From: Acinetobacter sp. CS-2
GTDB lineage: Bacteria > Pseudomonadota > Gammaproteobacteria > Pseudomonadales > Moraxellaceae
Reading direction: 5' to 3'
Assembly (NCBI RefSeq): GCF_016599715.1
Contig: NZ_CP067019.1
Span: 3,100,001 to 3,164,000 of the forward strand
DNA: 64,000 bases
Shown here: piece by piece, positions 1 through 64,000 of the stretch
Layout of the letters: every line of letters begins with the position of its first letter
Position numbering within the stretch: position 1 is the stretch's first letter
Translations under genes and position numbers: made by a program
Notes under the pieces: generated by a model
Told to the model about the DNA's origin: nothing
Databases searched by the model: none
What the model saw: the letters and a program-made list of their open reading frames with translations, nothing else

Positions 1-501
1 TTCTATAATTGCTTTACAACTATCCCATGCCTTAAACATTTGCTGAATCGCCTGATCCAGCTGTCTTGCACTCCGTTCAGATCGCGGCAAGGCACTATAA
101 ACATCGACCGCATGACGACCTTGAGCCAAAGCCCCTTTTACATGAGAAGATAAGGCTTGAGCCTGAACAGAAAAACCTGCCGTAGCTAAAATTACACTTG
201 TCTGCTCAATCTGCAGATCTACTTCTTTCCGGTAAGCTTCTAATTCTTTTATATTTTCTTCGAGTTCATCGGCACTACTCGACATCACCTTATTAGCAGG
301 TGCCCGTTCACGGGAAATTTTATTGGCTAAATCAGCTACAGCACGAAGCGCAGAAATTTCAGTTAAGGCACGATCTGCTTTCTGATAGCTCTGATAACTA
401 CTGACAATTAAGGGAACAGATAAAAACAAAAGAGACAGTGCGATAATGATCATCGACCAAAACAGTCGCCGGCTGATATGTTCCGAGCGTAATTTATACA
501 T
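1..501 (-). CDS. Membrane-anchored sensor protein, N-terminal part only (cut by window edge)
   Basis: The reading frame opens with ATG at 501 and stays open for 167 codons to the window edge, so the C-terminal part is missing. The start MYKLRSEHISRRLFW is followed by a hydrophobic segment at about residues 14-35, which would anchor the protein in the inner membrane. After it comes a long, mostly helical, charged stretch with no catalytic motif. This layout is usual for the N-terminus of a sensor histidine kinase, chemoreceptor or diguanylate cyclase, whose output domain would lie outside the window. I cannot say which. About 1.4 kb of spacer separates it from the next protein gene. Confidence 0.6.
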   Translation of the reverse strand, partial: MYKLRSEHISRRLFWSMIIIALSLLFLSVPLIVSSYQSYQKADRALTEISALRAVADLANKISRERAPANKVMSSSADELEENIKELEAYRKEVDLQIEQTSVILATAGFSVQAQALSSHVKGALAQGRHAVDVYSALPRSERSARQLDQAIQQMFKAWDSCKAIIE

Positions 502-952
502 AAATTAATTACTCACCATACACACCAAATGACCTGTGATCATACTCAAATTATATATAAATATATTACACGATTTTGATCTAAAAAGAGTTAAAAATTA
601 ATCAATATTTTTAAATATCTGCATTCTATCAATCACTTATAATATTTTTTAAAATAAAAGTTAAAAAAAATCTAAATTCTTTAATAAAGCTTTAAGATCC
701 AGTGCATATCTGTAGGGTTTCAACTCAATTTTTATTCTTTCCTTCAGATAGTAGCAACCTGCTTTTCATTGAGTGCAATTAAAAATTTTGCATATCTATA
801 AATTACAGTTAAGCAAGCCGCTTAAATAGAAAATCCTGTTTCCCTTAAAGATCTCGACAAAATAATGCAGGACTATTTCTAGGAAGCCCCCAATTTATAT
901 TGTTTAAATTACCTGCTTATCTAAATATTGCTACTTGCATGATAAGAAAATA
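502..952. other. AT-rich intergenic spacer, nothing recognised
   Basis: This stretch lies upstream of the truncated sensor gene and probably carries its promoter. It is very AT-rich, and I see no coding frame, tRNA-like fold or clear repeat in it. Confidence 0.4.
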
Positions 953-1083
953 TTTACACATGCCACAAATAAGTGCATAATGCACTGCATTAGGGCAAAT
1001 TAAATATATTCTCAGCAGATTTTTTAATTTTTCCGAAGATTTTGGCGAAAAACCCCAGTTTTCTTTGAAAATTGGGGTTTTTT
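953..1083 (+). ncRNA. Candidate small RNA with its own promoter and terminator
   Basis: A sigma-70-like promoter (TTTACA at 953-958, 17-bp spacer, CATAAT at 976-981) would start transcription near 988. A strong intrinsic terminator follows at 1047-1083. The span between them has no useful reading frame and no flanking gene that needs this terminator. The predicted transcript is about 95 nt. Promoter and terminator are read directly from the sequence. That an RNA is made is inference. Confidence 0.4.
1047..1083 (+). terminator. Intrinsic terminator of the candidate sRNA
   Basis: A long stem with a CCCCA/TGGGG core and A/T-rich flanks closes a short loop and is followed by a run of T. The A-run on the left side means it could also work on the minus strand. 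Confidence 0.7.
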
Positions 1084-1281
1084 ATACTTAAATTTCAAGA
1101 AAAATCTAATCCCCTACTACAAATCAAGCACCATATTAGTGCAATAAAAGTTAATTCTAGGGTTTCTACTTAAGGATTCAATCTCTAATGACTAAAAATA
1201 AGTTTTGCTATTAATATGATTATGCTTCCATTTTTATTGCCTGTTCTTACTTCGCAGCCAACTGCAATATTTTTCTGACAT

Positions 1282-1311
1282 AAAAAAAACCCAACCTTGG
1301 GGAAAGTTGGG
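1282..1311 (-). terminator. Intrinsic terminator, minus strand
   Basis: The stem CCCAAC/GTTGGG is followed on the minus strand by eight consecutive T residues. There is no protein gene immediately upstream of it on that strand. Confidence 0.7.
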
Positions 1312-1417
1312 CATATAAAACAAAAACTTGTTTATGGAGAATCAGATCATTATCACATTATTGCAATGTAGTATGAATTGATAGATATATTATCGTAAAA
1401 ACCGTTATAAAAGTAAA
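1282..1417 (-). ncRNA. Candidate small RNA on the minus strand, upstream of the Omp33 gene
   Basis: On the minus strand, TTTACT (1412-1417), a 17-bp spacer and GATAAT (1389-1394) form a plausible promoter with a start near 1382. A hairpin (CCCAAC at 1290-1295 with GTTGGG at 1306-1311) followed by eight T residues on the minus strand would end the RNA near 1282. The transcript would be about 100 nt. No gene on this strand needs the terminator, because the nearest minus-strand gene is the sensor starting at 501. Existence of the RNA is inference from this arrangement. Confidence 0.4.
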
Positions 1418-1812
1418 GCCTATCAAAACAGTAAGATTTAAAATTCATCTTAACAGCACGATATTTGTACTAAATAAATTACAATTTGTGTATTTTTCAA
1501 TCAACACCATCCCGTTTTAGGTGAATTTTATTATTAGAATCAAATGAATAGCCTTAAAATGCTATACAGATCGTGCAATAAAGTATATTTCAATTGAATT
1601 TTACAATTAATTTTTAAATTTAATCCAATTTAACATTATACAAAGCCCCTAGTTTTTGCATATTTCTGAAAAAATAAGTTTTAAAAATGTTCATATTCAT
1701 TTGTTCTAAAAACAAATTTTTCAAGTTGACCTGACACAGTTTAATCGTACTTTTTTTAACCAATAACATTATGTATAACAAAAAAACAACAAAATAATGT
1801 TCTTTTAGTTCA

Positions 1813-1840
1813 TTGACTTAATGTTTTGTTACAATACAAT
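1813..1840 (+). promoter_or_regulatory. Promoter of the Omp33-like porin gene
   Basis: TTGACT (1813-1818) and TACAAT (1835-1840) are separated by 16 bp, close to the sigma-70 consensus. A start near 1847 would leave a leader of about 40 nt before the ATG at 1889. Confidence 0.7.
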
Positions 1841-1888
1841 GAAAGTAGTTTAATTCACCTGCAATAGAAAATAGAATTGGAAATTAAT

Positions 1889-2764
1889 ATGAAAAAACTC
1901 GGTTTAGCCACTGCTTTATTATTAGCCATGACCGGTGCTCAAGCATATCAAGTAGAAGTACAAGGTCAGTCTGAATACATCGACACCACAGCAAATGACA
2001 AAGATTTCACCGGTGGTTTGCAAGGTACTTATTACCTTAAAGATGTTGACTCTTCTAAAGGCCCATTGGCTGAAGCAGCTTTCTTAAACCAAGCATCTAA
2101 CGTATCTGTTGCTTATAATTACGGCGAGTTAGGTTCAGACGATATCGACGTTATCGCTCATAACTATGGCGTTAAAGCTGAAGCTTATGTGCCAACTCAA
2201 GTTGTACCTGTATATGCTAGCGCTTCTTATAGCCACACAATTTTAGACAGCAAAAATAACAACGCCACTGATGATCAAGGCGACCGTTATGCCTTAGAAC
2301 TTGGTGCATTTGCTGCGCCTAATTTCTTGGTTGCAGTAGGTTATACGAGCGTTGCTGATCAAACTGCTCTTGATGCATTCAATGTTATGGCTAATGGCGT
2401 TGTTAAATCAGTTGGTGAAACTGCTACGATCGGTGAAGATCAAGATGCAATTACTGCACGTACCAAATATGTTGGTGCTATTGACGGAACCAACATGGCA
2501 ATCGGTTTTGAATCTGGTTTAGTTTACGGTGACGACACTGCTTATAACCTAGGTACAACTCTTTTCGTTACGCCTAAGTTAAGCGTTGGTGCTTCTTATG
2601 CTGAATCTAGCTTTGCTGGTACACCAGACTCAGCTTGGGGTGCAAACGTAAATTACTTCATCACTCCTGCAGTTGCAGTGGGCGCTTCTTACGTAAATGC
2701 GAATGCTGAACAGCTTGCGCTTGATACGCAAACTGTAGGCGTTAACGCTAAATTCCGTTTCTAA
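1889..2764 (+). CDS. Omp33-36-type outer-membrane porin
   Basis: This 291-residue protein resembles the Omp33-36 (Omp34) porin of Acinetobacter, a beta-barrel channel linked in A. baumannii to solute and carbapenem passage and to virulence. A signal peptide ends at AQA, with the mature protein starting YQVEV. The family block GPLAEAAFL lies near residue 55 of the precursor, and the chain ends in F after alternating beta strands, as expected for assembly by the BAM complex. I chose ATG 1889 rather than the in-frame TTG at 1877 because a GGA lies 7 nt before it and the signal peptide then begins MKKLG. It is monocistronic, with its own promoter and terminator. Two relatives lie at 27.1-28.9 kb. 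Confidence 0.9.
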   Translation: MKKLGLATALLLAMTGAQAYQVEVQGQSEYIDTTANDKDFTGGLQGTYYLKDVDSSKGPLAEAAFLNQASNVSVAYNYGELGSDDIDVIAHNYGVKAEAYVPTQVVPVYASASYSHTILDSKNNNATDDQGDRYALELGAFAAPNFLVAVGYTSVADQTALDAFNVMANGVVKSVGETATIGEDQDAITARTKYVGAIDGTNMAIGFESGLVYGDDTAYNLGTTLFVTPKLSVGASYAESSFAGTPDSAWGANVNYFITPAVAVGASYVNANAEQLALDTQTVGVNAKFRF

Positions 2765-2787
2765 TTTTTAATTAGATAAAGAATTTA

Positions 2788-2814
2788 AAAAGGACGCTTG
2801 ATGCGTCCTTTTTT
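2788..2814 (+). terminator. Intrinsic terminator between porin and ion-channel-like gene
   Basis: AAAGGACGC and GCGTCCTTT pair around a 5-nt loop, followed by T residues. It overlaps the end of the convergent gene and can serve both strands. Confidence 0.85.
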
Positions 2815-3508
2815 ATGGCTCTTTGTCTTTAGAATGCTTGGGTAAATGGGCAATATATTGCAAGGCAATCAAGCGTGAAACAATGAGGGCCAGATACATA
2901 ACCCCGGAAAACATTTGCAGTAGTGCCAGTACCCGTGCAGGGGCACTTAGGGGCATTAAATCCGATAAGCCGGTTGCAGACTGCAAACTAAAACTCAAAA
3001 ACAATAAATCAAGCCAGTTTTGTAAACCTGTAACATTGGGGTTCTGAAAGCTGCCCGGCACCAACAGCTGGCAAACGTTATATAAAAAAGCAAATGCCCA
3101 CGCCAGCAACGTAAATACCGCACCTGCAGCAAACAGTTCATCTCGGGTTAAATAGCGGTCTTCAAACATATAACGCAACAAACCATAGGCCGCGCTAAAG
3201 TAAGCTGCTGCTTCAAAACCATGGGCAATGACTTGCAGCCATGGATTTTTTATACCTAATATAATCAGGGAAGAAAAAATCACGGCGCCACTGACAAAAC
3301 TTAAGCCCAAAATGGTAAACATCGGTGTTTGCCGAATGACTTTGGCAATCACCAGTAAAACCAGCACCCCCAGTAACCAGCTGAGCGTACGGTAAGGCGT
3401 GCTGTAATTGACGGCAACCGACAGAATTAAAATAATAAATTGTAATAAAAGTAGCCAAGCTGAAGGCAATACGCGAAATACCTTCCACACATCCATAATC
3501 GCCTGCAT
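2813..3508 (-). CDS. Ion-channel-family membrane protein
   Basis: A 231-residue integral membrane protein with about six hydrophobic segments. The last two flank a re-entrant pore-like loop near residues 175-195 containing SATGLSDLMPLS. That is the position and style of the Ion_trans_2 pore loop of two-TM potassium channels, but TGLSD replaces the usual TVGYGD filter, so ion selectivity cannot be assumed. The ATG at 3508 has GGAG 6 nt upstream. A second ATG at 3496 is possible. The gene converges on the porin gene and shares its terminator. Confidence 0.7.
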   Translation of the reverse strand: MQAIMDVWKVFRVLPSAWLLLLQFIILILSVAVNYSTPYRTLSWLLGVLVLLVIAKVIRQTPMFTILGLSFVSGAVIFSSLIILGIKNPWLQVIAHGFEAAAYFSAAYGLLRYMFEDRYLTRDELFAAGAVFTLLAWAFAFLYNVCQLLVPGSFQNPNVTGLQNWLDLLFLSFSLQSATGLSDLMPLSAPARVLALLQMFSGVMYLALIVSRLIALQYIAHLPKHSKDKEP

Positions 3509-3740
3509 GTACTGCTCCAGAATATTGCTTTTTTATGCCTGAATTTTTTATGTTTCTTTTAATCAACTTAGCATGAATGATTGAAGCTGCAAGTAAAACA
3601 TTTGTAGAAAAATGATAAAAGTCGCCCTCTTCTTTGCCAGATTTATGTTTGATAAAAGAGAGTCTCATCCATGCTAACAATAGGATTGAGAACCAAAGCC
3701 CAGCCTTGCAATCACGTTGTGTTCCCTTTGCTCAAGTCAT

Positions 3741-3769
3741 AAAAAAAGCCCCTGATGGGGCTTTTTTTA
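3741..3769 (-). terminator. Intrinsic terminator downstream of actP
   Basis: AAAAAAAGCCCC and GGGGCTTTTTTT pair around a 3-nt loop just beyond the actP stop codon. It is symmetrical enough to act on both strands. Confidence 0.85.
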
Positions 3770-3782
3770 AAGTAACTGTATC

Positions 3783-5498
3783 TTAGTGATCTGATGCACC
3801 AGAGATACCAATACCTGTTTGTGAACGTACATACTGTGCATCGAAAGCTTTGCGTTCTGCATGCGCACGTGCCGAACTGTCAGTCACAGAGAATAACCAG
3901 CAGCATAGGAACGATAATGGCATTGCAAAGATTGCTGGGCCATTGAATGGGTTGATTGGTGTCTCAGAAACACCCAAAGTATCTACCCAAACCGCTTTAG
4001 ACAGTACGATTAGAGTTACTGCAGCAACAAGACCTGCAACACCGCCAGCTACTGCACCACGAGTGGTCAAACCTTTCCAGAACATTGACAATACCAGTAC
4101 CGGGAAGTTCGCACATGCAGCAACCGAGAATGCCAGACCCACCATGAACGCCACGTTTTGTTTCTCGAACAGGATACCTAAAATCATCGCAAAGATCGCA
4201 AGACCTAGAGTTGCAATTTTAGACATACGTAGTTCAGATTCAGGTGTAGTTTGGCCTTTCTTGAATACGTTTGCATACAAGTCGTGTGAAATTGCTGAAG
4301 CACCAGACAATGTCAAACCAGCTACCACCGCAAGAATCGTTGCGAATGCTACTGCTGAAATGAAGCCCATGAACAAGTCACCGCCAACAGCATCAGCTAA
4401 GTGAACCGCAGCCATGTTGTTACCGCCAACAAGTTCTAACTTGCCAGTTACAGCCATTTTCGCCACATCAATGAATTGCGGGTTGTTTGATACGTAAAGG
4501 ATCGCACCGAAACCAATGATGAAAGTTAAAAGATAGAAGTAACCGATGAAACCTGTAGCCACAACCACTGATTTACGTGCTTCTTTAGCATCTTTTACGG
4601 TAAAGAAACGCATCAGGATATGTGGAAGACCAGCTGTACCAAACATCAATGCCAGACCCAAAGAAATCGCGTCAATCGGGTTCGCTGCCAGTTTACCTGG
4701 GCCCATGATATTGCCTGCTTCTGCAAGGCTGATTTCATGTACTTTAGAGAATACCTGAATCGATTGTTCAAACATGTTGGTGAAGCTGAAGCCCACGCCT
4801 TTCATTACCATGAAAGCCATGAAAGTTGCACCTGAAAGTAACATCACCGCTTTGATGATCTGTACCCAAGTGGTTGCCAGCATACCGCCGAAGATTACGT
4901 AAGCCATCATCAAAAGACCCACAATCACGACAGCAATGTTGTAGTTCAGACCAAATAGTAATTTGATCAGCTGACCTGCACCTACCATCTGAGCAATCAG
5001 ATAAAAGGCAACAACAACCAAAGAGCTAAGAGCTGCCAAAGTACGTACCGGTTTTTCTTCCAGACGGAATGAAACCACGTCAGACAAGTTGAATTTACCC
5101 AGGTTACGTAAACGCTCTGCGACCAGGAACAATACGATTGGCCAGCCCACCATGAAACCTAGTGAGTAAAGTAAACCGTCAAAGCCTGAACTAAATACCA
5201 TTGCGGAAATACCCAGGAATGATGCTGCTGACATATAGTCACCGGCAATCGCCAGACCATTCTGGAAACCTGAGATACCGCCACCCGCAGTATAGAAATC
5301 TGCAGTACTGGTGGTTTGTCTTGCTGCCCATTTGGTAATCAGCAAGGTGAAGCCCACGAAAATCGCGAACATAATAATTGCATGCCAGTTGGTTGCTTGC
5401 TGTTCAGCAGCACCCAAATCTGGACTAGCCATTGCCATACCTGACATCAGTAGCGTAGAAGCAGCAACTGCTTTCGCTTTCAATGAATTCCATTTCAT
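3783..5498 (-). CDS. actP: Cation/acetate symporter ActP
   Basis: This 571-residue protein is a sodium:solute symporter (SLC5/SSS family) for acetate and related short monocarboxylates. It starts with a cleavable signal-like segment ending AMAS, then about 13 transmembrane helices, including the family block [20 protein letters not shown] near residues 80-100. Length and sequence fit ActP of enteric bacteria. The start lies 4 nt after the DUF485 gene stop, the classic yjcH-actP pair. The sensor kinase CrbS, which controls actP and acs in other genera, is encoded divergently just upstream, and acs lies 12 kb away. Acetate-responsive control is therefore likely, but inferred. Confidence 0.95.
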
Positions 5499-5502
5499 CT
5501 AA

Positions 5503-5832
5503 TTACTGTCCTTTCTCATTCGCAATTGCTGCAACTTCTCGCATCGCTTCTTCATTTAATGCATCCAGTTTATTGTTTGCAATATACGAATAAACACCAC
5601 ATAAAATGAAAGACAATACAATAATGCTCAAGCCGAGTGGCATACCCAAAGTGGTAACGCCGCCGCCAACCGAACTCATTAAGAATTCTTTGTTATAACC
5701 AACTAAAAGCATAAAGCCGACATACACAATCAACATGATGATTGTTAATGTCCAACTTAATCTGCTTTTTCTGCTGACCATTTCTTTAAATTTGGGATTC
5801 TGTAGAATACGTTCTACATGTGCCTCATCCAT
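5503..5832 (-). CDS. yjcH: DUF485 membrane protein (YjcH), ActP partner
   Basis: A small inner-membrane protein of 109 residues with two hydrophobic helices at about residues 28-48 and 62-85, of the DUF485 family that nearly always precedes actP. Its exact function is not established. Two in-frame ATGs exist, at 5838 and 5832. AGGAG at 5840-5844 is 7 nt from 5832 but only 1 nt from 5838, so 5832 is the better start (protein begins MDEAHVERIL). It forms an operon with actP with a 4-nt gap, and is divergent from the sensor kinase gene across about 180 bp that must hold both promoters. Confidence 0.9.
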   Translation of the reverse strand: MDEAHVERILQNPKFKEMVSRKSRLSWTLTIIMLIVYVGFMLLVGYNKEFLMSSVGGGVTTLGMPLGLSIIVLSFILCGVYSYIANNKLDALNEEAMREVAAIANEKGQ

Positions 5833-6014
5833 AATCATGCTCCTGTGTGCACCCAGCCATAGGTGATTTTTTTAATTCGAATTATTTCGTTATCTAACTT
5901 AACAATCTTATTAGGTTCTTGTAATTACTACTTTGGTGTTAAATTTTGATCAATTAAAGCGGCAAGATTACTAGATAGGTTATTATTACGACATAAATTT
6001 ATGCTGTAGGCAAT

Positions 6015-9000
6015 ATGAATAGTTGGCTCATTATCGGCGTGCTCGCCCTTTATATCGCGTTACTCTTTATCTGTGCATTTTTTGGTGAAAAACACGCCAG
6101 TCGCCTAAGTACCCGCGGTCGCATGTTTCTCTTTAGTCTAACCTTAGGGGTATATTGCTCATCCTGGACATTCTACGGTGCAACCGGGGCTGCGGTGCGT
6201 GAAGGCATTATATTCCTGCCCATTTACCTTGGTCCCCTGATTTTTGTCGGTGTGGGTTATGATATCTGGCGCCGTTTGGGACGTGTGCGCCAGCATCATG
6301 CCATTTCTTCCATTGCAGATTTTGTGGCTGCACGTTATGGCAAAAGCGGCCCTCTGGCATCCTTGGTCACCATTCTGGCAGTCATCGCAATTATTCCCTA
6401 TTTAGCCTTGCAGCTCAGAGCGATTGCCTTGAGTGCTGCTGTAGTGTTGCAACAGAATACCGGCATACAAAGCACCACCAATAGTGTGCTGTTTTTGACT
6501 GGAATTTTAGCCATTCTGGCCATGCTGTTCGGTACCCGACAAATTGCCAATACCGAACAGCATGGCGGTTTAATGCTGGCCGTGGCATTTGAGTCTTTTG
6601 TCAAACTGTTTGCCCTGCTGTGTGTGGCTCTGTTCTTTGTCTTTGATGCCCCCGAAAACCTGGGGCAAATTTCCACGGATGTCGCAGAAACCTTTAAACA
6701 GGTTCAGCTGTTTGGTGTTCCCGAAACGTTCTGGGTGCAAACCTTACTCGCAGCCTTGGCGATTATCTGCTTACCACGACAATTCCATGTCGCGGTGGTT
6801 GAACTGCGGGATGAAAAACATATTCGCGGTGCACGTCGCTGGTTTGCCACTTATCTGATTCTGACCACAGTGGCGATTATTCCAATTGCCAGCTGGGCCT
6901 TGCATGCTGCACCGCATTTTCTTGCGATTCCTGATGTCGCTGTACTGTCCTTGCCGCTCAGTTATGATCAGGAGTGGTTGACACTTTTGGCTTTCCTGGG
7001 GGGGTTTTCTGCTTCTACGGGAATGCTGCTGGTCTCTTCAGTCGCCTTGTCGATTATGCTTAGTAATGACCTGATTATGCCTGCCTTATGGCGTACCGGC
7101 ATACTTTCGCGTCATGACAAACGTCTGCCTCTGGTGCTGAAATTTACCCGCCGGGTGTGTATTTTAGCGGTCATGTTGCTGGGTTTCCTGTTTTTCCATT
7201 TCTTTAATGACATCGACCAGCTTTCAGTATTTGGCTTGCTGGCCTTCAGTGCCGTGGCCCAATTTGCTCCAGCCTTGATTGGTGGTCTGTATTGGCGTGG
7301 TGGCAGTAAACAGGGCGTATATGCAGGTCTAATTGCCGGTTTTGTCATGTGGGCCTATACCTTGCTGTTGCCTACCGTACTGCGCAGCCTGCCTGCTGAA
7401 TACAGCCATTTTAGCCAGCAGTTCTTGCTTGCAGGGCCTTTAGGCATGGACTGGTTACGCCCCGAAGCACTGTTTGGTTTTCAGTCTTTTGCTCCCCTCA
7501 CCCATGGCGTGACCTGGGCATTGGGTCTGAATATCGTGCTGTATGTGTGGGTGTCACGAATTTTCCGTCCCAGTATTGCCGAGCAAATTCAGGCGGAAAG
7601 TTTCTTCTATTATGAAACCAAACCTTTGCCGACCCACAATGCCTCAAGTGAAATCAATTACTCTCACCAGGATGTTGCCCGCCTGAAAGTAGGCGATTTA
7701 ATTACCTTGGCCAAAAGGATTACCGGTGAAGGACCGGCCACTCATGCCTTTCAGCAGTTCTGTGCTCAAAACAACGTAATCCTGAATGAAAACAGCAATG
7801 CCAATGGCATGTGGTGGCGTTTTACCGAACAGTATCTGGCCGGAACCATTGGTGCTGCTTCGGCGCGTACCCTACTCACCACAGCCATGGTGAATAATGG
7901 TCTGGCACTCGGTCAGGTCGCCAATATTCTGGATCAGGCCTCACAATGGCAACGCTTTAACCAGAACCTGATCATGACCATGATTGACCATATGACCCAG
8001 GGGGTCAGCGTGGTCGATGAAAATATGTGTCTGGTGGCCTGGAACAATCAATACCTTAAACTTTTTGATTATCCTAAAGATATTGTCTATGTCGGCTGTC
8101 CGATTGCCGACCTGATCCGTTATAACGCCGAGCGCGGTGAATGCGGGCCGGGTTCGGTCGAAGAACACGTGCGCAAACGGATTCACTGGATGGCCATGGG
8201 CAGCGCGCATGAATTTGAACGGATCCGTAAAGATGGCCGCGTCATCCAGATGCGAGGTAATCCCATTGAAGGCGGCGGCTTCGTCACCACCTTTGCCGAT
8301 ATTACCGCTTTCCGTGAAAATGAGGCCGTACTTGAAGCGCGGGTACAAGACCGCACCCAACAGCTGGCCGATGCACTTTCCGAGCAGCAACTCGCCCGTG
8401 AACAGGCTGACCGTGCCAACATGTCCAAGAGCCGTTTCATTGCAGCAGCCAGTCACGACCTGTTGCAGCCAATGCATGCAGCACGTCTGTTCAGTACCGC
8501 TTTAGAACAAAGCGTACAGTCGGATGAAGACCGTAAAACCCTGCAACAGCTGGACCGTGCCTTGCATGGTGCGGAAAGCATGCTGTCTGCCCTGCTGGAC
8601 ATTGCCCGTCTCGAAGGCGGTACCATCCAGCCGAAACGTCAGCCTTATCCCTTACATGACCTGTTAAGTGATCTGGAACTGCAATTTAAATCTATTGCCG
8701 CACAACGTGGCATTAAATTCAGCGTGCATGATGCACAGTTCTGGATCGACACCGATCCACAGTGGATTCGCCGGATTATTCAAAACTTTGTCAGCAATGC
8801 CCTGCGCTATACCGCTAAAGGCAAGGTTGTAGTTGGTGTACTTCGCTCTAGCGAAAAACCACGCCATATCCGGATTGGGGTTTGGGATACCGGCCCCGGG
8901 ATTGCCGAAGAACAGCGCATTAAACTATTTCAGGAATTTGAACGCTGTGGCCATACTTCGCCTTGGGGCGAGCAAGGTCTTGGACTCGGCCTGGCGATTG

Positions 9001-9506
9001 TGCAGCGTATGACCAGCCTGCTGGACTACCCGGTACATGTCTATTCTGAATATGGCAAGGGCTCGTGTTTTATGATTGAAGTGCCAATCGTGGATGCACC
9101 TAAAGTCGTGGCAGCACCTGTACAGGCCACCCCACTGAAAAGCAAGGCCTACAAGATTCTATGCCTAGATAATGATGAAACCATTCTGGAAGGGATGACG
9201 ACCTTACTGACCAAATGGGGTTATCAGGTCTTTAAAGCCACTGAACCCGAACAGGCCCTAGAGCTGATCCAGCAAGAAAATATTCAGGTCTGGCTGGTCG
9301 ATCAGCACCTGAACAACAATAAAATTGGTCTGGATTTCATTTTGGCCAACCGTCAGGAACAGGTTCCTGTGGCATTGATTACCGCAGATTCCGATCCTGA
9401 ACTGCCACAGCATTTGAAAGATCTCAATATTGTGCTGCTGAAAAAACCGTTAAAACCAGCATCGCTGCGTTCCTGGTTATCGGGCTTAAAAATTTCCGGT
9501 TCTTAA
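6015..9506 (+). CDS. crbS: CrbS-type hybrid sensor histidine kinase with SLC5 transporter domain
   Basis: A 1163-residue sensor kinase. Residues 1 to about 510 form an SLC5/PutP-like membrane domain with about 13 helices. A linker region follows (STAC-like position, about 515-625), then a PAS domain (about 656-770), a coiled segment, HisKA with the phospho-acceptor His814 in SHDLLQP, an ATPase domain with N box SNALRYT and G boxes DTGPGI and GLGLGLAIV, and a C-terminal receiver with Asp1096 and Lys in LLKKPLK. This matches CrbS (MxtR of Pseudomonas), which with CrbR/ErdR activates acs and actP when acetate is used. It is divergent from the actP operon. A LuxR-type regulator lies 1.3 kb downstream. 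Confidence 0.9.
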   Translation: MNSWLIIGVLALYIALLFICAFFGEKHASRLSTRGRMFLFSLTLGVYCSSWTFYGATGAAVREGIIFLPIYLGPLIFVGVGYDIWRRLGRVRQHHAISSIADFVAARYGKSGPLASLVTILAVIAIIPYLALQLRAIALSAAVVLQQNTGIQSTTNSVLFLTGILAILAMLFGTRQIANTEQHGGLMLAVAFESFVKLFALLCVALFFVFDAPENLGQISTDVAETFKQVQLFGVPETFWVQTLLAALAIICLPRQFHVAVVELRDEKHIRGARRWFATYLILTTVAIIPIASWALHAAPHFLAIPDVAVLSLPLSYDQEWLTLLAFLGGFSASTGMLLVSSVALSIMLSNDLIMPALWRTGILSRHDKRLPLVLKFTRRVCILAVMLLGFLFFHFFNDIDQLSVFGLLAFSAVAQFAPALIGGLYWRGGSKQGVYAGLIAGFVMWAYTLLLPTVLRSLPAEYSHFSQQFLLAGPLGMDWLRPEALFGFQSFAPLTHGVTWALGLNIVLYVWVSRIFRPSIAEQIQAESFFYYETKPLPTHNASSEINYSHQDVARLKVGDLITLAKRITGEGPATHAFQQFCAQNNVILNENSNANGMWWRFTEQYLAGTIGAASARTLLTTAMVNNGLALGQVANILDQASQWQRFNQNLIMTMIDHMTQGVSVVDENMCLVAWNNQYLKLFDYPKDIVYVGCPIADLIRYNAERGECGPGSVEEHVRKRIHWMAMGSAHEFERIRKDGRVIQMRGNPIEGGGFVTTFADITAFRENEAVLEARVQDRTQQLADALSEQQLAREQADRANMSKSRFIAAASHDLLQPMHAARLFSTALEQSVQSDEDRKTLQQLDRALHGAESMLSALLDIARLEGGTIQPKRQPYPLHDLLSDLELQFKSIAAQRGIKFSVHDAQFWIDTDPQWIRRIIQNFVSNALRYTAKGKVVVGVLRSSEKPRHIRIGVWDTGPGIAEEQRIKLFQEFERCGHTSPWGEQGLGLGLAIVQRMTSLLDYPVHVYSEYGKGSCFMIEVPIVDAPKVVAAPVQATPLKSKAYKILCLDNDETILEGMTTLLTKWGYQVFKATEPEQALELIQQENIQVWLVDQHLNNNKIGLDFILANRQEQVPVALITADSDPELPQHLKDLNIVLLKKPLKPASLRSWLSGLKISGS

Positions 9507-9535
9507 GCGTTTTATTCAGAAATCACTACAGATCA

Positions 9536-9570
9536 AACACCCATTTCATGTATGTGAAATGGGTGTTTTC
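9536..9570 (+). terminator. Intrinsic terminator of crbS
   Basis: A perfect 13-bp stem (9536-9548 with 9555-9567) with a 6-nt loop, followed by TTTTC, lies 30 nt after the stop codon. Confidence 0.85.
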
Positions 9571-9931
9571 ATTACATAAAAACACCCTCTATTAACCTAA
9601 CTGGCAATTTATTTTTCATTTTAGGCAAAACTGCTCAATTTCTTTATTTTGGCTACCGCTTTATTGACCAGAAAATTCAATGTCATATTTCCTATGGCAA
9701 AGATGATCAAAATTTAAATATACATTTGTATAATTAGTTACAATTTTTCAAGTTATTATTATTAAAAATATTTTTACAGTAAAAATCCATTATATAACTT
9801 TAGTCGTATTTCGTTTGCGGTCAGCCAAGCTCATATATGAGAGTAATCAATGGTCAGTTTAATCTGTCTATCAGACTGCCTCAAAACACGGCCCACGAAA
9901 CTGATCATCATAGAAAATACAGGAGTTTAAG
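9571..9931. other. AT-rich spacer upstream of the 255-aa unknown gene
   Basis: No gene is visible. It contains a 12-bp perfect palindrome, CTCATATATGAG, at 9830-9841, about 90 nt before the next start codon, which could be an operator. The start of the next gene is preceded by a good AGGAG at about 9920. Confidence 0.4.
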
Positions 9932-10699
9932 ATGAACATTTCTGAAGCCGGAAGTTATGGCATAGATCAATCGCAACAATTTTATCGTCAATATGGGGCC
10001 AATGCCCTGTTACCCGAAATTCAATGGACCGAACTATTTAAACCCAGCCACTTAAAGGACACTCATATTCAAGCCCTGAATACCTTGTATCAAAGTGCTG
10101 TCCCGCTTGCCTTACAGGTCTTCGATGAGTTGAATTTTGATGTCTTTAGCCCTGCAGCCTATAAACCGCAAGGTTTAGGTTTATTTGATCGCCTCGCTGA
10201 ACAGGAAGACAAGTTGATTCAGTCTTTAGCAGCCGAAGCTAGAGACTTGACAGATACAGTACGTCACCAAATTTGGAGCATGCTATTGCGTGGTGGTGCG
10301 GTGCTGGTGTTTAAGGCATGGCTTGGAAAAGTCAAAACCGATCAGAATCTGCTCGATACCACCCAGTTTGATGAACTCTCTGATCTGCTGTTTATTAAAA
10401 CCCCACCACTGGAATTGGCAAAGCATTTAGGAATCAATCCCCATGCCAATGAAGATCATATTTTCCTGCTGTATGGCAGTGATGTCTATTTAGACCGCTT
10501 TAACAGTCTGGAAACCGCAGCGTTGTTTGTCGATTTGGGCGTTTATGATGCCGCATTTTTAAGTTTACGCGATGACAGTGTGGCTGAATATCTGAAAGAG
10601 AAAGCCTATGTCTCTCAAGAGCAAATTGATGATCTGCAATGTGCACTCAATCCTTTATTTTGCACCGACAGTACTCCCAGACAAAGCTGTGTTGCCTGA
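9932..10699 (+). CDS. Uncharacterised 255-aa protein between crbS and crbR
   Basis: I do not recognise this family. The 255-residue product has no signal peptide and no clear membrane helix, although WSMLLRGGAVLVFKAWLG near residue 115 is moderately hydrophobic. It looks cytosolic and helical, rich in Leu, Asp and Gln. Three cysteines fall in the last 30 residues (CALNPLFC and QSCVA), which could suggest metal or redox chemistry, but this is weak. AGGAG 6 nt before ATG supports the start. Base composition and codon use look like the neighbours. It is monocistronic with strong terminators on both sides, and sits between the acetate sensor and its regulator. Confidence 0.8.
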   Translation: MNISEAGSYGIDQSQQFYRQYGANALLPEIQWTELFKPSHLKDTHIQALNTLYQSAVPLALQVFDELNFDVFSPAAYKPQGLGLFDRLAEQEDKLIQSLAAEARDLTDTVRHQIWSMLLRGGAVLVFKAWLGKVKTDQNLLDTTQFDELSDLLFIKTPPLELAKHLGINPHANEDHIFLLYGSDVYLDRFNSLETAALFVDLGVYDAAFLSLRDDSVAEYLKEKAYVSQEQIDDLQCALNPLFCTDSTPRQSCVA

Positions 10700-10716
10700 T
10701 CTAAAGCACTGATTAC

Positions 10717-10746
10717 AAAAAAAGGCACTTGATCAAGTGCCTTTTT
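10717..10746. terminator. Bidirectional intrinsic terminator
   Basis: An 18-bp perfect palindrome, GGCACTTGATCAAGTGCC, flanked by A-run and T-run, lies between two convergent genes and can end both. Confidence 0.85.
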
Positions 10747-10769
10747 CGTTGAATGCTGTATTCAGCAGA

Positions 10770-11420
10770 TTACATTTTCTTTTCTTCAATATTCAGGGCA
10801 CTGATGGCCAATACTGCCTGAGTACGGTTTTGCACATTCAGTTTGCGGAAAATGGCCGTGACATGGGCCTTGATGGTCGCTTCAGAAACATCCAGCTCAT
10901 AAGCAATCTGTTTATTCAGCAAACCTTCCGCCACCATCATCAATACACGGAATTGTTGCGGTGTAAGTGACTGAATACGTTCTGCCAGTGCAGTTTCATC
11001 CGCTGCACGCGGGTCAAAATTCATGTTGGCAGGTAAATTTGGCGGTAACCAGATTTCTCCTTCCAGTACCTGACGGATCGCTTCACCAATATGGCTTGGA
11101 TGCGCAGATTTCGGAATATAACCCATTGCACCATGGGCTATGGCACGTTGAATAATTGACACTTCTTCATGTGCAGACACCACAATAATCGGAATGGACG
11201 GGTATTGTGCACGAACATGCACCAAAGCCGAAAAGCCCGAAGCTCCCGGCAAATTGAGATCCAGTAAAACCAAATCTGGTTCCGGCCCATTATCTAAGCG
11301 TTCATAAAACTCATTTACTGCAGCTGTTTCCTGAATTTGCGCTTGCGGCAAGCTGTAACGAACGGCTTGAATCAAGGCATGACGAAACAGTGGATGATCA
11401 TCAACGATTAAAATATTCAT
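10770..11420 (-). CDS. crbR: LuxR/NarL-type response regulator, probable CrbR (ErdR)
   Basis: A two-domain response regulator of 216 residues. The N-terminal receiver begins MNILIVDDHPLFRHA with the acidic pocket DD, the phospho-acceptor Asp in LVLLDLNLPG near residue 57 and the later conserved Lys in YIPKSAH. The C-terminal LuxR-type helix-turn-helix contains LTPQQFRVLMMVAEG and KQIAYELDVSEATIKAH. It is the expected partner of the CrbS kinase 1.3 kb away, and in other genera CrbR/ErdR activates acs. I start it at ATG 11420. In-frame ATG 11429 and GTG 11447 are possible, and none has a strong ribosome-binding site. Confidence 0.85.
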   Translation of the reverse strand: MNILIVDDHPLFRHALIQAVRYSLPQAQIQETAAVNEFYERLDNGPEPDLVLLDLNLPGASGFSALVHVRAQYPSIPIIVVSAHEEVSIIQRAIAHGAMGYIPKSAHPSHIGEAIRQVLEGEIWLPPNLPANMNFDPRAADETALAERIQSLTPQQFRVLMMVAEGLLNKQIAYELDVSEATIKAHVTAIFRKLNVQNRTQAVLAISALNIEEKKM

Positions 11421-11447
11421 AAGCAGCATGAAAGATCTTGTGCACAT

Positions 11448-11796
11448 TAAGAGCTATTCTAACCACACTAGTGCTATTAAGGATATGCAATGAATAACTT
11501 TTTTCATCTGATATGAGATTATTTTCTCAAAAATCCCCTTTTTTCAAGGTTTTTCGCAAAATCATCAAACCTAATCATATTTTGATATAAATTTTATCGG
11601 CCAATTTAAAATACTTATCAATAAGCAATATAAATATATAAATCAACGTACTAAATCATATAAAAGCACATTTTGGTGACTTTTTCCTTTATATCTCAAA
11701 ATAAGATAACTTTTCTTGATTTGCTTATTTTACAGAATATGCCTGCTGTTGATTAATAAAGCTATTCCAAGATTTTATGTTTTAGGTTATCCCCAA
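11448..11796. other. AT-rich spacer between crbR and msuE
   Basis: A divergent promoter region. It is very AT-rich, with several near-consensus -10 elements, but I cannot single one out. No conserved RNA or small gene is visible. Confidence 0.35.
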
Positions 11797-12531
11797 ATGT
11801 CTATTTTAAATGCGCAAAAACCGTTGAATATTGTTGCTGTATCAGGCGGCTTAAACAATCCTTCTAAAACCGAGGCACTGGTACAAGCCATTATTGATGA
11901 ACTCGGTGAAGCAACCCCCATTCATGTTCACTTTATCAAATTTAGCGAAATCGGTTCTTTACTGGGCGGTGCAATTTACCGTAACCAGTTGCCACAACGT
12001 GTACAGGATGATCTAGCCGCAGTTGAAGCAGCAGATGCCCTGATTGTCGGCACACCAGTTTACCGTGCCTCATTCACCGGGCTTTTCAAACACTTCTTTG
12101 ACTTTGTAGAACAGACGGCATTGGTCGATGTACCGGTATTGCTGGCAGCTTCAGGGGGTAGCGAGCGTCATGCCTTGGTGCTTGAACATCAGTTGCGTCC
12201 ATTATTCAGCTTCTTCCAGGCACAAACCTTACCGATTGGTGTTTATGCAACAGACCGTGACTTTACCCCTGAATATACCATTCACAGTGAACTGCTGCGT
12301 GACCGCATTACCCTCGCAGTAGCACGTGCATTGCCAATTCTTGAATGGGCTCCTGCCAAAGGCCAGCGTGCTGAAGTGGTCAAAGAGAAATCTCAGCTAG
12401 CCAACCAGAATCTGGGTATCAACAAGCAAATTGAACAAGAAGAAGTCCTTCCTTCTGCTGCAGTGCCAAGCCTTGATGCCGCAGAAGCACGCCTGCACAG
12501 CAAAAAAGTACCGAAGTCACAAGTCGCTTAA
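11797..12531 (+). CDS. msuE: NADPH-dependent FMN reductase, MsuE type
   Basis: A flavodoxin-fold NAD(P)H:FMN reductase of 244 residues that supplies reduced FMN to two-component monooxygenases acting on organosulfur compounds. The FMN phosphate loop is near the N-terminus, in VAVSGGLNNPSKTEAL, and the family segment GTPVYRASFTGLFKHFFDF follows at about residues 85-105. The C-terminal 40 residues are a charged extension seen in MsuE-type proteins. The start at ATG 11797 gives the typical N-terminus MSILNAQKP. A longer frame from 11716 adds 27 hydrophobic residues that do not fit the family. It is followed 35 nt later by sfnG, so the two form an operon. Confidence 0.85.
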   Translation: MSILNAQKPLNIVAVSGGLNNPSKTEALVQAIIDELGEATPIHVHFIKFSEIGSLLGGAIYRNQLPQRVQDDLAAVEAADALIVGTPVYRASFTGLFKHFFDFVEQTALVDVPVLLAASGGSERHALVLEHQLRPLFSFFQAQTLPIGVYATDRDFTPEYTIHSELLRDRITLAVARALPILEWAPAKGQRAEVVKEKSQLANQNLGINKQIEQEEVLPSAAVPSLDAAEARLHSKKVPKSQVA

Positions 12532-12566
12532 GAGCGCTAAAAAATTACATCCTGAGGGTATACAGA

Positions 12567-13673
12567 ATGTCGATACAAGATAAGAACATTACATTTGCTT
12601 ATTGGGTACCAAACGTCAGCGGCGGTTTGGTGGTCAGCGATATTGAACAGCGTACGGACTGGAGTTATGACTATAATGTCCGTCTGGCGCAAGCTGCGGA
12701 AAAAAGCGGTTTTGACTATGCCTTAACCCAGATTCGTTTTACTGCCGGTTATAACGCAGAAAACCAGCATGAATCGGTTAGCTTCAGCCATGGCATCCTG
12801 GCCAAAACTGAAAAACTCAAAGTGATTGCTGCAATTTTGCCGGGTCCGTGGAAACCGGCACTGGCGGCAAAGCAATTGGCGACCATTGACCACCTGACCA
12901 ATGGCCGTATTGCCATTAACGTGGTCAGTGGCTGGTTCCGCGGCGAATTTGATGCCATTGGTGAAGAATGGTCTGAACATGACCAGCGTTATGCACGTTC
13001 AGAAGAATTTATCCGTAGCCTTAAAGGTATCTGGACGCAGGATCATTTCAGTTTTGATGGTCAATACTATCAATTCAAAGATTACACCCTCAGTCCAAAA
13101 CCGCTACAAAAACCGCATATTGAAATTTTTCAAGGCGGTAGCTCACGTGCAGCGCGTGATATGGCATCGCGTGTATCGGACTGGTACTTTACCAACGGCA
13201 ACACAGTGGAAGAGCTGAAAAAGCAGATTGATGATATCCGTGAAAAAGCCAAGGCCAATAACCATGCCGTGAAAATTGGGGTCAATGCTTTCATTATTGC
13301 CCGTGATACTGAAGAAGAAGCCCAAGCCGTGCTGCAGGAAATTGTGGCCAAAGCCAATGTCCAGGCAGTGAAATCTTTTGCTGATGCTACCCGTGAAGCG
13401 GGTGCTGCAACAGCAGAGGGTGAAGGCAACTGGGCAAAATCGACCTTTGAAGATTTGGTGCAGTATAACGATGGCTTTAAGACCAATTTAATTGGTACGC
13501 CGCAGCAAATTGCAGAACGTATTGTTGAACTGAAAGCAGTCGGTGTGGACTTGATTTTGTCTGGCTTCTTGCATTTCATTGAAGAAGTGGAATATTTCGG
13601 ACAAAAAGTATTGCCATTGGTTCGTGAACTGGAAGCGCAACAGCTATCCGTTGTGACCGCCAAGTCCGCTTAA
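12567..13673 (+). CDS. sfnG: Dimethyl sulfone monooxygenase SfnG
   Basis: A 368-residue bacterial-luciferase-like FMNH2-dependent monooxygenase of the SfnG group, which converts dimethyl sulfone to methanesulfinate so that sulfur can be recovered. The N-terminal block FAYWVPNVSGGLVVSDIEQR is characteristic, and further family features are ATIDHLTNGRIAINVVSGWF (about residues 107-126) and EIFQGGSSRAARDMAS (about 187-202). GAGGG 8 nt before ATG supports the start. MsuE, encoded just upstream, would provide FMNH2. Such genes are usually induced by sulfate limitation. No sulfonate transporter is encoded next to them here. Confidence 0.92.
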   Translation: MSIQDKNITFAYWVPNVSGGLVVSDIEQRTDWSYDYNVRLAQAAEKSGFDYALTQIRFTAGYNAENQHESVSFSHGILAKTEKLKVIAAILPGPWKPALAAKQLATIDHLTNGRIAINVVSGWFRGEFDAIGEEWSEHDQRYARSEEFIRSLKGIWTQDHFSFDGQYYQFKDYTLSPKPLQKPHIEIFQGGSSRAARDMASRVSDWYFTNGNTVEELKKQIDDIREKAKANNHAVKIGVNAFIIARDTEEEAQAVLQEIVAKANVQAVKSFADATREAGAATAEGEGNWAKSTFEDLVQYNDGFKTNLIGTPQQIAERIVELKAVGVDLILSGFLHFIEEVEYFGQKVLPLVRELEAQQLSVVTAKSA

Positions 13674-13735
13674 GCTGAATGATTAAGCGACAGTTGATGA
13701 GCTAAAAAACAAGAATCAAAGGCATCTCCAATCTT

Positions 13736-13766
13736 CCCTCAAGACTCGGCTTGAGGGATTTTTTTG
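13736..13766 (+). terminator. Intrinsic terminator of the msuE-sfnG operon
   Basis: CCCTCAAG and CTTGAGGG pair around a 6-nt loop, followed by a run of T residues. Confidence 0.85.
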
Positions 13767-13905
13767 CTTATGCAGCAGAGCTACCTTCGCTCAAACCGAA
13801 CGCAATAACCAATCGGCAACCAGAAAAAACAAGAACAGCATGGTGACTGCCGCAACAAAATTTTAAAGTAAGGCGATAGCGGCAAAAAATAAGCTGGAAA
13901 TAAAG

Positions 13906-15321
13906 ATGTCTGCTCAATTCTTACTGCCCCTTGCGGGAGCTGCCATTGTACTGGCATTAAGCGGATGTGCCTCGTCATCCAGGTCTCCAATCTTAGACAG
14001 TTATGGTCCATACCCTCATCTGCCTGAACCCCAATCCAGTCTGTTTCCTACAGTGAATATCGCACCAGCCAAAGGCTGGCCTGCTGGCACCATGCCCACC
14101 CCGGCTCCAGGTTTGAAAGTTCAGGCCTTTGCCAAAGAACTGCAACATCCGCGCTGGCTGTATGTATTGCCAAATGGCGATGTGCTGGTGGCTGAAACCG
14201 ATGCACCACCCAAACCAGATGACAGTAAAGGCTTTAGGGGCAAAATCATGCAACTGCTGATGAAACGTGCCGGATCATCGCATCAGAGTGCCAACCGTAT
14301 TAGCCTGCTGCGTGATCGTAATGGCGATGGTGTCGCTGATCAAAAAACCATATTTCTACAAAATCTGAACTCTCCGTTTGGTATGGCGCTGGTCGGCAAT
14401 ACGCTGTACGTAGCCAATACGGATGCTTTAATGCGCTTTCCTTATCAAAAAGGTGCAACTCAAATTACCGCAAGCGGCAGCAAAGTACTGGATTTACCCG
14501 GTGGCCCGCTCAATCATCATTGGACCAAAAACGTCATTGCCAACCCTGCGGGCAGCAAACTCTATATTACCGTAGGTTCAAACAGTAACGTGGCAGAAAA
14601 TGGCCTAGACCAGGAAACTGGTCGGGCATTAATTATGGAATTTGATATTGCCAGTGGCAAAACACGGCCCTTTGCTACAGGACTGCGGAATCCTAATGGA
14701 ATGGACTGGCAACCACAGAGTGGTATGTTATGGACAGTCGTGAATGAACGCGATGAAATTGGCAATGATCTGGTGCCCGATTACCTGACCTCAGTCAAGG
14801 ATGGTGCTTTTTATGGCTGGCCCTATAGTTATTATGGCCAACATGTAGACACGCGGATCAAACCTCAAAATCCTGAGCTGGTCGCACGTGCGATTAAACC
14901 GGATTATGCTCTGGGTAACCATACGGCTTCCTTAGGCCTGACATTTTATACGGCTCAATTAATGCCGCAATATCGCAGTGGTGCGCTGATTGGTCAGCAT
15001 GGCTCATGGAACCGTAAACCGCATAGCGGCTATAAGGTTATTTTTGTGCCCTTTCAAAATGGCCAACCTTCGGGTATGCCCCAAGATGTATTAAGCGGTT
15101 TTTTAAATGATCAAGGTGAAGCACTTGGACGGCCGGTTGGCGTAGCGGTTGATCGTTTCGGAGCGATATTGGTCGCTGATGATGTGGGCAATATGATTTG
15201 GCGCGTATCGCCCATCGGGACAATGATGGATCATAGGCCCATCAATAAAAAGATAAGTCCCGCTTCTGCTGACCAAGAGCCTGTAACTTCACTACCTGCC
15301 GTAGAACAGGCAGCAAAGTAA
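13906..15321 (+). CDS. Sorbosone-dehydrogenase-like beta-propeller lipoprotein
   Basis: A 471-residue exported protein related to PQQ-dependent sugar (L-sorbosone) dehydrogenases. A lipoprotein signal with lipobox LSGC puts the lipidated Cys at about residue 21, so it is probably membrane-attached in the periplasm. The body is a six-bladed propeller with family blocks such as [16 protein letters not shown] (about 84-99), [10 protein letters not shown] (about 263-272), and [14 protein letters not shown] with FVPF (about 365-385). Whether it binds PQQ and which substrate it oxidises cannot be told from sequence. GGA 7 nt before ATG 13906 supports the start. It is monocistronic. Confidence 0.8.
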
Positions 15322-15344
15322 TTGTGGCTGAATAAAATGATATA

Positions 15345-15373
15345 AAAAAGCCCGACATCCTGTCGGGCTTTTT
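15345..15373. terminator. Bidirectional intrinsic terminator
   Basis: AAAAAGCCCGACA and TGTCGGGCTTTTT pair around a 3-nt loop. It ends the lipoprotein gene on the plus strand and, with a T-run on the other strand, the small minus-strand unit beginning at about 15612. Confidence 0.85.
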
Positions 15374-15385
15374 CGTATGGGGTAG

Positions 15386-15565
15386 TTAAGCATGACTCCT
15401 GTCTTGCTTCACAATCCTGGTGTATGAACGTTTTATTGTTGTTTTATGTTCCAGAACATCCTGTTCCTGTATGAATTCATCATAGGAAAAAAACTCGGCT
15501 GCGCCCATCCGCAAAATCCTTAAATTGATGTGCGCCAAAGCGTACAAAAACGGACATTTTTTCAT
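15386..15565 (-). CDS. Possible small protein of 59 aa (or 40 aa from an internal start)
   Basis: A minus-strand frame runs from ATG 15565 to a stop at 15386, starting MKKCPFLYALAHINLRILR and ending in a charged tail. An internal ATG at 15508 (MGAAEFFSYDEF) has AAGGA 8 nt upstream, a better ribosome-binding site than the first ATG, so the product may be only 40 residues. A promoter at 15619-15646 and a terminator at 15345-15373 make a complete unit of about 270 nt. I do not recognise the protein. Another frame is also partly open here, so a frameshifted remnant or a non-coding RNA are alternatives. Confidence 0.4.
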   Translation of the reverse strand: MKKCPFLYALAHINLRILRMGAAEFFSYDEFIQEQDVLEHKTTIKRSYTRIVKQDRSHA

Positions 15566-15618
15566 CCATAAAATATGGGCATTCTTTTTGTCCCGGAAGA
15601 ATTAATAACCCACCAAAA

Positions 15619-15646
15619 ATTATAAAATTGAATTTTTATTGATCAA
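15619..15646 (-). promoter_or_regulatory. Promoter of the small minus-strand unit
   Basis: On the minus strand TTGATC (15641-15646) and a perfect TATAAT (15619-15624) are 16 bp apart. The predicted start is near 15612. Confidence 0.55.
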
Positions 15647-15930
15647 TTTAATTGACAAAACATTACATATCCGGCTAAAAAATACACGAGTTGTTAAAAC
15701 GTGTGTTTTTTGATCTCTTGGGTTTGGGATTTATGGATTTAAGTGTTTGACAAACAATAATATTTTAAAAATCTTTTTTATTTCGTATAACAGCCATTAT
15801 GTTAGATATAGCTAAACTGATTTTGCATGTTACGAAGAATATCTTTAATAAAGTTAATTATATCAATATCTTATAATTATAAGAATGTATCATAAAAAAG
15901 TAATTTAGCTATAGAGGTCATTTGGAAAAG
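15647..15930. other. AT-rich spacer
   Basis: Nothing recognisable. It is strongly AT-rich and lies downstream of the 106-aa membrane protein gene, with no clear terminator for it. Confidence 0.3.
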
Positions 15931-16251
15931 CTATCTAATAATTAAAATGAAGAACATTCCTGTAAAAATGGTTCCAATTATGAAATATATCAAAGGCACA
16001 AAATATCTTTGATACCAATGTGGGCTTTTCCCTTCACTGTCTATAAGACATCTTTCATTCCAAGTTGGTATGAGAAATATTAAAGCACAAGATATGAAAA
16101 CAACTATTTTATTAAAACTAGATAAATCATTAATATAGTTTAAACCACTGTGTCTTTGAGCGAGCAGAAAGAATATAATTATTGGATAGAGTAGGAATCC
16201 AAGTAAGAGCCCCAACCACGTTAATGCATTATTACTCACAAAAAAACTCAC
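15931..16251 (-). CDS. Small hypothetical membrane protein, 106 aa
   Basis: I do not recognise this protein. It has three hydrophobic stretches (about residues 10-31, 47-64 and 83-105), so it is probably an inner-membrane protein. Between the second and third is a polar loop containing WNERCLIDSEGKSPHWYQRY. The start shown is GTG 16251, with no clear ribosome-binding site, so the true start is uncertain. The gene is noticeably richer in A and T than its neighbours and sits alone in an AT-rich pocket, which suggests a recently acquired or fast-evolving gene. Confidence 0.5.
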   Translation of the reverse strand: MSFFVSNNALTWLGLLLGFLLYPIIIFFLLAQRHSGLNYINDLSSFNKIVVFISCALIFLIPTWNERCLIDSEGKSPHWYQRYFVPLIYFIIGTIFTGMFFILIIR

Positions 16252-16338
16252 TAAATTTTAGTTTTTCTAAAATTAACATAATACACCTTATACGAAATTA
16301 AAATTTATTTTATATAAATCAATTATTTAAATATAACT

Positions 16339-16369
16339 AAAAGCCTAATCTTCACAAATTAGGCTTTTT
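16339..16369 (-). terminator. Intrinsic terminator of the DszC/SfnB-like gene
   Basis: AAAAGCCTAAT and ATTAGGCTTTT pair around an 8-nt loop, about 90 nt beyond the stop codon of the minus-strand gene. The A-run supplies the U-tract on that strand. Confidence 0.7.
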
Positions 16370-16460
16370 AAAGTGATTTTTCACGTTCCACGCTCTTAAT
16401 TCATTTTTAAATCTAGAAGTAAAAAGGCTCCATTTCATAAAATGGCATTTTCTGATTTCA

Positions 16461-17642
16461 TTACGAATAAAAACTCGGATCAGGTACTTTAGCCGTTAAC
16501 ACCCACTCCCCAATTTCCTGATATTTATAATCCACCGGGTCATGCAAAGTTTGGGTACGCACATTACGCCAGAAACGGTCCAGATTTAATTGGGCTGTGG
16601 TGGCACGTGCACCCATCACCTGAAAAATATTTTGTGTGATATACAACGAGGTATTGGTCGCCGCAATTTTGGCAGTCGCAATTGCAATAGACACTTCACC
16701 GCGCTGTTCAGCAGTGAGGTCATTGCCTAGATCCCATGCCGTCTGTAAGCTCTGAACCGCTTTAGCTGCCAGTAAACGTACGCCTTCCAACTGTACATAA
16801 AATTCGGCAAAGTGCTTTTGCGTAAACGGATCATTGACCGCATTTTCCACCAAGGATTTGGACCAGGCTTTTTGGCTCTGTACGGTTTGTCTGGCAGTTG
16901 CAAAAGCGCCTTCTGCCACGCCTAAAAACAGATGCACAAAAATCAGTTGCGCAATCAACGGACGTAAACTTGAATACGGCGTACTCAGGGGTCCCGGATT
17001 GAGCAATAACTCATCTTTTTTAATTTTAACCTGCTCAAAATGACTGGTACCGCTGTCAGTCTGGCGTTGTCCCATATTGTTCCAGTCACCTAAGAAGCTC
17101 ACCCCTTCTCGGGCTGTCGGAATCACACCTATCAACAATTTACCTTTATCGTTGTAAGCTGAGCAGAGCAATACATCGGAATCGATCGAACCTGAACAGA
17201 AGCTTTTGTCGCCATGAAATAGATATGCATTTTCAGACACTTGGGTTGCAATGGTTCGTCGGTCTAAGGGATTTAAAGTATTGCCCCAAAACAGGTTTTC
17301 TTTTGCAGTTTGCTCCAACCATTTTCCATACTGTTCAGGCTGGGAAAACAGTTGCACCGTCGCAATCAGCAAATGATGAAAACCATAAACATGTGCCAGT
17401 GAACTGTCGACCTGGGCAATAGTCTGAATGGTTTGAAAAACTGTTTTCCAGTCTGCGCCCTGACCGCCATATTGCACAGGAATAGACAGCCCCAATAAAC
17501 CACTTTGACGGATTAAATCACGCTCCTGTTTTGGGTTGCCGCCCTGTTTATCACGTTCAGCAGCAGTGGTTGCAAACTGTTCCGCCAGTTGTTGAGCGAT
17601 GTATAATGGATTTGAAGTTAAAAGCGGGGATGAAGCATTCAT
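16461..17642 (-). CDS. DszC/SfnB-like acyl-CoA-dehydrogenase-fold flavoprotein
   Basis: A 393-residue member of the acyl-CoA dehydrogenase superfamily. It has the N-terminal helical domain, a middle beta domain (NMGQRQTDSGTSHFEQVKI at about residues 187-205) and the C-terminal helical domain of the DszC type, which includes flavin-dependent monooxygenases of organosulfur metabolism and the SfnB sulfur-acquisition group. The usual acyl-CoA dehydrogenase catalytic Glu region is not obvious, in line with an oxygenase-type role. Proximity to msuE-sfnG supports a role in sulfur scavenging. Substrate is unknown, and a role with another sulfonate or sulfide is possible. Confidence 0.75.
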   Translation of the reverse strand: MNASSPLLTSNPLYIAQQLAEQFATTAAERDKQGGNPKQERDLIRQSGLLGLSIPVQYGGQGADWKTVFQTIQTIAQVDSSLAHVYGFHHLLIATVQLFSQPEQYGKWLEQTAKENLFWGNTLNPLDRRTIATQVSENAYLFHGDKSFCSGSIDSDVLLCSAYNDKGKLLIGVIPTAREGVSFLGDWNNMGQRQTDSGTSHFEQVKIKKDELLLNPGPLSTPYSSLRPLIAQLIFVHLFLGVAEGAFATARQTVQSQKAWSKSLVENAVNDPFTQKHFAEFYVQLEGVRLLAAKAVQSLQTAWDLGNDLTAEQRGEVSIAIATAKIAATNTSLYITQNIFQVMGARATTAQLNLDRFWRNVRTQTLHDPVDYKYQEIGEWVLTAKVPDPSFYS

Positions 17643-17730
17643 AATATGATCTGATTATTGCTATATTTTTAGCTTAGCAGATGATGTTTTGCTGCTTTAT
17701 CTGAATGCCTGCTGTGCTTATACATAAAAT

Positions 17731-17763
17731 AAAAATACCGCCTCATTTTCAGGCGGTATTTTT
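17731..17763 (-). terminator. Intrinsic terminator of acs
   Basis: AAAATACCGCCT and AGGCGGTATTTT form a stem around a 7-nt loop just beyond the acs stop. Both arms carry A/T runs, so it can act in both directions. Confidence 0.85.
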
Positions 17764-17772
17764 ATAAATGAC

Positions 17773-19716
17773 TTATTTATCGGGATAGACCGTTGCAATC
17801 AGATTGTTCACCACCTGTGGGTCGGCCAGGGTTGAAGTATCTCCTAAAGTGTCCAGTTCATTGGCGGCAATTTTTCTTAAAATACGGCGCATGATTTTAC
17901 CGGAACGGGTTTTCGGTAAAGCTGGAGCCCAATACAAGGCATCCGGTGTAGCTACGGGTCCCAAAACCTTACGCACCCAGTTAATCAGTTCATGACGCAG
18001 CTCTTCGGATTCCTCAAAATTTGCCTGTAAGGTGACGAATGCACAGATACCCTGTCCCTTAATATCATGCGGCATACCGACCACCGCCGCTTCAGCGACA
18101 TGCTCATGCGCTACCAAGGCACTTTCCACTTCTGCCGTACCCAAACGGTGGCCAGAAACATTCAGTACGTCATCGACGCGTCCGGTAATCCAGTAATAGC
18201 CATCCTTGTCACGGCGGGCACCATCTCCGGTGAAATACGTCCCCGGATAAGTCGAGAAATAGGCTTCGATAAAACGTTCAGGATCACCCCAGATGGTACG
18301 CATCTGACCCGGCCAGGAATCCTTAATGATCAGGTTGCCTTCGGCTTCACCTTCAAGTTCCTTGCCTTCAGCATCGACGATGGCGGGTTGTATGCCGAAC
18401 AATGGTCGGGTTGCAGAACCGGGTTTTAAATCGGTTGCACCCGGCAAAGGTGAAATCAGGATTCCGCCAGTCTCGGTTTGCCACCAGGTATCGACAATTG
18501 GACAGCGGCTTTCACCGACCACGGTATAATACCAGTTCCAGGCTTCCGGGTTAATCGGCTCACCCACCGAACCGATCAGGCGCAAGCTGCTGCGGTCACT
18601 TTCCCGAACGAAGGCATCGCCTTCGCGCATCATGGCACGAATCGCCGTGGGTGCGGTATAGAGGATGGAAACATTGTGCTTATCGACAATATGACCGGTA
18701 CGCGCCCAAGTTGGATATTGCGGTACGCCTTCAAACATCACCGTGGTGGTGCCATTGGAAAGTGGGCCATAGATCACATAGGAATGCCCGGTAATCCAGC
18801 CCGCATCCGCAGTACACCAAAACACATCATCCTGCTTGATATCGAACACTTCGCGGAAAGTGGAATTCACATAAGTCAGATAGCCACCGGTCGTATGCAA
18901 CACTCCTTTAGGCTTGCCGGTCGAACCCGAGGTATACAGAATGAATAGCGGATCTTCGGCATTCATCGGTTCAGGCGGGCAGATTTCATTCACCGACATG
19001 ATTTCCATGTGATACCACAGATCACGCCCTGGCTGCATTTCAATCGGGTTGCCAGTACGGTGTACCACAATCACATGTTCAACCGATTCAGTCCCGGCAA
19101 TTTTCAAGGCTTCATCAACATTGGCTTTAAGCAGAATCGGCTTGCCGCCGCGCATGCCGGAATCGGCGGTAATCACCATTTTAGCCTGACTATCTTCAAT
19201 CCGGCTGGCCAGAGAATCTGGTGAAAAGCCGCCAAATACCACACAATGTACCGCACCAATCCGGGTGCAGGCCAGCATCGCAATTGCGGCTTCCGAAACC
19301 ATCGGCATATATAGCACCACCCGGTCGCCTTTTTTAATCCCGTTCTTTTTCAGGACATTGGCAAAACGGCAGGTCTCATCATAAAGTTCGTTAAAGGAAA
19401 TAATCTTATGACGGGACGGGTGATCACCCTCCCAGATAATCGCCGGTTTATAAGGGTGTTCCTTGAGATGACGGTCCAAACAGTTGGCACTGAGGTTTAG
19501 CTGGCCATCAGCGAACCATTCAATCTTGAAATTGTCCTTGTCAAAACTGGTATTTTTGACCTGGGTAAACGGTTTGATCCAGTCCAGCTTGCTGGCCTGT
19601 TCAGCCCAATATTCATCAGGCTGCTCGATGGATTTCTGATAACGCTCGAAATATTCAGACTCATTGGTGCGAGCGGTTTTTTTAAATTCTTCTGGTACAG
19701 GATAGATTTCATTCAT
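17773..19716 (-). CDS. acs: Acetyl-CoA synthetase (AMP-forming)
   Basis: A 647-residue acetate:CoA ligase that makes acetyl-CoA from acetate, ATP and CoA through acetyl-AMP. The nucleotide-binding signature [20 protein letters not shown] lies near residues 265-285 and the C-terminal [14 protein letters not shown] motif, whose Lys is the acetylation-controlled catalytic residue, near 605-618. Length matches the family (about 650). AAGGA 8 nt before ATG 19716 supports the start. In relatives, acs and actP are activated by CrbS/CrbR, both encoded here within 14 kb. Confidence 0.97.
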
Positions 19717-20011
19717 TGCTTACTTCCTTGATCTTATTCATCTCATCACGAGATGTTATGCCGCGTTATTGCTTTATTTATTGACTGCGTATTTACAGTA
19801 TGGCGATTATTTTTCAACCGCTTCAATCATGCTTTGGTCGTAGTTTATTTATACAATTTAAAACACAGACCTCTCATCATATTCAACAAAAAAATATGGT
19901 TCTATGAGTATCTGACCTGTTCTTTTAATCTTATAATTTAAGCATAGAACGTACTGTTAACTTTACAAAATACAATATTTTTCTTCTCTGAATTTTATTT
20001 GGAAAACGCGT

Positions 20012-20593
20012 ATGAACCCGCACGACGACTCCTCCTTTTTTTCCCGCGTCCAACCGGCCAGGTCAGATAATCCACTCTCTCCAGAAGGTCGTTTTGGTCG
20101 TCTGAGTTCAATTGGCTGGTATGGGTTTGTGCATCTGATTGCTTTCTTTGCCACCATTGCTCTTAGCCTGACCATGGGTATCTTTAACTTTCATACCCTG
20201 TCGATGGACAATCAGTTCGTCAATACCCTGACAGGAATCGCCGGACTCGGTTTCGTAGCCATTCTGGTGCTGTATATCTATTTTCTGATCATGATTAGCA
20301 TACGCCGTTTGCATGATCTGAACCGTAGTGGCTGGCTGACCCTGCTGTTCCTGCTGCCACTGGTGAATATTTTTATGGGGCTGTATTTGCTTTTGGGTTC
20401 AGGGACTAAAGGTAGCAATAAATATGGACTGCCGCGTGAAACACTGGTCTGGGAAAAAATATTGGCCTGGTTGATGATCATCCTCGCAGTTCTGAGCTTC
20501 TTGGCTTCAGGCAGCATAATATCTTATCAGTTTGGTACAGGTGAACTGGAAGTTCCCCCACAAGTCATTCAAAAAGGCACTCAATATTTCTAA
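20012..20593 (+). CDS. DUF805 membrane protein
   Basis: A 193-residue inner-membrane protein of the DUF805 family, with four hydrophobic segments at about residues 35-58, 72-98, 108-130 and 148-170. The family block is IRRLHDLNRSGWLTLLFLLP. A polar N-terminal stretch of about 30 residues precedes GRFGRLSSIGWYGF. Function is unknown. Acs is divergent across about 300 bp. MscS follows in the same direction after 110 bp, without a clear terminator between. Confidence 0.8.
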   Translation: MNPHDDSSFFSRVQPARSDNPLSPEGRFGRLSSIGWYGFVHLIAFFATIALSLTMGIFNFHTLSMDNQFVNTLTGIAGLGFVAILVLYIYFLIMISIRRLHDLNRSGWLTLLFLLPLVNIFMGLYLLLGSGTKGSNKYGLPRETLVWEKILAWLMIILAVLSFLASGSIISYQFGTGELEVPPQVIQKGTQYF

Positions 20594-20703
20594 AGTTGGC
20601 TGACAATTTTTGACAAAACGTCAATGAATGCTAAATATTGTCGGTTAAATTTTTGTTCAGTTTCAGGCAAAATGTCCGGCAATGATCATCATCCGGAAAA
20701 CTT

Positions 20704-21681
20704 GTGGCTGAAAAACAAAACGCCTTGAATGAGGTAACTCAAGACACCTCTCAACTTTTGCAAGAAGCAACAGAAAAGACAGCGCAAACTGTCATTGAAC
20801 ATACAGCAAAATACAATGATGCCTATTCCACCATCGACAAATTTGTTGATGCCTTTTGGGAACGCCTGCCTTATTTATGTATCGCGTTGGTGGTCTTTAG
20901 CATTTTCTGGTTGCTGTCAAAACTGTTTAAGCTCTTTGTCCGTAAAGCACTTACTGACCGTAGTTACACCAAACAAAACCTGGTACTGGTGCTGAACCGT
21001 GTCGGCAGTTCTGCCATCATCTTTATCGGCTTTTTAATTGCCATGGTGATTGCCATTCCAGGTTTTACCCCGGGTCAGCTGATGAGTGCTCTGGGAATTG
21101 GTTCGGTTGCCATCGGTTTTGCGTTCAAGGACATTTTCCAGAACCTGCTCTCTGGCATCTTAATCCTGCTGGGTGAACCGTTCAAAATTGGCGATGACAT
21201 TATTGTTTCGGGCATGGAAGGAACGGTTGAGGATATCCAGATTCGTGCAACCTACTTACGTTCTCCCGATGGTCGCCGCATCGTGATTCCCAATGCGACG
21301 GTATATACCAGTGCCGTGATTGTAAACACGGCCTATCAACGCCGTCGTTGTGAATTTGTGGTGGGGATTGGTTATGAAGATGATGTACAAAAAGCCAAGA
21401 GCATTATCTTAAGCATTTTAGATAAAGACCCGACCATTTTGAGCCAGCCTGGATTTGCAGTAAACGTCAATGCACTTGCAGACTTCTCGATTAACCTGAA
21501 TGTACGTTGGTGGGTCGATACTACAGAAACCACCACCGCAGGTTCAATCAGCGAAGTTCAGGAACGCGTGATTAAAGCCTTTGCTGAACATGAAATTTCG
21601 ATTCCTTATCCGGTACAGGAAGTCAAAATCTATCGTGGCAATGACACGACAGAACTCGCTGAATCAGCACGTGCTAAATAA
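20704..21681 (+). CDS. MscS-family mechanosensitive channel
   Basis: A 325-residue small-conductance mechanosensitive channel that releases solutes on osmotic downshock. A polar N-terminal region of about 45 residues precedes TM segments at about 52-75, 93-118 and the pore-lining helix (about 120-150, ALGIGSVAIGFAFKDIFQNL). The cytoplasmic beta domain follows with GLY-rich GEPFKIGDDIIVSGMEGTVE and the signature IRATYLRSPDGRRIVIPN. It starts at GTG 20704, with GGA 7 nt upstream. Its last 18 nt overlap the convergent rsmE gene. Confidence 0.9.
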   Translation: MAEKQNALNEVTQDTSQLLQEATEKTAQTVIEHTAKYNDAYSTIDKFVDAFWERLPYLCIALVVFSIFWLLSKLFKLFVRKALTDRSYTKQNLVLVLNRVGSSAIIFIGFLIAMVIAIPGFTPGQLMSALGIGSVAIGFAFKDIFQNLLSGILILLGEPFKIGDDIIVSGMEGTVEDIQIRATYLRSPDGRRIVIPNATVYTSAVIVNTAYQRRRCEFVVGIGYEDDVQKAKSIILSILDKDPTILSQPGFAVNVNALADFSINLNVRWWVDTTETTTAGSISEVQERVIKAFAEHEISIPYPVQEVKIYRGNDTTELAESARAK

Positions 21682-22377
21682 GCGGCCCAATATGTAAGGA
21701 ATTACCGTTTCGGTCCGAATAATACGGTTGCCCAGGCTGACTGCCTGGCAGCCGTTTTTTATGAGTAAATCAATTTCATAAGGGATAAAACCGCCCTCTG
21801 GGCCAATTACGATGGTACAGGGATGATCAATGGCAAAAGGCATGGATTGCTCTACATAAGGATGGGCTACATAAGCAGGACATTCTGCCGTAATTAAACC
21901 GGGCAGCACATCTTCAACAAAAGGTTTAAAGCGTTTATGGATTTCAATTTGCGGTGCAACCGTATCCCCTGCCTGTTCCAGACCCAGTGTGACATAATGA
22001 TCCAGCTGCTGTAGAAATGGGGTTTGCCAATAGCTTTTATCCACACGATAGCTATGCAGCAAAATCATTTTTTCCACCCCCAGGGTCACGCTATCCATAA
22101 TCAGGCGGCGCAGCACTTTCGGACGTGGCATAGCGACAATTAAAGTTACTGGCAACTTGGCTGGAACATCTTCTTCTTTGAGCGGTTTTAATCTTATAGC
22201 GTGTTCGGTCACTTCCACAATTTCGGTGAGATAGCGTTTTCCCTCACGAATACCCACTTTAAGCGTATCACCTACAGTAATCTCTAGATGTTGCTGTAGA
22301 TGCTCTAACTGACGTTTGCTGGTAATAGACCAGTATTCAGATTCAGTTTGGCGTGGGTCAAGGAGGACAATATTCAT
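21664..22377 (-). CDS. rsmE: 16S rRNA (uracil-1498-N3)-methyltransferase RsmE
   Basis: A 237-residue SPOUT-class methyltransferase that modifies U1498 of 16S rRNA using S-adenosylmethionine. The N-terminal PUA-like domain (about 1-70) is followed by the knotted domain with the motifs VIGPEGGFIPYEIDLL (near 190) and LGNRIIRTETVIPYIL (near 215) that form the cofactor site. The length is slightly short of the usual 240-250. The gene overlaps mscS tail to tail by 18 nt. An array of hairpins lies just upstream (22422-22512). Confidence 0.93.
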   Translation of the reverse strand: MNIVLLDPRQTESEYWSITSKRQLEHLQQHLEITVGDTLKVGIREGKRYLTEIVEVTEHAIRLKPLKEEDVPAKLPVTLIVAMPRPKVLRRLIMDSVTLGVEKMILLHSYRVDKSYWQTPFLQQLDHYVTLGLEQAGDTVAPQIEIHKRFKPFVEDVLPGLITAECPAYVAHPYVEQSMPFAIDHPCTIVIGPEGGFIPYEIDLLIKNGCQAVSLGNRIIRTETVIPYILGRLFSTC

Positions 22378-22421
22378 AATCTTCTGCTAAAGAATCATTC
22401 AACATATTAGGATACGCGGAA

Positions 22422-22512
22422 GGCGACAGGGATGTCGCCCGCTGATCTGTACAGCATGGATGCTGTCTCAGATCAGCAAAGGATTTTTGCTACTTTTGAT
22501 CCCTCAAAAGTA
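22422..22512. repeat. Array of four adjacent hairpins with GGA loops
   Basis: Four perfect or near-perfect inverted repeats follow each other: 22422-22439 (7-bp stem, loop GGGA), 22442-22476 (outer 8-bp stem, inner 6-bp stem, GGA at tip), 22475-22491 (6-bp stem, loop GGATT) and 22491-22512 (9-bp stem, loop TCCC, which reads GGGA on the other strand). It lies between waaA and rsmE and codes for nothing. It may be a REP-like element of the genus or a binding array for the RNA regulator CsrA. Copy number cannot be told from one window. Confidence 0.6.
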
Positions 22513-22580
22513 GAGATTGCCTACGAATCAGCATTTAAACTTTTCTGTAAAAATGAGGCCGTATGGTGCATTTGAAATAT

Positions 22581-23861
22581 TTAAATATACTGATCAATCA
22601 CCGCAATATGTTTGGCTAAAGAACCCTTGTTCTGCAACATAATTTTCTGCGCGTGCTGGTTCAGCTGCTCTGCAGCGCTGTGATCATTTAACAGCTCCAT
22701 CAAAACCTTCACCGCCTGCTCTGCATCTTCTACGACTTTCACACCCTCTACTGCGACAAATTTATCAACAATGGTCTGGAAGTTAAAATAATTTTTACCC
22801 AAAACCGTCGCTACATTTAAAGCAATCGGCTCCAGAATATTATGTCCGCCACCCGGTTCATTCAGCGAACCGCCAACAAAGCCAGCTTGGCTAAGTGCAT
22901 ACCACAGCCACATTTCCCCCATCGAATCGGCTAAATAGACTTGGGTATCTAACTGAATAGCTTCCCCTGCACTGCGACGACTGGTTTTTAGATTCAGATT
23001 TTGCGCAAGCTGAAACACTTCATCAAAGCGTTCCGGATGACGTGGCACCACAATGACCAGCAATTCTGGATGTTGTGCCAGATAAGGCTTGAAAGCCGTT
23101 AACAGTTTTTGTTCTTCAGGAGCATGGGTACTGGCAAGGGTGATGATTTTACGTGCCGATAAATGCCAGTCCTGTTGCAATTGCTGTGCCTGTTGAATAA
23201 AACTGTCCGGTGCATGAATATCAAATTTAATGCTGCCCAATACCTGACTTTTATTGGTTGCCATGCCCAAATTACGGTAACGATCTAAGGTCGCCTGATC
23301 TTGAGCCAGCAAATGTTCCAAACCCTTCAGCATGCCTTGGGTCAGTCCTTGAACCTTAGCATAGCCTTTGGCCGATTTTTCTGAAAGTCGGGCATTAATC
23401 AGTAAACATGGCACTTTAAATTGCTGTGCCTGATCGATTAAATTCGGCCAGATTTCAGTTTCTACCAAAGCCAATACTTTGGGCTGATATTTTTGATAAA
23501 ACGTCTGGACTAATTTTTTCTGATCGGCAGGCAAATACACGGCCTGAAACAAATGTTCATAAGGTGCTTTTAGAAATAGTGACTTGGCCCGAGCCTGACC
23601 CGTCTTGGTGGTATTTGTGACCAGTACCGGATGGCCAAGTTTGAGGTAATGTTCAATTAAAGGCTGGGCTGCGTTGGTTTCTCCAACCGACACCACATGA
23701 AACCAGATCGAATGCAGGTTTTTCGGCGGTTGAAATGGACCAAAGCGCTCAAGACATTCTTGTTGCAATTGCTCCGTATTCAGCGCACGTTTTTTAATCT
23801 GCCATTTATACAATGGCTTAATTAGAGTAAGTGCCGCGTTGTACCAAAAAGGAGTAGCCAA
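22581..23861 (-). CDS. waaA: 3-deoxy-D-manno-octulosonic acid (Kdo) transferase WaaA
   Basis: A 426-residue inner-membrane-associated glycosyltransferase that adds Kdo to lipid A precursor in lipooligosaccharide synthesis. The N-terminal part has a hydrophobic anchor followed by the GT-B fold with FHVVSVGETNAAQPLI (about residues 53-68), where the Glu is the conserved catalytic residue of the family. The donor-binding half contains VGGSLNEPGGGHNILEP (about 325-341). The start is TTG 23861, with GAGG 8 nt upstream. An ATG slightly further upstream runs into a stop, so TTG is the best choice. Confidence 0.93.
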   Translation of the reverse strand: MATPFWYNAALTLIKPLYKWQIKKRALNTEQLQQECLERFGPFQPPKNLHSIWFHVVSVGETNAAQPLIEHYLKLGHPVLVTNTTKTGQARAKSLFLKAPYEHLFQAVYLPADQKKLVQTFYQKYQPKVLALVETEIWPNLIDQAQQFKVPCLLINARLSEKSAKGYAKVQGLTQGMLKGLEHLLAQDQATLDRYRNLGMATNKSQVLGSIKFDIHAPDSFIQQAQQLQQDWHLSARKIITLASTHAPEEQKLLTAFKPYLAQHPELLVIVVPRHPERFDEVFQLAQNLNLKTSRRSAGEAIQLDTQVYLADSMGEMWLWYALSQAGFVGGSLNEPGGGHNILEPIALNVATVLGKNYFNFQTIVDKFVAVEGVKVVEDAEQAVKVLMELLNDHSAAEQLNQHAQKIMLQNKGSLAKHIAVIDQYI

Positions 23862-23899
23862 ACAAGTTGCCTCAAATCATGTTCAATCGGCAAAATATA

Positions 23900-23937
23900 A
23901 CAGAGCAGCCTTCACATGTTAATGAATTCTGCTCTGT
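23900..23937 (-). terminator. Probable terminator of the nemA-like gene
   Basis: A 9-bp stem (23900-23908 with 23929-23937) with a 20-nt loop is followed on the minus strand by TTATATTTT. It is weaker than the other terminators in the window. Confidence 0.45.
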
Positions 23938-23971
23938 GACATCATTTATTCTATTTTATGGAAGTAGCTGC

Positions 23972-25048
23972 TTAACTTTCAGCAAGCTGTTTATTCAGGA
24001 ATGGATAGTCAATATAGCCTTCTGCCACATCGGTTCCAATCATGTTTTCCAGTTTCAATTCATTCAGTGGTTCATCTTCCACCAAACGCTCAAACAGGTC
24101 TGGATTGGCAATATAAGCCTTACCGAAAGACACCGCTTCCGCTTTACCTGATGCCAGCAGCTCAAGCGCATCTTCACGGCTTAAACGCATATTGGCAATA
24201 TACGGCACACCGTTGGAACGCGCTTTCATGTCTAGGCTGATGCTGTCATCGGCCAGATATTCACGGGTAAAGAAAAAGGCAATTTGACGTTTACCCAATT
24301 CTTGCATGACATAACCAAAGGTTTCTTTAGGATTGGCATCACCCATATCGTGCTCATCGCCACGCGGTGCCAGATGTACACCGACACGACCTGCGCCCCA
24401 CACTTCAATCAGTGCATCTACAACTTCTAATAAGAAGCGGGCACGGTTTTCAGCAGAACCGCCATATTCATCTTCACGCAGATTGGTTTTGCTTTGCAGG
24501 AACTGGTCAATTAAATAACCATTGGCGGCATGCAGTTCTACCCCGTCAAAACCGGCCGCTTTGGCTTTAATTGCGGCTTGTTTGTATTGTTCGGTAATGG
24601 CATGGATTTCTGAAATTTCCAGGGCACGTGGCACCACATATTCACGTTTCGGACGCAGCAGGCTGACATAGCCAGCTTGCTTCACATTACTGGCTGAAAC
24701 TGGTGTTTCACCTTTTAACAGATCAGGATGGGAGACACGTCCCACATGCCACAACTGCGCTACGATCAAACCGCCTTTACCATGCACCGCATTGGTAACC
24801 AGTTTCCAGCCTTCTACCTGTTCATCGGTAAACAGACCCGGGGTTTTTTCATAACCGTTGGCTTCTTCTGAAATCACTGTCGCTTCGGAGATGATTAAAC
24901 CTGCGCTAGCACGCTGTGCATAGTACTCCGCCATCATGGCCGTCGGAACACGGTCTGCTGTAGCACGGCTACGTGTCAGTGGTGCCATCACCACACGGTT
25001 TTTAAGTTTGAGTTCACCAAATTGAATTGGGGTAGAAAAATCTGTCAT
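23972..25048 (-). CDS. nemA: Old yellow enzyme family alkene reductase (NemA-like)
   Basis: A 358-residue TIM-barrel FMN oxidoreductase that reduces activated C=C bonds, nitro compounds and similar electrophiles with NAD(P)H. Family features are NRVVMAPLTRSRA near the N-terminus, AQLWHVGRVSHPD (about residues 98-110) and the substrate-binding His/Asn pair in ELHAANGYLIDQFL (about 178-191). I start it at ATG 25048, with GAGGA 7 nt upstream. A TTG lies one codon earlier. The ArsR-type regulator gene precedes it by about 40 nt on the same strand, so both are probably one operon that the regulator controls. Confidence 0.9.
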   Translation of the reverse strand: MTDFSTPIQFGELKLKNRVVMAPLTRSRATADRVPTAMMAEYYAQRASAGLIISEATVISEEANGYEKTPGLFTDEQVEGWKLVTNAVHGKGGLIVAQLWHVGRVSHPDLLKGETPVSASNVKQAGYVSLLRPKREYVVPRALEISEIHAITEQYKQAAIKAKAAGFDGVELHAANGYLIDQFLQSKTNLREDEYGGSAENRARFLLEVVDALIEVWGAGRVGVHLAPRGDEHDMGDANPKETFGYVMQELGKRQIAFFFTREYLADDSISLDMKARSNGVPYIANMRLSREDALELLASGKAEAVSFGKAYIANPDLFERLVEDEPLNELKLENMIGTDVAEGYIDYPFLNKQLAES

Positions 25049-25087
25049 CAAGCCATCCTCTTACAGCTGGCCTGGACTAATTAAAGT

Positions 25088-25390
25088 CTAAAGCGCATGC
25101 TGTAAATGTTGTAAAAATTCCTGAATCAGTGCTTCATTACGAGAGAAATAAGACCATTGGCCATATTTGGTCACCTGAATCAGTCCTGCTTGTTGCAACA
25201 CCGATAAGTGATTGGACATGGTGGATTGAGAAATATCCGCGATTTTTTCCATCTGCCCTGCACATACACCACGACTAAAATCATTGCCACATTCTTCAGT
25301 GGAAATGAAACGTTCAGGTTCTTTTAAACATTGCAGAATCTGACGTCGAATCGGGTTGGCTAAGGCTTTATAAATCGCTTCTGTGTCCAT
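25088..25390 (-). CDS. ArsR-family transcriptional regulator
   Basis: A 100-residue winged-helix repressor. The recognition helix region ISQSTMSNHLSVLQQAGLI lies at about residues 53-71, followed by the wing VTKYGQWSYFSRN. Cysteines at 21, 34 and 43 could sense thiol-reactive electrophiles or metal, which would fit control of the downstream old yellow enzyme, but that is inference. A cluster of TATCGA/palindromic sequence lies 50-90 nt upstream and is the likely operator. Confidence 0.85.
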   Translation of the reverse strand: MDTEAIYKALANPIRRQILQCLKEPERFISTEECGNDFSRGVCAGQMEKIADISQSTMSNHLSVLQQAGLIQVTKYGQWSYFSRNEALIQEFLQHLQHAL

Positions 25391-25436
25391 CTCATTTCAC
25401 TCATGTTCATGATCAGCACTTTCGCAAAAATCATTA

Positions 25437-25476
25437 TATCGAATTTATGCGATATTAATATCGAAAATTATCGATA
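25437..25476. promoter_or_regulatory. Operator-like palindrome cluster upstream of the ArsR gene
   Basis: TATCGA occurs three times (25437, 25459, 25471 region). CGATATTAATATCG (25450-25463) is a perfect 14-bp palindrome and TATCGATA (25469-25476) a perfect 8-bp one. The position just upstream of the arsR-nemA operon fits an autoregulatory site. Confidence 0.55.
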
Positions 25477-25580
25477 TTATGAGTCATTTTGTAAATTGCT
25501 GTCATTTTATCCAAATCCAGATCATTCTAGCATTGTCTGGTCAGGGGCATTCATCCTGCTGATCGACAAATGTTAAAGCT

Positions 25581-25609
25581 AAAAAAGCAGAGGACCCGCC
25601 TCTGCTTTT
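25581..25609 (-). terminator. Intrinsic terminator of prfB
   Basis: AAAAGCAGAGG and CCTCTGCTTTT pair around a 5-nt loop, 14 nt beyond the prfB stop on the minus strand. Confidence 0.8.
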
Positions 25610-25622
25610 CCACGCAATAAAC

Positions 25623-26718
25623 TTATAGACCCTGTTTCAGGCTGGCTTCAATAAATTTATCCAGATCACCATCCAGTACTGCACCAGTATTCGAGGTTTC
25701 TACACTGGTACGCAAGTCTTTAATACGCGAGTCATCCAGTACATATGAACGAATCTGGCTGCCCCAGCCGATATCAGATTTGGTATCTTCCAGCGCCTGC
25801 GCCGCTTCATTACGTTTGCTCATCTCTAATTCATAGAGTTTGGCACGTAACTGTTTCCAGGCATGGTCACGGTTGGCATGTTGTGAACGCTGGTTCTGAC
25901 AGGCCACTACAATACCGGTTGGTGCATGGGTTAAACGTACCGCAGAGTCGGTTTTGTTAATGTGCTGACCACCAGCACCGGATGCACGATAAGTATCGGT
26001 ACGTACATCTGCCGGGTTAATATCAATTTCAATGTTGTCATCCACTTCTGGCGATACAAACACGGCAGAGAATGAAGTATGACGACGGTTACCCGAGTCA
26101 AATGGCGATTTACGCACTAAACGGTGTACACCAGATTCGGTACGCAGCCAGCCATAGGCATACTCGCCTTCCACACGAATGGTCGCCGATTTAATTCCGG
26201 CCACATCACCGTCAGATTCTTCCATCACTTCGGCTTTAAAGCCATGACGTTCAATCCAGCGCAAGTACATACGAAGCAGCATTGAAGCCCAGTCCTGTGC
26301 TTCCGTACCGCCTGAACCAGCCTGAATCTCCACGTAACATGGATTCGGGTCCATCGGATTACTGAACATACGGCGGAATTCAAGTTTTGCCAGTTCCGCT
26401 TCTGCAACATCAAGTTCAGCCTGAACATCCTCCAGCATGGCTTCTTCGTCCGCTTCTACAGCAAGATCAAGCATGGCTTGGGCATCTTCAAGCTGAGTAG
26501 CTAAACCATCCAGTACATTCAGTACATTCTCAAGCTCGCCTTTTTCTTTGGCCATGGCTTGGGCACGGCTTTGGTCATTCCAGATCGCCGGATCTTCCAG
26601 TTCACGCAGAACCTCTTCTAAACGTTCCTTTTTCAGATCGTAGTCAAAGATACCCCCGTAATGTCAGACCACGGTCGTTTAAGTCTTTTAATTGGTTTAG
26701 ATAAGGATTAATTTCCAC
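25623..26718 (-). CDS. prfB: Peptide chain release factor 2, with programmed +1 frameshift
   Basis: RF2 recognises UGA and UAA stop codons and triggers peptide release. The gene is read in two frames: 24 codons from GTG 26718 to CTT at 26647-26649, then a TGA at 26644-26646. Skipping the T gives GAC and 340 further codons, 364 residues in all, the normal RF2 length. The anticodon-like SPF motif (RKSPFDSG) and the catalytic GGQ in [18 protein letters not shown] are intact. When RF2 is scarce, ribosomes slip at the TGA and make more RF2. This is well known in the family and the site here is canonical. It is not a broken gene. Confidence 0.95.
26643..26658 (-). promoter_or_regulatory. prfB +1 frameshift site
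   Basis: The minus strand reads CGGGGGTATCTTTGAC: a Shine-Dalgarno-like GGGGG, the spacer, the slippery CTT and the in-frame TGA followed by C. This is the standard RF2 autoregulatory sequence. Confidence 0.93.
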
Positions 26719-27054
26719 GTGAATTACTCTCAATCAGAATATTAGGCTTAAATAGCCATCAATTATAACACAGAGCATCGATGCAGTTTTAGAGGGCTTT
26801 AATTCAATAACAATTGAGCAAATAATGCATAAAAACAGCTTATAAAAAACACTTAATCAGGAGAGCATTTTTAAGATTCAAATCATTTTTATGTTACAAA
26901 ATACTCGGTTTTTTATGTAAAAAACGTCTAAATTCATAAAACCTCCACAATTTTAATAAAACAAAACATTTTAATATTTTTATATTTTTCAAATACTTGT
27001 TAAAAATAAATTACACAATATTACCTTAGAAACATTTCTGTAACCTTGGGTGGA
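26719..27054. other. Divergent spacer between prfB and the first tandem porin
   Basis: An AT-rich region of about 340 bp, upstream of both prfB and the porin gene. Beyond the porin promoter that starts at 27055 I see no gene or structured RNA. Confidence 0.4.
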
Positions 27055-27082
27055 TTGACCTAGTTTTGTTTTGCTCTAGACT
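27055..27082 (+). promoter_or_regulatory. Promoter of the first tandem porin gene
   Basis: TTGACC (27055-27060) and TAGACT (27077-27082) are 16 bp apart, the same spacing as in the other two porin promoters of the window. The leader would be about 50 nt. Confidence 0.65.
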
Positions 27083-27137
27083 AAAAGTTGTAACAAAAAA
27101 TGTATTATTTTTAACCGAAATTTGAGGGGTAGTATCC

Positions 27138-27926
27138 ATGAAAAAATTAGCCATTGCTTCAGCACTTCTTTCTGCTCTAGCAGTCACAGGTACAGCCAAT
27201 GCCTACCAGGCCGAAGTCGGTGCAGCAGCAGCTTATATTGATCCAGACAACGGCAGTTCAGGTAGTGCCTTCGGTGTAGATGGTACTTATTACTTTAACC
27301 CCGTACAAACTCGTAATGCGCCACTTGCAGAAGCGGCATTCCTTGACCGTGCCAGCAACGTCAATGCACACGCAACATTTGCCGATCGTGGCGATGTAGA
27401 TGACAACACTTATGGTGTGGGTGCTGAAGTTTATGTTCCAAACTCAGATTTCTATCTGGGTGGTGATGTAAGCCGTAACAATACTGAATATCGTGATGTA
27501 TTGGGTCAAAAATATGACTTTGATACCACTTATTATTCTGCTGAAGTCGGTTATCTTCCAGCACCAGGCCTATTAATTGCCGCTGGTGTAAAAGGATATG
27601 ACAACGACAATGATGATGGTGTAGATCCTACAGTTCGTGCCAAATACGTGACCCAGCTGAGTAATGGTAAAGATATCAACCTTGAAGCAGGCGCATCATT
27701 TGGTGATCTAGACGAGTTCAATCTTGCTGCCGATTACTTCATTGATAAATCATTAAGTGTTGGTGCGGATTACTACAACGACGACTTAACTGATCAAAAT
27801 GAATTTGGCATTAATGCGCGTAAATTCTTTAACCAACAAGTCAGCCTTGAAGGTCGAGTTGGTTTCGGTGAAGTGGGTAATAACGACTACAACTCATTCG
27901 GTGTAGCTGCTAAATACCGCTTCTAA
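27138..27926 (+). CDS. Putative porin, Omp33-like family (tandem copy 1)
   Basis: A 262-residue outer-membrane beta-barrel protein. The signal peptide ends ANA with a mature N-terminus YQAEVG. The block NAPLAEAAFLDRASNV corresponds to GPLAEAAFLNQASNV of the Omp33-type porin at 1.9 kb, and the last residues are KYRF with a terminal Phe. The mature part is acidic and rich in Asp, Gly and Tyr. GAGGGG precedes the ATG. The next gene encodes another family member, but a strong terminator separates them, so they are separate units. Substrate is unknown. Confidence 0.85.
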   Translation: MKKLAIASALLSALAVTGTANAYQAEVGAAAAYIDPDNGSSGSAFGVDGTYYFNPVQTRNAPLAEAAFLDRASNVNAHATFADRGDVDDNTYGVGAEVYVPNSDFYLGGDVSRNNTEYRDVLGQKYDFDTTYYSAEVGYLPAPGLLIAAGVKGYDNDNDDGVDPTVRAKYVTQLSNGKDINLEAGASFGDLDEFNLAADYFIDKSLSVGADYYNDDLTDQNEFGINARKFFNQQVSLEGRVGFGEVGNNDYNSFGVAAKYRF

Positions 27927-27949
27927 GCGTGCCTTAACTCCTTTTCATC

Positions 27950-27981
27950 AAGTGGCCCATCTTCGGATGGGCCACTTTTTT
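27950..27981 (+). terminator. Intrinsic terminator with TTCG tetraloop
   Basis: A perfect 12-bp GC-rich stem (27950-27961 with 27966-27977) capped by TTCG and followed by T residues. Confidence 0.9.
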
Positions 27982-28016
27982 GCTCTGTAATAAAGCATTT
28001 AGATAGTTTTTGCACA

Positions 28017-28044
28017 TTGACGGGGCAAATATAAACTGTACACT
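28017..28044 (+). promoter_or_regulatory. Promoter of the second tandem porin gene
   Basis: TTGACG (28017-28022) and TACACT (28039-28044), 16 bp apart. The predicted start is near 28051, about 50 nt before the ATG. Confidence 0.65.
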
Positions 28045-28099
28045 TTGTTACAACTGTTCAAGAAACAGTCATATTTTTATAACAAAGAGAGAAATCTAA

Positions 28100-28933
28100 A
28101 TGCTTAAAAAACTTGCTCTTGCTACAGCACTTTTGGCTAGCCTAGGAACTGCACATGCTTATCAAGCTGAAATTAATGCTGCATATGAAAATACCGACAT
28201 TGATGACAGTAACGACATTGATACTTATGCAATTGGCGGGAAATATTATTTAAATGGGGTTCAAGTTAGAAATGCTCCTCTAGCTGAAGCAGCTTTTTTA
28301 GGCAAAGCAAGCAATATCGTTCTTGGCTATGCCAATGCCCGTACTGATGATGATTTTGCAGATTTAGAAATTGATACTGTAGGTATTAATGGTGAATTCT
28401 TTATCCCTAACTCACAGTTTTATGTTTCTGGAAGCTTAAATCGTGCTGAAGTGACTGTTGAAAGTGAATTTGCTAAAGCATCTGATGACAATACAGGTTA
28501 TGCAATTGAAGCAGGTTACCTACCAGTTAACGGCTTACTGTTAGCTGCAGGTGTTTCTAAAGAAAACATTGATCCAGTATATGTTTCAAAAAATGGTTTC
28601 ATAGACACTTTTACCAATCTAGCCTCTGTAGCAGATGAGACTGCTGTGACTTTGCGCGCAAAATACGTCACTCAAATTGGCAATCATTTTACCAATTTTG
28701 AGGGAGCAACATATTTTGGAGATGAAACTGCATATCGTCTAGGTGCAGACCTTTACCTCGATCCTACACTTAGTGTTGGTATTTCCTTCGCTGACTCAAC
28801 GATTGAAGATTCAGATACCATTTTCAGTATTCGTGGTCAGAAATTCTTTACTCCAGTCATTGCTGCCGGTATGAATTACACGACAACTGATGGTGGGGAC
28901 TCTTTTGGAATCAACGGTACTTTCCGCTTTTAA
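28100..28933 (+). CDS. Putative porin, Omp33-like family (tandem copy 2)
   Basis: A 277-residue outer-membrane beta-barrel protein of the same family as its upstream neighbour. The signal peptide ends AHA with a mature start YQAEIN, the block NAPLAEAAFLGKASNI is present, and the chain ends TFRF. It differs from copy 1 mainly in surface-loop regions, for example around residues 150-185. GAGAG precedes the ATG. It has its own promoter and shares a terminator with the convergent recJ gene. Substrate is unknown. Confidence 0.85.
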   Translation: MLKKLALATALLASLGTAHAYQAEINAAYENTDIDDSNDIDTYAIGGKYYLNGVQVRNAPLAEAAFLGKASNIVLGYANARTDDDFADLEIDTVGINGEFFIPNSQFYVSGSLNRAEVTVESEFAKASDDNTGYAIEAGYLPVNGLLLAAGVSKENIDPVYVSKNGFIDTFTNLASVADETAVTLRAKYVTQIGNHFTNFEGATYFGDETAYRLGADLYLDPTLSVGISFADSTIEDSDTIFSIRGQKFFTPVIAAGMNYTTTDGGDSFGINGTFRF

Positions 28934-28950
28934 GCTTTAAGATTAAAAAC

Positions 28951-28977
28951 AAAAACCGCTCAATTGAGCGGTTTTTT
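28951..28977. terminator. Bidirectional terminator between porin and recJ
   Basis: A 26-bp perfect palindrome, with ACCGCTCAATTGAGCGGT at its core, is flanked by A and T runs and lies between the convergent porin and recJ genes. Confidence 0.9.
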
Positions 28978-30680
28978 TATTGTTCCAAATGGATCACGCG
29001 TAGTTGTAAACTGACGTTGCCATTAAATTCATTTTTATCAATTTCATAGACCAGTCGTACACTGCCCTGCATGGCATCAAATTCAAACTTGTCACGTGCA
29101 TTAAAGGCGATGGCTTCCACAATTTGACCATCTTGCAAAGCCAGACGCAGCTTTAAATGCATTTCTTTCAGCCAGCGATAATCCAGAACCTTAAATATCC
29201 CTTCAAAAATCGGCGATGGAAACTTTTGCCCCCAGGGGGTTAAATTTTGCAGAAAATCGACTGTTTCAATGTGAAAATGTTCTGTCGGTAATTCACCATC
29301 AGTCCATAAAGTGGCCTGAAACAGTGACTCATCCATATTTGAAATTAAAGCCTCAAAGACCTGCTTAAATTCATCAAAATGCTGTTTCTGAATGGTCAAA
29401 CCGGCAGCGGCGGCATGTCCGCCAAAATGGCTGACCAAATGGGGATACTGCTCGGCAATCATTTCAATCGCATCGCGTATATGTACGCCCTCTATAGAAC
29501 GGGCAGAGCCTTTAATATGTATACCATCTTCATCGGAGGCAAAAACAATACTGGGGCGATGAAACTGTTCTTTTAAGCGACCGGCCACAATCCCAATCAC
29601 GCCCTGATGCCAATGTGGCTCAAACAGAATGAGCACAGCTGGTAAATGCTCTTGGTCCAGCTCCAGCTGAGTAAGCTCAGACAAAGCCTCCTGTTTCATC
29701 TGGCTCTCGACCTGTCGGCGCTCAGTGTTCAATTGATTTAATTGTTGTGCCAAGGGATAAGCGGTTTGCAGATCGGCAGCCAGCAGACATTCAATCCCTA
29801 TGTCCATGGTTTCCATGCGTCCAGCCGCATTAATCCGTGGTCCCAGAACAAAACCCAAATCTTGAGCATTTAAAGAAGCTGGATCACGTCCGGCAATATC
29901 CAGCAATGTGCTAATTCCCGCACGACACTGATTTTGCCGTATGCGCTTGACCCCGGCATCGACCAGAATACGGTTGTTATAATCCAGGCTGGCCACATCG
30001 GCATAAGTGCCTAAAGCTACCAGATCGAGATATTGGGCCACTTTTGAGGTCGATTTTCCTAATTGGCTGCGATAACTGGACAAATTGGCGAGCAGGTAAA
30101 ATGCCACCCCGACCCCAGCCAAAGCCTTGCTGGGGAATTCACAGCCCAACTGGTTCGGATTGACCACAGCTTCGGCTTTAGGCGTTTCTTTGGTGGTCAG
30201 GTGATGATCAGTAATAATCACCTGCATGCCATGTGCTTGTGCCTGTTCCACCCCGGCATGGCTGGAAATACCATTATCTACCGTAATCAAAAGGTCAGGC
30301 GTGAAATTGGCAAAAGCCAGGTCGGCAATTGCAGGCGTCAGTCCATAACCATATTTAAAACGATCCGGCACCAGATACGCGACATTCGCGCCCATATCCC
30401 GCAAAGCTAAAATCATCAATGCCGTACTGGTGGCCCCATCGGCATCATAATCTCCCACAATGACAATTTTCTTTTGCTGATCAATGGCCTGATCCATCAA
30501 CTGAATGGCAGCATCCAAACCTTTCATGGTCGGCGCTAAAAGATGCTTCAATTTCAGTTCAAGTTCTTGTTCCGATTGCACACCACGGCGCGCTAAAATT
30601 TGCGCAATAAACGGTGACACGCCCTGGAAGTTTTCAGGGCGTGTAATGAACGGTCTTTGCTGAATCAGTGTTTTTGGCAT
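28977..30680 (-). CDS. recJ: Single-stranded-DNA-specific exonuclease RecJ
   Basis: A 5'-3' exonuclease of 567 residues used in recombination and mismatch repair. DHH-family metal-binding motifs are intact: VIVGDYDADGATSTAL (about residues 73-88), LITVDNGISSHAG (about 129-141) and IITDHHLT (about 153-160), with the DHHA1-type SHFGGHAAAAGLTI near 405. I start it at ATG 30680, which overlaps the pdxH stop as TAATG and implies translational coupling. A GTG nine codons earlier is less likely. It is the last gene of a glmM-pdxH-recJ run on the minus strand. Confidence 0.94.
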   Translation of the reverse strand: MPKTLIQQRPFITRPENFQGVSPFIAQILARRGVQSEQELELKLKHLLAPTMKGLDAAIQLMDQAIDQQKKIVIVGDYDADGATSTALMILALRDMGANVAYLVPDRFKYGYGLTPAIADLAFANFTPDLLITVDNGISSHAGVEQAQAHGMQVIITDHHLTTKETPKAEAVVNPNQLGCEFPSKALAGVGVAFYLLANLSSYRSQLGKSTSKVAQYLDLVALGTYADVASLDYNNRILVDAGVKRIRQNQCRAGISTLLDIAGRDPASLNAQDLGFVLGPRINAAGRMETMDIGIECLLAADLQTAYPLAQQLNQLNTERRQVESQMKQEALSELTQLELDQEHLPAVLILFEPHWHQGVIGIVAGRLKEQFHRPSIVFASDEDGIHIKGSARSIEGVHIRDAIEMIAEQYPHLVSHFGGHAAAAGLTIQKQHFDEFKQVFEALISNMDESLFQATLWTDGELPTEHFHIETVDFLQNLTPWGQKFPSPIFEGIFKVLDYRWLKEMHLKLRLALQDGQIVEAIAFNARDKFEFDAMQGSVRLVYEIDKNEFNGNVSLQLRVIHLEQ

Positions 30681-31336
30681 TAAGGCATGAGTCGTTGTAA
30701 GTTCCACTTACCGTCGATTCTTTCATAACACAAGCGGTCATGTAAACGGTTAGGACGACCTTGCCAAAATTCATAATAATCCGGTTGCAGGCGATAGCCG
30801 CCCCAGAATTCAGGTTTTGCCAATTCTGCTTTATCGCTCACCTGATCTTGCAAAATCTGAAAACGAGTCTGTAGTTCCTCACGACTGACAATCACACCAC
30901 TTTGTGGCGTACTGATATGCGCTGCAATCTGGCTGTCTCGCGGGCGTTTATGATAATAATCTGTTGATTCCTCTAAAGAGATTTTTTCAACGCGGCCGCC
31001 GACACGAATTTGGCGTTCTTGCTCAGGCCAATAAAACAACAGTTCGGCATAGGGATTGTCTGCCAAATCCAGGCCTTTTTGACTGTCGTAATTGGTATAA
31101 AAATCATAACCTGCTTCAGTCGCACCACGTAATAATAGGGTACGCACATGCGGACGGCCTTGTGCACTCGCAGTTGCGAGCGACATGGCATAGGGTTCAT
31201 GCAGTTGTGCTTCTAAAGCATGGTTAAACCAATTCAAGAATTGCTCATGCGGATTTTCAGCCACATGAGTTTCGTGTAATTCCCCTTTCTGGTAACTCAA
31301 GCGCAGTTCGCTCAAGTCTTTAATCAGATCACTCAT
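30680..31336 (-). CDS. pdxH: Pyridoxamine/pyridoxine 5'-phosphate oxidase
   Basis: A 218-residue FMN enzyme that forms pyridoxal 5'-phosphate, the active vitamin B6. Family features are PHVRTLLLRG (about 62-71), FYTNYDSQKGLDLADNP (about 78-94), FYWPEQERQIRVGGRVE (about 100-116) and the C-terminal PDYYEFWQGRPNRLHDR block, which carries the FMN/PLP contacts. Length is typical. It lies 10 nt after glmM and its stop overlaps the recJ start. Confidence 0.95.
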   Translation of the reverse strand: MSDLIKDLSELRLSYQKGELHETHVAENPHEQFLNWFNHALEAQLHEPYAMSLATASAQGRPHVRTLLLRGATEAGYDFYTNYDSQKGLDLADNPYAELLFYWPEQERQIRVGGRVEKISLEESTDYYHKRPRDSQIAAHISTPQSGVIVSREELQTRFQILQDQVSDKAELAKPEFWGGYRLQPDYYEFWQGRPNRLHDRLCYERIDGKWNLQRLMP

Positions 31337-31345
31337 ATTGTTCCC

Positions 31346-32677
31346 TTATACTGCGTTAGAACGTACACTGTCTGCAAGCTGATTGGCCAAAGCCGTGACT
31401 TCTTGCAGATCATCCCCTTCAACCATCACCCGAATGACCGGTTCCGTTCCTGACTTACGAATCAGTAAACGACCACGGCCTTTTAATTGTGCTGCAGCCC
31501 GATCAAATTCAGCCACCAATGCAGGCACAGCATACGGGTCAAACATTTGTTGCAAACGTACATTTACCAAGACATTTGGCAATAAATGGAAACCTTCAAC
31601 CAGTTCATGTAAGGCTTTCTTCTGTTCGACCATGACAGTCAATACCTGCAAGGCAGCTATAATCGCATCGCCTGTGGTACTTTTATCCAGCGTCAGAATA
31701 TGTCCTGATGGTTCACCACCAATAGCCCAGCCATTTTCATCCAGGGCTTGTAGCACATAACGGTCACCCACGCTGGCACGGACAAATGGAACCTGGGCTT
31801 TTTCCAAAGCCAATTCAAGTGCCATATTGCTCATGACCGTACCGACAATGCCTGCCGGCTTTTTCGAGCCCTGTGTTGCCAGAATATATAAAATATGATC
31901 ACCAGTAATTTGCTGACCGCTTTTATCCACCATAATCACACGGTCTGCATCGCCATCAAAGGCAATACCCAAATCTGCCTGATGTTCAAGCACGGCTTTT
32001 TGCAGGTTTTCCGGATGGGTCGAACCACAGTCCTGATTGATGTTTAGGCCATCCGGTTCATTATAAAGTGCTACGACTTTGGCGCCCAGTTCCTTAAACA
32101 CCGATGGCCCCACGTTATAGGCAGCACCATTGGCACAGTCCACCACAATTTTCAGGTTACTGAGGTCAAAATGGTAAGGGAAAGTCGATTTACAGAATTC
32201 AATGTAACGGCCATTGGCATCTTTTACACGCACACTTTTACCCAGGTTTGCGGTATCTTCAATTTTGAGTTCGTTTTCGAGCTCTTTATTGATCGCATCC
32301 TGTAATTCATCCGGCAGTTTTTTACCTTCGCTAGAGAAGAATTTGATTCCATTATCAAAATAAGGATTGTGTGAAGCTGAGATCACAATCCCCAAGCTGG
32401 CATGTAAAGCACGGGTTAAATGGGCAATCGCAGGGGTAGGTAAAGGACCAAGCAAATGCACATATACACCCGCCGCATTGAGACCGGCCTGTAATGCAGA
32501 TTCTAAAATATAGCCTGATAAACGCGTATCTTTACCCAACACAACAATTGGTTTTTTCTTATTACTGAACTGTTTTAAAACCTTACCTGCCGCAAAACCT
32601 AACTTCAAGGCAAATTCAGGTGTAATTGGAAGCTCCCCAAACTTTCCACGAATTCCATCTGTTCCAAAATAACTCAT
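31346..32677 (-). CDS. glmM: Phosphoglucosamine mutase
   Basis: A 443-residue enzyme that interconverts glucosamine-6-phosphate and glucosamine-1-phosphate on the way to UDP-GlcNAc for peptidoglycan and lipopolysaccharide. The start YFGTDGIRG, the phosphoserine loop [19 protein letters not shown] (near residue 100), the metal loop FDGDADR (near 240) and the C-terminal phosphate-binding [15 protein letters not shown] are all present. It is the first gene of the glmM-pdxH-recJ run. Confidence 0.96.
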
Positions 32678-32751
32678 TTTCTACTCACTTCTTATACATT
32701 TATGGGGAAATTAACCATCCCATTTTCATGCAAATACTTTACACCAAAATC

Positions 32752-32782
32752 AAAAAAGCCGTCATATAAATGACGGCTTTTT
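32752..32782 (-). terminator. Intrinsic terminator of guaB
   Basis: AAAAAGCCGTCAT and ATGACGGCTTTTT pair around a 4-nt loop, about 20 nt beyond the guaB stop. Confidence 0.88.
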
Positions 32783-32803
32783 CATGAGGTTGATTACTAA
32801 AAA

Positions 32804-34550
<1,747 letters not shown>

Positions 34551-34580
34551 AAAAAAGCAGAGCCAGGGCCCTGCTTTTTT
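34551..34580 (-). terminator. Intrinsic terminator of the YkgJ-family gene
   Basis: AAAAAAGCAG and CTGCTTTTTT pair around a 10-nt loop, shortly beyond the stop at 34604. Confidence 0.8.
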
Positions 34581-34603
34581 ATTCTGAGATGACGAATCAC
34601 GAT

Positions 34604-34969
34604 CTAGCTGACACGTTCAAAACTATCATCATTCTCGGCATCCTCTACCCTAATCTGGATAAAGGGAATCATATTGTGGGCCATACGGGCCTTGTTGCAT
34701 TGTTCATCGGCAATTTGCACTTCTTTACACGAGGAACTGCGCAGCTGGTACATGCCACAACTGACCTGTTCACCTATGCTGCCTTCTAGCGCGATACAGC
34801 GTGGATTTTTTTGATTGGTTCCTGCCATGCATGAATAGACTGCTGTGACAGGTTCAGTATAATTTTCGGGCATTGGAATTCCCTCTGCCCAATAAAATGA
34901 AACCCGAAAATAGGCGCAACATGCGCCACAGCTTAAACATGCATCCTGTGCAGGAACTTGAGACAACAT
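34604..34969 (-). CDS. YkgJ-family cysteine cluster protein
   Basis: A 121-residue protein with the N-terminal cluster ACLSCGACCAYFRVSF (Cys 11, 14, 17 and 18) and further cysteines at about 47, 58, 71, 81 and 89. The family is thought to bind zinc or an iron-sulfur centre, but its function is not known. There is no signal peptide, so it is likely cytosolic. It lies downstream of a flavodiiron-like MBL protein on the same strand with a gap of 95 nt. Co-transcription is possible. Confidence 0.85.
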   Translation of the reverse strand: MLSQVPAQDACLSCGACCAYFRVSFYWAEGIPMPENYTEPVTAVYSCMAGTNQKNPRCIALEGSIGEQVSCGMYQLRSSSCKEVQIADEQCNKARMAHNMIPFIQIRVEDAENDDSFERVS

Positions 34970-35064
34970 TTCTTATAAATTCTCGTCATCAAAAAAGTTT
35001 TTGGGGATAGAAAATATAAAAAATGTTGTTTTTTGACTCAAGAAAAATTTTGTATTTTCTTGAA

Positions 35065-35868
35065 CTATTCAGGACAGGTAAATACGCTTTCGTCCATCAG
35101 GTCGGTGCCGCATTCCAAGGTTTCAATCCAGTCCAAAAATTGATGGATCTGCTCTTTGCCAATAAATGGCGTGCCATGCTGTGGCACAATCATTTCCACA
35201 TCCATGCTACGAACCATTTGTACCCACAGACGGATCACTTTATTGCAACACATATAGCGTTGATGAAAGCCTTTCATCTTCGGAATATGCGCAGCAAAAT
35301 TTTCCAGCGGTTTAGAGACATCATCTACCATGGATGCGCCCATATCACCAGAAAACAGAATTTTGGCAATCGGATCATAAAACTGGAAATTACCGACCGA
35401 ATGCAGAAAATGTGCCGGAACGGCAACAATGCTCGATTCACCCAACGGAATCACCTGACCATGGTCAGGCAGCTCAACCAGACGATCCAGCCAGTTCCCT
35501 TTCATCCGGTCGCTCATGAAAGCCGAGCTCAAATGTGGCAAGAAACGTGCCCATAATTTTGATGCTACTATTTTGGCCTCGGTATAGACCAGCCAGCGTG
35601 GCATAGAAGTAATAATGTCGGGGTCCTGATGGGAGGCCATGACATAATCAAGATTGGTTAGACGGGTATATTTGTTCAGCTCCATGGTCAATGGAACATA
35701 GGTCAAGTCGCCCCCTGGATCAAGCACTGCAGCACGTTCATGATCCAAGATTAGAAACTGGTTTGCCTGTACACCTTCACCTTTCACTAAACTGGTAAAA
35801 CTAATACATTTATGCGTACCATTATCAAATAGTACCTGTGATGTGGTGCGATCAAACGCCATACCCAT
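35065..35868 (-). CDS. Stand-alone flavodiiron-like (ODP-type) MBL-fold protein
   Basis: A 267-residue metallo-beta-lactamase-fold protein of the type that forms the diiron domain of flavodiiron oxygen/NO reductases. Likely metal ligands lie in SHQDPDI (near residue 80), HFLHSVGNFQFYDP (near 153), LFSGDMGAS (near 170) and VPQHGTPF (near 230). The flavodoxin domain of full flavodiiron proteins is absent, so electrons would have to come from another partner. Whether it reduces oxygen or NO, or senses them, is unknown. The first residues MGMAFDR allow a start two codons later. Confidence 0.8.
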   Translation of the reverse strand: MGMAFDRTTSQVLFDNGTHKCISFTSLVKGEGVQANQFLILDHERAAVLDPGGDLTYVPLTMELNKYTRLTNLDYVMASHQDPDIITSMPRWLVYTEAKIVASKLWARFLPHLSSAFMSDRMKGNWLDRLVELPDHGQVIPLGESSIVAVPAHFLHSVGNFQFYDPIAKILFSGDMGASMVDDVSKPLENFAAHIPKMKGFHQRYMCCNKVIRLWVQMVRSMDVEMIVPQHGTPFIGKEQIHQFLDWIETLECGTDLMDESVFTCPE

Positions 35869-35996
35869 TCCCCAAAATATCGTTTTTAAACTAAATTTTT
35901 AATTCCTCTCAACATATAGGGATTCATGGAAATTTACAACAAAATAACATCTGAATACTGGTAGATTTATCAGTAAATTGTGCGGTATTTCTCAAT

Positions 35997-36030
35997 AAAA
36001 AATCCCGACAAAAATGCCAGGATTTTTTTA
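35997..36030 (-). terminator. Terminator of the GDT1-family gene
   Basis: AAAAAATCC and GGATTTTTT pair around a loop of about 14 nt, 15 nt beyond the stop at 36044. Confidence 0.65.
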
Positions 36031-36043
36031 ATGCTATTCAAAT

Positions 36044-36622
36044 TTAAAAGAAATAATGTTGTACTAGTGCCGCCACACCTATCACTAAAAACACAACTGC
36101 ACCAATTTTATGAATCAGTGAAATCGGTAGTTTTTCTGCCAGTTTGTTACCAATAAAGACCGCAGGAGCATTGACCAGCATAATGCCCAGTGTAGTTCCC
36201 AATGTTACCCAGCCAACACTGTCAAAGCGCGCGGCAAGGGCCACGGTAGCAATCTGGGTTTTATCACCAATTTCTGCCAGAAAGAATAAAACAAACGTGG
36301 CACTAAAGACGCCATATTTTTGCCATTTATTAATACTTTCAGTTTCATCATCCAGTTCATCTGGAATCAGCATCCAGGCCGCCATCCCAATAAATCCAAG
36401 AGAAACAATCCATAACAATACGGTCGGGCTCAGAACAGTGGTAATCCATTGACCCAGTACAGCGGAAACACCATGGTTGACCACGGTCGCCAGAAAAATT
36501 GCAATCAGAATGGGTACAGGTTTACGGAAACGCGCGGCCAGCAGTAAAGCCAGCAATTGAGTTTTGTCACCCATTTCAGACAAGGCAACAACAGCTAAAG
36601 AAATCAGGAAGGCTGAAAGCAT
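36044..36622 (-). CDS. GDT1/UPF0016-family manganese exporter
   Basis: A 192-residue inner-membrane protein with six hydrophobic helices and the two duplicated signature motifs SEMGDKTQLLALLLAARF (about 14-31) and AEIGDKTQIATVALAARF (about 114-131). The acidic residues of these motifs bind the transported cation. Bacterial members export Mn2+ (MneA/MntX type). The assignment is strengthened by a yybP-ykoY manganese riboswitch in its leader, which indicates induction by excess Mn2+. It is monocistronic. Confidence 0.9.
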   Translation of the reverse strand: MLSAFLISLAVVALSEMGDKTQLLALLLAARFRKPVPILIAIFLATVVNHGVSAVLGQWITTVLSPTVLLWIVSLGFIGMAAWMLIPDELDDETESINKWQKYGVFSATFVLFFLAEIGDKTQIATVALAARFDSVGWVTLGTTLGIMLVNAPAVFIGNKLAEKLPISLIHKIGAVVFLVIGVAALVQHYFF

Positions 36623-36634
36623 GATGTATTTCTC

Positions 36635-36678
36635 TGGCTAGCATAATAAAACCTGTGACTCACCCCTCCTGCTAGCCA
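36635..36678 (-). promoter_or_regulatory. Possible expression-platform hairpin of the manganese riboswitch
   Basis: TGGCTAGCA (36635-36643) and TGCTAGCCA (36670-36678) form a perfect 9-bp stem between the riboswitch aptamer and the start codon. The start-proximal arm lies next to the weak ribosome-binding region (AGAG), so opening or closing it could control translation. The switching mechanism is inference. Confidence 0.5.
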
Positions 36679-36697
36679 AATTGAGCAGAGTGGTAAA

Positions 36698-36835
36698 TCA
36701 AAGGTCTTGCCAACAAAAAGAAAATCATGATCAAAAGATCATTTGGTTCTTTGCTATGATGACCATGTTCTGTGGAACAATTATGTTGACCATCACCTTT
36801 TTACATTGCGTAAAAAGCGGCTACTCCCCAATGAA
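36698..36835 (-). promoter_or_regulatory. yybP-ykoY manganese riboswitch
   Basis: On the minus strand, about 75-210 nt before the GDT1-family start codon, the conserved 5' element TTGGGGAGTAGC (36821-36832) and the conserved 3' element GGCAAGACCTTTG (36699-36711) are present, with GTCAACATA between them as in known members. The family binds Mn2+ and turns on exporters. The gene downstream fits exactly. Confidence 0.85.
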
Positions 36836-37022
36836 GTGCATGCATTTTAAGCTGAAAGATAAAAATTTTCAAATGACTTTAAAAATATCATTTCAGGATA
36901 ATGCTAAACATTGCTACTCATGACAAAAATTGCATTAAAGATCATTTTAAACGGCTGTGTTCAGCGTCTTATCCCTATCATAAGAATGAGTCTGTGTATG
37001 TCTCAACACCAAAGCTTTCATA

Positions 37023-37050
37023 ACAAAACCCTGCCGAAGCAGGGTTTTGT
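37023..37050 (-). terminator. Intrinsic terminator of aceEF
   Basis: ACAAAACCCTGC and GCAGGGTTTTGT form a perfect stem around CGAA, just beyond the aceF stop. Confidence 0.88.
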
Positions 37051-37066
37051 GTAGCCTAAACTGAAA

Positions 37067-39082
37067 TTAGAGCAACAGACTACGGATATCCGCCAACAAT
37101 TTGGTCAGCTTATGGGTAAAGCGTGCTGCATCTGCGCCATTAATCACCCGGTGGTCATAAGACAATGACAATGGAAGCATCAGCTTAGGATCAAAACTTG
37201 TACCATTCCAGACCGGTTGCATGGTGGCTGGTGAAATACCTAAAATCGCCACCTGAGGCCAGTTCACCAATGGGGTAAATGCGGTACCGCCAATTGAACC
37301 CAGGCTGGTAATCGTAAAGTTCGCACCTTGCAAATCTTTCGGTGACAATTTCTTGTCACGTGCTTTCTTGCTCAGCTCACCCAGTTCAACTGCAATTTGC
37401 TTGATTGATTTTTGATCTGGATTACGCAGTACCGGTACAGTCAAACCATCCGGTGTTGCCACGGCAATCCCCATATGGATTTCATTACGCAGCAATACCG
37501 ATTTTTGATCGTCTGCCAAATGGCCTGCAAAATACGGCTCTTCCTTCAACAGATGAGCGACTGCTTTGGCAATAAAAGCCAGAATCGTCAGGCTAATACC
37601 GTCTTGTTTAAACTTAGCTTTGAGTTCACCACGCCATGCTTCAAGTTCGGTAATATCTGCCAGGTCAAACTGCGTCACCTGTGGAATGTAGTTATTCAAT
37701 GACAATTGCGGCAGAGATACCTGTTGCAGACGGGTCATGGCTTTCACTTCACCACCGCCAAATGCCGAGAAGTCTGGCAATGCAGGCAAGCCAGGAACTT
37801 GTGCTACAGTCTGTGCTAACGGTGCAGCTTGAGGTGCAGTTAAGCGTGTTTTTACATAAGCAAAAACATCTTCCTTCATCAAGCGGTCATGAGCACCTGA
37901 TGCCTTCACTTCAGCAAGTACCACGCCCAACTCACGCGCCAGCTTACGCACCGCAGGACCGGCATAGACTTTGGCATTGGCAGCATTCTGCTCTTTGCTC
38001 AGCTTATCAGCCGATTGAACGGGTGCTTGTTCTACAGATGTAGCCGCTTGTGGCACTGCTGCCGGAGCAGGTGCTGCTTTGGCTGCAGGAGTAGCTTCAA
38101 CTTTAGCTGGCTGAGCTACAACTGCCTGTCCTTCCACTTCGATGGTTACCAGAGCCATGCCTTGTGAGACATTTTGCCCCATTTGTACGTGAATGGCTTT
38201 AATTACACCTGCCGATGAGCTTGGTACTTCAACGGTCGCTTTATCAGATTCAACCACAATAATGCTTTGATCCGCCTCAACCGTGTCACCGACTTGAACT
38301 AAAATTTCCGCCACTACAGCTTTATCTACACCCAGATCAGGCACAGCAATTTCAACGTCTCCGCTTGGTGCAGAGGCTACAGGTGCCTGAACTGATGTTT
38401 CTGTTTTTGGCGCATTCACAGAAGATGTTTCTGTAGAAGCTGTACTTGGTGCTGCTTCAACAGCTGAAGATGCAGTTTTCACTTTGAGCAGAACCACACC
38501 TTCTTTGACTGTGTCGCCTGCCCGAACTTCAACGCTCTCAACCGTACCTGAAACGGTACTTGGCACTTCTACAGTGGCTTTATCAGATTCCACCACTACA
38601 ATGCTTTGATCGACAGCAATTTCATCACCTACCTGGACCAAAATTTCGCCGACCAGGGCTTTTTCTACCCCAATGTCAGGGACTTGCACTTCAACAATTG
38701 AAGAGCTGCCAGTCGGAGCCTTCGGTGCAGAAGCTGCTGGTTGATGGGATGCCAGTTCCTGCATAATTTCCTGATCAGGCAGCGAGGTCGGAGTATTTTC
38801 CGAAGTCTTCTGTGAAGCAGCTGCTTCCTGGACTTCAGTCGCACTGGTTGAACCGTCTTCAGCTTCTAGTTCAATCAGGACCGAACCTTCTGAAACCACA
38901 TCGCCCGCTGCAACCGTAATACTTTTCACAATCCCTGCCGAAGTACTTGGCACTTCAACAGAGGCTTTATCTGATTCAAGCAAAATCAGGCTGTCATCTA
39001 CCGCAACGCTATCGCCTACTTTCACTAAAATTTCAGCAACGGTGGCTTTATCTACCCCAATATCAGGTGTTTTGATTTGCAT
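37067..39082 (-). CDS. aceF: Pyruvate dehydrogenase E2 (dihydrolipoyl acetyltransferase), three lipoyl domains
   Basis: The 671-residue core subunit of the pyruvate dehydrogenase complex, transferring acetyl groups to CoA. Three lipoyl domains (about residues 1-75, 130-205 and 245-320) each carry the lipoylated Lys in ESDKA. Ala/Pro-rich linkers separate them. The peripheral subunit-binding domain (AGPAVRKLARELGV, near 375) and the catalytic domain (about 435-671) with SYDHRVINGADAARF follow. The N-terminal sequence is nearly repeated across the three lipoyl domains. It begins 2 nt after aceE. The E3 subunit is not in the window. Confidence 0.96.
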   Translation of the reverse strand: MQIKTPDIGVDKATVAEILVKVGDSVAVDDSLILLESDKASVEVPSTSAGIVKSITVAAGDVVSEGSVLIELEAEDGSTSATEVQEAAASQKTSENTPTSLPDQEIMQELASHQPAASAPKAPTGSSSIVEVQVPDIGVEKALVGEILVQVGDEIAVDQSIVVVESDKATVEVPSTVSGTVESVEVRAGDTVKEGVVLLKVKTASSAVEAAPSTASTETSSVNAPKTETSVQAPVASAPSGDVEIAVPDLGVDKAVVAEILVQVGDTVEADQSIIVVESDKATVEVPSSSAGVIKAIHVQMGQNVSQGMALVTIEVEGQAVVAQPAKVEATPAAKAAPAPAAVPQAATSVEQAPVQSADKLSKEQNAANAKVYAGPAVRKLARELGVVLAEVKASGAHDRLMKEDVFAYVKTRLTAPQAAPLAQTVAQVPGLPALPDFSAFGGGEVKAMTRLQQVSLPQLSLNNYIPQVTQFDLADITELEAWRGELKAKFKQDGISLTILAFIAKAVAHLLKEEPYFAGHLADDQKSVLLRNEIHMGIAVATPDGLTVPVLRNPDQKSIKQIAVELGELSKKARDKKLSPKDLQGANFTITSLGSIGGTAFTPLVNWPQVAILGISPATMQPVWNGTSFDPKLMLPLSLSYDHRVINGADAARFTHKLTKLLADIRSLLL

Positions 39083-39084
39083 GC

Positions 39085-41799
39085 TTAGTTCTCCTCACCT
39101 GATTGTTCTTTATAGTCCGCAACCGCCTGAATTTCAGGATGTGCTTGAGGTGCCCAAGCGACTGGACGATCAGTATCAAGTTCAAAGCTGGAGATGGCAT
39201 CTTTCACCAAACGCGCATCAACCTCACCTTCATCGGCCAGTTTCTTCAAGGTTGCCACAACAATGTGCGCAGCATCCACACCGAAGTAACTACGCAAATT
39301 GCCACGAGTATCTGAACGGCCGTAACCATCGGTGCCCAAAGCTACAAATGGACGGTTGTCTGGAAGATAGGCACGAATCTGTTCGCTGTATGCGCGCATA
39401 TGATCGGTTGCAGAAACCACGATACCGTCTGTTTCACGCAATTGTTGTGACACCCAAGATTCTTTGGTGTCTTCTGCCAATGGATGCAGGCGATTGTATT
39501 CTTCACATGCCATACCATCACGTGCCAGTTCGTTGAAGCTGGTGACACTCCACACATTCGAGTGAATCTGGTATTCATCGCGCAAGATTTTCGCCGCTTT
39601 AATCACTTCACGAAGAATCACACCGGAACCCATCAGCTGAACAGTGGCTTTATCATCCTGTTCAAGCAGATACATACCGCGCTTGATGCCTTCTTCCACA
39701 CCTTGCGGCATTTCAGGATGCTCATAGTTTTCGTTCATGACGGTCAGGTAATAGAACACACGTTCCTGATTGACATACATGCGTTGCAAACCATCGTGTA
39801 CGATCACTGCAAGTTCATAACCGAAACATGGGTCATAAGACACACAGTTCGGAATAGTATTCGCCAGAATATGCGAATGACCATCCTGATGCTGCAAACC
39901 CTCACCATTCAATGTAGTACGGCCCGCAGTTGCACCCAACAAGAAACCTTGTGCCTGTGCATCACCGGCTGCCCAGGCAATATCGCCAATACGCTGGAAA
40001 CCGAACATCGAGTAGTACATGTACATTGGAATCATCGGCAGGTTATTGGTTGAATAACTGGTTGCCAAGGCTGCCCATGCACTCATTGCACCGGCCTCGT
40101 TAATTCCTTCCTGCAACATGTGACCATCTTTGGCTTCACGATAGTTCATCAGCTGTTCTTGGTCTTCGGGAGTATATTTCTGACCATGTGCAGCATAGAT
40201 CCCCAACTGACGGAACATGCCTTCTAAACCAAAGGTACGTGCTTCATCCGGTACGATCGGAACAACGCGGTCTTTAATGGCTTTTTCTTTCAGCAGCGCT
40301 GAAATTAAGCGAACCATCACCATCGTGGTTGATTGCTGTTTGCCATTTGAACCTTTTAATACCGCATCAAACACTGAAAGTTCTGGAATTGCCAAAACTT
40401 CACTTTCTTTACGACGTGCAGGCAGATAGCCACCCAATGCTTCACGACGTGCCTTCATGTATTTAATTTCAGGCGAGTTTTCACTTGGACGGTAGAATGG
40501 AACTTCTTCAAGCTGCTCATCGGTAAATGGCAGATTGAAACGGTTGCGTACATACTTGAGTGATTCAAGCTGCATTTTCTTGATTTGATGCGTTTTATTG
40601 ACCGCTTCAATTTCTTCGGACAGACCATAGCCTTTGACAGTCTTCGCTAAAATTACGGTTGGCTGACCTGTAGACTTCATTGCTTCGGCATAGGCAGCGT
40701 ACACTTTGTAAGGGTCATGACCGCCACGGTTTAAGTTATCGATGTCTTCATCACTTAAACCTTTAACAAGTTCTTCAGCTTCTGGGTATTTACCAAAAAA
40801 GTGTGCACGCGTATAAGCACCACCTTTGACTTGATAACGTTGATAATCACCATCAACGGCCTCTTCCATCACGGCTTTTAAAGCGCCTGACTCATCTTTG
40901 GCAAGCAGCGGATCCCAATGACGGCCCCATACCACTTTAATCACGCGCCAGCCGGCACCACGGAATAAGGATTCAAGTTCCTGGATAATCTTACCGTTAC
41001 CACGCACCGGACCATCAAGACGCTGTAAGTTACAGTTCACCACCCAAATCAGGTTATCTAACTTTTCACGACCGGCGAGCGAAATCGCACCTGTACTTTC
41101 CGGTTCATCCATCTCACCATCGCCAAGGTAAGCCCAGACCTTACGGTCTTCTTCTTTAATCAGACTACGGTTCATCAGGTATTTTTGAATATGCGCCTGA
41201 TAGATCGACATGATCGGACCCAGACCCATCGATACGGTCGGGAACTGCCAATAATCCGGCATCAAGTACGGATGCGGATAACTCGGTAAACCATTGCCAC
41301 CCACTTCACGGCGGAAATTGTTGAGCTGATCTTCAGTCAAACGGCCTTCAAGGAATGAACGCGCATAAATACCAGGCGCACAATGTCCTTGGTAATAGAT
41401 CATGTCACCACCAAAGTGGTCGCTATTGGCGCGGAAGAAGTGGTTAAAACCAACATCATACAAGGTTGCAGAAGATGCAAAACTGGCCAGGTGACCACCC
41501 AGGTCGTCACCGGTTTTATTGGCACGTAACACCATTGCCAAGGCATTCCAGCGAATCAGGGCACGGATACGGCGTTCCATATCCTGGTCACCTGGCATGG
41601 CCGGGGTTTCTTCAACTGAAATGGTATTAAGATAAGGAGTATTTAGACGCTGAATAGGAACATGCTTGGCAATCGCGCGCTGATAGAGTTTTTCTAACAA
41701 AAATGCAGCACGCTCTGTACCCATATGCTGTAAAACCGAGTCAAATGCATCTTGCCATTCTTGGGTTTCTTGCGCGTCGGTATCACCATAAAACGCCAT
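39085..41799 (-). CDS. aceE: Pyruvate dehydrogenase E1 component
   Basis: A 904-residue homodimeric, thiamine-diphosphate-dependent E1 that decarboxylates pyruvate and acetylates the lipoyl groups of E2. The cofactor motif starts GDGEMDEPES (near residue 230) and ends NCNLQRLDGPV. Further family blocks are YQGHCAPGIYARSFLEGRL (near 130-150) and the second-half GEGLQHQDGHSH. AGGTG shortly before ATG 41799 supports the start. It is transcribed with aceF. Length is close to the enteric protein (about 887). Confidence 0.97.
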   Translation of the reverse strand: MAFYGDTDAQETQEWQDAFDSVLQHMGTERAAFLLEKLYQRAIAKHVPIQRLNTPYLNTISVEETPAMPGDQDMERRIRALIRWNALAMVLRANKTGDDLGGHLASFASSATLYDVGFNHFFRANSDHFGGDMIYYQGHCAPGIYARSFLEGRLTEDQLNNFRREVGGNGLPSYPHPYLMPDYWQFPTVSMGLGPIMSIYQAHIQKYLMNRSLIKEEDRKVWAYLGDGEMDEPESTGAISLAGREKLDNLIWVVNCNLQRLDGPVRGNGKIIQELESLFRGAGWRVIKVVWGRHWDPLLAKDESGALKAVMEEAVDGDYQRYQVKGGAYTRAHFFGKYPEAEELVKGLSDEDIDNLNRGGHDPYKVYAAYAEAMKSTGQPTVILAKTVKGYGLSEEIEAVNKTHQIKKMQLESLKYVRNRFNLPFTDEQLEEVPFYRPSENSPEIKYMKARREALGGYLPARRKESEVLAIPELSVFDAVLKGSNGKQQSTTMVMVRLISALLKEKAIKDRVVPIVPDEARTFGLEGMFRQLGIYAAHGQKYTPEDQEQLMNYREAKDGHMLQEGINEAGAMSAWAALATSYSTNNLPMIPMYMYYSMFGFQRIGDIAWAAGDAQAQGFLLGATAGRTTLNGEGLQHQDGHSHILANTIPNCVSYDPCFGYELAVIVHDGLQRMYVNQERVFYYLTVMNENYEHPEMPQGVEEGIKRGMYLLEQDDKATVQLMGSGVILREVIKAAKILRDEYQIHSNVWSVTSFNELARDGMACEEYNRLHPLAEDTKESWVSQQLRETDGIVVSATDHMRAYSEQIRAYLPDNRPFVALGTDGYGRSDTRGNLRSYFGVDAAHIVVATLKKLADEGEVDARLVKDAISSFELDTDRPVAWAPQAHPEIQAVADYKEQSGEEN

Positions 41800-41941
41800 A
41801 TTTCACCTATTCCTTAAGCTTATTTATAGTTTCTATATGTATCACACTTTAGAGGGCATCAGTTATCGCCACAACTGAATACGGAATACCACTATTATTT
41901 AGATAATAAATACTCATTGACCATTCTTTACGCAATAAAAC

Positions 41942-41970
41942 AAAAAACCGCCAATAAAGGCGGTTTTTTA
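41942..41970 (-). terminator. Intrinsic terminator of the M23 peptidase gene
   Basis: AAAAAACCGCC and GGCGGTTTTTT pair around a 6-nt loop, about 90 nt beyond the peptidase stop and upstream of aceE. Confidence 0.85.
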
Positions 41971-42058
41971 TACAATAACTATTCTCTTGAATGATACTAT
42001 TATATTCGAAAGCTCTAAATGCCCTAGAGTTACTCTTTAACGAATATGTACATCTATC

Positions 42059-42748
42059 TTATGGCAACATTGCTAAATAAGTAGATGGATTTTTGCGTTG
42101 TCCATCTTTCACTACTTCATAATGCAAATGTGGACCGGTACAACGACCTGTACAACCCACATTGGCAATGTGCTCTCCAGCTTCTACGCGATCACCAACA
42201 CGGGCAATTAAACGTGATGCATGCGCATAACGGGTTAAATAGCCATTACCGTGATTAATTTCCACGTATTGGCCATAACCTGTACCCCAACCCGATTTGG
42301 TCACTACACCCGGGCCAGTCGCATAAATAGGCGTACCGCTTGGTGCGGACAAATCCAGACCAGAGTGATTTTCAGCGCGGCCACCCATGGTACGGCCACC
42401 AAAGTCTGAGCTCACACGTTTCATGGCTGGAAGGGGATGAGATACTAACCAGGAGTAAGCGTTGCCAGAATAAGTTTGTGAATTCTTTGAACCATATTTT
42501 TTAGCCAATGATTCATTGTTTAATTCAATTGTTTTTTCACGCAATTGAACATTCATTCTGGTTTCAGCAGGAAGATCAATATCATTTGACTCTGCATAAG
42601 ACCCTTGAGCCAAAGTACGAGTCAATTGTTCAATGCGATCTTCCGATACATTATTAGAGTTAGGATTTAATTCAACTAAATCTGCAAAAGCCACAGATGC
42701 GGCAGAAGCTGCCAATGAAAACGCTAATAAAATACGTCGCGTATGCAT
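42059..42748 (-). CDS. M23-family zinc metallopeptidase
   Basis: A 229-residue exported protein with a signal peptide ending AFA and a C-terminal LytM/M23 domain (about residues 105-225). Zinc ligands are visible in NHSGLDLSAPSGTPIYA (His and Asp) and PHLHYEVVKDG. The family cleaves peptidoglycan cross-bridges or, if degenerate, activates amidases. Here the ligand set looks complete, so it is probably an active endopeptidase. It sits beside dciA and lpxC, as in Pseudomonas, where such a gene lies between the division cluster and secA. Confidence 0.88.
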   Translation of the reverse strand: MHTRRILLAFSLAASAASVAFADLVELNPNSNNVSEDRIEQLTRTLAQGSYAESNDIDLPAETRMNVQLREKTIELNNESLAKKYGSKNSQTYSGNAYSWLVSHPLPAMKRVSSDFGGRTMGGRAENHSGLDLSAPSGTPIYATGPGVVTKSGWGTGYGQYVEINHGNGYLTRYAHASRLIARVGDRVEAGEHIANVGCTGRCTGPHLHYEVVKDGQRKNPSTYLAMLP

Positions 42749-42857
42749 AAAAAAACCTCTTTTAACTGTTCTTAGTCAATGTCCTTGCGTGATCTCTTCC
42801 TTGATATCCACTAAAAGAAGTGCGTAAGATTAAGACACAAGTATGTAGGAACAATGT

Positions 42858-43298
42858 ATGTCGGAACCAGTTAACATCTTTCAACAAACAAGAAAACACT
42901 TAAAAACAGGAAACTTTACGTTTCTCTCTACACAAGTTGCTGCATGGCAGAAACTTACAAAACTCATTCAACCGATATTGCCCCAACCGGAGCAATGGCA
43001 AGTTGTTTGTTATGAACATGGCATTTTGACGATTACGGGTGCAAATCAAGCCATGATTAGCCAGCTTGCCTATCTTCAAAAGCAATATATCTCACAATTG
43101 TTACAATTACCTGAATTTAAAGACTTACAAAAATTGCAAGTACGATTAAGAATTCAGACGCAACCCCCTTTAAAACCCCAATCTCTGTCCCGATCCCTTA
43201 GTCCAGATACTCAAGACTTACTGCGTGGTGCTGCCGACTTTGTAAGCGACCCTAAGCTTAGCCAAGCTATGCTACGTTTGGCAAGAAATAAAAAGTAA
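42858..43298 (+). CDS. dciA: DUF721 protein, probable replicative helicase loader DciA
   Basis: A 146-residue protein of the DUF721/DciA family, the ancestral helper for loading DnaB helicase in bacteria without DnaC. The N-terminal half (about 10-105) forms the KH-like domain (VAAWQKLTKLIQPILPQPEQW). The C-terminal tail, LSPDTQDLLRGAADFVSDPKLSQAMLRLARNKK region, is predicted helical and resembles tails that contact the helicase. AGGA 7 nt before ATG 42858 supports the start, and an ATG 4 nt earlier stops at once. It is divergent from the M23 gene and convergent with lpxC. Confidence 0.85.
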   Translation: MSEPVNIFQQTRKHLKTGNFTFLSTQVAAWQKLTKLIQPILPQPEQWQVVCYEHGILTITGANQAMISQLAYLQKQYISQLLQLPEFKDLQKLQVRLRIQTQPPLKPQSLSRSLSPDTQDLLRGAADFVSDPKLSQAMLRLARNKK

Positions 43299-43395
43299 CC
43301 AATACAGGCATATCTTTGAATTAAGAAAAAAAACATGTGAACTGCTTAACAATTCATTTTGTTATACTATAACGTGTGCATTAAAAGACAATAAC

Positions 43396-44298
43396 TTATG
43401 TCACACTTACATAAGAAATTGGGCATTGATTAATGTCATCAAATGTTACAATTTCGTAATTACTTGGATCACTTTTAACATTGCGTAATAATTGATTATT
43501 TAAGGCATGTCCGGACTTATACCCATCAAATTTGGCAATAATCTGGTGGCCTAAGAGATATAAATCCCCGACTGCATCCAGAATTTTGTGACGGACAAAT
43601 TCATCTGAGAAGCGAAGCCCTTCTTCATTGACCACACCAGTTTCATCTACCCCAATGGCATTGTCCAGACTCGCCCCCAAGGCCAGATTATTGGCTTTTA
43701 GATAATCCAGATCTTTCATAAAACCAAAAGTACGTGCTCCACTGACTTCATAGACAAAAGTTTCGGTAGAAAAGTCGATGGTTGCTGACTGATATTCTTT
43801 TTTAAATGCAGGATGATCAAAATCAATGGTAAAGTTGAGCTGGAAGCCATCATGAGGATGAAATACTGCACGCTTATCATCAATGAATGCTTCAACATGT
43901 TTTAAAATTTTTATAAATTTTTTCGGTGCATCCTGTTCTTGTAGTCCGCCTTGCATCAGCAGGTAAATAAATGGACCAGCACTACCGTCCATAATCGGAA
44001 CTTCTGAAGCCGAAACTTCAATAATCAGGTTATCAATCCCCAGTCCTGCAATGGCACTCATGACATGCTCAATGGTCCCGACTTTGGCATTTTCCTGAAC
44101 CAAGTTTGAACACATAAATGCTTCTTGAATCAGCATGGCGTCTGCAGGAATGTCCACCTGCGGATCTAAATCGATACGTCGAAATACAATACCCCCATCC
44201 ACATGGTGCGGCACAAAGTTAATTAAGACTTTTTGCCCACTATGAAGACCAATACCGCTCGCTTTCACGACACGCTGTAGGGTACGTTGTTTCAACAT
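43396..44298 (-). CDS. lpxC: UDP-3-O-acyl-N-acetylglucosamine deacetylase
   Basis: A 300-residue zinc deacetylase, the committed step of lipid A synthesis. It begins [21 protein letters not shown] and contains [18 protein letters not shown] (zinc His near residue 78) and [16 protein letters not shown] (zinc His and Asp near 240). Length is typical (about 300). It is separated from ftsZ by a terminator, so it may have its own promoter despite ending the division cluster. Confidence 0.96.
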
Positions 44299-44362
44299 GT
44301 TTTTCTATCATCTGCTCATCAAACCGCTATACGTTAGCATATTTAGCCATTGATAAAAAATA

Positions 44363-44388
44363 AAAAGGTAGTCTTGCGACTACCTTTT
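44363..44388 (-). terminator. Intrinsic terminator of ftsZ
   Basis: AAAAGGTAGTC and GACTACCTTTT form a perfect stem around TTGC, between ftsZ and lpxC. Confidence 0.85.
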
Positions 44389-44422
44389 CTGTTGAATTTA
44401 TGCATTCTGCATAAATTTACCA

Positions 44423-45613
44423 TTATTTACGTTGCTGATTTTTCAAGTAATCCTGAATACTCATTGGCGTTGGACGGGCTGAACCGACTGCTGGAGCAGG
44501 TGCCGCTGCTGCCTCATTTTGCTGACGTTGAATGGCTGGCACATCATCATCTTCAACGACAGCCTGAGCCGTATGAGTGACTGGACGTGTTGCAGACTGT
44601 ACTGATGGGCGTTTTACCGTATCTGCAGAGTCCGCTGAATTACGGGTCAAACCGGTTGCAATTACAGTGACACTGATTTCATCACGCGCATCCGGATCAA
44701 AGACCGTACCGTAAAACACCTGACCTTCATCAAGATCGACAATCTGGTTGACGACATCGGTAATTTCTTCAATTTCACCGAAGGTCACATCATCACCACC
44801 GGTGACGTTAATTAAAATGCCTTTGGCATTCATAATAGTCACGTTATCCAGTAATGGGCTGCGAATAGCCTGTTCAGCCGCCTGACGGGCGCGTGTTTCA
44901 CCACGGCCTGAACCCACACCCATCATCGCATAACCGCGAGTGCTCATGGCCGTTTTCAAATCAGCAAAGTCAAGGTTGATATGACCGGGACGAACCACCA
45001 GATCAAAAATACTGCGCACTGCATTCAGCAATACATCATCTGCCTTTTTATAAGCATCTTTCATGGAAATGTCACGGAAGACTTTAAGCAAACGCTGGTT
45101 AGGAATAATAATTAATGAATCGACATGTGCTTCCAGAGCTTCAATGCCTTTTTCTGCCGACTGTTGACGACGCTTACCTTCAAAGTTAAACGGAGTCGTC
45201 ACCACACCCACAGTTAAAATGCCCATTTCTTTGGCAATTTCAGCAACAACTGGCGCAGCACCCGTACCTGTACCACCACCCATACCGGCAGTGACAAATA
45301 CCATATCGGTACCCTCCAGATGTTGGCGAATCAGTTCACGGCTTTCTTCAGCAGCAGTTTGACCTACTTGCGGATTTGCACCTGCCCCCAGACCACGCGT
45401 GCTTTGTTCACCTAACTGGATTTTGAATTGGGCATTCATACGGTCTAAAGCTTGTTTGTCGGTATTGGCACAAACAAATTTTACCCCTTGAATGTCGGAT
45501 TCAAGCATGTGTTGCACGGCATTACCACCAGCACCACCAACACCAAATACAGTGAAACGGGCTTGACCGTTGCTATCGTTTTGATCATCTTCTAAAAATT
45601 CAAATGAGGCCAT
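44423..45613 (-). CDS. ftsZ: Cell-division GTPase FtsZ
   Basis: A 396-residue tubulin homologue that forms the division ring. The GTP-binding loop [12 protein letters not shown] (near residue 108) and N-terminal [12 protein letters not shown] are intact. The linker (about 320-380) is rich in Ala, Pro and Gln, and the C-terminal peptide [14 protein letters not shown] matches the conserved FtsA/ZipA-binding tail. I start it at ATG 45613 (MASFEFLED), as in relatives, rather than the in-frame GTG 45649. It is the end of the murG-murC-ddl-ftsQ-ftsA-ftsZ run. Confidence 0.97.
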
Positions 45614-45772
45614 GACCTTTGGATTTCCTAATTCGTAATTGGCAGTCACTTAAGCCCGTATACTGCCTTGATCTTAATAAAAATTGAGTTTAGGATGCTG
45701 TCCAACCACACACTTGTCAAGTGCAAGCCGTTAGACGAACAACTTCCTTACAATATTCCCAATAAATTTCAC

Positions 45773-47035
45773 TTAAAATATCGATTTTAACTGATTGTTT
45801 AACGCTGACCATGCCCGACCGACCCGCTTAAATAGAGTCAGTTTTTCAGGATCTGTCGCTTCTACAATAGTATCTTGCGTATCACTTTGGCTAAACATCA
45901 ACAAGCCGGCAGCAGTGGCATACTGTGAACGGCGCAAAGCCGCCTGATTCTGTTCATCAGCATGTACTTGTACTGGTGGATTGCCTAAATGCGCTGACAC
46001 CCCCAACATATGACGTGCCAAATTCACCATACCTTCAATTTGACTAGCATCACCCGTCAGAACTACACCATGATACAGACCATGAATGGCCCCATTCTGC
46101 TTTAATTCTTGATGAACCTGGGTCAGAATTTCTTCATAACGCGCAATAATGATTTCTGCCAATTCAATACGGCTAATGGTCTGTGGACCATCAATGCCCT
46201 GAAATTGAATCATATGGTCAGGTTTAACCACTTTCAGGTCAACACAGCCATACAACAATTTCAGCCGTTCAGCTTCTTCAGTGGTGGTTTGCAATACCGC
46301 AGCAATATCACGGGTGACATGCTCTCCCCCACGCTGCAAAGTATGCGTCAATGCCAAGCGACCATCCAGATAAACGGCAATATTGGTGGTACCGGCACCG
46401 ATATCGACCAAACATACCCCATATTCTTTTTCATCTTTCAGCAAACTGGCTTCAGCTGTTGCCAAACAGGAAACCACCATTTTCTCCACGCCAATATTAG
46501 CCCCTTTAAGGGCACGATCCAGATTTTGCATGGTGCTGATTGGCAACATCATCAGCTGATAATGCCCGATCATGCTATGAGCAGACATGCGAATCGGATT
46601 TTGCACCCATTCCGCAGAATCATCCAGTTCAAAACCTAAAGGTACCGCACTCACCAGATAATGGTCTGAAGTCAAATGACTGGCTTTGGCCAATTCGAGT
46701 GCACGAACCACTTCGCTTGTTGTAATTGTGTGGTCGCTATTTTCAATCGGAGTACGGCCTGAGGCATAAAAGCTTTTTAATTCTGCACTTGGAATGGAAA
46801 CCCAGGCAGAATGCACCCGGCATTCAGCCATATCTTCTGCTTCTTGTACGGCATTTTTAATTGCAGTGATGACCTTATCGAGACTTACAATTTTCCCTTT
46901 ATTCATGCCTCGGTTACGAGCGGTTGCCATCCCAATCACTTGGATATTGTCTGGCGCATGTACCTTACCAATCAAAACTGAAACTTTGTGTGTCCCAATG
47001 TCAATCGCAACAACCGAGGGAACAGCTTCATTCAT
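45773..47035 (-). CDS. ftsA: Cell-division protein FtsA
   Basis: A 420-residue actin-like ATPase that anchors FtsZ to the membrane. The phosphate-1 motif VAIDIGTHKVSVLIG lies at residues 9-23 and the phosphate-2 region VDIGAGTTNIAVY near 210. The C-terminus (RAWSALNNQLKSIF) forms the amphipathic membrane-targeting helix. Its length is typical. It lies between ftsQ and ftsZ. Confidence 0.96.
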   Translation of the reverse strand: MNEAVPSVVAIDIGTHKVSVLIGKVHAPDNIQVIGMATARNRGMNKGKIVSLDKVITAIKNAVQEAEDMAECRVHSAWVSIPSAELKSFYASGRTPIENSDHTITTSEVVRALELAKASHLTSDHYLVSAVPLGFELDDSAEWVQNPIRMSAHSMIGHYQLMMLPISTMQNLDRALKGANIGVEKMVVSCLATAEASLLKDEKEYGVCLVDIGAGTTNIAVYLDGRLALTHTLQRGGEHVTRDIAAVLQTTTEEAERLKLLYGCVDLKVVKPDHMIQFQGIDGPQTISRIELAEIIIARYEEILTQVHQELKQNGAIHGLYHGVVLTGDASQIEGMVNLARHMLGVSAHLGNPPVQVHADEQNQAALRRSQYATAAGLLMFSQSDTQDTIVEATDPEKLTLFKRVGRAWSALNNQLKSIF

Positions 47036-47106
47036 TATCTACTACTACCATTACGTGTTTAGTTAATTTATGGCCTTAAGCCTCTATTTTATATAAAGCC
47101 GCTCAA

Positions 47107-47961
47107 TTATGGCTTTACCGTTCTTGTATCTGCAATGCTTGTGTCATCAATCGTTACAACAAAATGACCATTTACAATATTCGGGGGTGCTGCATTCTTC
47201 CATTGTATGGCCAATCCGTTTCTATAACGCAAGTCTACTGATGAAATTTTAGCCCAAACGGGTTTTAGATCACTTTGTGCCAGATGACTTAAGCGTTGAA
47301 GTTTACCCATGGTCTGATCCTGATCGACAATAATGCGTAAACCTGAATCAAACTGCATGAACCAGGTCATACGTTTTGTTAAATATAATTCTTTTAAACG
47401 AATGTTGACCGGCAGGAACAACTGGTTAATTTCATTGTAGCGACGCATCATCATTTTTGACTGAGAAGCGGGACCATGCAGCAAAGGTAATTTCTGGTTA
47501 TTCTGCGGCACCACTTCTGCAAAAATATCACCACTGTCACTCAATAGCCGTCCGGTTCCCCAACGAGCAATGGCATGACGCGGCATGACGCGCACACGAA
47601 TTGAATTTGGCCATGCACGTGAGACTACCACGCGATCCACCCAAGACAACGCTAAAGCCTGATCGCGGATTTGTTCCAGATCAGAGGTAAAATAATTTTC
47701 TGTCACCTTGGGTGCAACATGAGTCATGACCTGGCGATTTTCAGCCTCTGAGCGGGTACCCACTACACTCAGTTTAGCCACCTGGGCATCCGTCATAACA
47801 CCATACAGACCATAAATCCCCACTGCCAATACGGCAAGTGCAACCAGCAACAACAACCAGCCACCCAAATTCGCAAGCTTTTCCTTAGGTGTAGGTAGCT
47901 TTTCATGAATAGAGGTAATTGCTGCTCGTTTACGACGCATTGAAGCAGGGAGTTGAGCCAT
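47107..47961 (-). CDS. ftsQ: Cell-division protein FtsQ
   Basis: A 284-residue bitopic divisome protein. A basic cytoplasmic stretch (about 1-33) precedes one transmembrane helix (about 35-55, WLLLLVALAVLAVGIYGLYG). A periplasmic POTRA domain (AKLSVVGTRSEAENRQVM, about 62-130) and a beta domain follow. It links the late divisome proteins FtsB/FtsL to the ring. It starts 4 nt after the ddl stop. Confidence 0.94.
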   Translation of the reverse strand: MAQLPASMRRKRAAITSIHEKLPTPKEKLANLGGWLLLLVALAVLAVGIYGLYGVMTDAQVAKLSVVGTRSEAENRQVMTHVAPKVTENYFTSDLEQIRDQALALSWVDRVVVSRAWPNSIRVRVMPRHAIARWGTGRLLSDSGDIFAEVVPQNNQKLPLLHGPASQSKMMMRRYNEINQLFLPVNIRLKELYLTKRMTWFMQFDSGLRIIVDQDQTMGKLQRLSHLAQSDLKPVWAKISSVDLRYRNGLAIQWKNAAPPNIVNGHFVVTIDDTSIADTRTVKP

Positions 47962-47964
47962 AAT

Positions 47965-48894
47965 CTAGTAAGCCGCAGCCGTTAAAGTCTGTTCTAAAAT
48001 CGCCACACATAACTCATCAAAACTATAGCCCACAGCTTTTGCCGCCTTTGGTACTAGAGAATGACTGGTCATGCCCGGAACAGTATTCACTTCCAGTAAC
48101 CAGAAGTTGCCCTGTTCATCCTGCATGGCATCAATACGCCCCCAACCACTTGCACCTACGGCCTGGAAAGCACGTAAACACAAAGCTTGCAGACGTTTTT
48201 CTTCTTCTTCGGTTAAACCACACGGAATGCCGTACTGCACGTCATTACGGTTGTATTTGGCTTCATAGTCATAGAATGCCACATCTTTTGGCGGTTCCAG
48301 GCGAATAATCGGCAAAGCCTGACCATTTAAAATCACAATAGTAAATTCACGGCCGGTAATCCATTTTTCTGCCATCACCACGGCATCATGCTCAGTGGCT
48401 TTGGCAATTGCATCGGTAAAGTCTTCCTTACGTTCAACTTTACTCATACCAATACTTGAACCTTCATGTACCGGTTTGATAATAAACGGCAGACCAATGC
48501 TGTCCACTATGGCATCCAGATCAGAATCTTTGGTCACAATGCGATAGGGGGCCGTTGGCAGTTCCGAACCTTGCCAGACCTGCTTGGTCTTCACCTTATC
48601 CATGCCAATCGCAGAACCTTGCACACCGGTACCGGTATAAGGAATATTCAACCATTCCAATGTACCTTGGATTTGACCGTCTTCACCACCGCGGCCATGC
48701 AAGACAATAAAAGCACGGTCATAGTTCACCAGTTCAGTTACACTACGCTCTTGCGGGTCAAAAGCTTCGGCATTCACGCCCGAACGCACCAATGCTTCAA
48801 GCACAGCTTTACCACTATCTAGAGAAACCTCGCGCTCAGCTGATTTACCACCAAGCAATACGGCAACTTTACCGAATTTTGAAGCATTTGCCAC
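47965..48894 (-). CDS. ddlB: D-alanine--D-alanine ligase
   Basis: A 309-residue ATP-grasp enzyme that makes the D-Ala-D-Ala dipeptide of peptidoglycan precursors. The N-terminal VAVLLGGKSAEREVSLDSG, LHGRGGEDGQIQG (near residue 65), the ATP-grasp segments and VNTVPGMTSHSLVPKAA (near 275) are typical. I chose GTG 48894 because AAGGA lies 7 nt upstream and the resulting length matches the family. A frame open to 48945 adds 17 residues lacking similarity. It follows murC in the division cluster. Confidence 0.95.
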   Translation of the reverse strand: MANASKFGKVAVLLGGKSAEREVSLDSGKAVLEALVRSGVNAEAFDPQERSVTELVNYDRAFIVLHGRGGEDGQIQGTLEWLNIPYTGTGVQGSAIGMDKVKTKQVWQGSELPTAPYRIVTKDSDLDAIVDSIGLPFIIKPVHEGSSIGMSKVERKEDFTDAIAKATEHDAVVMAEKWITGREFTIVILNGQALPIIRLEPPKDVAFYDYEAKYNRNDVQYGIPCGLTEEEEKRLQALCLRAFQAVGASGWGRIDAMQDEQGNFWLLEVNTVPGMTSHSLVPKAAKAVGYSFDELCVAILEQTLTAAAY

Positions 48895-48950
48895 GTTTAT
48901 ATCCTTAAACTTTATAACTGAACAATCACACTCAAAAACACACAAAGTGA

Positions 48951-50399
48951 TTATTTTAAATACAACTTATTTTGTGCAAGCTCAACCGAGATCGCACCCA
49001 CATTACCTGCGCCTTGCGTTAATAACAAGTCATTTGGCTGCAACACTTTTTGCATCACATTTTGTAAATTGCCATCTACAGGATCAATCAAAATCGGTTC
49101 AACCTCACCGCGCAAACGGATACTGCGCGCCAGACTGCGACTATCTGCCCCGACAATCGGCTTCTCGCCTGCAGGATACACTTCCAGCAATAACAATTGG
49201 TCAACTTGTGACAATACATCGACGAAGTCATCAAAGCAGTCGCGGGTACGGGTAAAGCGATGCGGCTGGAACATCATCACCAGACGGCGGTCTGGATGAC
49301 TTTGACGTGCAGCCTTAATGGTAGCTTCGACTTCTTTAGGATGATGACCATAGTCATCCACCAGTTTCACATTGCCACCTTCAATCTCAAATTCACCTTG
49401 AACCTGGAAGCGACGGCCCACACCGCTAAACCCTTCTAATGCACGGCAGATCGCGCCATCAGAAACGCCTTCATCCGTAGCGATACCGATTGCTGCCAAA
49501 GCATTAAGCACATTATGCAGACCCGGCTGGTTCACCGTCACACGAAGCGGTTCACGGTTTTTACGCAGCACGGTAAAGTGAGTACGCATACCGTCCTGAT
49601 CAACATCGACAGCACGGATGTCATTGTCTTCATTAAAGCCATAAGTCAACACTGGACGACCAATACGTGGCATGATTTCACGGATGTTGGCATCATCACC
49701 GCACACCACAGCCAGGCCGTAGAATGGTAATTTTTGCAGGAACTGGACAAAAGTATCTTTGAGCACATCAAAGCTGCCGCCATAGGTATCCATATGATCC
49801 GCATCAATGTTGGTCACAATGGTGGCCATAGGTTGCAAGTGTAGGAATGATGCATCTGACTCATCTGCTTCAGCCACGATATAACGGCTTGCACCCAGTG
49901 CCGCATTGACACCGGTACGGTTTAGCAAACCACCAATCACATAGGTTGGATCCAGGTTTTCTTCCGCCAGCATACAGGTCACCAGACTTGTCGTGGTGGT
50001 TTTACCATGCGTACCGGCAACAGCAATACCGTGACGGTAACGCATCAGCTCACCCAGCATTTCCGCACGGCGAACCACTGGAATACGGCTTTCAATTGCG
50101 GCCTTGATTTCCGGGTTTTCCGGATCAATCGCGGTTGAAACCACCAGTACATTGGCATCTTTAATATTTTCAGCCGTATGACCGATATAAACCTTGATAC
50201 CGTTTTCTTCAAGTTGCGCCGTAGTTTTAGACGCTTTGATGTCTGAACCAGAGACCTGATAGCCTTGGTTCTTCAATACTTCTGCGATACCACACATCCC
50301 TGCACCGCCGATTCCCACAAAATGAATGTGTTTGATACGGCGCATTTCAGGCACTTTGATTAACTTTTTTGCTTGATCAGCAGGAGTAGATGGAGACAT
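48951..50399 (-). CDS. murC: UDP-N-acetylmuramate--L-alanine ligase
   Basis: A 482-residue Mur ligase that adds the first amino acid (L-Ala) of the stem peptide. Motifs are [17 protein letters not shown] (about 26-42), the ATP loop [12 protein letters not shown] (about 129-140), the Mur-family [10 protein letters not shown] and DDYGHHPKE with [11 protein letters not shown] in the C-terminal domain. It starts 12 nt after murG. Confidence 0.96.
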
Positions 50400-50411
50400 A
50401 TATTACTCTAA

Positions 50412-51509
50412 TTACAATTCTTGAATTAAACGAACCACGTGTTGGGTTGCATCTGGTTGAGCCTGTTGACGTGCCTTGACTGCCATTTCAGACAACAATT
50501 GGCGATTCATCAACGGGACTAAAAGTTCTTTTAAACTGTCTGGGGTTAAGGTAGATTGTGGACAAATTTTTGCCGCCCCACTTTTGGCTAAAAATCTGGC
50601 ATTCGCCGTCTGGTGATCATCGACCGCACTTGGCAGCGGCACAAAAACAGCTGCCACACCTGCCGTTGCAATTTCTGTCACGGTTAAAGCACCAGCACGA
50701 CAAATAATCAGATCGGCATCAGCATAGGCTTTGGCCATATCTTCAATAAAGGGTTGTACTTTAACCTGCAACGATGCCGGCTTATCAGCATAACGGGCAC
50801 GGGTTGCCTCGGCATGGTTTTGACCACATTGATGATACACATTCAATGGTACGTTTAGCTGCTTTAACGCTTCCGGTACACGCTCATTCAATGCTTGCGC
50901 GCCCAATGAACCACCGACAATCAGTACACGTAGTGGCAAACCAGCTTTTTCACGTTCCTGATAACGCCAGGACGGACTTAAAATTTCAGTAATTTCTTTA
51001 CGAACCGGATTGCCTGTGGTCACAATTTTTGCACTTTCAGCAAAAGTACCGGGAAATGCCTGACACACTTTTTTGGCAATACGTGATAACTGGGTATTGG
51101 TAAAACCTGCAATGGCGTTTTGCTCGTGAATAATCACGGGAATGCCCAAGGCACGGGCAGCCAAACCACCGGGACCAGCCACATAACCGCCAAAACCGGC
51201 TACGGCATCGACTTTCAGCTGTTTCATATAGCGCATGGCGCTTAAGGTAGCTTTTAAAATTTTAAACGGTGCCAATAACTTACGTACAGGACCATTACCA
51301 CGTACACCCTGAATATCAATCTGGTAAATTGGAATATTGTGATTTTTTAATAAGCGGTTTTCCATGCCTGTCGGCGTTGCCAACCAGGACACTTGAATTC
51401 CCTGCTGCTGTAATTGTTTGGCAACAGCAAGTGCTGGAAAAACATGCCCACCGGTTCCGGCAGCCATCATCATCACATGTTTCGGCTTTGTTTGCGTTGC
51501 TTCGGTCAC
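50412..51509 (-). CDS. murG: UDP-GlcNAc--lipid I GlcNAc transferase MurG
   Basis: A 365-residue GT-B glycosyltransferase peripheral to the inner membrane that converts lipid I to lipid II. The N-terminal MMMAAGTGGHVFPALAVA and the donor-binding ICRAGALTVTEIATAGVAAVFVPLPSAVDDHQ region (with short G loops near 270-300) are intact. It is the first gene of this part of the division cluster. The genes that usually precede it (mraY, murD, ftsW) are not in the window. Confidence 0.96.
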   Translation of the reverse strand: MTEATQTKPKHVMMMAAGTGGHVFPALAVAKQLQQQGIQVSWLATPTGMENRLLKNHNIPIYQIDIQGVRGNGPVRKLLAPFKILKATLSAMRYMKQLKVDAVAGFGGYVAGPGGLAARALGIPVIIHEQNAIAGFTNTQLSRIAKKVCQAFPGTFAESAKIVTTGNPVRKEITEILSPSWRYQEREKAGLPLRVLIVGGSLGAQALNERVPEALKQLNVPLNVYHQCGQNHAEATRARYADKPASLQVKVQPFIEDMAKAYADADLIICRAGALTVTEIATAGVAAVFVPLPSAVDDHQTANARFLAKSGAAKICPQSTLTPDSLKELLVPLMNRQLLSEMAVKARQQAQPDATQHVVRLIQEL

Positions 51510-51789
51510 AGTCTAATTCTTCAATTCTAAAATAGGAATAACGAAATTTGATTTTAAGCTAACAATTGTAATCACAAACGCATAACCGTGAAAGGTTATT
51601 TACTTTTTTTCAACATGCGTTTCATTGTTTTTTTCTTCAGATTTTAAAGTTTAAACTAGTTTTATTGATAATCGAGCAAAATATATATTTTTTAAGCAAT
51701 TTTATGACCTGTCTTTTGAACAATGCATAAATTCCCGTCCCTTTGTATCCCCAAATAAAAAGCAAGAAAAGGAACGGATCAAACAGAAT
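51510..51789. other. AT-rich spacer upstream of murG
   Basis: About 280 bp that should contain the promoter for the murG-ftsZ run. I see no gene. A single strong promoter cannot be picked from several near-matches. Confidence 0.35.
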
Positions 51790-51828
51790 AAAAAAGAGCT
51801 CTTATTTTAGTAGGAGCTCTTTTTTTTA
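51790..51828 (-). terminator. Intrinsic terminator of gshB
   Basis: AAAAAGAGCTC and GAGCTCTTTTTTTT pair around a 12-nt loop, directly after the gshB stop. Runs on both sides permit bidirectional use. Confidence 0.85.
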
Positions 51829-51840
51829 TAAACATCAGAC

Positions 51841-52791
51841 TTATGCTTTTACTTTTAAACCTGTTTCCAGAACAGCAAATAAATCGTCGGCAATAGATGT
51901 GCCAAACTGTGCATCAATCTCACGAATACAGGTTGGACTGGTAACATTGATTTCTGTCACATAATTGCCAATTACATCTAATCCCACAAAAATCAGGCCT
52001 TTTTCTCTGAGATAAGGGCCTACTTTTGCCGCAATCGCTTTATCATTTTCAGTTAAGGGACGGGCTTGACCCAAACCACCAGCTGCTAGGTTGCCGCGCA
52101 CTTCACCATTTTGCGGAATACGGGCTAAACAGTAAGGTATAGGCTCACCATTTACCATCAGGATGCGCTTATCGCCCTCAACAATTTCCGGAATATAACG
52201 CTGCGCCATAATCGGCCGAGTACCGTTATTGGTCAGCATTTCAATAGTCGATCCAATATTGATGCCATCTTGATACAAGCGGAAAATACCTGTACCCCCC
52301 ATCCCGTCCAGTGGTTTTACAATCACATCCACCTGTTCTTTTAGAAACTCACGAATCAGCCCTTCATTTGAGGTCACCAGAGTCGGAACCTGAAGTTCAG
52401 GGAACTGGGTGGCGAACAATTTTTCGTTGCAGTCACGCAGGCTTTGCGGCTTGTTAATAATCCACGCCCCTTCACGCTCAGCCTGTTCCAGAATATACGT
52501 GGTATAAACAAAATTCATGTCGAAAGGTGGGTCTTTACGCATCAACACCACGTCATAAGCTGCAATCGATTCTTTTTTCTTTTCACCCAATTCATAATAA
52601 TGGTTATAGTCTTCAAACACTTTCAGGGGTGAAATCAAACCGAAGGCTTTACCCTGATCAATATATAAATCTTGCTGTAATGCATAACCCAACTCATGCC
52701 CACGACGGCTGGCAGCCCACAGCATGGCCATAGAAGAATCTTTTTTCAGGTTTACATTTTCGATGGGATCCATCACAACAAGTACGCGCAT
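51841..52791 (-). CDS. gshB: Glutathione synthetase
   Basis: A 316-residue ATP-grasp enzyme that joins gamma-glutamylcysteine and glycine. It begins MRVLVVMDPIENVNLKKDSS, with DVVLMRKDPPFDMNFVYTTY (about 80-99), KPLDGMGGTGIFR (about 158-170) and the C-terminal VGLDVIGNYVTEINVTSPT. Length is typical. It is monocistronic and divergent from the DUF3565 gene. Confidence 0.96.
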   Translation of the reverse strand: MRVLVVMDPIENVNLKKDSSMAMLWAASRRGHELGYALQQDLYIDQGKAFGLISPLKVFEDYNHYYELGEKKKESIAAYDVVLMRKDPPFDMNFVYTTYILEQAEREGAWIINKPQSLRDCNEKLFATQFPELQVPTLVTSNEGLIREFLKEQVDVIVKPLDGMGGTGIFRLYQDGINIGSTIEMLTNNGTRPIMAQRYIPEIVEGDKRILMVNGEPIPYCLARIPQNGEVRGNLAAGGLGQARPLTENDKAIAAKVGPYLREKGLIFVGLDVIGNYVTEINVTSPTCIREIDAQFGTSIADDLFAVLETGLKVKA

Positions 52792-52907
52792 ATCGATCTG
52801 CTCATGTATTTTTAACTTGAGAAAAGTATAGCGGAGTTTAATCTTTCTTTTTTCTCAATTTTAATAAAGCTTGTATCGAATCATTTGAAAGCGGCAAGGA
52901 GTACCTC

Positions 52908-53099
52908 ATGCAACAAGCGATTATTGGATTTCATTTAGATGAAGAAAACCATTGGGTTGCAGACCTTTCCTGTGGCCATACCCAGCATGTTCGACATAAT
53001 CCGCCTTGGCAAAACCGCCCGTGGGTGATAACTGAACAAGGTCGAAAAGAGAAACTAGGAATAATATTGGAGTGTAAGAAATGTGAAGAACCAATTTAA
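52908..53099 (+). CDS. DUF3565 small protein
   Basis: A 63-residue protein of the DUF3565 family, with HWVADLSCGHTQHVRHNPPW in the middle and CKKCEE near the C-terminus. The pattern C-x-H plus C-x-x-C suggests a zinc-binding fold, but function is not known. AAGGAG 6 nt before ATG gives an excellent start. It is divergent from gshB. Confidence 0.85.
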   Translation: MQQAIIGFHLDEENHWVADLSCGHTQHVRHNPPWQNRPWVITEQGRKEKLGIILECKKCEEPI

Positions 53100-53469
53100 T
53101 TATGATTCCATAAAGGATAAATAATAAAATAATTATGCAGAATACAATATTATATCTTATTTATCCCATCTTAAAAAATAATTTTATTTTAACCTTATAA
53201 AATTTAAAACTGCTTAAATAATAAAGTACAGACAATTTAAATCAAAATATTTAAAAAATAAAATTTTCATCAATCATATTCACCCCAACCAGTTTAATTT
53301 TTATTTAACAAAAAAAATACCTTATTAGACTTAAAAAAAGCATAATCTTTCACAATTTTTATTAAAATAATAACGATTAACTTATTTCTAATATAAAACA
53401 AATCCTCTTTATTATCACAATAAAAAATCATGGACATTTTATTTAAATAGCTATGTACTTTAATTTATT
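53100..53469. other. Very AT-rich spacer
   Basis: About 370 bp dominated by A/T runs between the DUF3565 and MarR genes. I see no gene, clear terminator or repeat. Confidence 0.35.
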
Positions 53470-53934
53470 TTAAGGGGCAAGATTTTTAAAAATATGTTTC
53501 AGGTTATCCAGCATTTTTTCAATTTGTAGCGGTGTTAAGCCATCAAAAGATTGTTCTAATACGACCAGGCTGAGATCATTAATTTTTTGAATCATTTGTT
53601 GTCCTTTATCTGTTAATAATACTCGCGTAATTCGAGCATCATCTTCACAACAATAAGTATTTACTAATCCTTCTTCTTTTAAGCGATAGACCACTTTGGT
53701 GGTGGTCGACATTTTAGAAATCAACATTTCCGACAGATCAGATACGCTAGCCTTATTTTTGGATTGTAATGCCAGCAAGATACGACGGCGCGAATTATCT
53801 AAACCATATTTTTTTAATGCATGATCAACATTTTGTATATATTGAGCATGTACTTGAGTAATCCAGTGATACAGAGAATTTTCTAAATTAAAATCTGCAG
53901 ATCCAGATAAAAATTTATTGTACTTTTTTGCCAT
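53470..53934 (-). CDS. MarR-family transcriptional regulator
   Basis: A 154-residue winged-helix regulator. The helix-turn-helix is in ASVSDLSEMLISKMSTTTKVVYRLKEEGLV (about residues 62-91, in short: SKMSTTTKVVYRL as recognition helix) and the wing in CCEDDARITRVLLTDKG. The two adjacent cysteines at about 95-96 could make it redox-sensitive. No target gene is obvious: it is surrounded by AT-rich non-coding DNA, so it may regulate itself or a distant gene. AAGGTG precedes ATG 53934. Confidence 0.85.
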   Translation of the reverse strand: MAKKYNKFLSGSADFNLENSLYHWITQVHAQYIQNVDHALKKYGLDNSRRRILLALQSKNKASVSDLSEMLISKMSTTTKVVYRLKEEGLVNTYCCEDDARITRVLLTDKGQQMIQKINDLSLVVLEQSFDGLTPLQIEKMLDNLKHIFKNLAP

Positions 53935-54850
53935 AATCTCACCTTTTTAATATATTAAGACCATTTAAATTATTTTAAAGACGCATTGTATTTTAGCTTC
54001 TTTAGTTTTAGGTTACATTTTTATCAATTCAATATCTGGTATTAAGTTTTTCCACTCACTCTCAGGTAATATTAACTCTCTAATTCTTTTTCGCTTCTGT
54101 GAGCCTCTTTTTTATAAAAAGAATTAGAGAGCCAAAGTTTAAATGAAAATCCCTTTTATATTTATCTATTGTTATTATGCAAGCCGATTAAATCATTTTA
54201 ATGGTTAAATGATCTATCACAAAAAATACCATTTTATTTCTGAAAATGTGTAAAAATGTGACAAAGTTTACAGTAATTTATTTTGGAAAAATCCTCCATT
54301 TTCTGCACTTTTTATTCTCAAAAAATAAGTTATAATTTAATTTATAGTCTTTTTATATTTATGAATAAAAATAAAATACTGTTTAATTTAGTATTTTTAT
54401 CTATAAAAATTTTATACCTTTAGGGTATAAAATCACAGCACCCCCATAAAATCGAATGAAAAATAATCTATTTTTAATAACTTACAATATGCATTTTGTA
54501 TAATTTATTAACTAATCATGAATTTATTAGATATTTTTATACAGAATAAATTTAAAGCGGAATTTTACTCTGAAAAATCAGGTTTTCTTTGTCGCAAAAT
54601 TTTAAGAGCTATCCGTATACGGAGCCTGAGCAAAAGGGGTAAGTCTCTCTTAAATCTTCTAGTCTTAGCCCTAAATAAATACCGGTTTAGAGGGTATAGA
54701 TTAAAACGGTGCTCAACTTCAATAGCATGTATTGGCGTCTTCTTTCAGCCTAAAAACAAACAAAAGATGAATATGACTAGAGCTTTGTTTAAAGCCTGAG
54801 TACTTTTTTAGTCGATTTTTTTAAGTTATCTCTTATTTTCTTAAAATGAC
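53935..54850. other. About 0.9 kb AT-rich gene desert
   Basis: No gene that I can support lies here. It contains a 16-bp perfect inverted repeat (54076-54131, listed separately). A 93-codon frame at 54518-54799 has no ribosome-binding site and an atypical composition, and I do not count it. The part at 54590-54780 is less AT-rich than the rest and may be a remnant of a lost gene. Confidence 0.4.
54076..54131. repeat. 16-bp perfect inverted repeat
   Basis: CTCTCTAATTCTTTTT (54076-54091) and AAAAAGAATTAGAGAG (54116-54131) pair around a 24-nt loop. There is no adjacent coding end, so it is not an obvious terminator. It lies about 140 nt upstream of the MarR gene. Confidence 0.6.
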
Positions 54851-54880
54851 AAAAAAGGAAGCACATGGCTTCCCTTTTTA
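54851..54880 (-). terminator. Intrinsic terminator of pyrE
   Basis: AAAAAAGGAAGC and GCTTCCCTTTTT pair, with one unpaired base, around a short loop 13 nt beyond the pyrE stop. Confidence 0.7.
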
Positions 54881-54892
54881 ACCATTGACCGA

Positions 54893-55543
54893 TCAGATAC
54901 CGTATTTCACACGATAGGCTTCCATTTTCGCTAAAGCGTCTTTTTCGCCTTTAGCTTCCAAGAAATCCATCAAATCTTTCATGGTAATCAAGGCATGAAC
55001 TGGAATTTCCAGTTCTTTTTGAACTTCCTGAATAGCAGACAATTCGCCCTGTCCTTTTTCCTGACGGTCTAGAGCCACCAATACTCCGGCAATTTGCGCA
55101 CCAGCATTTTTAAGAATGGTGACCACTTCACGAATGGCTGTACCTGCAGTAATGACATCATCAATAATCCAGACTTTTTTGCCTTCAACCGATGCGCCAA
55201 CCAGCACCCCGCCTTCACCGTGATCCTTGGCTTCTTTACGGTTAAAGCCCCAAGGTACACTTACACCATGATTTTGTGACAATGCCACGGCAGTCGCAGC
55301 AACAAATGGAATCCCCTTATAGGCCGGGCCAAAAATCACTTCGACATTGTCACATGCCGTTAATTTGTCTGCATAGCCTGAAGCCAGTAGCGTTAACGCC
55401 TCGCCATCATTGAGCAAACCCGCATTAAAAAAATAAGGACTCACACGACCCGATTTTAAAGTAAACTCACCAAATTTAAGCACACCACGTGATAATGCAA
55501 GTTCGATAAAAGCTTGAGGGTTAAAAGTCGCTTGCGACGTCAT
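54893..55543 (-). CDS. pyrE: Orotate phosphoribosyltransferase
   Basis: A 216-residue enzyme that forms orotidine 5'-phosphate in pyrimidine synthesis. The PRPP-binding motif [17 protein letters not shown] lies near residue 122 and [17 protein letters not shown] near 72. I start it at ATG 55543 ([10 protein letters not shown]), with GGAG 6 nt upstream. A TTG four codons earlier is less likely. It is divergent from the exonuclease III gene. Confidence 0.95.
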
Positions 55544-55577
55544 GAGGTGCTCCAAAATTCAGAAATAGAGGTAAGAC

Positions 55578-56402
55578 TTGCGTATGATACCAAAGAGTAG
55601 CTATCCAAGTGATCAAAAAATTCTAAGAGTCGTTTCAATTAACGTAAATGGCTTGCGTTCAGCAGTGACCAAAGGCCTGCTGGAATGGCTGGAACAGTCA
55701 GATGCAGATGTCATTTGTATGCAGGAAAGCCGGATCACCCATGCGCAGTGGACTGAAAAATTTAGACCTGAAGGCTGGTACACGCACCTGTTCCCAGCAG
55801 AACGTGCAGGCTATGCCGGTACCGCCATTTATAGTCGCCTACCTTTTGCCTCTGTAAAAGATGGTTTAGGCTTTGAACTGGCCGACTCTCAAGGGCGCTT
55901 TATCGCTGCCGAATTTGATCTCGGTTTAGACAAGCCTGTATACATCTGTTCGCTGTATTTGCCTTCAGGTTCATCCGGTGAAGAAGCCCAAGCCCGTAAA
56001 GATCACTTTTTGGATCAGTATCAAGATATTCTCAAACAATGGCGGGATGAAGATAAATCGATCATCGTCTGCGGTGATTACAACATTGTGCATAAACGCA
56101 TTGATATCAAGAACTGGTCGGGCAACCAGAAATCTTCAGGCTGCCTGCCACATGAACGCGCCTGGCTCGATCATATTTATGATGATCTGGGTTATGTCGA
56201 TACTTTCCGTGAAGTGCGCAAGGAAGCCGAACTTTATTCATGGTGGTCTAATCGCGGACAGGCACGTGCCAAAAACGTCGGGTGGCGCATTGACTATCAA
56301 GCCTGCTCACCAGACTGGAAAGCCCGTACTGTCAATGCCTGGGTGTATAAGGAGACCTGGTTTAGCGACCATGCACCGGTGATTATTGATTATAAAATAT
56401 AG
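55578..56402 (+). CDS. xth: Exodeoxyribonuclease III (AP endonuclease)
   Basis: A 274-residue exonuclease/AP endonuclease of the EEP superfamily for base-excision repair. Catalytic motifs: VVSINVNGLRSA (about residues 18-29), CMQESRI (Glu near 49), SLYLPSG (near 118), GDYNIVH (Asp/Asn near 161), and the C-terminal WFSDHAPVIIDYKI (Asp-His near 264). The start TTG 55578 has GAGG 7 nt upstream. ATG 55584, two codons later, is possible. It is divergent from pyrE. Confidence 0.93.
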   Translation: MRMIPKSSYPSDQKILRVVSINVNGLRSAVTKGLLEWLEQSDADVICMQESRITHAQWTEKFRPEGWYTHLFPAERAGYAGTAIYSRLPFASVKDGLGFELADSQGRFIAAEFDLGLDKPVYICSLYLPSGSSGEEAQARKDHFLDQYQDILKQWRDEDKSIIVCGDYNIVHKRIDIKNWSGNQKSSGCLPHERAWLDHIYDDLGYVDTFREVRKEAELYSWWSNRGQARAKNVGWRIDYQACSPDWKARTVNAWVYKETWFSDHAPVIIDYKI

Positions 56403-56414
56403 TCCACAATGCAC

Positions 56415-56440
56415 ATTGAGTGAACTATTGTTCACTCAAT
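56415..56440. repeat. 10-bp perfect inverted repeat after xth
   Basis: ATTGAGTGAA and TTCACTCAAT pair around a 6-nt loop, 13 nt after the xth stop. There is no T-run, so it is a poor intrinsic terminator. It may protect the 3' end of the mRNA or act as a protein-binding site upstream of the GGA-rich RNA unit. Confidence 0.55.
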
Positions 56441-56507
56441 ACAGGCATATAGATTACAAAAGATGTCGAATTTGTGGCTTTTTATATACATGTTTTAAGT
56501 GCATTAT

Positions 56508-56666
56508 TGTTGCACGGCACAGGGACAAGTCAGGATGACTGAAAAAGGACAGGACGCCGTAGGATGAAACAGAATAAAGCACTTCGGTAGCTTATTTTGC
56601 AAGGATGTGACAATGGACGTTGAAATGAGACCCGCATAATCAGGATGATTGAATGCGGGTTTTCTC
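56508..56666 (+). ncRNA. Candidate CsrA/RsmA-sequestering small RNA (RsmY/Z- or CsrB-like)
   Basis: This non-coding stretch carries eight GGA triplets (near 523, 533, 547, 552, 562, 603, 615 and 643 of the 56-kb block). Several sit in hairpin loops: AGTC-AGGAT-GACT at 56528-56540 and AATC-AGGAT-GATT at 56638-56650. A further hairpin has a TTCG tip near 56580. The unit ends in an intrinsic terminator (8-bp stem ACCCGCAT/ATGCGGGT, then TTTTCTC). This is the architecture of RNAs that titrate the translational regulator CsrA/RsmA. I found no clear GacA box (TGTAAG-N6-CTTACA), and the promoter is not clear-cut. A repeat element of the genus is the main alternative. Confidence 0.55.
56630..56666 (+). 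terminator. Intrinsic terminator of the GGA-rich RNA
   Basis: ACCCGCAT (56630-56637) and ATGCGGGT (56653-56660) enclose a small AATC/GATT stem with a GGA loop and are followed by TTTTCTC. Confidence 0.75.
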
Positions 56667-56891
56667 TATTCGTTATCTTTATTTTTTCTTTTCTATTTCT
56701 ATATTTTTTCTATTTTCTATATATTATATTTAGAATAATCATATGGTTCTTATTTATAGCTTTATAATTACAAATCTAAATGTCAGTTTAATGACAGCTG
56801 AATTTTTTAATTTTAATCATTTAATTCACTCTAGAGCTTCTGATGGATTTTCGTTACGCTATTGAAGAATAGAAAATGGAATAATTCACCT

Positions 56892-57239
56892 ATGCTGAAG
56901 ATTTATGGTATCAAAAACTGTAATTCAATGAAAAAAGCCTTTGACCTGCTTAATCAACTCGGTCTTGAATATGAGTTTCACGATTACAAGAAACAAGGCA
57001 TTGCTGCTGAAACGGTAAAAACATGGCTGGATAACGAAGGTCAGGAAGTCATCCTGAATAAAAAAGGCACCACTTGGCGCAAACTGAGCGAAGCGGAACA
57101 ACAAACAGCTTTAAGCAGTGAAGAAAATCTCATTGAAGCGCTCACCCGCCATAACAGCTTAATCAAACGTCCTGTGCTTGAAACTGATTCTGGTTATATC
57201 GTCGGCTTTGATGAAGAAGCATATCGGGCATTAAAGTAA
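56892..57239 (+). CDS. ArsC/Spx-like thioredoxin-fold protein (YffB type)
   Basis: A 115-residue protein of the ArsC/Spx superfamily. It begins MLKIYGIKNCNSMKKAFDLL: only a single Cys is in the position of the redox motif (CNSM), as in YffB-type proteins, so it is not a classical arsenate reductase. Later family blocks are GTTWRKL and LIKRPVLE (about 90-97). I start it at ATG 56892. A TTG-initiated extension of 10 residues has no family support. Function is unknown, and a glutathione-dependent thiol reductase has been suggested for the group. Confidence 0.85.
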   Translation: MLKIYGIKNCNSMKKAFDLLNQLGLEYEFHDYKKQGIAAETVKTWLDNEGQEVILNKKGTTWRKLSEAEQQTALSSEENLIEALTRHNSLIKRPVLETDSGYIVGFDEEAYRALK

Positions 57240-57260
57240 GCCTCCTGCACCATCCGCATT

Positions 57261-57289
57261 AAAAAAGCCTGACATTGTCAGGCTTTTTT
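57261..57289. terminator. Bidirectional terminator
   Basis: AAAAAAGCCTGACA and TGTCAGGCTTTTTT form a nearly continuous stem with a tiny loop between two convergent genes. Confidence 0.88.
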
Positions 57290-57314
57290 GTTTTATCCAT
57301 TAGGCTAGGCAAAC

Positions 57315-57752
57315 TTAGTTTGCGCGAACCCAAGTCTGGTTACGGCCTAAAACAGATACGCCAATAAAACCGCGTAATTCGAGCGTTTTACCGCCATTTG
57401 CCAGTTCACCTTTGAGTTTGTAGGTTTTGCCTGAAGAAGGGTCAAGGATAGTACCCTCTTCATAACTTGTACCACCGACATTTTTAAGACCGTGAACAAT
57501 CTTTAAACCTTTTAAAGATTTATTATGATATGGACCTTCACATTTTTTACATGCCTGTTCTTCGCCCGGTGTCAAAACTTTTTGAATACTCGCAGACAAT
57601 GTGCCATTTTTTTGTTCAGTAAATTTTACGATTGCTTTGGGTTGTTTTGTTTTATCGTCAATCGTTTTCCAAACTGTTCCATTTAAAGGATCAGCAGCAT
57701 TTGCCAAAGCTGTTAATCCGAGCAATCCTAATGCAAGAGCAATTCTTTTCAT
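57315..57752 (-). CDS. DUF2147 exported protein
   Basis: A 145-residue protein with a clear signal peptide ending ANA and a mature part of the DUF2147 family: DPLNGTVWKTIDDKTKQPKA at the start of the mature part, CKKCEG near residue 89 and GRNQTWVRAN at the end. It is probably periplasmic or outer-membrane associated. The CxxC pair could form a disulfide. Function is not known. It is divergent from the alpha/beta-hydrolase gene. Confidence 0.85.
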   Translation of the reverse strand: MKRIALALGLLGLTALANAADPLNGTVWKTIDDKTKQPKAIVKFTEQKNGTLSASIQKVLTPGEEQACKKCEGPYHNKSLKGLKIVHGLKNVGGTSYEEGTILDPSSGKTYKLKGELANGGKTLELRGFIGVSVLGRNQTWVRAN

Positions 57753-57906
57753 TTTTTTTCGTTTCCTAGTCTAGTGTAGACGGCCTTAGTATTAAAAAGT
57801 CACAACATATTTGCAATTCTTCCGTGTGACCGTTTAGTGTAATCTTGTAACTTGAATTGGTAAACAACCAGTTATCCCCCAAAAGATATAACAAGATGGA
57901 AAAAAC

Positions 57907-58818
57907 ATGAAGATAAATCCGTTATGGAAACAATTAATTACAGAAAGTTTTTTAAAAACCACCATCCGTCTGCCAAGCCAGTTTAACTTACCTCCAAATT
58001 CAGCACGCTTTGTCATTGAACAAATGTGCCGTCTATTTCCGCAGAATAAAAATGTCAGTATTCGCCCAATCCGTCTTGCCGGTTTACGTGCTGAAGAAAT
58101 CAAACCTCACAATGAGGCCACACAGCTTATTTTACATATACACGGCGGTGCATTCTTTTTAGGATCCTTAAATACCCATCGGACATTTGTATCCGACATG
58201 GTGGCACGGACCCAAATGCAAGCGCTGCACGTAGATTATCCTCTCGCGCCTGAACAGCCTTTTCCTGAAGCGCTGGATGCACTGTTTGATGTTTACAATA
58301 TTTTGCTCGACCAAGGCATACAAGCCAAGGATATTATTTTGTCCGGGGATTCCTGTGGTGCCAATCTGGCTTTGGCCTTGACACTTAAAATTCGTGATGA
58401 ACAGCTGCCTCAGGTCAGTGGTCTGATGCTGTTGTCACCCTTTTTAGATTTAACCCTCACCAGTGAATCCTTACGCTATAACCAGAAACACGATGCCTTA
58501 TTGTCCATTGAAACCTTAGAAACCGGAATTGATTATTACGTTCCTAAATCGATGGATAAATCACATCCCTCAATTTCTCCCCTATTTGCAGATTTAACTG
58601 GATTACCTCCTACACTGGTACAAGTAGGATCGAAAGAAATTCTGCTGGATGATGCACAGCGCTTTAAAGAAAAAGCAGAACAGGCCAATGTTGAAGTGAC
58701 TTTTAAACTTTATACCGGCATGTGGCACAATTTTCAGATGTTCCATGCGTGGTTTGATGAAGCCAAACAGGCACTGGCCGATCTGGCTGAATTTGCCCAT
58801 GCACTGGATCAAAGCTAA
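57907..58818 (+). CDS. Alpha/beta hydrolase, hormone-sensitive-lipase (HSL) family
   Basis: A 303-residue esterase/lipase. The oxyanion-hole motif HGGA is at residues 79-82 and the nucleophile Ser149 lies in GDSCGA. Near the C-terminus MWHNFQMF provides the likely catalytic His (about 277), and LPPTLVQVGSKEILLDDA (about 233-250) the acidic residue. It probably hydrolyses short-chain esters, physiological substrate unknown. GGA before ATG 57907 supports the start. No signal peptide is visible. Confidence 0.9.
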   Translation: MKINPLWKQLITESFLKTTIRLPSQFNLPPNSARFVIEQMCRLFPQNKNVSIRPIRLAGLRAEEIKPHNEATQLILHIHGGAFFLGSLNTHRTFVSDMVARTQMQALHVDYPLAPEQPFPEALDALFDVYNILLDQGIQAKDIILSGDSCGANLALALTLKIRDEQLPQVSGLMLLSPFLDLTLTSESLRYNQKHDALLSIETLETGIDYYVPKSMDKSHPSISPLFADLTGLPPTLVQVGSKEILLDDAQRFKEKAEQANVEVTFKLYTGMWHNFQMFHAWFDEAKQALADLAEFAHALDQS

Positions 58819-58846
58819 ATTTAATCCGCAATGAACCATATTCCAT

Positions 58847-58870
58847 AAAAAAGGTCAGCCGAAGCTGACC
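58847..58870 (-). terminator. Intrinsic terminator of azoR
   Basis: GGTCAGC and GCTGACC pair around CGAA (TTCG on the minus strand) and are followed on the minus strand by six T residues. Confidence 0.8.
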
Positions 58871-58901
58871 CAAGAGGAATCATGGATAGGATGATTTCAC
58901 A

Positions 58902-59468
58902 TTACAGGCTTTGCACCTGAGCTAAAGCGCTGGCAATTGCCTGATCTTTTGACTCTGCACCCATATTGACACCTTCTGCACGAATAATTTCGACATCGTT
59001 CACACCGGTGAAATTAAATACAGTTTTCAAAAAACCTTCCTGAAAATCTGCCGGGCTATTTTCACCATACACGCCGCCACGACTGCTGGCGATATAGGCT
59101 TTTTTCTCACCAGCCAAACCAACAGGACCATTTTCAGTATATTTAAAGGTTTTACCGGCCACACTGATCCGGTCAATCCAAGCTTTTAGCGTAGACGGCA
59201 AGCCAAAGTTATACATTGCTGCACCGACTACAACCACGTCCGCATCCAAATATTGCTGAATAATTTTTTCACCTAAGGCTGCCTGTTCAGCATCTTGCCC
59301 CATCAAAATTTCAGCGGTTAAATGTGGAATGGGCTGTTGTGCCAAATCCAGATATTCTACGGTCGCATCTGCATGCTTGGCTTGCAACTGAGTGACAATC
59401 GCCTGACTTAATTGGCGTGAAACAGAAGCATCACCTAAAATACTCGAATCGATATGTAAAACTTTCAT
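58902..59468 (-). CDS. azoR: FMN-dependent NADH-azoreductase
   Basis: A 188-residue flavodoxin-fold quinone/azo reductase. It begins MKVLHIDSSILGDASVSRQL (phosphate-binding Ser-rich loop for FMN), followed by PMYNFGLPS-type sequence AAMYNFGLPSTLKAWIDRI (about 88-106) and ASSRGGVYGENSPADFQ (about 134-150). I start it at ATG 59468, with AAGGT 7-8 nt upstream. The in-frame ATG 15 nt earlier overlaps that site. The likely role is two-electron reduction of quinones for detoxification. Confidence 0.92.
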   Translation of the reverse strand: MKVLHIDSSILGDASVSRQLSQAIVTQLQAKHADATVEYLDLAQQPIPHLTAEILMGQDAEQAALGEKIIQQYLDADVVVVGAAMYNFGLPSTLKAWIDRISVAGKTFKYTENGPVGLAGEKKAYIASSRGGVYGENSPADFQEGFLKTVFNFTGVNDVEIIRAEGVNMGAESKDQAIASALAQVQSL

Positions 59469-59727
59469 GCCTGTTACCTTCATCTTTATTTATTCAATGT
59501 AGGCATTTTAATCGACCACTAAAAATAGAATAATACGTTTATATACAACACAACGTTCCATATTTAATACAACAATAATTCAGCTAAAAGTACTTTTTAG
59601 ACCAAAAAGTACAAAAAACAACCATTACCATTACTGAAAAAACGTGCTATGTTGTGAATTATTAAAAATAAATCTACTTATTTCACATTAATTCATGATT
59701 TAGACAACCAAGGATTATATTTATCGA

Positions 59728-60927
59728 ATGAAGCCAATCTTTTCACCAAATCATGCCTTCTCATTCAAAGAAAAAATTGCGAAATACCTGTTAGAAGATG
59801 GGGGTGTAATGAATTGGAGTGTCCTGAATAAATGCATTTTGATGCTGATTTTAGGAAGTTCAGTGCATATGATCTGGATTATCTGGAAAGTTTTTGTACT
59901 TTTATCTCCTGAAGTCTGGCCTTGGGTAAATTTACCCTTGCTCAAACTACAGCTGGAAATGAATATCCTGATTTTGACCGTCTTTATTGCGCTGATTTAC
60001 CCATGTTCGGCATGGCGTAAAAAAGCCTGGGTACAGCAATGCCTACCCTATGTATCCGTGGGGATTTTGGTCATGTCTTTATGTCGTGATGGTTATGTGA
60101 TCGGCGTACTCAGTCCGGCCACCATGATCACTTACATGTGTCTGCTCACGGTGGGCCTGGTGCTGTTTAACCGTAAAATCGTTTATTTCGCCCTTATCCC
60201 GGCCACATTATTTTTACTGGTTTGCGGGTATTTAGGCTTGCAAGGTCAAATCAGCTACGGTCCGTTGTTTAATCTTCACACCCAACCCTACCAGAATATG
60301 TTTTGGGTGCTGACAATGATGTATTTCATTGTACCAATTCTTATTACTTGTTTAATTTTATTTGAAATTTTACTTAGCCAATGGCGGCATCGAGAAAAAC
60401 TGATTCAGCATTTAAGTCAGGTTGACCCACTGACCAATACTCTTAACCGGCGCAGCATCAACAATTGTCTGGAAAAACTAGAACGCAAACCCAATGAATC
60501 TTATGCACTGGTGTTAATTGACCTGGATCATTTCAAGCGCATTAATGACCAATACGGGCACGATAAAGGCGACGAAACCCTGATTCAGGTCAGTCAAGCA
60601 CTCTCTCAAATCATTCGAGATAGCGATATGCTGGGCCGTTTTGGTGGAGAAGAATTTCTTCTTATTTTAAATCATTCTTCTCTAGAACAGGCACAAATTA
60701 TTGCTGAACGGTGTCGTCAGGCCATTCAACAGCTTCATTTATGCAGTGAATCGGGAGAGATCATTCCGATCACCGCAAGTTTTGGCATTGCACTATCCAG
60801 TCCCTTACTCAATTCGCAACAATTGCTCAGCCGGGCAGACAAGGCTCTGTATGCAGCCAAAGGCTACGGACGCAATCAGGTCAAGTGTTATCAGGCAGAG
60901 TTGTTTACTGAGCCCAAGCCCTGCTAA
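59728..60927 (+). CDS. Membrane-bound diguanylate cyclase (GGDEF)
   Basis: A 399-residue enzyme that makes cyclic-di-GMP. The N-terminal part has about six hydrophobic helices (residues 35-215), probably a membrane sensor module. The GGDEF domain (about 230-390) has the active-site GGEEF at 306-310 and an RDSD at 297-300, five residues before it, which is the canonical inhibitory I-site (RxxD). So it is probably active and product-inhibited. AAGGA lies 13 nt before ATG 59728. The next gene, a GST on the other strand, overlaps its end by 4 nt. Confidence 0.92.
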   Translation: MKPIFSPNHAFSFKEKIAKYLLEDGGVMNWSVLNKCILMLILGSSVHMIWIIWKVFVLLSPEVWPWVNLPLLKLQLEMNILILTVFIALIYPCSAWRKKAWVQQCLPYVSVGILVMSLCRDGYVIGVLSPATMITYMCLLTVGLVLFNRKIVYFALIPATLFLLVCGYLGLQGQISYGPLFNLHTQPYQNMFWVLTMMYFIVPILITCLILFEILLSQWRHREKLIQHLSQVDPLTNTLNRRSINNCLEKLERKPNESYALVLIDLDHFKRINDQYGHDKGDETLIQVSQALSQIIRDSDMLGRFGGEEFLLILNHSSLEQAQIIAERCRQAIQQLHLCSESGEIIPITASFGIALSSPLLNSQQLLSRADKALYAAKGYGRNQVKCYQAELFTEPKPC

Positions 60928-61604
60928 AGCGGCTGCTGTTGATACGACTCTAAATAATTCACCCAAGCTTGTTCTTGCAACGCGCCTTCCATCCACAGTT
61001 TCATGGCCGGATGTTGCAGCATGGTGTGCATATACTGCTGTGTCGACTCACTGACCGGTAAGGCATAGGTCATAAGCCGCGTCACCACCGGGGCATAAAA
61101 TGCATCGGCAATTGAAAATTCACCACATAAAAAACCGTTCACCTCTGGACGTTCTGACCAGATCTGTTCGATCCGTGCCACATCTTGCCTAAGCTCGGCA
61201 TTGTCCTGCCATAAACGCTTACCCACATCGGCTAAATGGGCTCGGATATTCATGCCGCAGGCATTGCGCAAACCTGAAAATCCGCTATGCATTTCCGCCA
61301 CAATACAACGTGCATGCGCACGCTGCTTGACATCTTGTGGCCACAAATGCTGATTGGGGTGCCGTTCTGCCAGATATTCACAAATCGCCAGCGAATCCCA
61401 CAGCATCAAGTCATGATCGATCAATACCGGGACTTTCCCATTGGGGTTAATGGCCAATACATCCTGCTTGAATGTGCCGGTGTTGCGTTCTGCGGGAAAC
61501 GGAATCATGAATTCCTGAAAAGGCAACTGAAAAGCCTGTAACACCAGCCACGGGCGCATTGACCAGCTGGAATAATTTTTATTGGCTATATAGAGCTGAT
61601 ACAT
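60924..61604 (-). CDS. Glutathione S-transferase family protein
   Basis: A protein of about 226 residues with the thioredoxin-like N-terminal domain (YIANKNYSSWSMRPWLVLQA near the start, where Ser is the likely catalytic residue) and NPNGKVPVLIDHDLMLWDS (about 53-71), then the all-helical C-terminal domain. The GTG one codon earlier is also possible. It starts within 5 nt of the dsbD stop, so it is co-transcribed with dsbD. The substrate is unknown. Confidence 0.87.
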   Translation of the reverse strand: MYQLYIANKNYSSWSMRPWLVLQAFQLPFQEFMIPFPAERNTGTFKQDVLAINPNGKVPVLIDHDLMLWDSLAICEYLAERHPNQHLWPQDVKQRAHARCIVAEMHSGFSGLRNACGMNIRAHLADVGKRLWQDNAELRQDVARIEQIWSERPEVNGFLCGEFSIADAFYAPVVTRLMTYALPVSESTQQYMHTMLQHPAMKLWMEGALQEQAWVNYLESYQQQPL

Positions 61605-61608
61605 CACA

Positions 61609-63447
61609 TTATGGTCCTATATGCTGTTGAAACAAATCGAGCTGTTTCAGTAATTCAGCCTCGCTAAAAGCACCGGTTAGACGTAAACCACGAATTTCCT
61701 GCTGCTTAGCATCCAAGAATAAATAGGTGGGCGGCCCTAAAATATCCCATTGATTCAATAAGGCCTGATGCGTTGCATCATAGTTACTCAAATCCAGTTT
61801 AATCAGAAAATACGGCGCAAGTGCTTGTTGGACTTGAGCCGATTTTAGCACCTGATGTTCAATGGGCTGACAGGCCACACACCAGTCTGCATACACATCA
61901 ATAATAATCGGCTGATTGGAGGGCACACTACTTAAGAGCTGTTGAAATTCATTCGCTGTTTTTGCCACATGCCAAGTGGCCTGGGTCGTGCTTTGCCCGA
62001 TAAAAAACCGCTGGCTGTGTTGATATTGAGTATAAGCCAGATAAGGCATCACCACGAGTAATACCAGTACATATAAAGCCCTCAGCGGGGTCTGTTGCCG
62101 AATGCGAAAAAGGATATACGCAATAAAAGCAATGCCTAAACCTAAGCCTGCCCATTGCAGCCAGGCCTCAGAAATAAGCGGACGAATAAAATATAGGGCC
62201 AAGGCTAGCATGATAAAGGCAAACAGCACCTTAATCTGGTGCATCCACAACCCTGCTTTAGGCAACACCCTGGAACCCAGTACACTGGCCAGAAGCAAGG
62301 GCGTTCCCATGCCAAAACCCAAGGTGAACAGCAAGAGTGCCCCCTGCCACTGGCTTTGATTCTGGGAAATAAATAACAGTGCCCCGGCTAGAGGTGCGGT
62401 CATGCAGGGTCCAACCAGCAGTGCAGAGATCATCCCCATAACACCTGCCCCAATCAGGCTGCCACCTTTTTGTAGCGACTGGGCCTGATCGAGGCGGTTG
62501 ACCAAAGCTTGGGGCAATTTAATTTCAAATAAACCGAATAAATTTAGTGCAAATAAAACAAATAACGCACTAAAAGCAATCAGGGTGGAAGGCTGCTGTA
62601 ACCAGCGCTGAAAATTCAAACCAGCAGATGAAGCAATTAAGCCTAAAACCGCATAGACCATGGCCATACTGCAGACAAATACCAGAGCAATCATCCAGGC
62701 TTTCAGCCCTTTACTGTCGCGAACAATCAGCGAAGTTAAAATCGGCAGCATCGGTAATGAACATGGCGTAAAGGCCAACAAGATGCCTAAACCGAAAAAC
62801 AGCAATAAGCCATACAGCAAAGAGCTTTCAGCCAGTGTTTCCGACCACATTTGATCTTTTGCAGTATCGCGTATGACGGGCTTTGCTGTCGGTTGAATGC
62901 TATTCTGTTCAGCACTCAAAGTGTTTTGACCAGTTACAGAACTGTTTGAAGATGTTGAAAGATCCAGCAGACGCTTGCTTGCTCTGGCCTGATTTTGCAA
63001 CAGCACCAAACCGTCAATATCGGTCTGAAACTCAATGGTTTGCGGTGGATAGCAAATCCGGTCTTGGGCACAGCCCTGCCACGTCACCTGGTAGGTTTGG
63101 GAGGCTTCGGTCGAAATATTAAATTGCACTTGATGAAAATAAACCTGGGTGCGACCATAGTTTTCATCATGTAAATCGGTGGCTTGCGGCAATTTTAAAG
63201 CCAGCTTTTGTGCCCCTTGCCGGACTTCAAATTTGTGCTGATATAAATAATAACCCTCTGGAATTGTCCAGTTGAGTCGGGCTTCATGTGTACTGCTAGA
63301 TTCAACACTAAAAGAAAAAGCATCCTCGGGTGCAAGCAATTGCTCTTGCGCCTGCAGTGTCATGGAGCACAATATAATCACACTACCGATCAATCCGCAT
63401 ATAGCGAACCGAAACCACAAGCCCATGTCTTGAAGATGCTTTTTCAT
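61609..63447 (-). CDS. dsbD: Thiol:disulfide interchange protein DsbD
   Basis: A 612-residue inner-membrane protein that carries electrons from cytosolic thioredoxin to periplasmic reductases. A signal/anchor segment is followed by the N-terminal periplasmic domain with the Cys pair in CAQDRICYPP (about residues 120-130). Eight hydrophobic helices follow (about 205-465), with the transmembrane Cys in FTPCSLPMLP and VGPCMTAPL. The C-terminal thioredoxin domain has the motif WCVAC (near 515). All six functional cysteines are present. It is transcribed with the GST downstream and 18 nt after the truncated gene upstream. Confidence 0.94.
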   Translation of the reverse strand: MKKHLQDMGLWFRFAICGLIGSVIILCSMTLQAQEQLLAPEDAFSFSVESSSTHEARLNWTIPEGYYLYQHKFEVRQGAQKLALKLPQATDLHDENYGRTQVYFHQVQFNISTEASQTYQVTWQGCAQDRICYPPQTIEFQTDIDGLVLLQNQARASKRLLDLSTSSNSSVTGQNTLSAEQNSIQPTAKPVIRDTAKDQMWSETLAESSLLYGLLLFFGLGILLAFTPCSLPMLPILTSLIVRDSKGLKAWMIALVFVCSMAMVYAVLGLIASSAGLNFQRWLQQPSTLIAFSALFVLFALNLFGLFEIKLPQALVNRLDQAQSLQKGGSLIGAGVMGMISALLVGPCMTAPLAGALLFISQNQSQWQGALLLFTLGFGMGTPLLLASVLGSRVLPKAGLWMHQIKVLFAFIMLALALYFIRPLISEAWLQWAGLGLGIAFIAYILFRIRQQTPLRALYVLVLLVVMPYLAYTQYQHSQRFFIGQSTTQATWHVAKTANEFQQLLSSVPSNQPIIIDVYADWCVACQPIEHQVLKSAQVQQALAPYFLIKLDLSNYDATHQALLNQWDILGPPTYLFLDAKQQEIRGLRLTGAFSEAELLKQLDLFQQHIGP

Positions 63448-63465
63448 ATCAGTTTATTTTTTTAA

Positions 63466-64000
63466 TTAAAATAGGAATGCAACACCCAAACCTGATTGAT
63501 AACTTTTATCTCGACCATTTAAGTCCACACCAATACTGGCATCCATTTGCACACGCTCATTCAGTGCATAAATGAGTCCTGAACCCAGTGCATATTCATA
63601 ATTCTGACTTTCGGCTTTGCGATAGACCAGTTCAGAAAAACCTGACAATTTGTCAGTGATTTTATATTCAATGGTCGGTACTGCAGTCACTGCCCAGTTG
63701 CTGTTTTGGACTTCATAGCGCATGGTCATGGAAGTAGCAATTAAATCGCTGTAATCATAAGCCACAGCCGAGGTTAGGCTGTAAATATCATCTTCATTGC
63801 TAAAACCGTCATTACCAGTCGCCAGAATAGCTTCGGCTAAAATAGCCATAGAAAGCTTTTCATCATCCAGATTAATGGCCTTTTTTACCCCAATGCTGAC
63901 ATCACCCAGACCGTCTTCTTCAATGGACTGGCCTGCCGTTTTGGTCTTTAACCAGGATGGTCCTTGCCAGCCCAATTGCACTTCAAGATCTTTGGCTAAA
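63466..64000 (-). CDS. Outer-membrane beta-barrel-like protein, C-terminal part (cut by window edge)
   Basis: The frame is open to the window edge, with its start outside; only about 178 C-terminal residues are visible. They alternate short hydrophobic strands with polar turns (EVQLGWQGPSWLK, IEYKITDKLSGFSELVYR, GLIYALNERVQMDASIGVDL) and end GVAFLF with a terminal Phe. This resembles the Phenol_MetA_deg/transporter family of outer-membrane-type proteins. It is 18 nt upstream of dsbD on the same strand, so they probably form one operon. Family assignment is moderate. Confidence 0.7.
   Translation of the reverse strand, partial: LAKDLEVQLGWQGPSWLKTKTAGQSIEEDGLGDVSIGVKKAINLDDEKLSMAILAEAILATGNDGFSNEDDIYSLTSAVAYDYSDLIATSMTMRYEVQNSNWAVTAVPTIEYKITDKLSGFSELVYRKAESQNYEYALGSGLIYALNERVQMDASIGVDLNGRDKSYQSGLGVAFLF

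Follow-up and report, generated by a model that had tools for sequence, protein, structure and literature searches.

In Pseudomonas, the small RNAs RsmX, RsmY and RsmZ are expressed in a GacA-dependent manner, carry a box of the TGTAAG-N6-CTTACA type, present GGA motifs in hairpin loops and sequester RsmA. Such a GacA/UvrY-type promoter box is usual, though not universal, among the sRNAs that sequester CsrA/RsmA. In Escherichia coli, CsrA is titrated by CsrB and CsrC via many GGA sites, CsrB being longer and having more of them. For Acinetobacter, earlier predictions of RsmA-regulating sRNAs were reportedly made by Kulkarni in 2006, and these may include the crc-linked locus described here.

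Two predicted RsmA-regulating sRNA loci of Acinetobacter ADP1 (119 and 139 nt) are listed in Table 2 of PMC5568370, and in Table 1 of PMC7366521 the Csr RNAs of A. baumannii are given as known from genome inspection and uncharacterised. Passages of PMC12455638 state that the growth gain from gacA loss in A. baylyi requires csrA, and its authors propose there that CsrA-binding RNAs exist in this species and are yet to be identified; as far as these passages go, the gacA/csrA genetics fit a sponge mechanism. Excerpts of two further papers report that A. baumannii requires csrA to grow on rich medium (PMC12802169) and that 674 of its genes are under GacSA control (PMC5295007). In a part of PMC12442408 the RNA connecting Gac and Csr is drawn as CsrB-like. 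When the open-licence literature was searched, no experimental description of the crc-linked RNA was found, most subscription papers and supplementary sRNA tables lying beyond the scope of that search.

The locus lies in a 64-kb stretch of the Acinetobacter sp. CS-2 genome (the window, in which all coordinates are given) and encodes a putative sRNA, referred to as the crc-linked or type 1 RNA. It is like RsmX, RsmY and RsmZ in length, in having several GGA motifs in hairpin loops and in ending at an intrinsic terminator, and its host, like theirs, has GacA and CsrA homologues. It differs from them in being linked to a crc-like gene, in being unmatched by the Rfam models and in lacking the full promoter box within Acinetobacter; a box of the TGTAAG-N6-CTTACA type is found at type 1 loci outside Acinetobacter and at a second type of RNA (type 2, see below). 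With CsrB and CsrC it shares many GGA sites, through which it would titrate CsrA as they do, and a nearly identical CsrA, whereas it is shorter than CsrB with fewer sites and has no Rfam match. The Pseudomonas Hfq-binding RNA CrcZ is likewise a sponge, and the neighbour of type 1 is crc-like; however, the motifs of CrcZ treated in parts of PMC12802169 are A-rich Hfq motifs, unlike the GGA motifs of type 1. Adjacency to the crc-like gene is no evidence of regulation.

The two ADP1 predictions, as far as they are described in PMC5568370, belong to the same functional class and genus as type 1. The neighbour orientations given there differ from those at the type 1 locus of A. baylyi DSM 14961, where the yffB-like gene, the sRNA and the crc-like gene are all co-directional. 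The orientation listed for the ADP1 locus ACIAD0018/0019 would fit type 2 as it occurs in the CS-2 genome.

Features, fold and conservation of the crc-linked RNA

The initial annotation had placed a GGA-rich, terminator-ended RNA at 56508..56666. The place was right; the extent has been shifted, as a few promoter bases had been included and the transcript is most likely 56514-56667. The features of the locus are as follows.

55578..56402, + strand: crc-like gene of the exodeoxyribonuclease III family, upstream of the sRNA (TIGR00633, 232.4 bits; PF03372; annotated xthA in a relative)
56514..56667, + strand: putative crc-linked (type 1) Csr-type sRNA of ~154 nt, with a predicted 5' end at ~56514 and an intrinsic terminator as 3' end
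56514..56560, + strand: closing stem H1, in which ACGGC (56514-56518) pairs with GCCGT (56556-56560); four GGA inside
56528..56540, + strand: hairpin H2, AGTCA-GGA-TGACT, with GGA as the loop; this GGA is present in 24/24 sequences
56569..56599, + strand: spacer hairpin H3, with pairing maintained and sequence drifting
56603..56617, + strand: AAGGATG and TGGACG, GGA motifs that separate H3 from the terminator (conserved in 23/24 and 24/24)
56627..56667, + strand: terminator hairpin with a bulged stem, apex ATCA-GGA-TGAT and tail TTTTCTCT, from folds and covariation
56892..57239, + strand: ArsC-related (yffB-like) gene, downstream of the sRNA (TIGR01617, 91.8 bits; cut-off 75.05)

The gene at 55578-56402 is adjoined by pyrE in divergent orientation, and we take it to be crc from the Acinetobacter literature and from this position beside pyrE. 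A simple promoter and terminator scan listed neither a promoter nor a terminator for the RNA. No frame longer than 10 codons starts and stops inside it, as had been annotated; three open frames begin in the terminator and extend 26-40 codons onward, and the ATG preceding GACGTT is conserved in 9/24 sequences of the 24-sequence alignment.

All eight GGA motifs claimed for about 150 nt were located within 56514-56667 (starting at 56523, 56533, 56547, 56552, 56562, 56603, 56615 and 56643). On the plus strand of the window, the crc-linked RNA is the only place with at least eight GGA per 154 nt; the minus strand has one such place (29748-29956), within a 576-codon open frame on the same strand. 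At least eight GGA were obtained in 174/2000 dinucleotide shuffles and 47/2000 mononucleotide shuffles, and the count was thus rejected as sole proof of a sponge RNA, the dinucleotide figure making it too weak. GGA loops closed by at least four Watson-Crick pairs number two (GTCAGGATGAC and the terminator apex ATCAGGATGAT), and at least two such loops were seen in 24/1000 dinucleotide shuffles. The annotation had counted at least two GGA in loops of 4-bp stems plus a GGA loop in the terminator; the terminator loop was recovered, and closed loops come to only two with the terminator included. Folding of the region, suggested with the annotation, gave an energy z of -2.72, with 3/200 shuffles equally good.

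When 38 genomes including that of CS-2 were compared using BLASTN, the crc-linked RNA was found in 23/24 other congeners and in 0/13 genomes of other families. A covariance model was built from 24 sequences. It finds one copy in the CS-2 genome (170.1 bits) and, as had been proposed for a check over other Acinetobacter genomes, was applied to 175 of these; matches were obtained in 167, with one match each in 162. In a draw of Moraxellaceae the model matched 19/61 genomes, namely 6/7 Acinetobacter and 13/54 others, the latter covering five other genera, one of them on a weak match only (E = 0.002). Because searches of more than 40 genomes, which gave the 167/175 and 19/61 counts, used stricter filters, weak type 1 matches may be missed. 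An exact core pattern of type 1 was found in 109 named stretches, the records being from Acinetobacter, three Alkanindiges, three contigs of MAG KLAP32 and two MAGs named 'Moraxellaceae bacterium'.

None of the eight GGA motifs is missing from more than one of the 24 aligned sequences (23/24 or 24/24 for each). Identity to the window sequence in this alignment was 99.5 % for GGA columns vs 79.9 % for other columns, and among 39 distinct, more distant copies it was 93.9 % vs 66.7 %. Pairing was analyzed in alignment A3, which was fitted to the covariance model and holds 40 chosen loci with 44 matches; the number of distinct rows is 39, as one pair is present twice through two overlapping loci and some copies have the same sequence. 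In this model-fitted alignment compensatory changes were observed in 29/34 pairs, and 96.0 % of cells are paired vs 37.6-44.2 % when the partners are slid. H1 shows both-side changes in 2/5 pairs with 99.5 % of cells paired, and H3 shows them in 9/9 pairs. In the unfitted alignment A1, both-side changes were found in 8/34 pairs and 94.5 % of cells are paired. In an unconstrained consensus fold the terminator, H1 and H2 are recovered, and the covariation term is close to nil (-0.26); H3 is absent from this fold, the alignment being poor in that part, and the hairpin is formed by each of the 24 sequences individually. Judged from the alignments, the retention of GGA while other columns drift on a compensated fold is the pattern of a scaffold that carries putative protein-binding sites in several repeats. 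The crc-linked RNA is a real conserved unit, as decided by conservation and covariation; the GGA count was not decisive.

The genome has one csrA, whose product differs at 2/52 residues compared from 1y00, which we take to be E. coli CsrA. Its GacA homologue scored 267 bits, the next response regulator of the genome reaching 83; the curated cut-off of 280 bits is missed by 62/74 genomes, this one among them. csrA was found in 71/74 genomes searched, including eight Acinetobacter genomes with no type 1 match, and since csrA and the GacA homologue persist in such genomes, co-occurrence says little. In the Moraxellaceae genus g18, the distance between a type 1 homologue and csrA is 162-221 bases in 3/4 genomes drawn (G206 with locus L073, G216 with L071 and G225 with L069; not G191). 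This local link does help the putative partnership with CsrA.

Upstream elements and a second GGA-rich RNA

The upstream region of type 1 contains the following elements (positions in brackets are relative to the predicted 5' end).

56415..56440, no strand: palindrome ATTGAGTGAAC-tatt-GTTCACTCAAT (-99..-74), with 11-bp arms matching at 100 %
56453-56458, + strand: ATTACA, right half-site of a GacA-type box (-61..-56); CTTACA in many relatives
56464-56468, + strand: TGTCG, 3' of the half-site; TG[AT]C[GA] within -56..-43 in 82/98 loci
56501..56507, + strand: -10 element GCATTAT; GCATTAT in 23/24 sequences and GCATCAT in one

The simple promoter scan listed no -35 to match GCATTAT. The 98 loci are the 109 core-pattern stretches minus L243 and L248 (no 5' anchor), L189 and L207 (fewer than 150 bases upstream) and seven loci classed outside Acinetobacter (three of MAG KLAP32, three of Alkanindiges and L244 from a 'Moraxellaceae bacterium' MAG); L233, from a record named Moraxellaceae, was counted among the 98. 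A TACA half-site was present within -66..-53 in 75/98 loci, and the full GacA-type box in 0/98. By comparison, the full box was found at 7/7 loci classed outside Acinetobacter, or 6/6 when L244, itself classed by its box, is left out. Two divergent Acinetobacter members outside the core pattern, G165 and G166, have full-length boxes of related form as judged by eye. GacA dependence of type 1 is doubtful because only the half-site of the box persists.

In many loci the palindrome takes the form TGAGTGAAC-N4-GTTCACTCA. Its arms match at 8/9 or better in 73/98 loci vs 3/784 control blocks, and 16 nt separate it from the half-site in 93/98. It may resemble operators of the DesT/FabR type. The exact sequence GTGAACnnnnGTTCAC occurs once in the genome, at the type 1 locus. 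Within the single genome scanned, a regulon-wide operator found no support: sites with at most one mismatch numbered 11, vs 12 for a reversed control. The palindrome may be a site for a regulator or a hairpin belonging to the 3' end of crc. It has no T-run, and some genomes that have no type 1 carry other inverted repeats 3' of crc (by eye); the fixed spacing to the half-site favours a promoter role.

A weak match of the type 1 model, L080, was traced to a different GGA-rich RNA, type 2. The L080 homologue in A. baumannii (74.4 % identity) lies between an endonuclease gene and gltP.

G000:C1:498687-498860 (= L139:1501-1674), + strand: putative type 2 sRNA with seven GGA; TGTACGAAATGGCTTACA at -75

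A type 2 model was built from two sequences and 39 chosen genomes were searched (34 Acinetobacter and five other Moraxellaceae), G148 (65 % complete; type 1 and crc unmatched) being outside this search. Type 2 was found in 30/34 Acinetobacter genomes, that of CS-2 included, at E-values of 1.4e-5 or lower. The five other Moraxellaceae gave a single match (E = 0.35), located at a type 1 copy. In 28/30 type 2 loci, the position of TGTA-N10-TACA is exactly -75; as background, the named type 1 loci (858,580 bases) contain the pattern 16 times, in part as the boxes themselves. In addition, 29/30 loci contain a CACAACC stretch, which may act as a base-pairing seed to mRNAs. An A-rich stretch was also seen in type 2 by eye.

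Type 2 is present in all seven genomes in which crc has a homologue but type 1 no match. The four with no type 2 (G020, G041, G165 and G166) all match type 1, more weakly in G165 and G166. Thus, at least one of the two sRNAs is present in each of the 34 genomes. In the CS-2 genome, type 1 and type 2 each lie directly 3' of a PF03372 gene in the same direction (55578-56402 in the window and L139:283-1413); this repeated pairing may reflect either duplication of a gene plus sRNA or chance.

Proposed function and alternative explanations

The crc-linked RNA is, with high probability in our view, an independently transcribed sRNA that would sequester CsrA dimers via its GGA motifs in the manner of RsmX/Y/Z and CsrB/C. 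This reading is supported by the near-complete retention of GGA, by a compensated fold that shows GGA in loops and by the one csrA in the genome, which also bear out the sponge-like layout recognized in the initial annotation. Beyond the conserved folded unit, we infer transcription, CsrA binding, titration and the identity of the activator from the class. Type 1 is a likely missing link from the GacS/GacA sensor system to CsrA in Acinetobacter. In the proposed mechanism, the sRNA level would be raised by GacS/GacA (for type 2 the box speaks well for this, for type 1 it is uncertain) or by another input, CsrA dimers would bind GGA in loops and single strands of the sRNA, and titration of CsrA would free the mRNAs that it represses.

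We also considered an Hfq-type base-pairing sRNA, whose GGA stretches would find their partners in pyrimidine-rich sites of mRNAs and for which CsrA titration would not be the main role. UCC could indeed pair with the GGA stretches, and the CACAACC of type 2, kept in 29/30 loci, is seed-like. However, eight short GGA units separated by sequence that drifts look more like recurring protein sites than like a single seed, and what H2 and the apex of the terminator expose is chiefly GGA; we regard this explanation as improbable. Still smaller is the chance that the locus, instead of being a separate regulator, serves the yffB-like gene as its leader or attenuator, or represents a stable fragment derived from the 3' part of the crc mRNA. 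Its place between two co-directional genes, with an end ~225 bases 5' of the yffB-like gene, would suit either, as would a hairpin formed by the upstream palindrome at the crc 3' end, whereas the RNA has its own -10 element and homologues occur in three different surroundings in one genome (G194) and beside csrA in g18.

Inverted repeats and a GGA-rich composition could also point to a dispersed repeat or to a fold with no function, which we consider hardly credible given the single genomic copy, genus-wide conservation and covariation. A dispersed intergenic repeat was rejected on the copy number. The case raised against the annotation, hundreds of dispersed copies with no promoter conservation, is excluded by the one copy in this genome, the single match in 162/167 genomes, the -10 element GCATTAT in 23/24 sequences and the upstream elements.

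Under the CsrA sponge reading, the host would carry two sponge RNAs, type 1 and type 2. Type 2 would most likely be turned on by GacA via TGTA-N10-TACA at -75, and type 1 would probably need another input, perhaps via the palindrome at -99..-74. It is conceivable, though we would not count on it, that the input has been split, GacA keeping type 2 while type 1, its left half-box lost, came under another factor that reads GTGAAC-N4-GTTCAC. If so, two signals, that of Gac and a second one, would come together at CsrA. Two candidates now have loci, folds, promoter elements and a known range, which opens the Gac-Csr link in Acinetobacter to testing, and a sponge with a full GacA box set beside one with a degraded box offers a comparative test of how Csr input is rewired.

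Additional copies and database records

MAG KLAP32 (G194) has four model matches; three of these (L061, L077 and L088) are similar copies whose surroundings differ and all of which possess a full GacA-type box. In one other genome two strong type 1 matches lie 0.4 kb apart, and at L073 and L071 of genus g18 pairs of model matches stand side by side. G198 has two model-matching copies, and elsewhere in this genome another stretch rich in GGA, whose end resembles a terminator and which is unmatched by the model, lies 3' of the crc homologue (L117). The weak model matches L083, L090, L081, L084, L075, L076 and L086, with at most four GGA, were judged by eye to be chance and rejected.

Phage carriage of type 1 was also rejected. 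Two matches are in records named 'Acinetobacter phage MD-2021a', and the one inspected (L125, CAKLQF020000012.1) has the host genes pyrE, xthA and yffB around the RNA and so looks like a mislabelled host contig. Three records of 3.7-4.1 Mb in the plasmid collection (NZ_CP077849.1, NZ_CP104448.1 and NZ_CP064203.1) contain both sRNA loci and look like chromosomes of A. baumannii that were entered there as plasmids.

When Rfam was searched, the window had no Csr/Rsm match at the gathering threshold, the locus had none up to E = 10 and ten related loci had none up to E = 1; the comparison with the RsmX, RsmY, RsmZ and CsrB families that had been recommended was therefore negative for each family, and CsrC gave no match either. 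The same search found a yybP-ykoY manganese riboswitch on the minus strand of the window (36696-36841), with 61.2 bits, above the Rfam cut-off.
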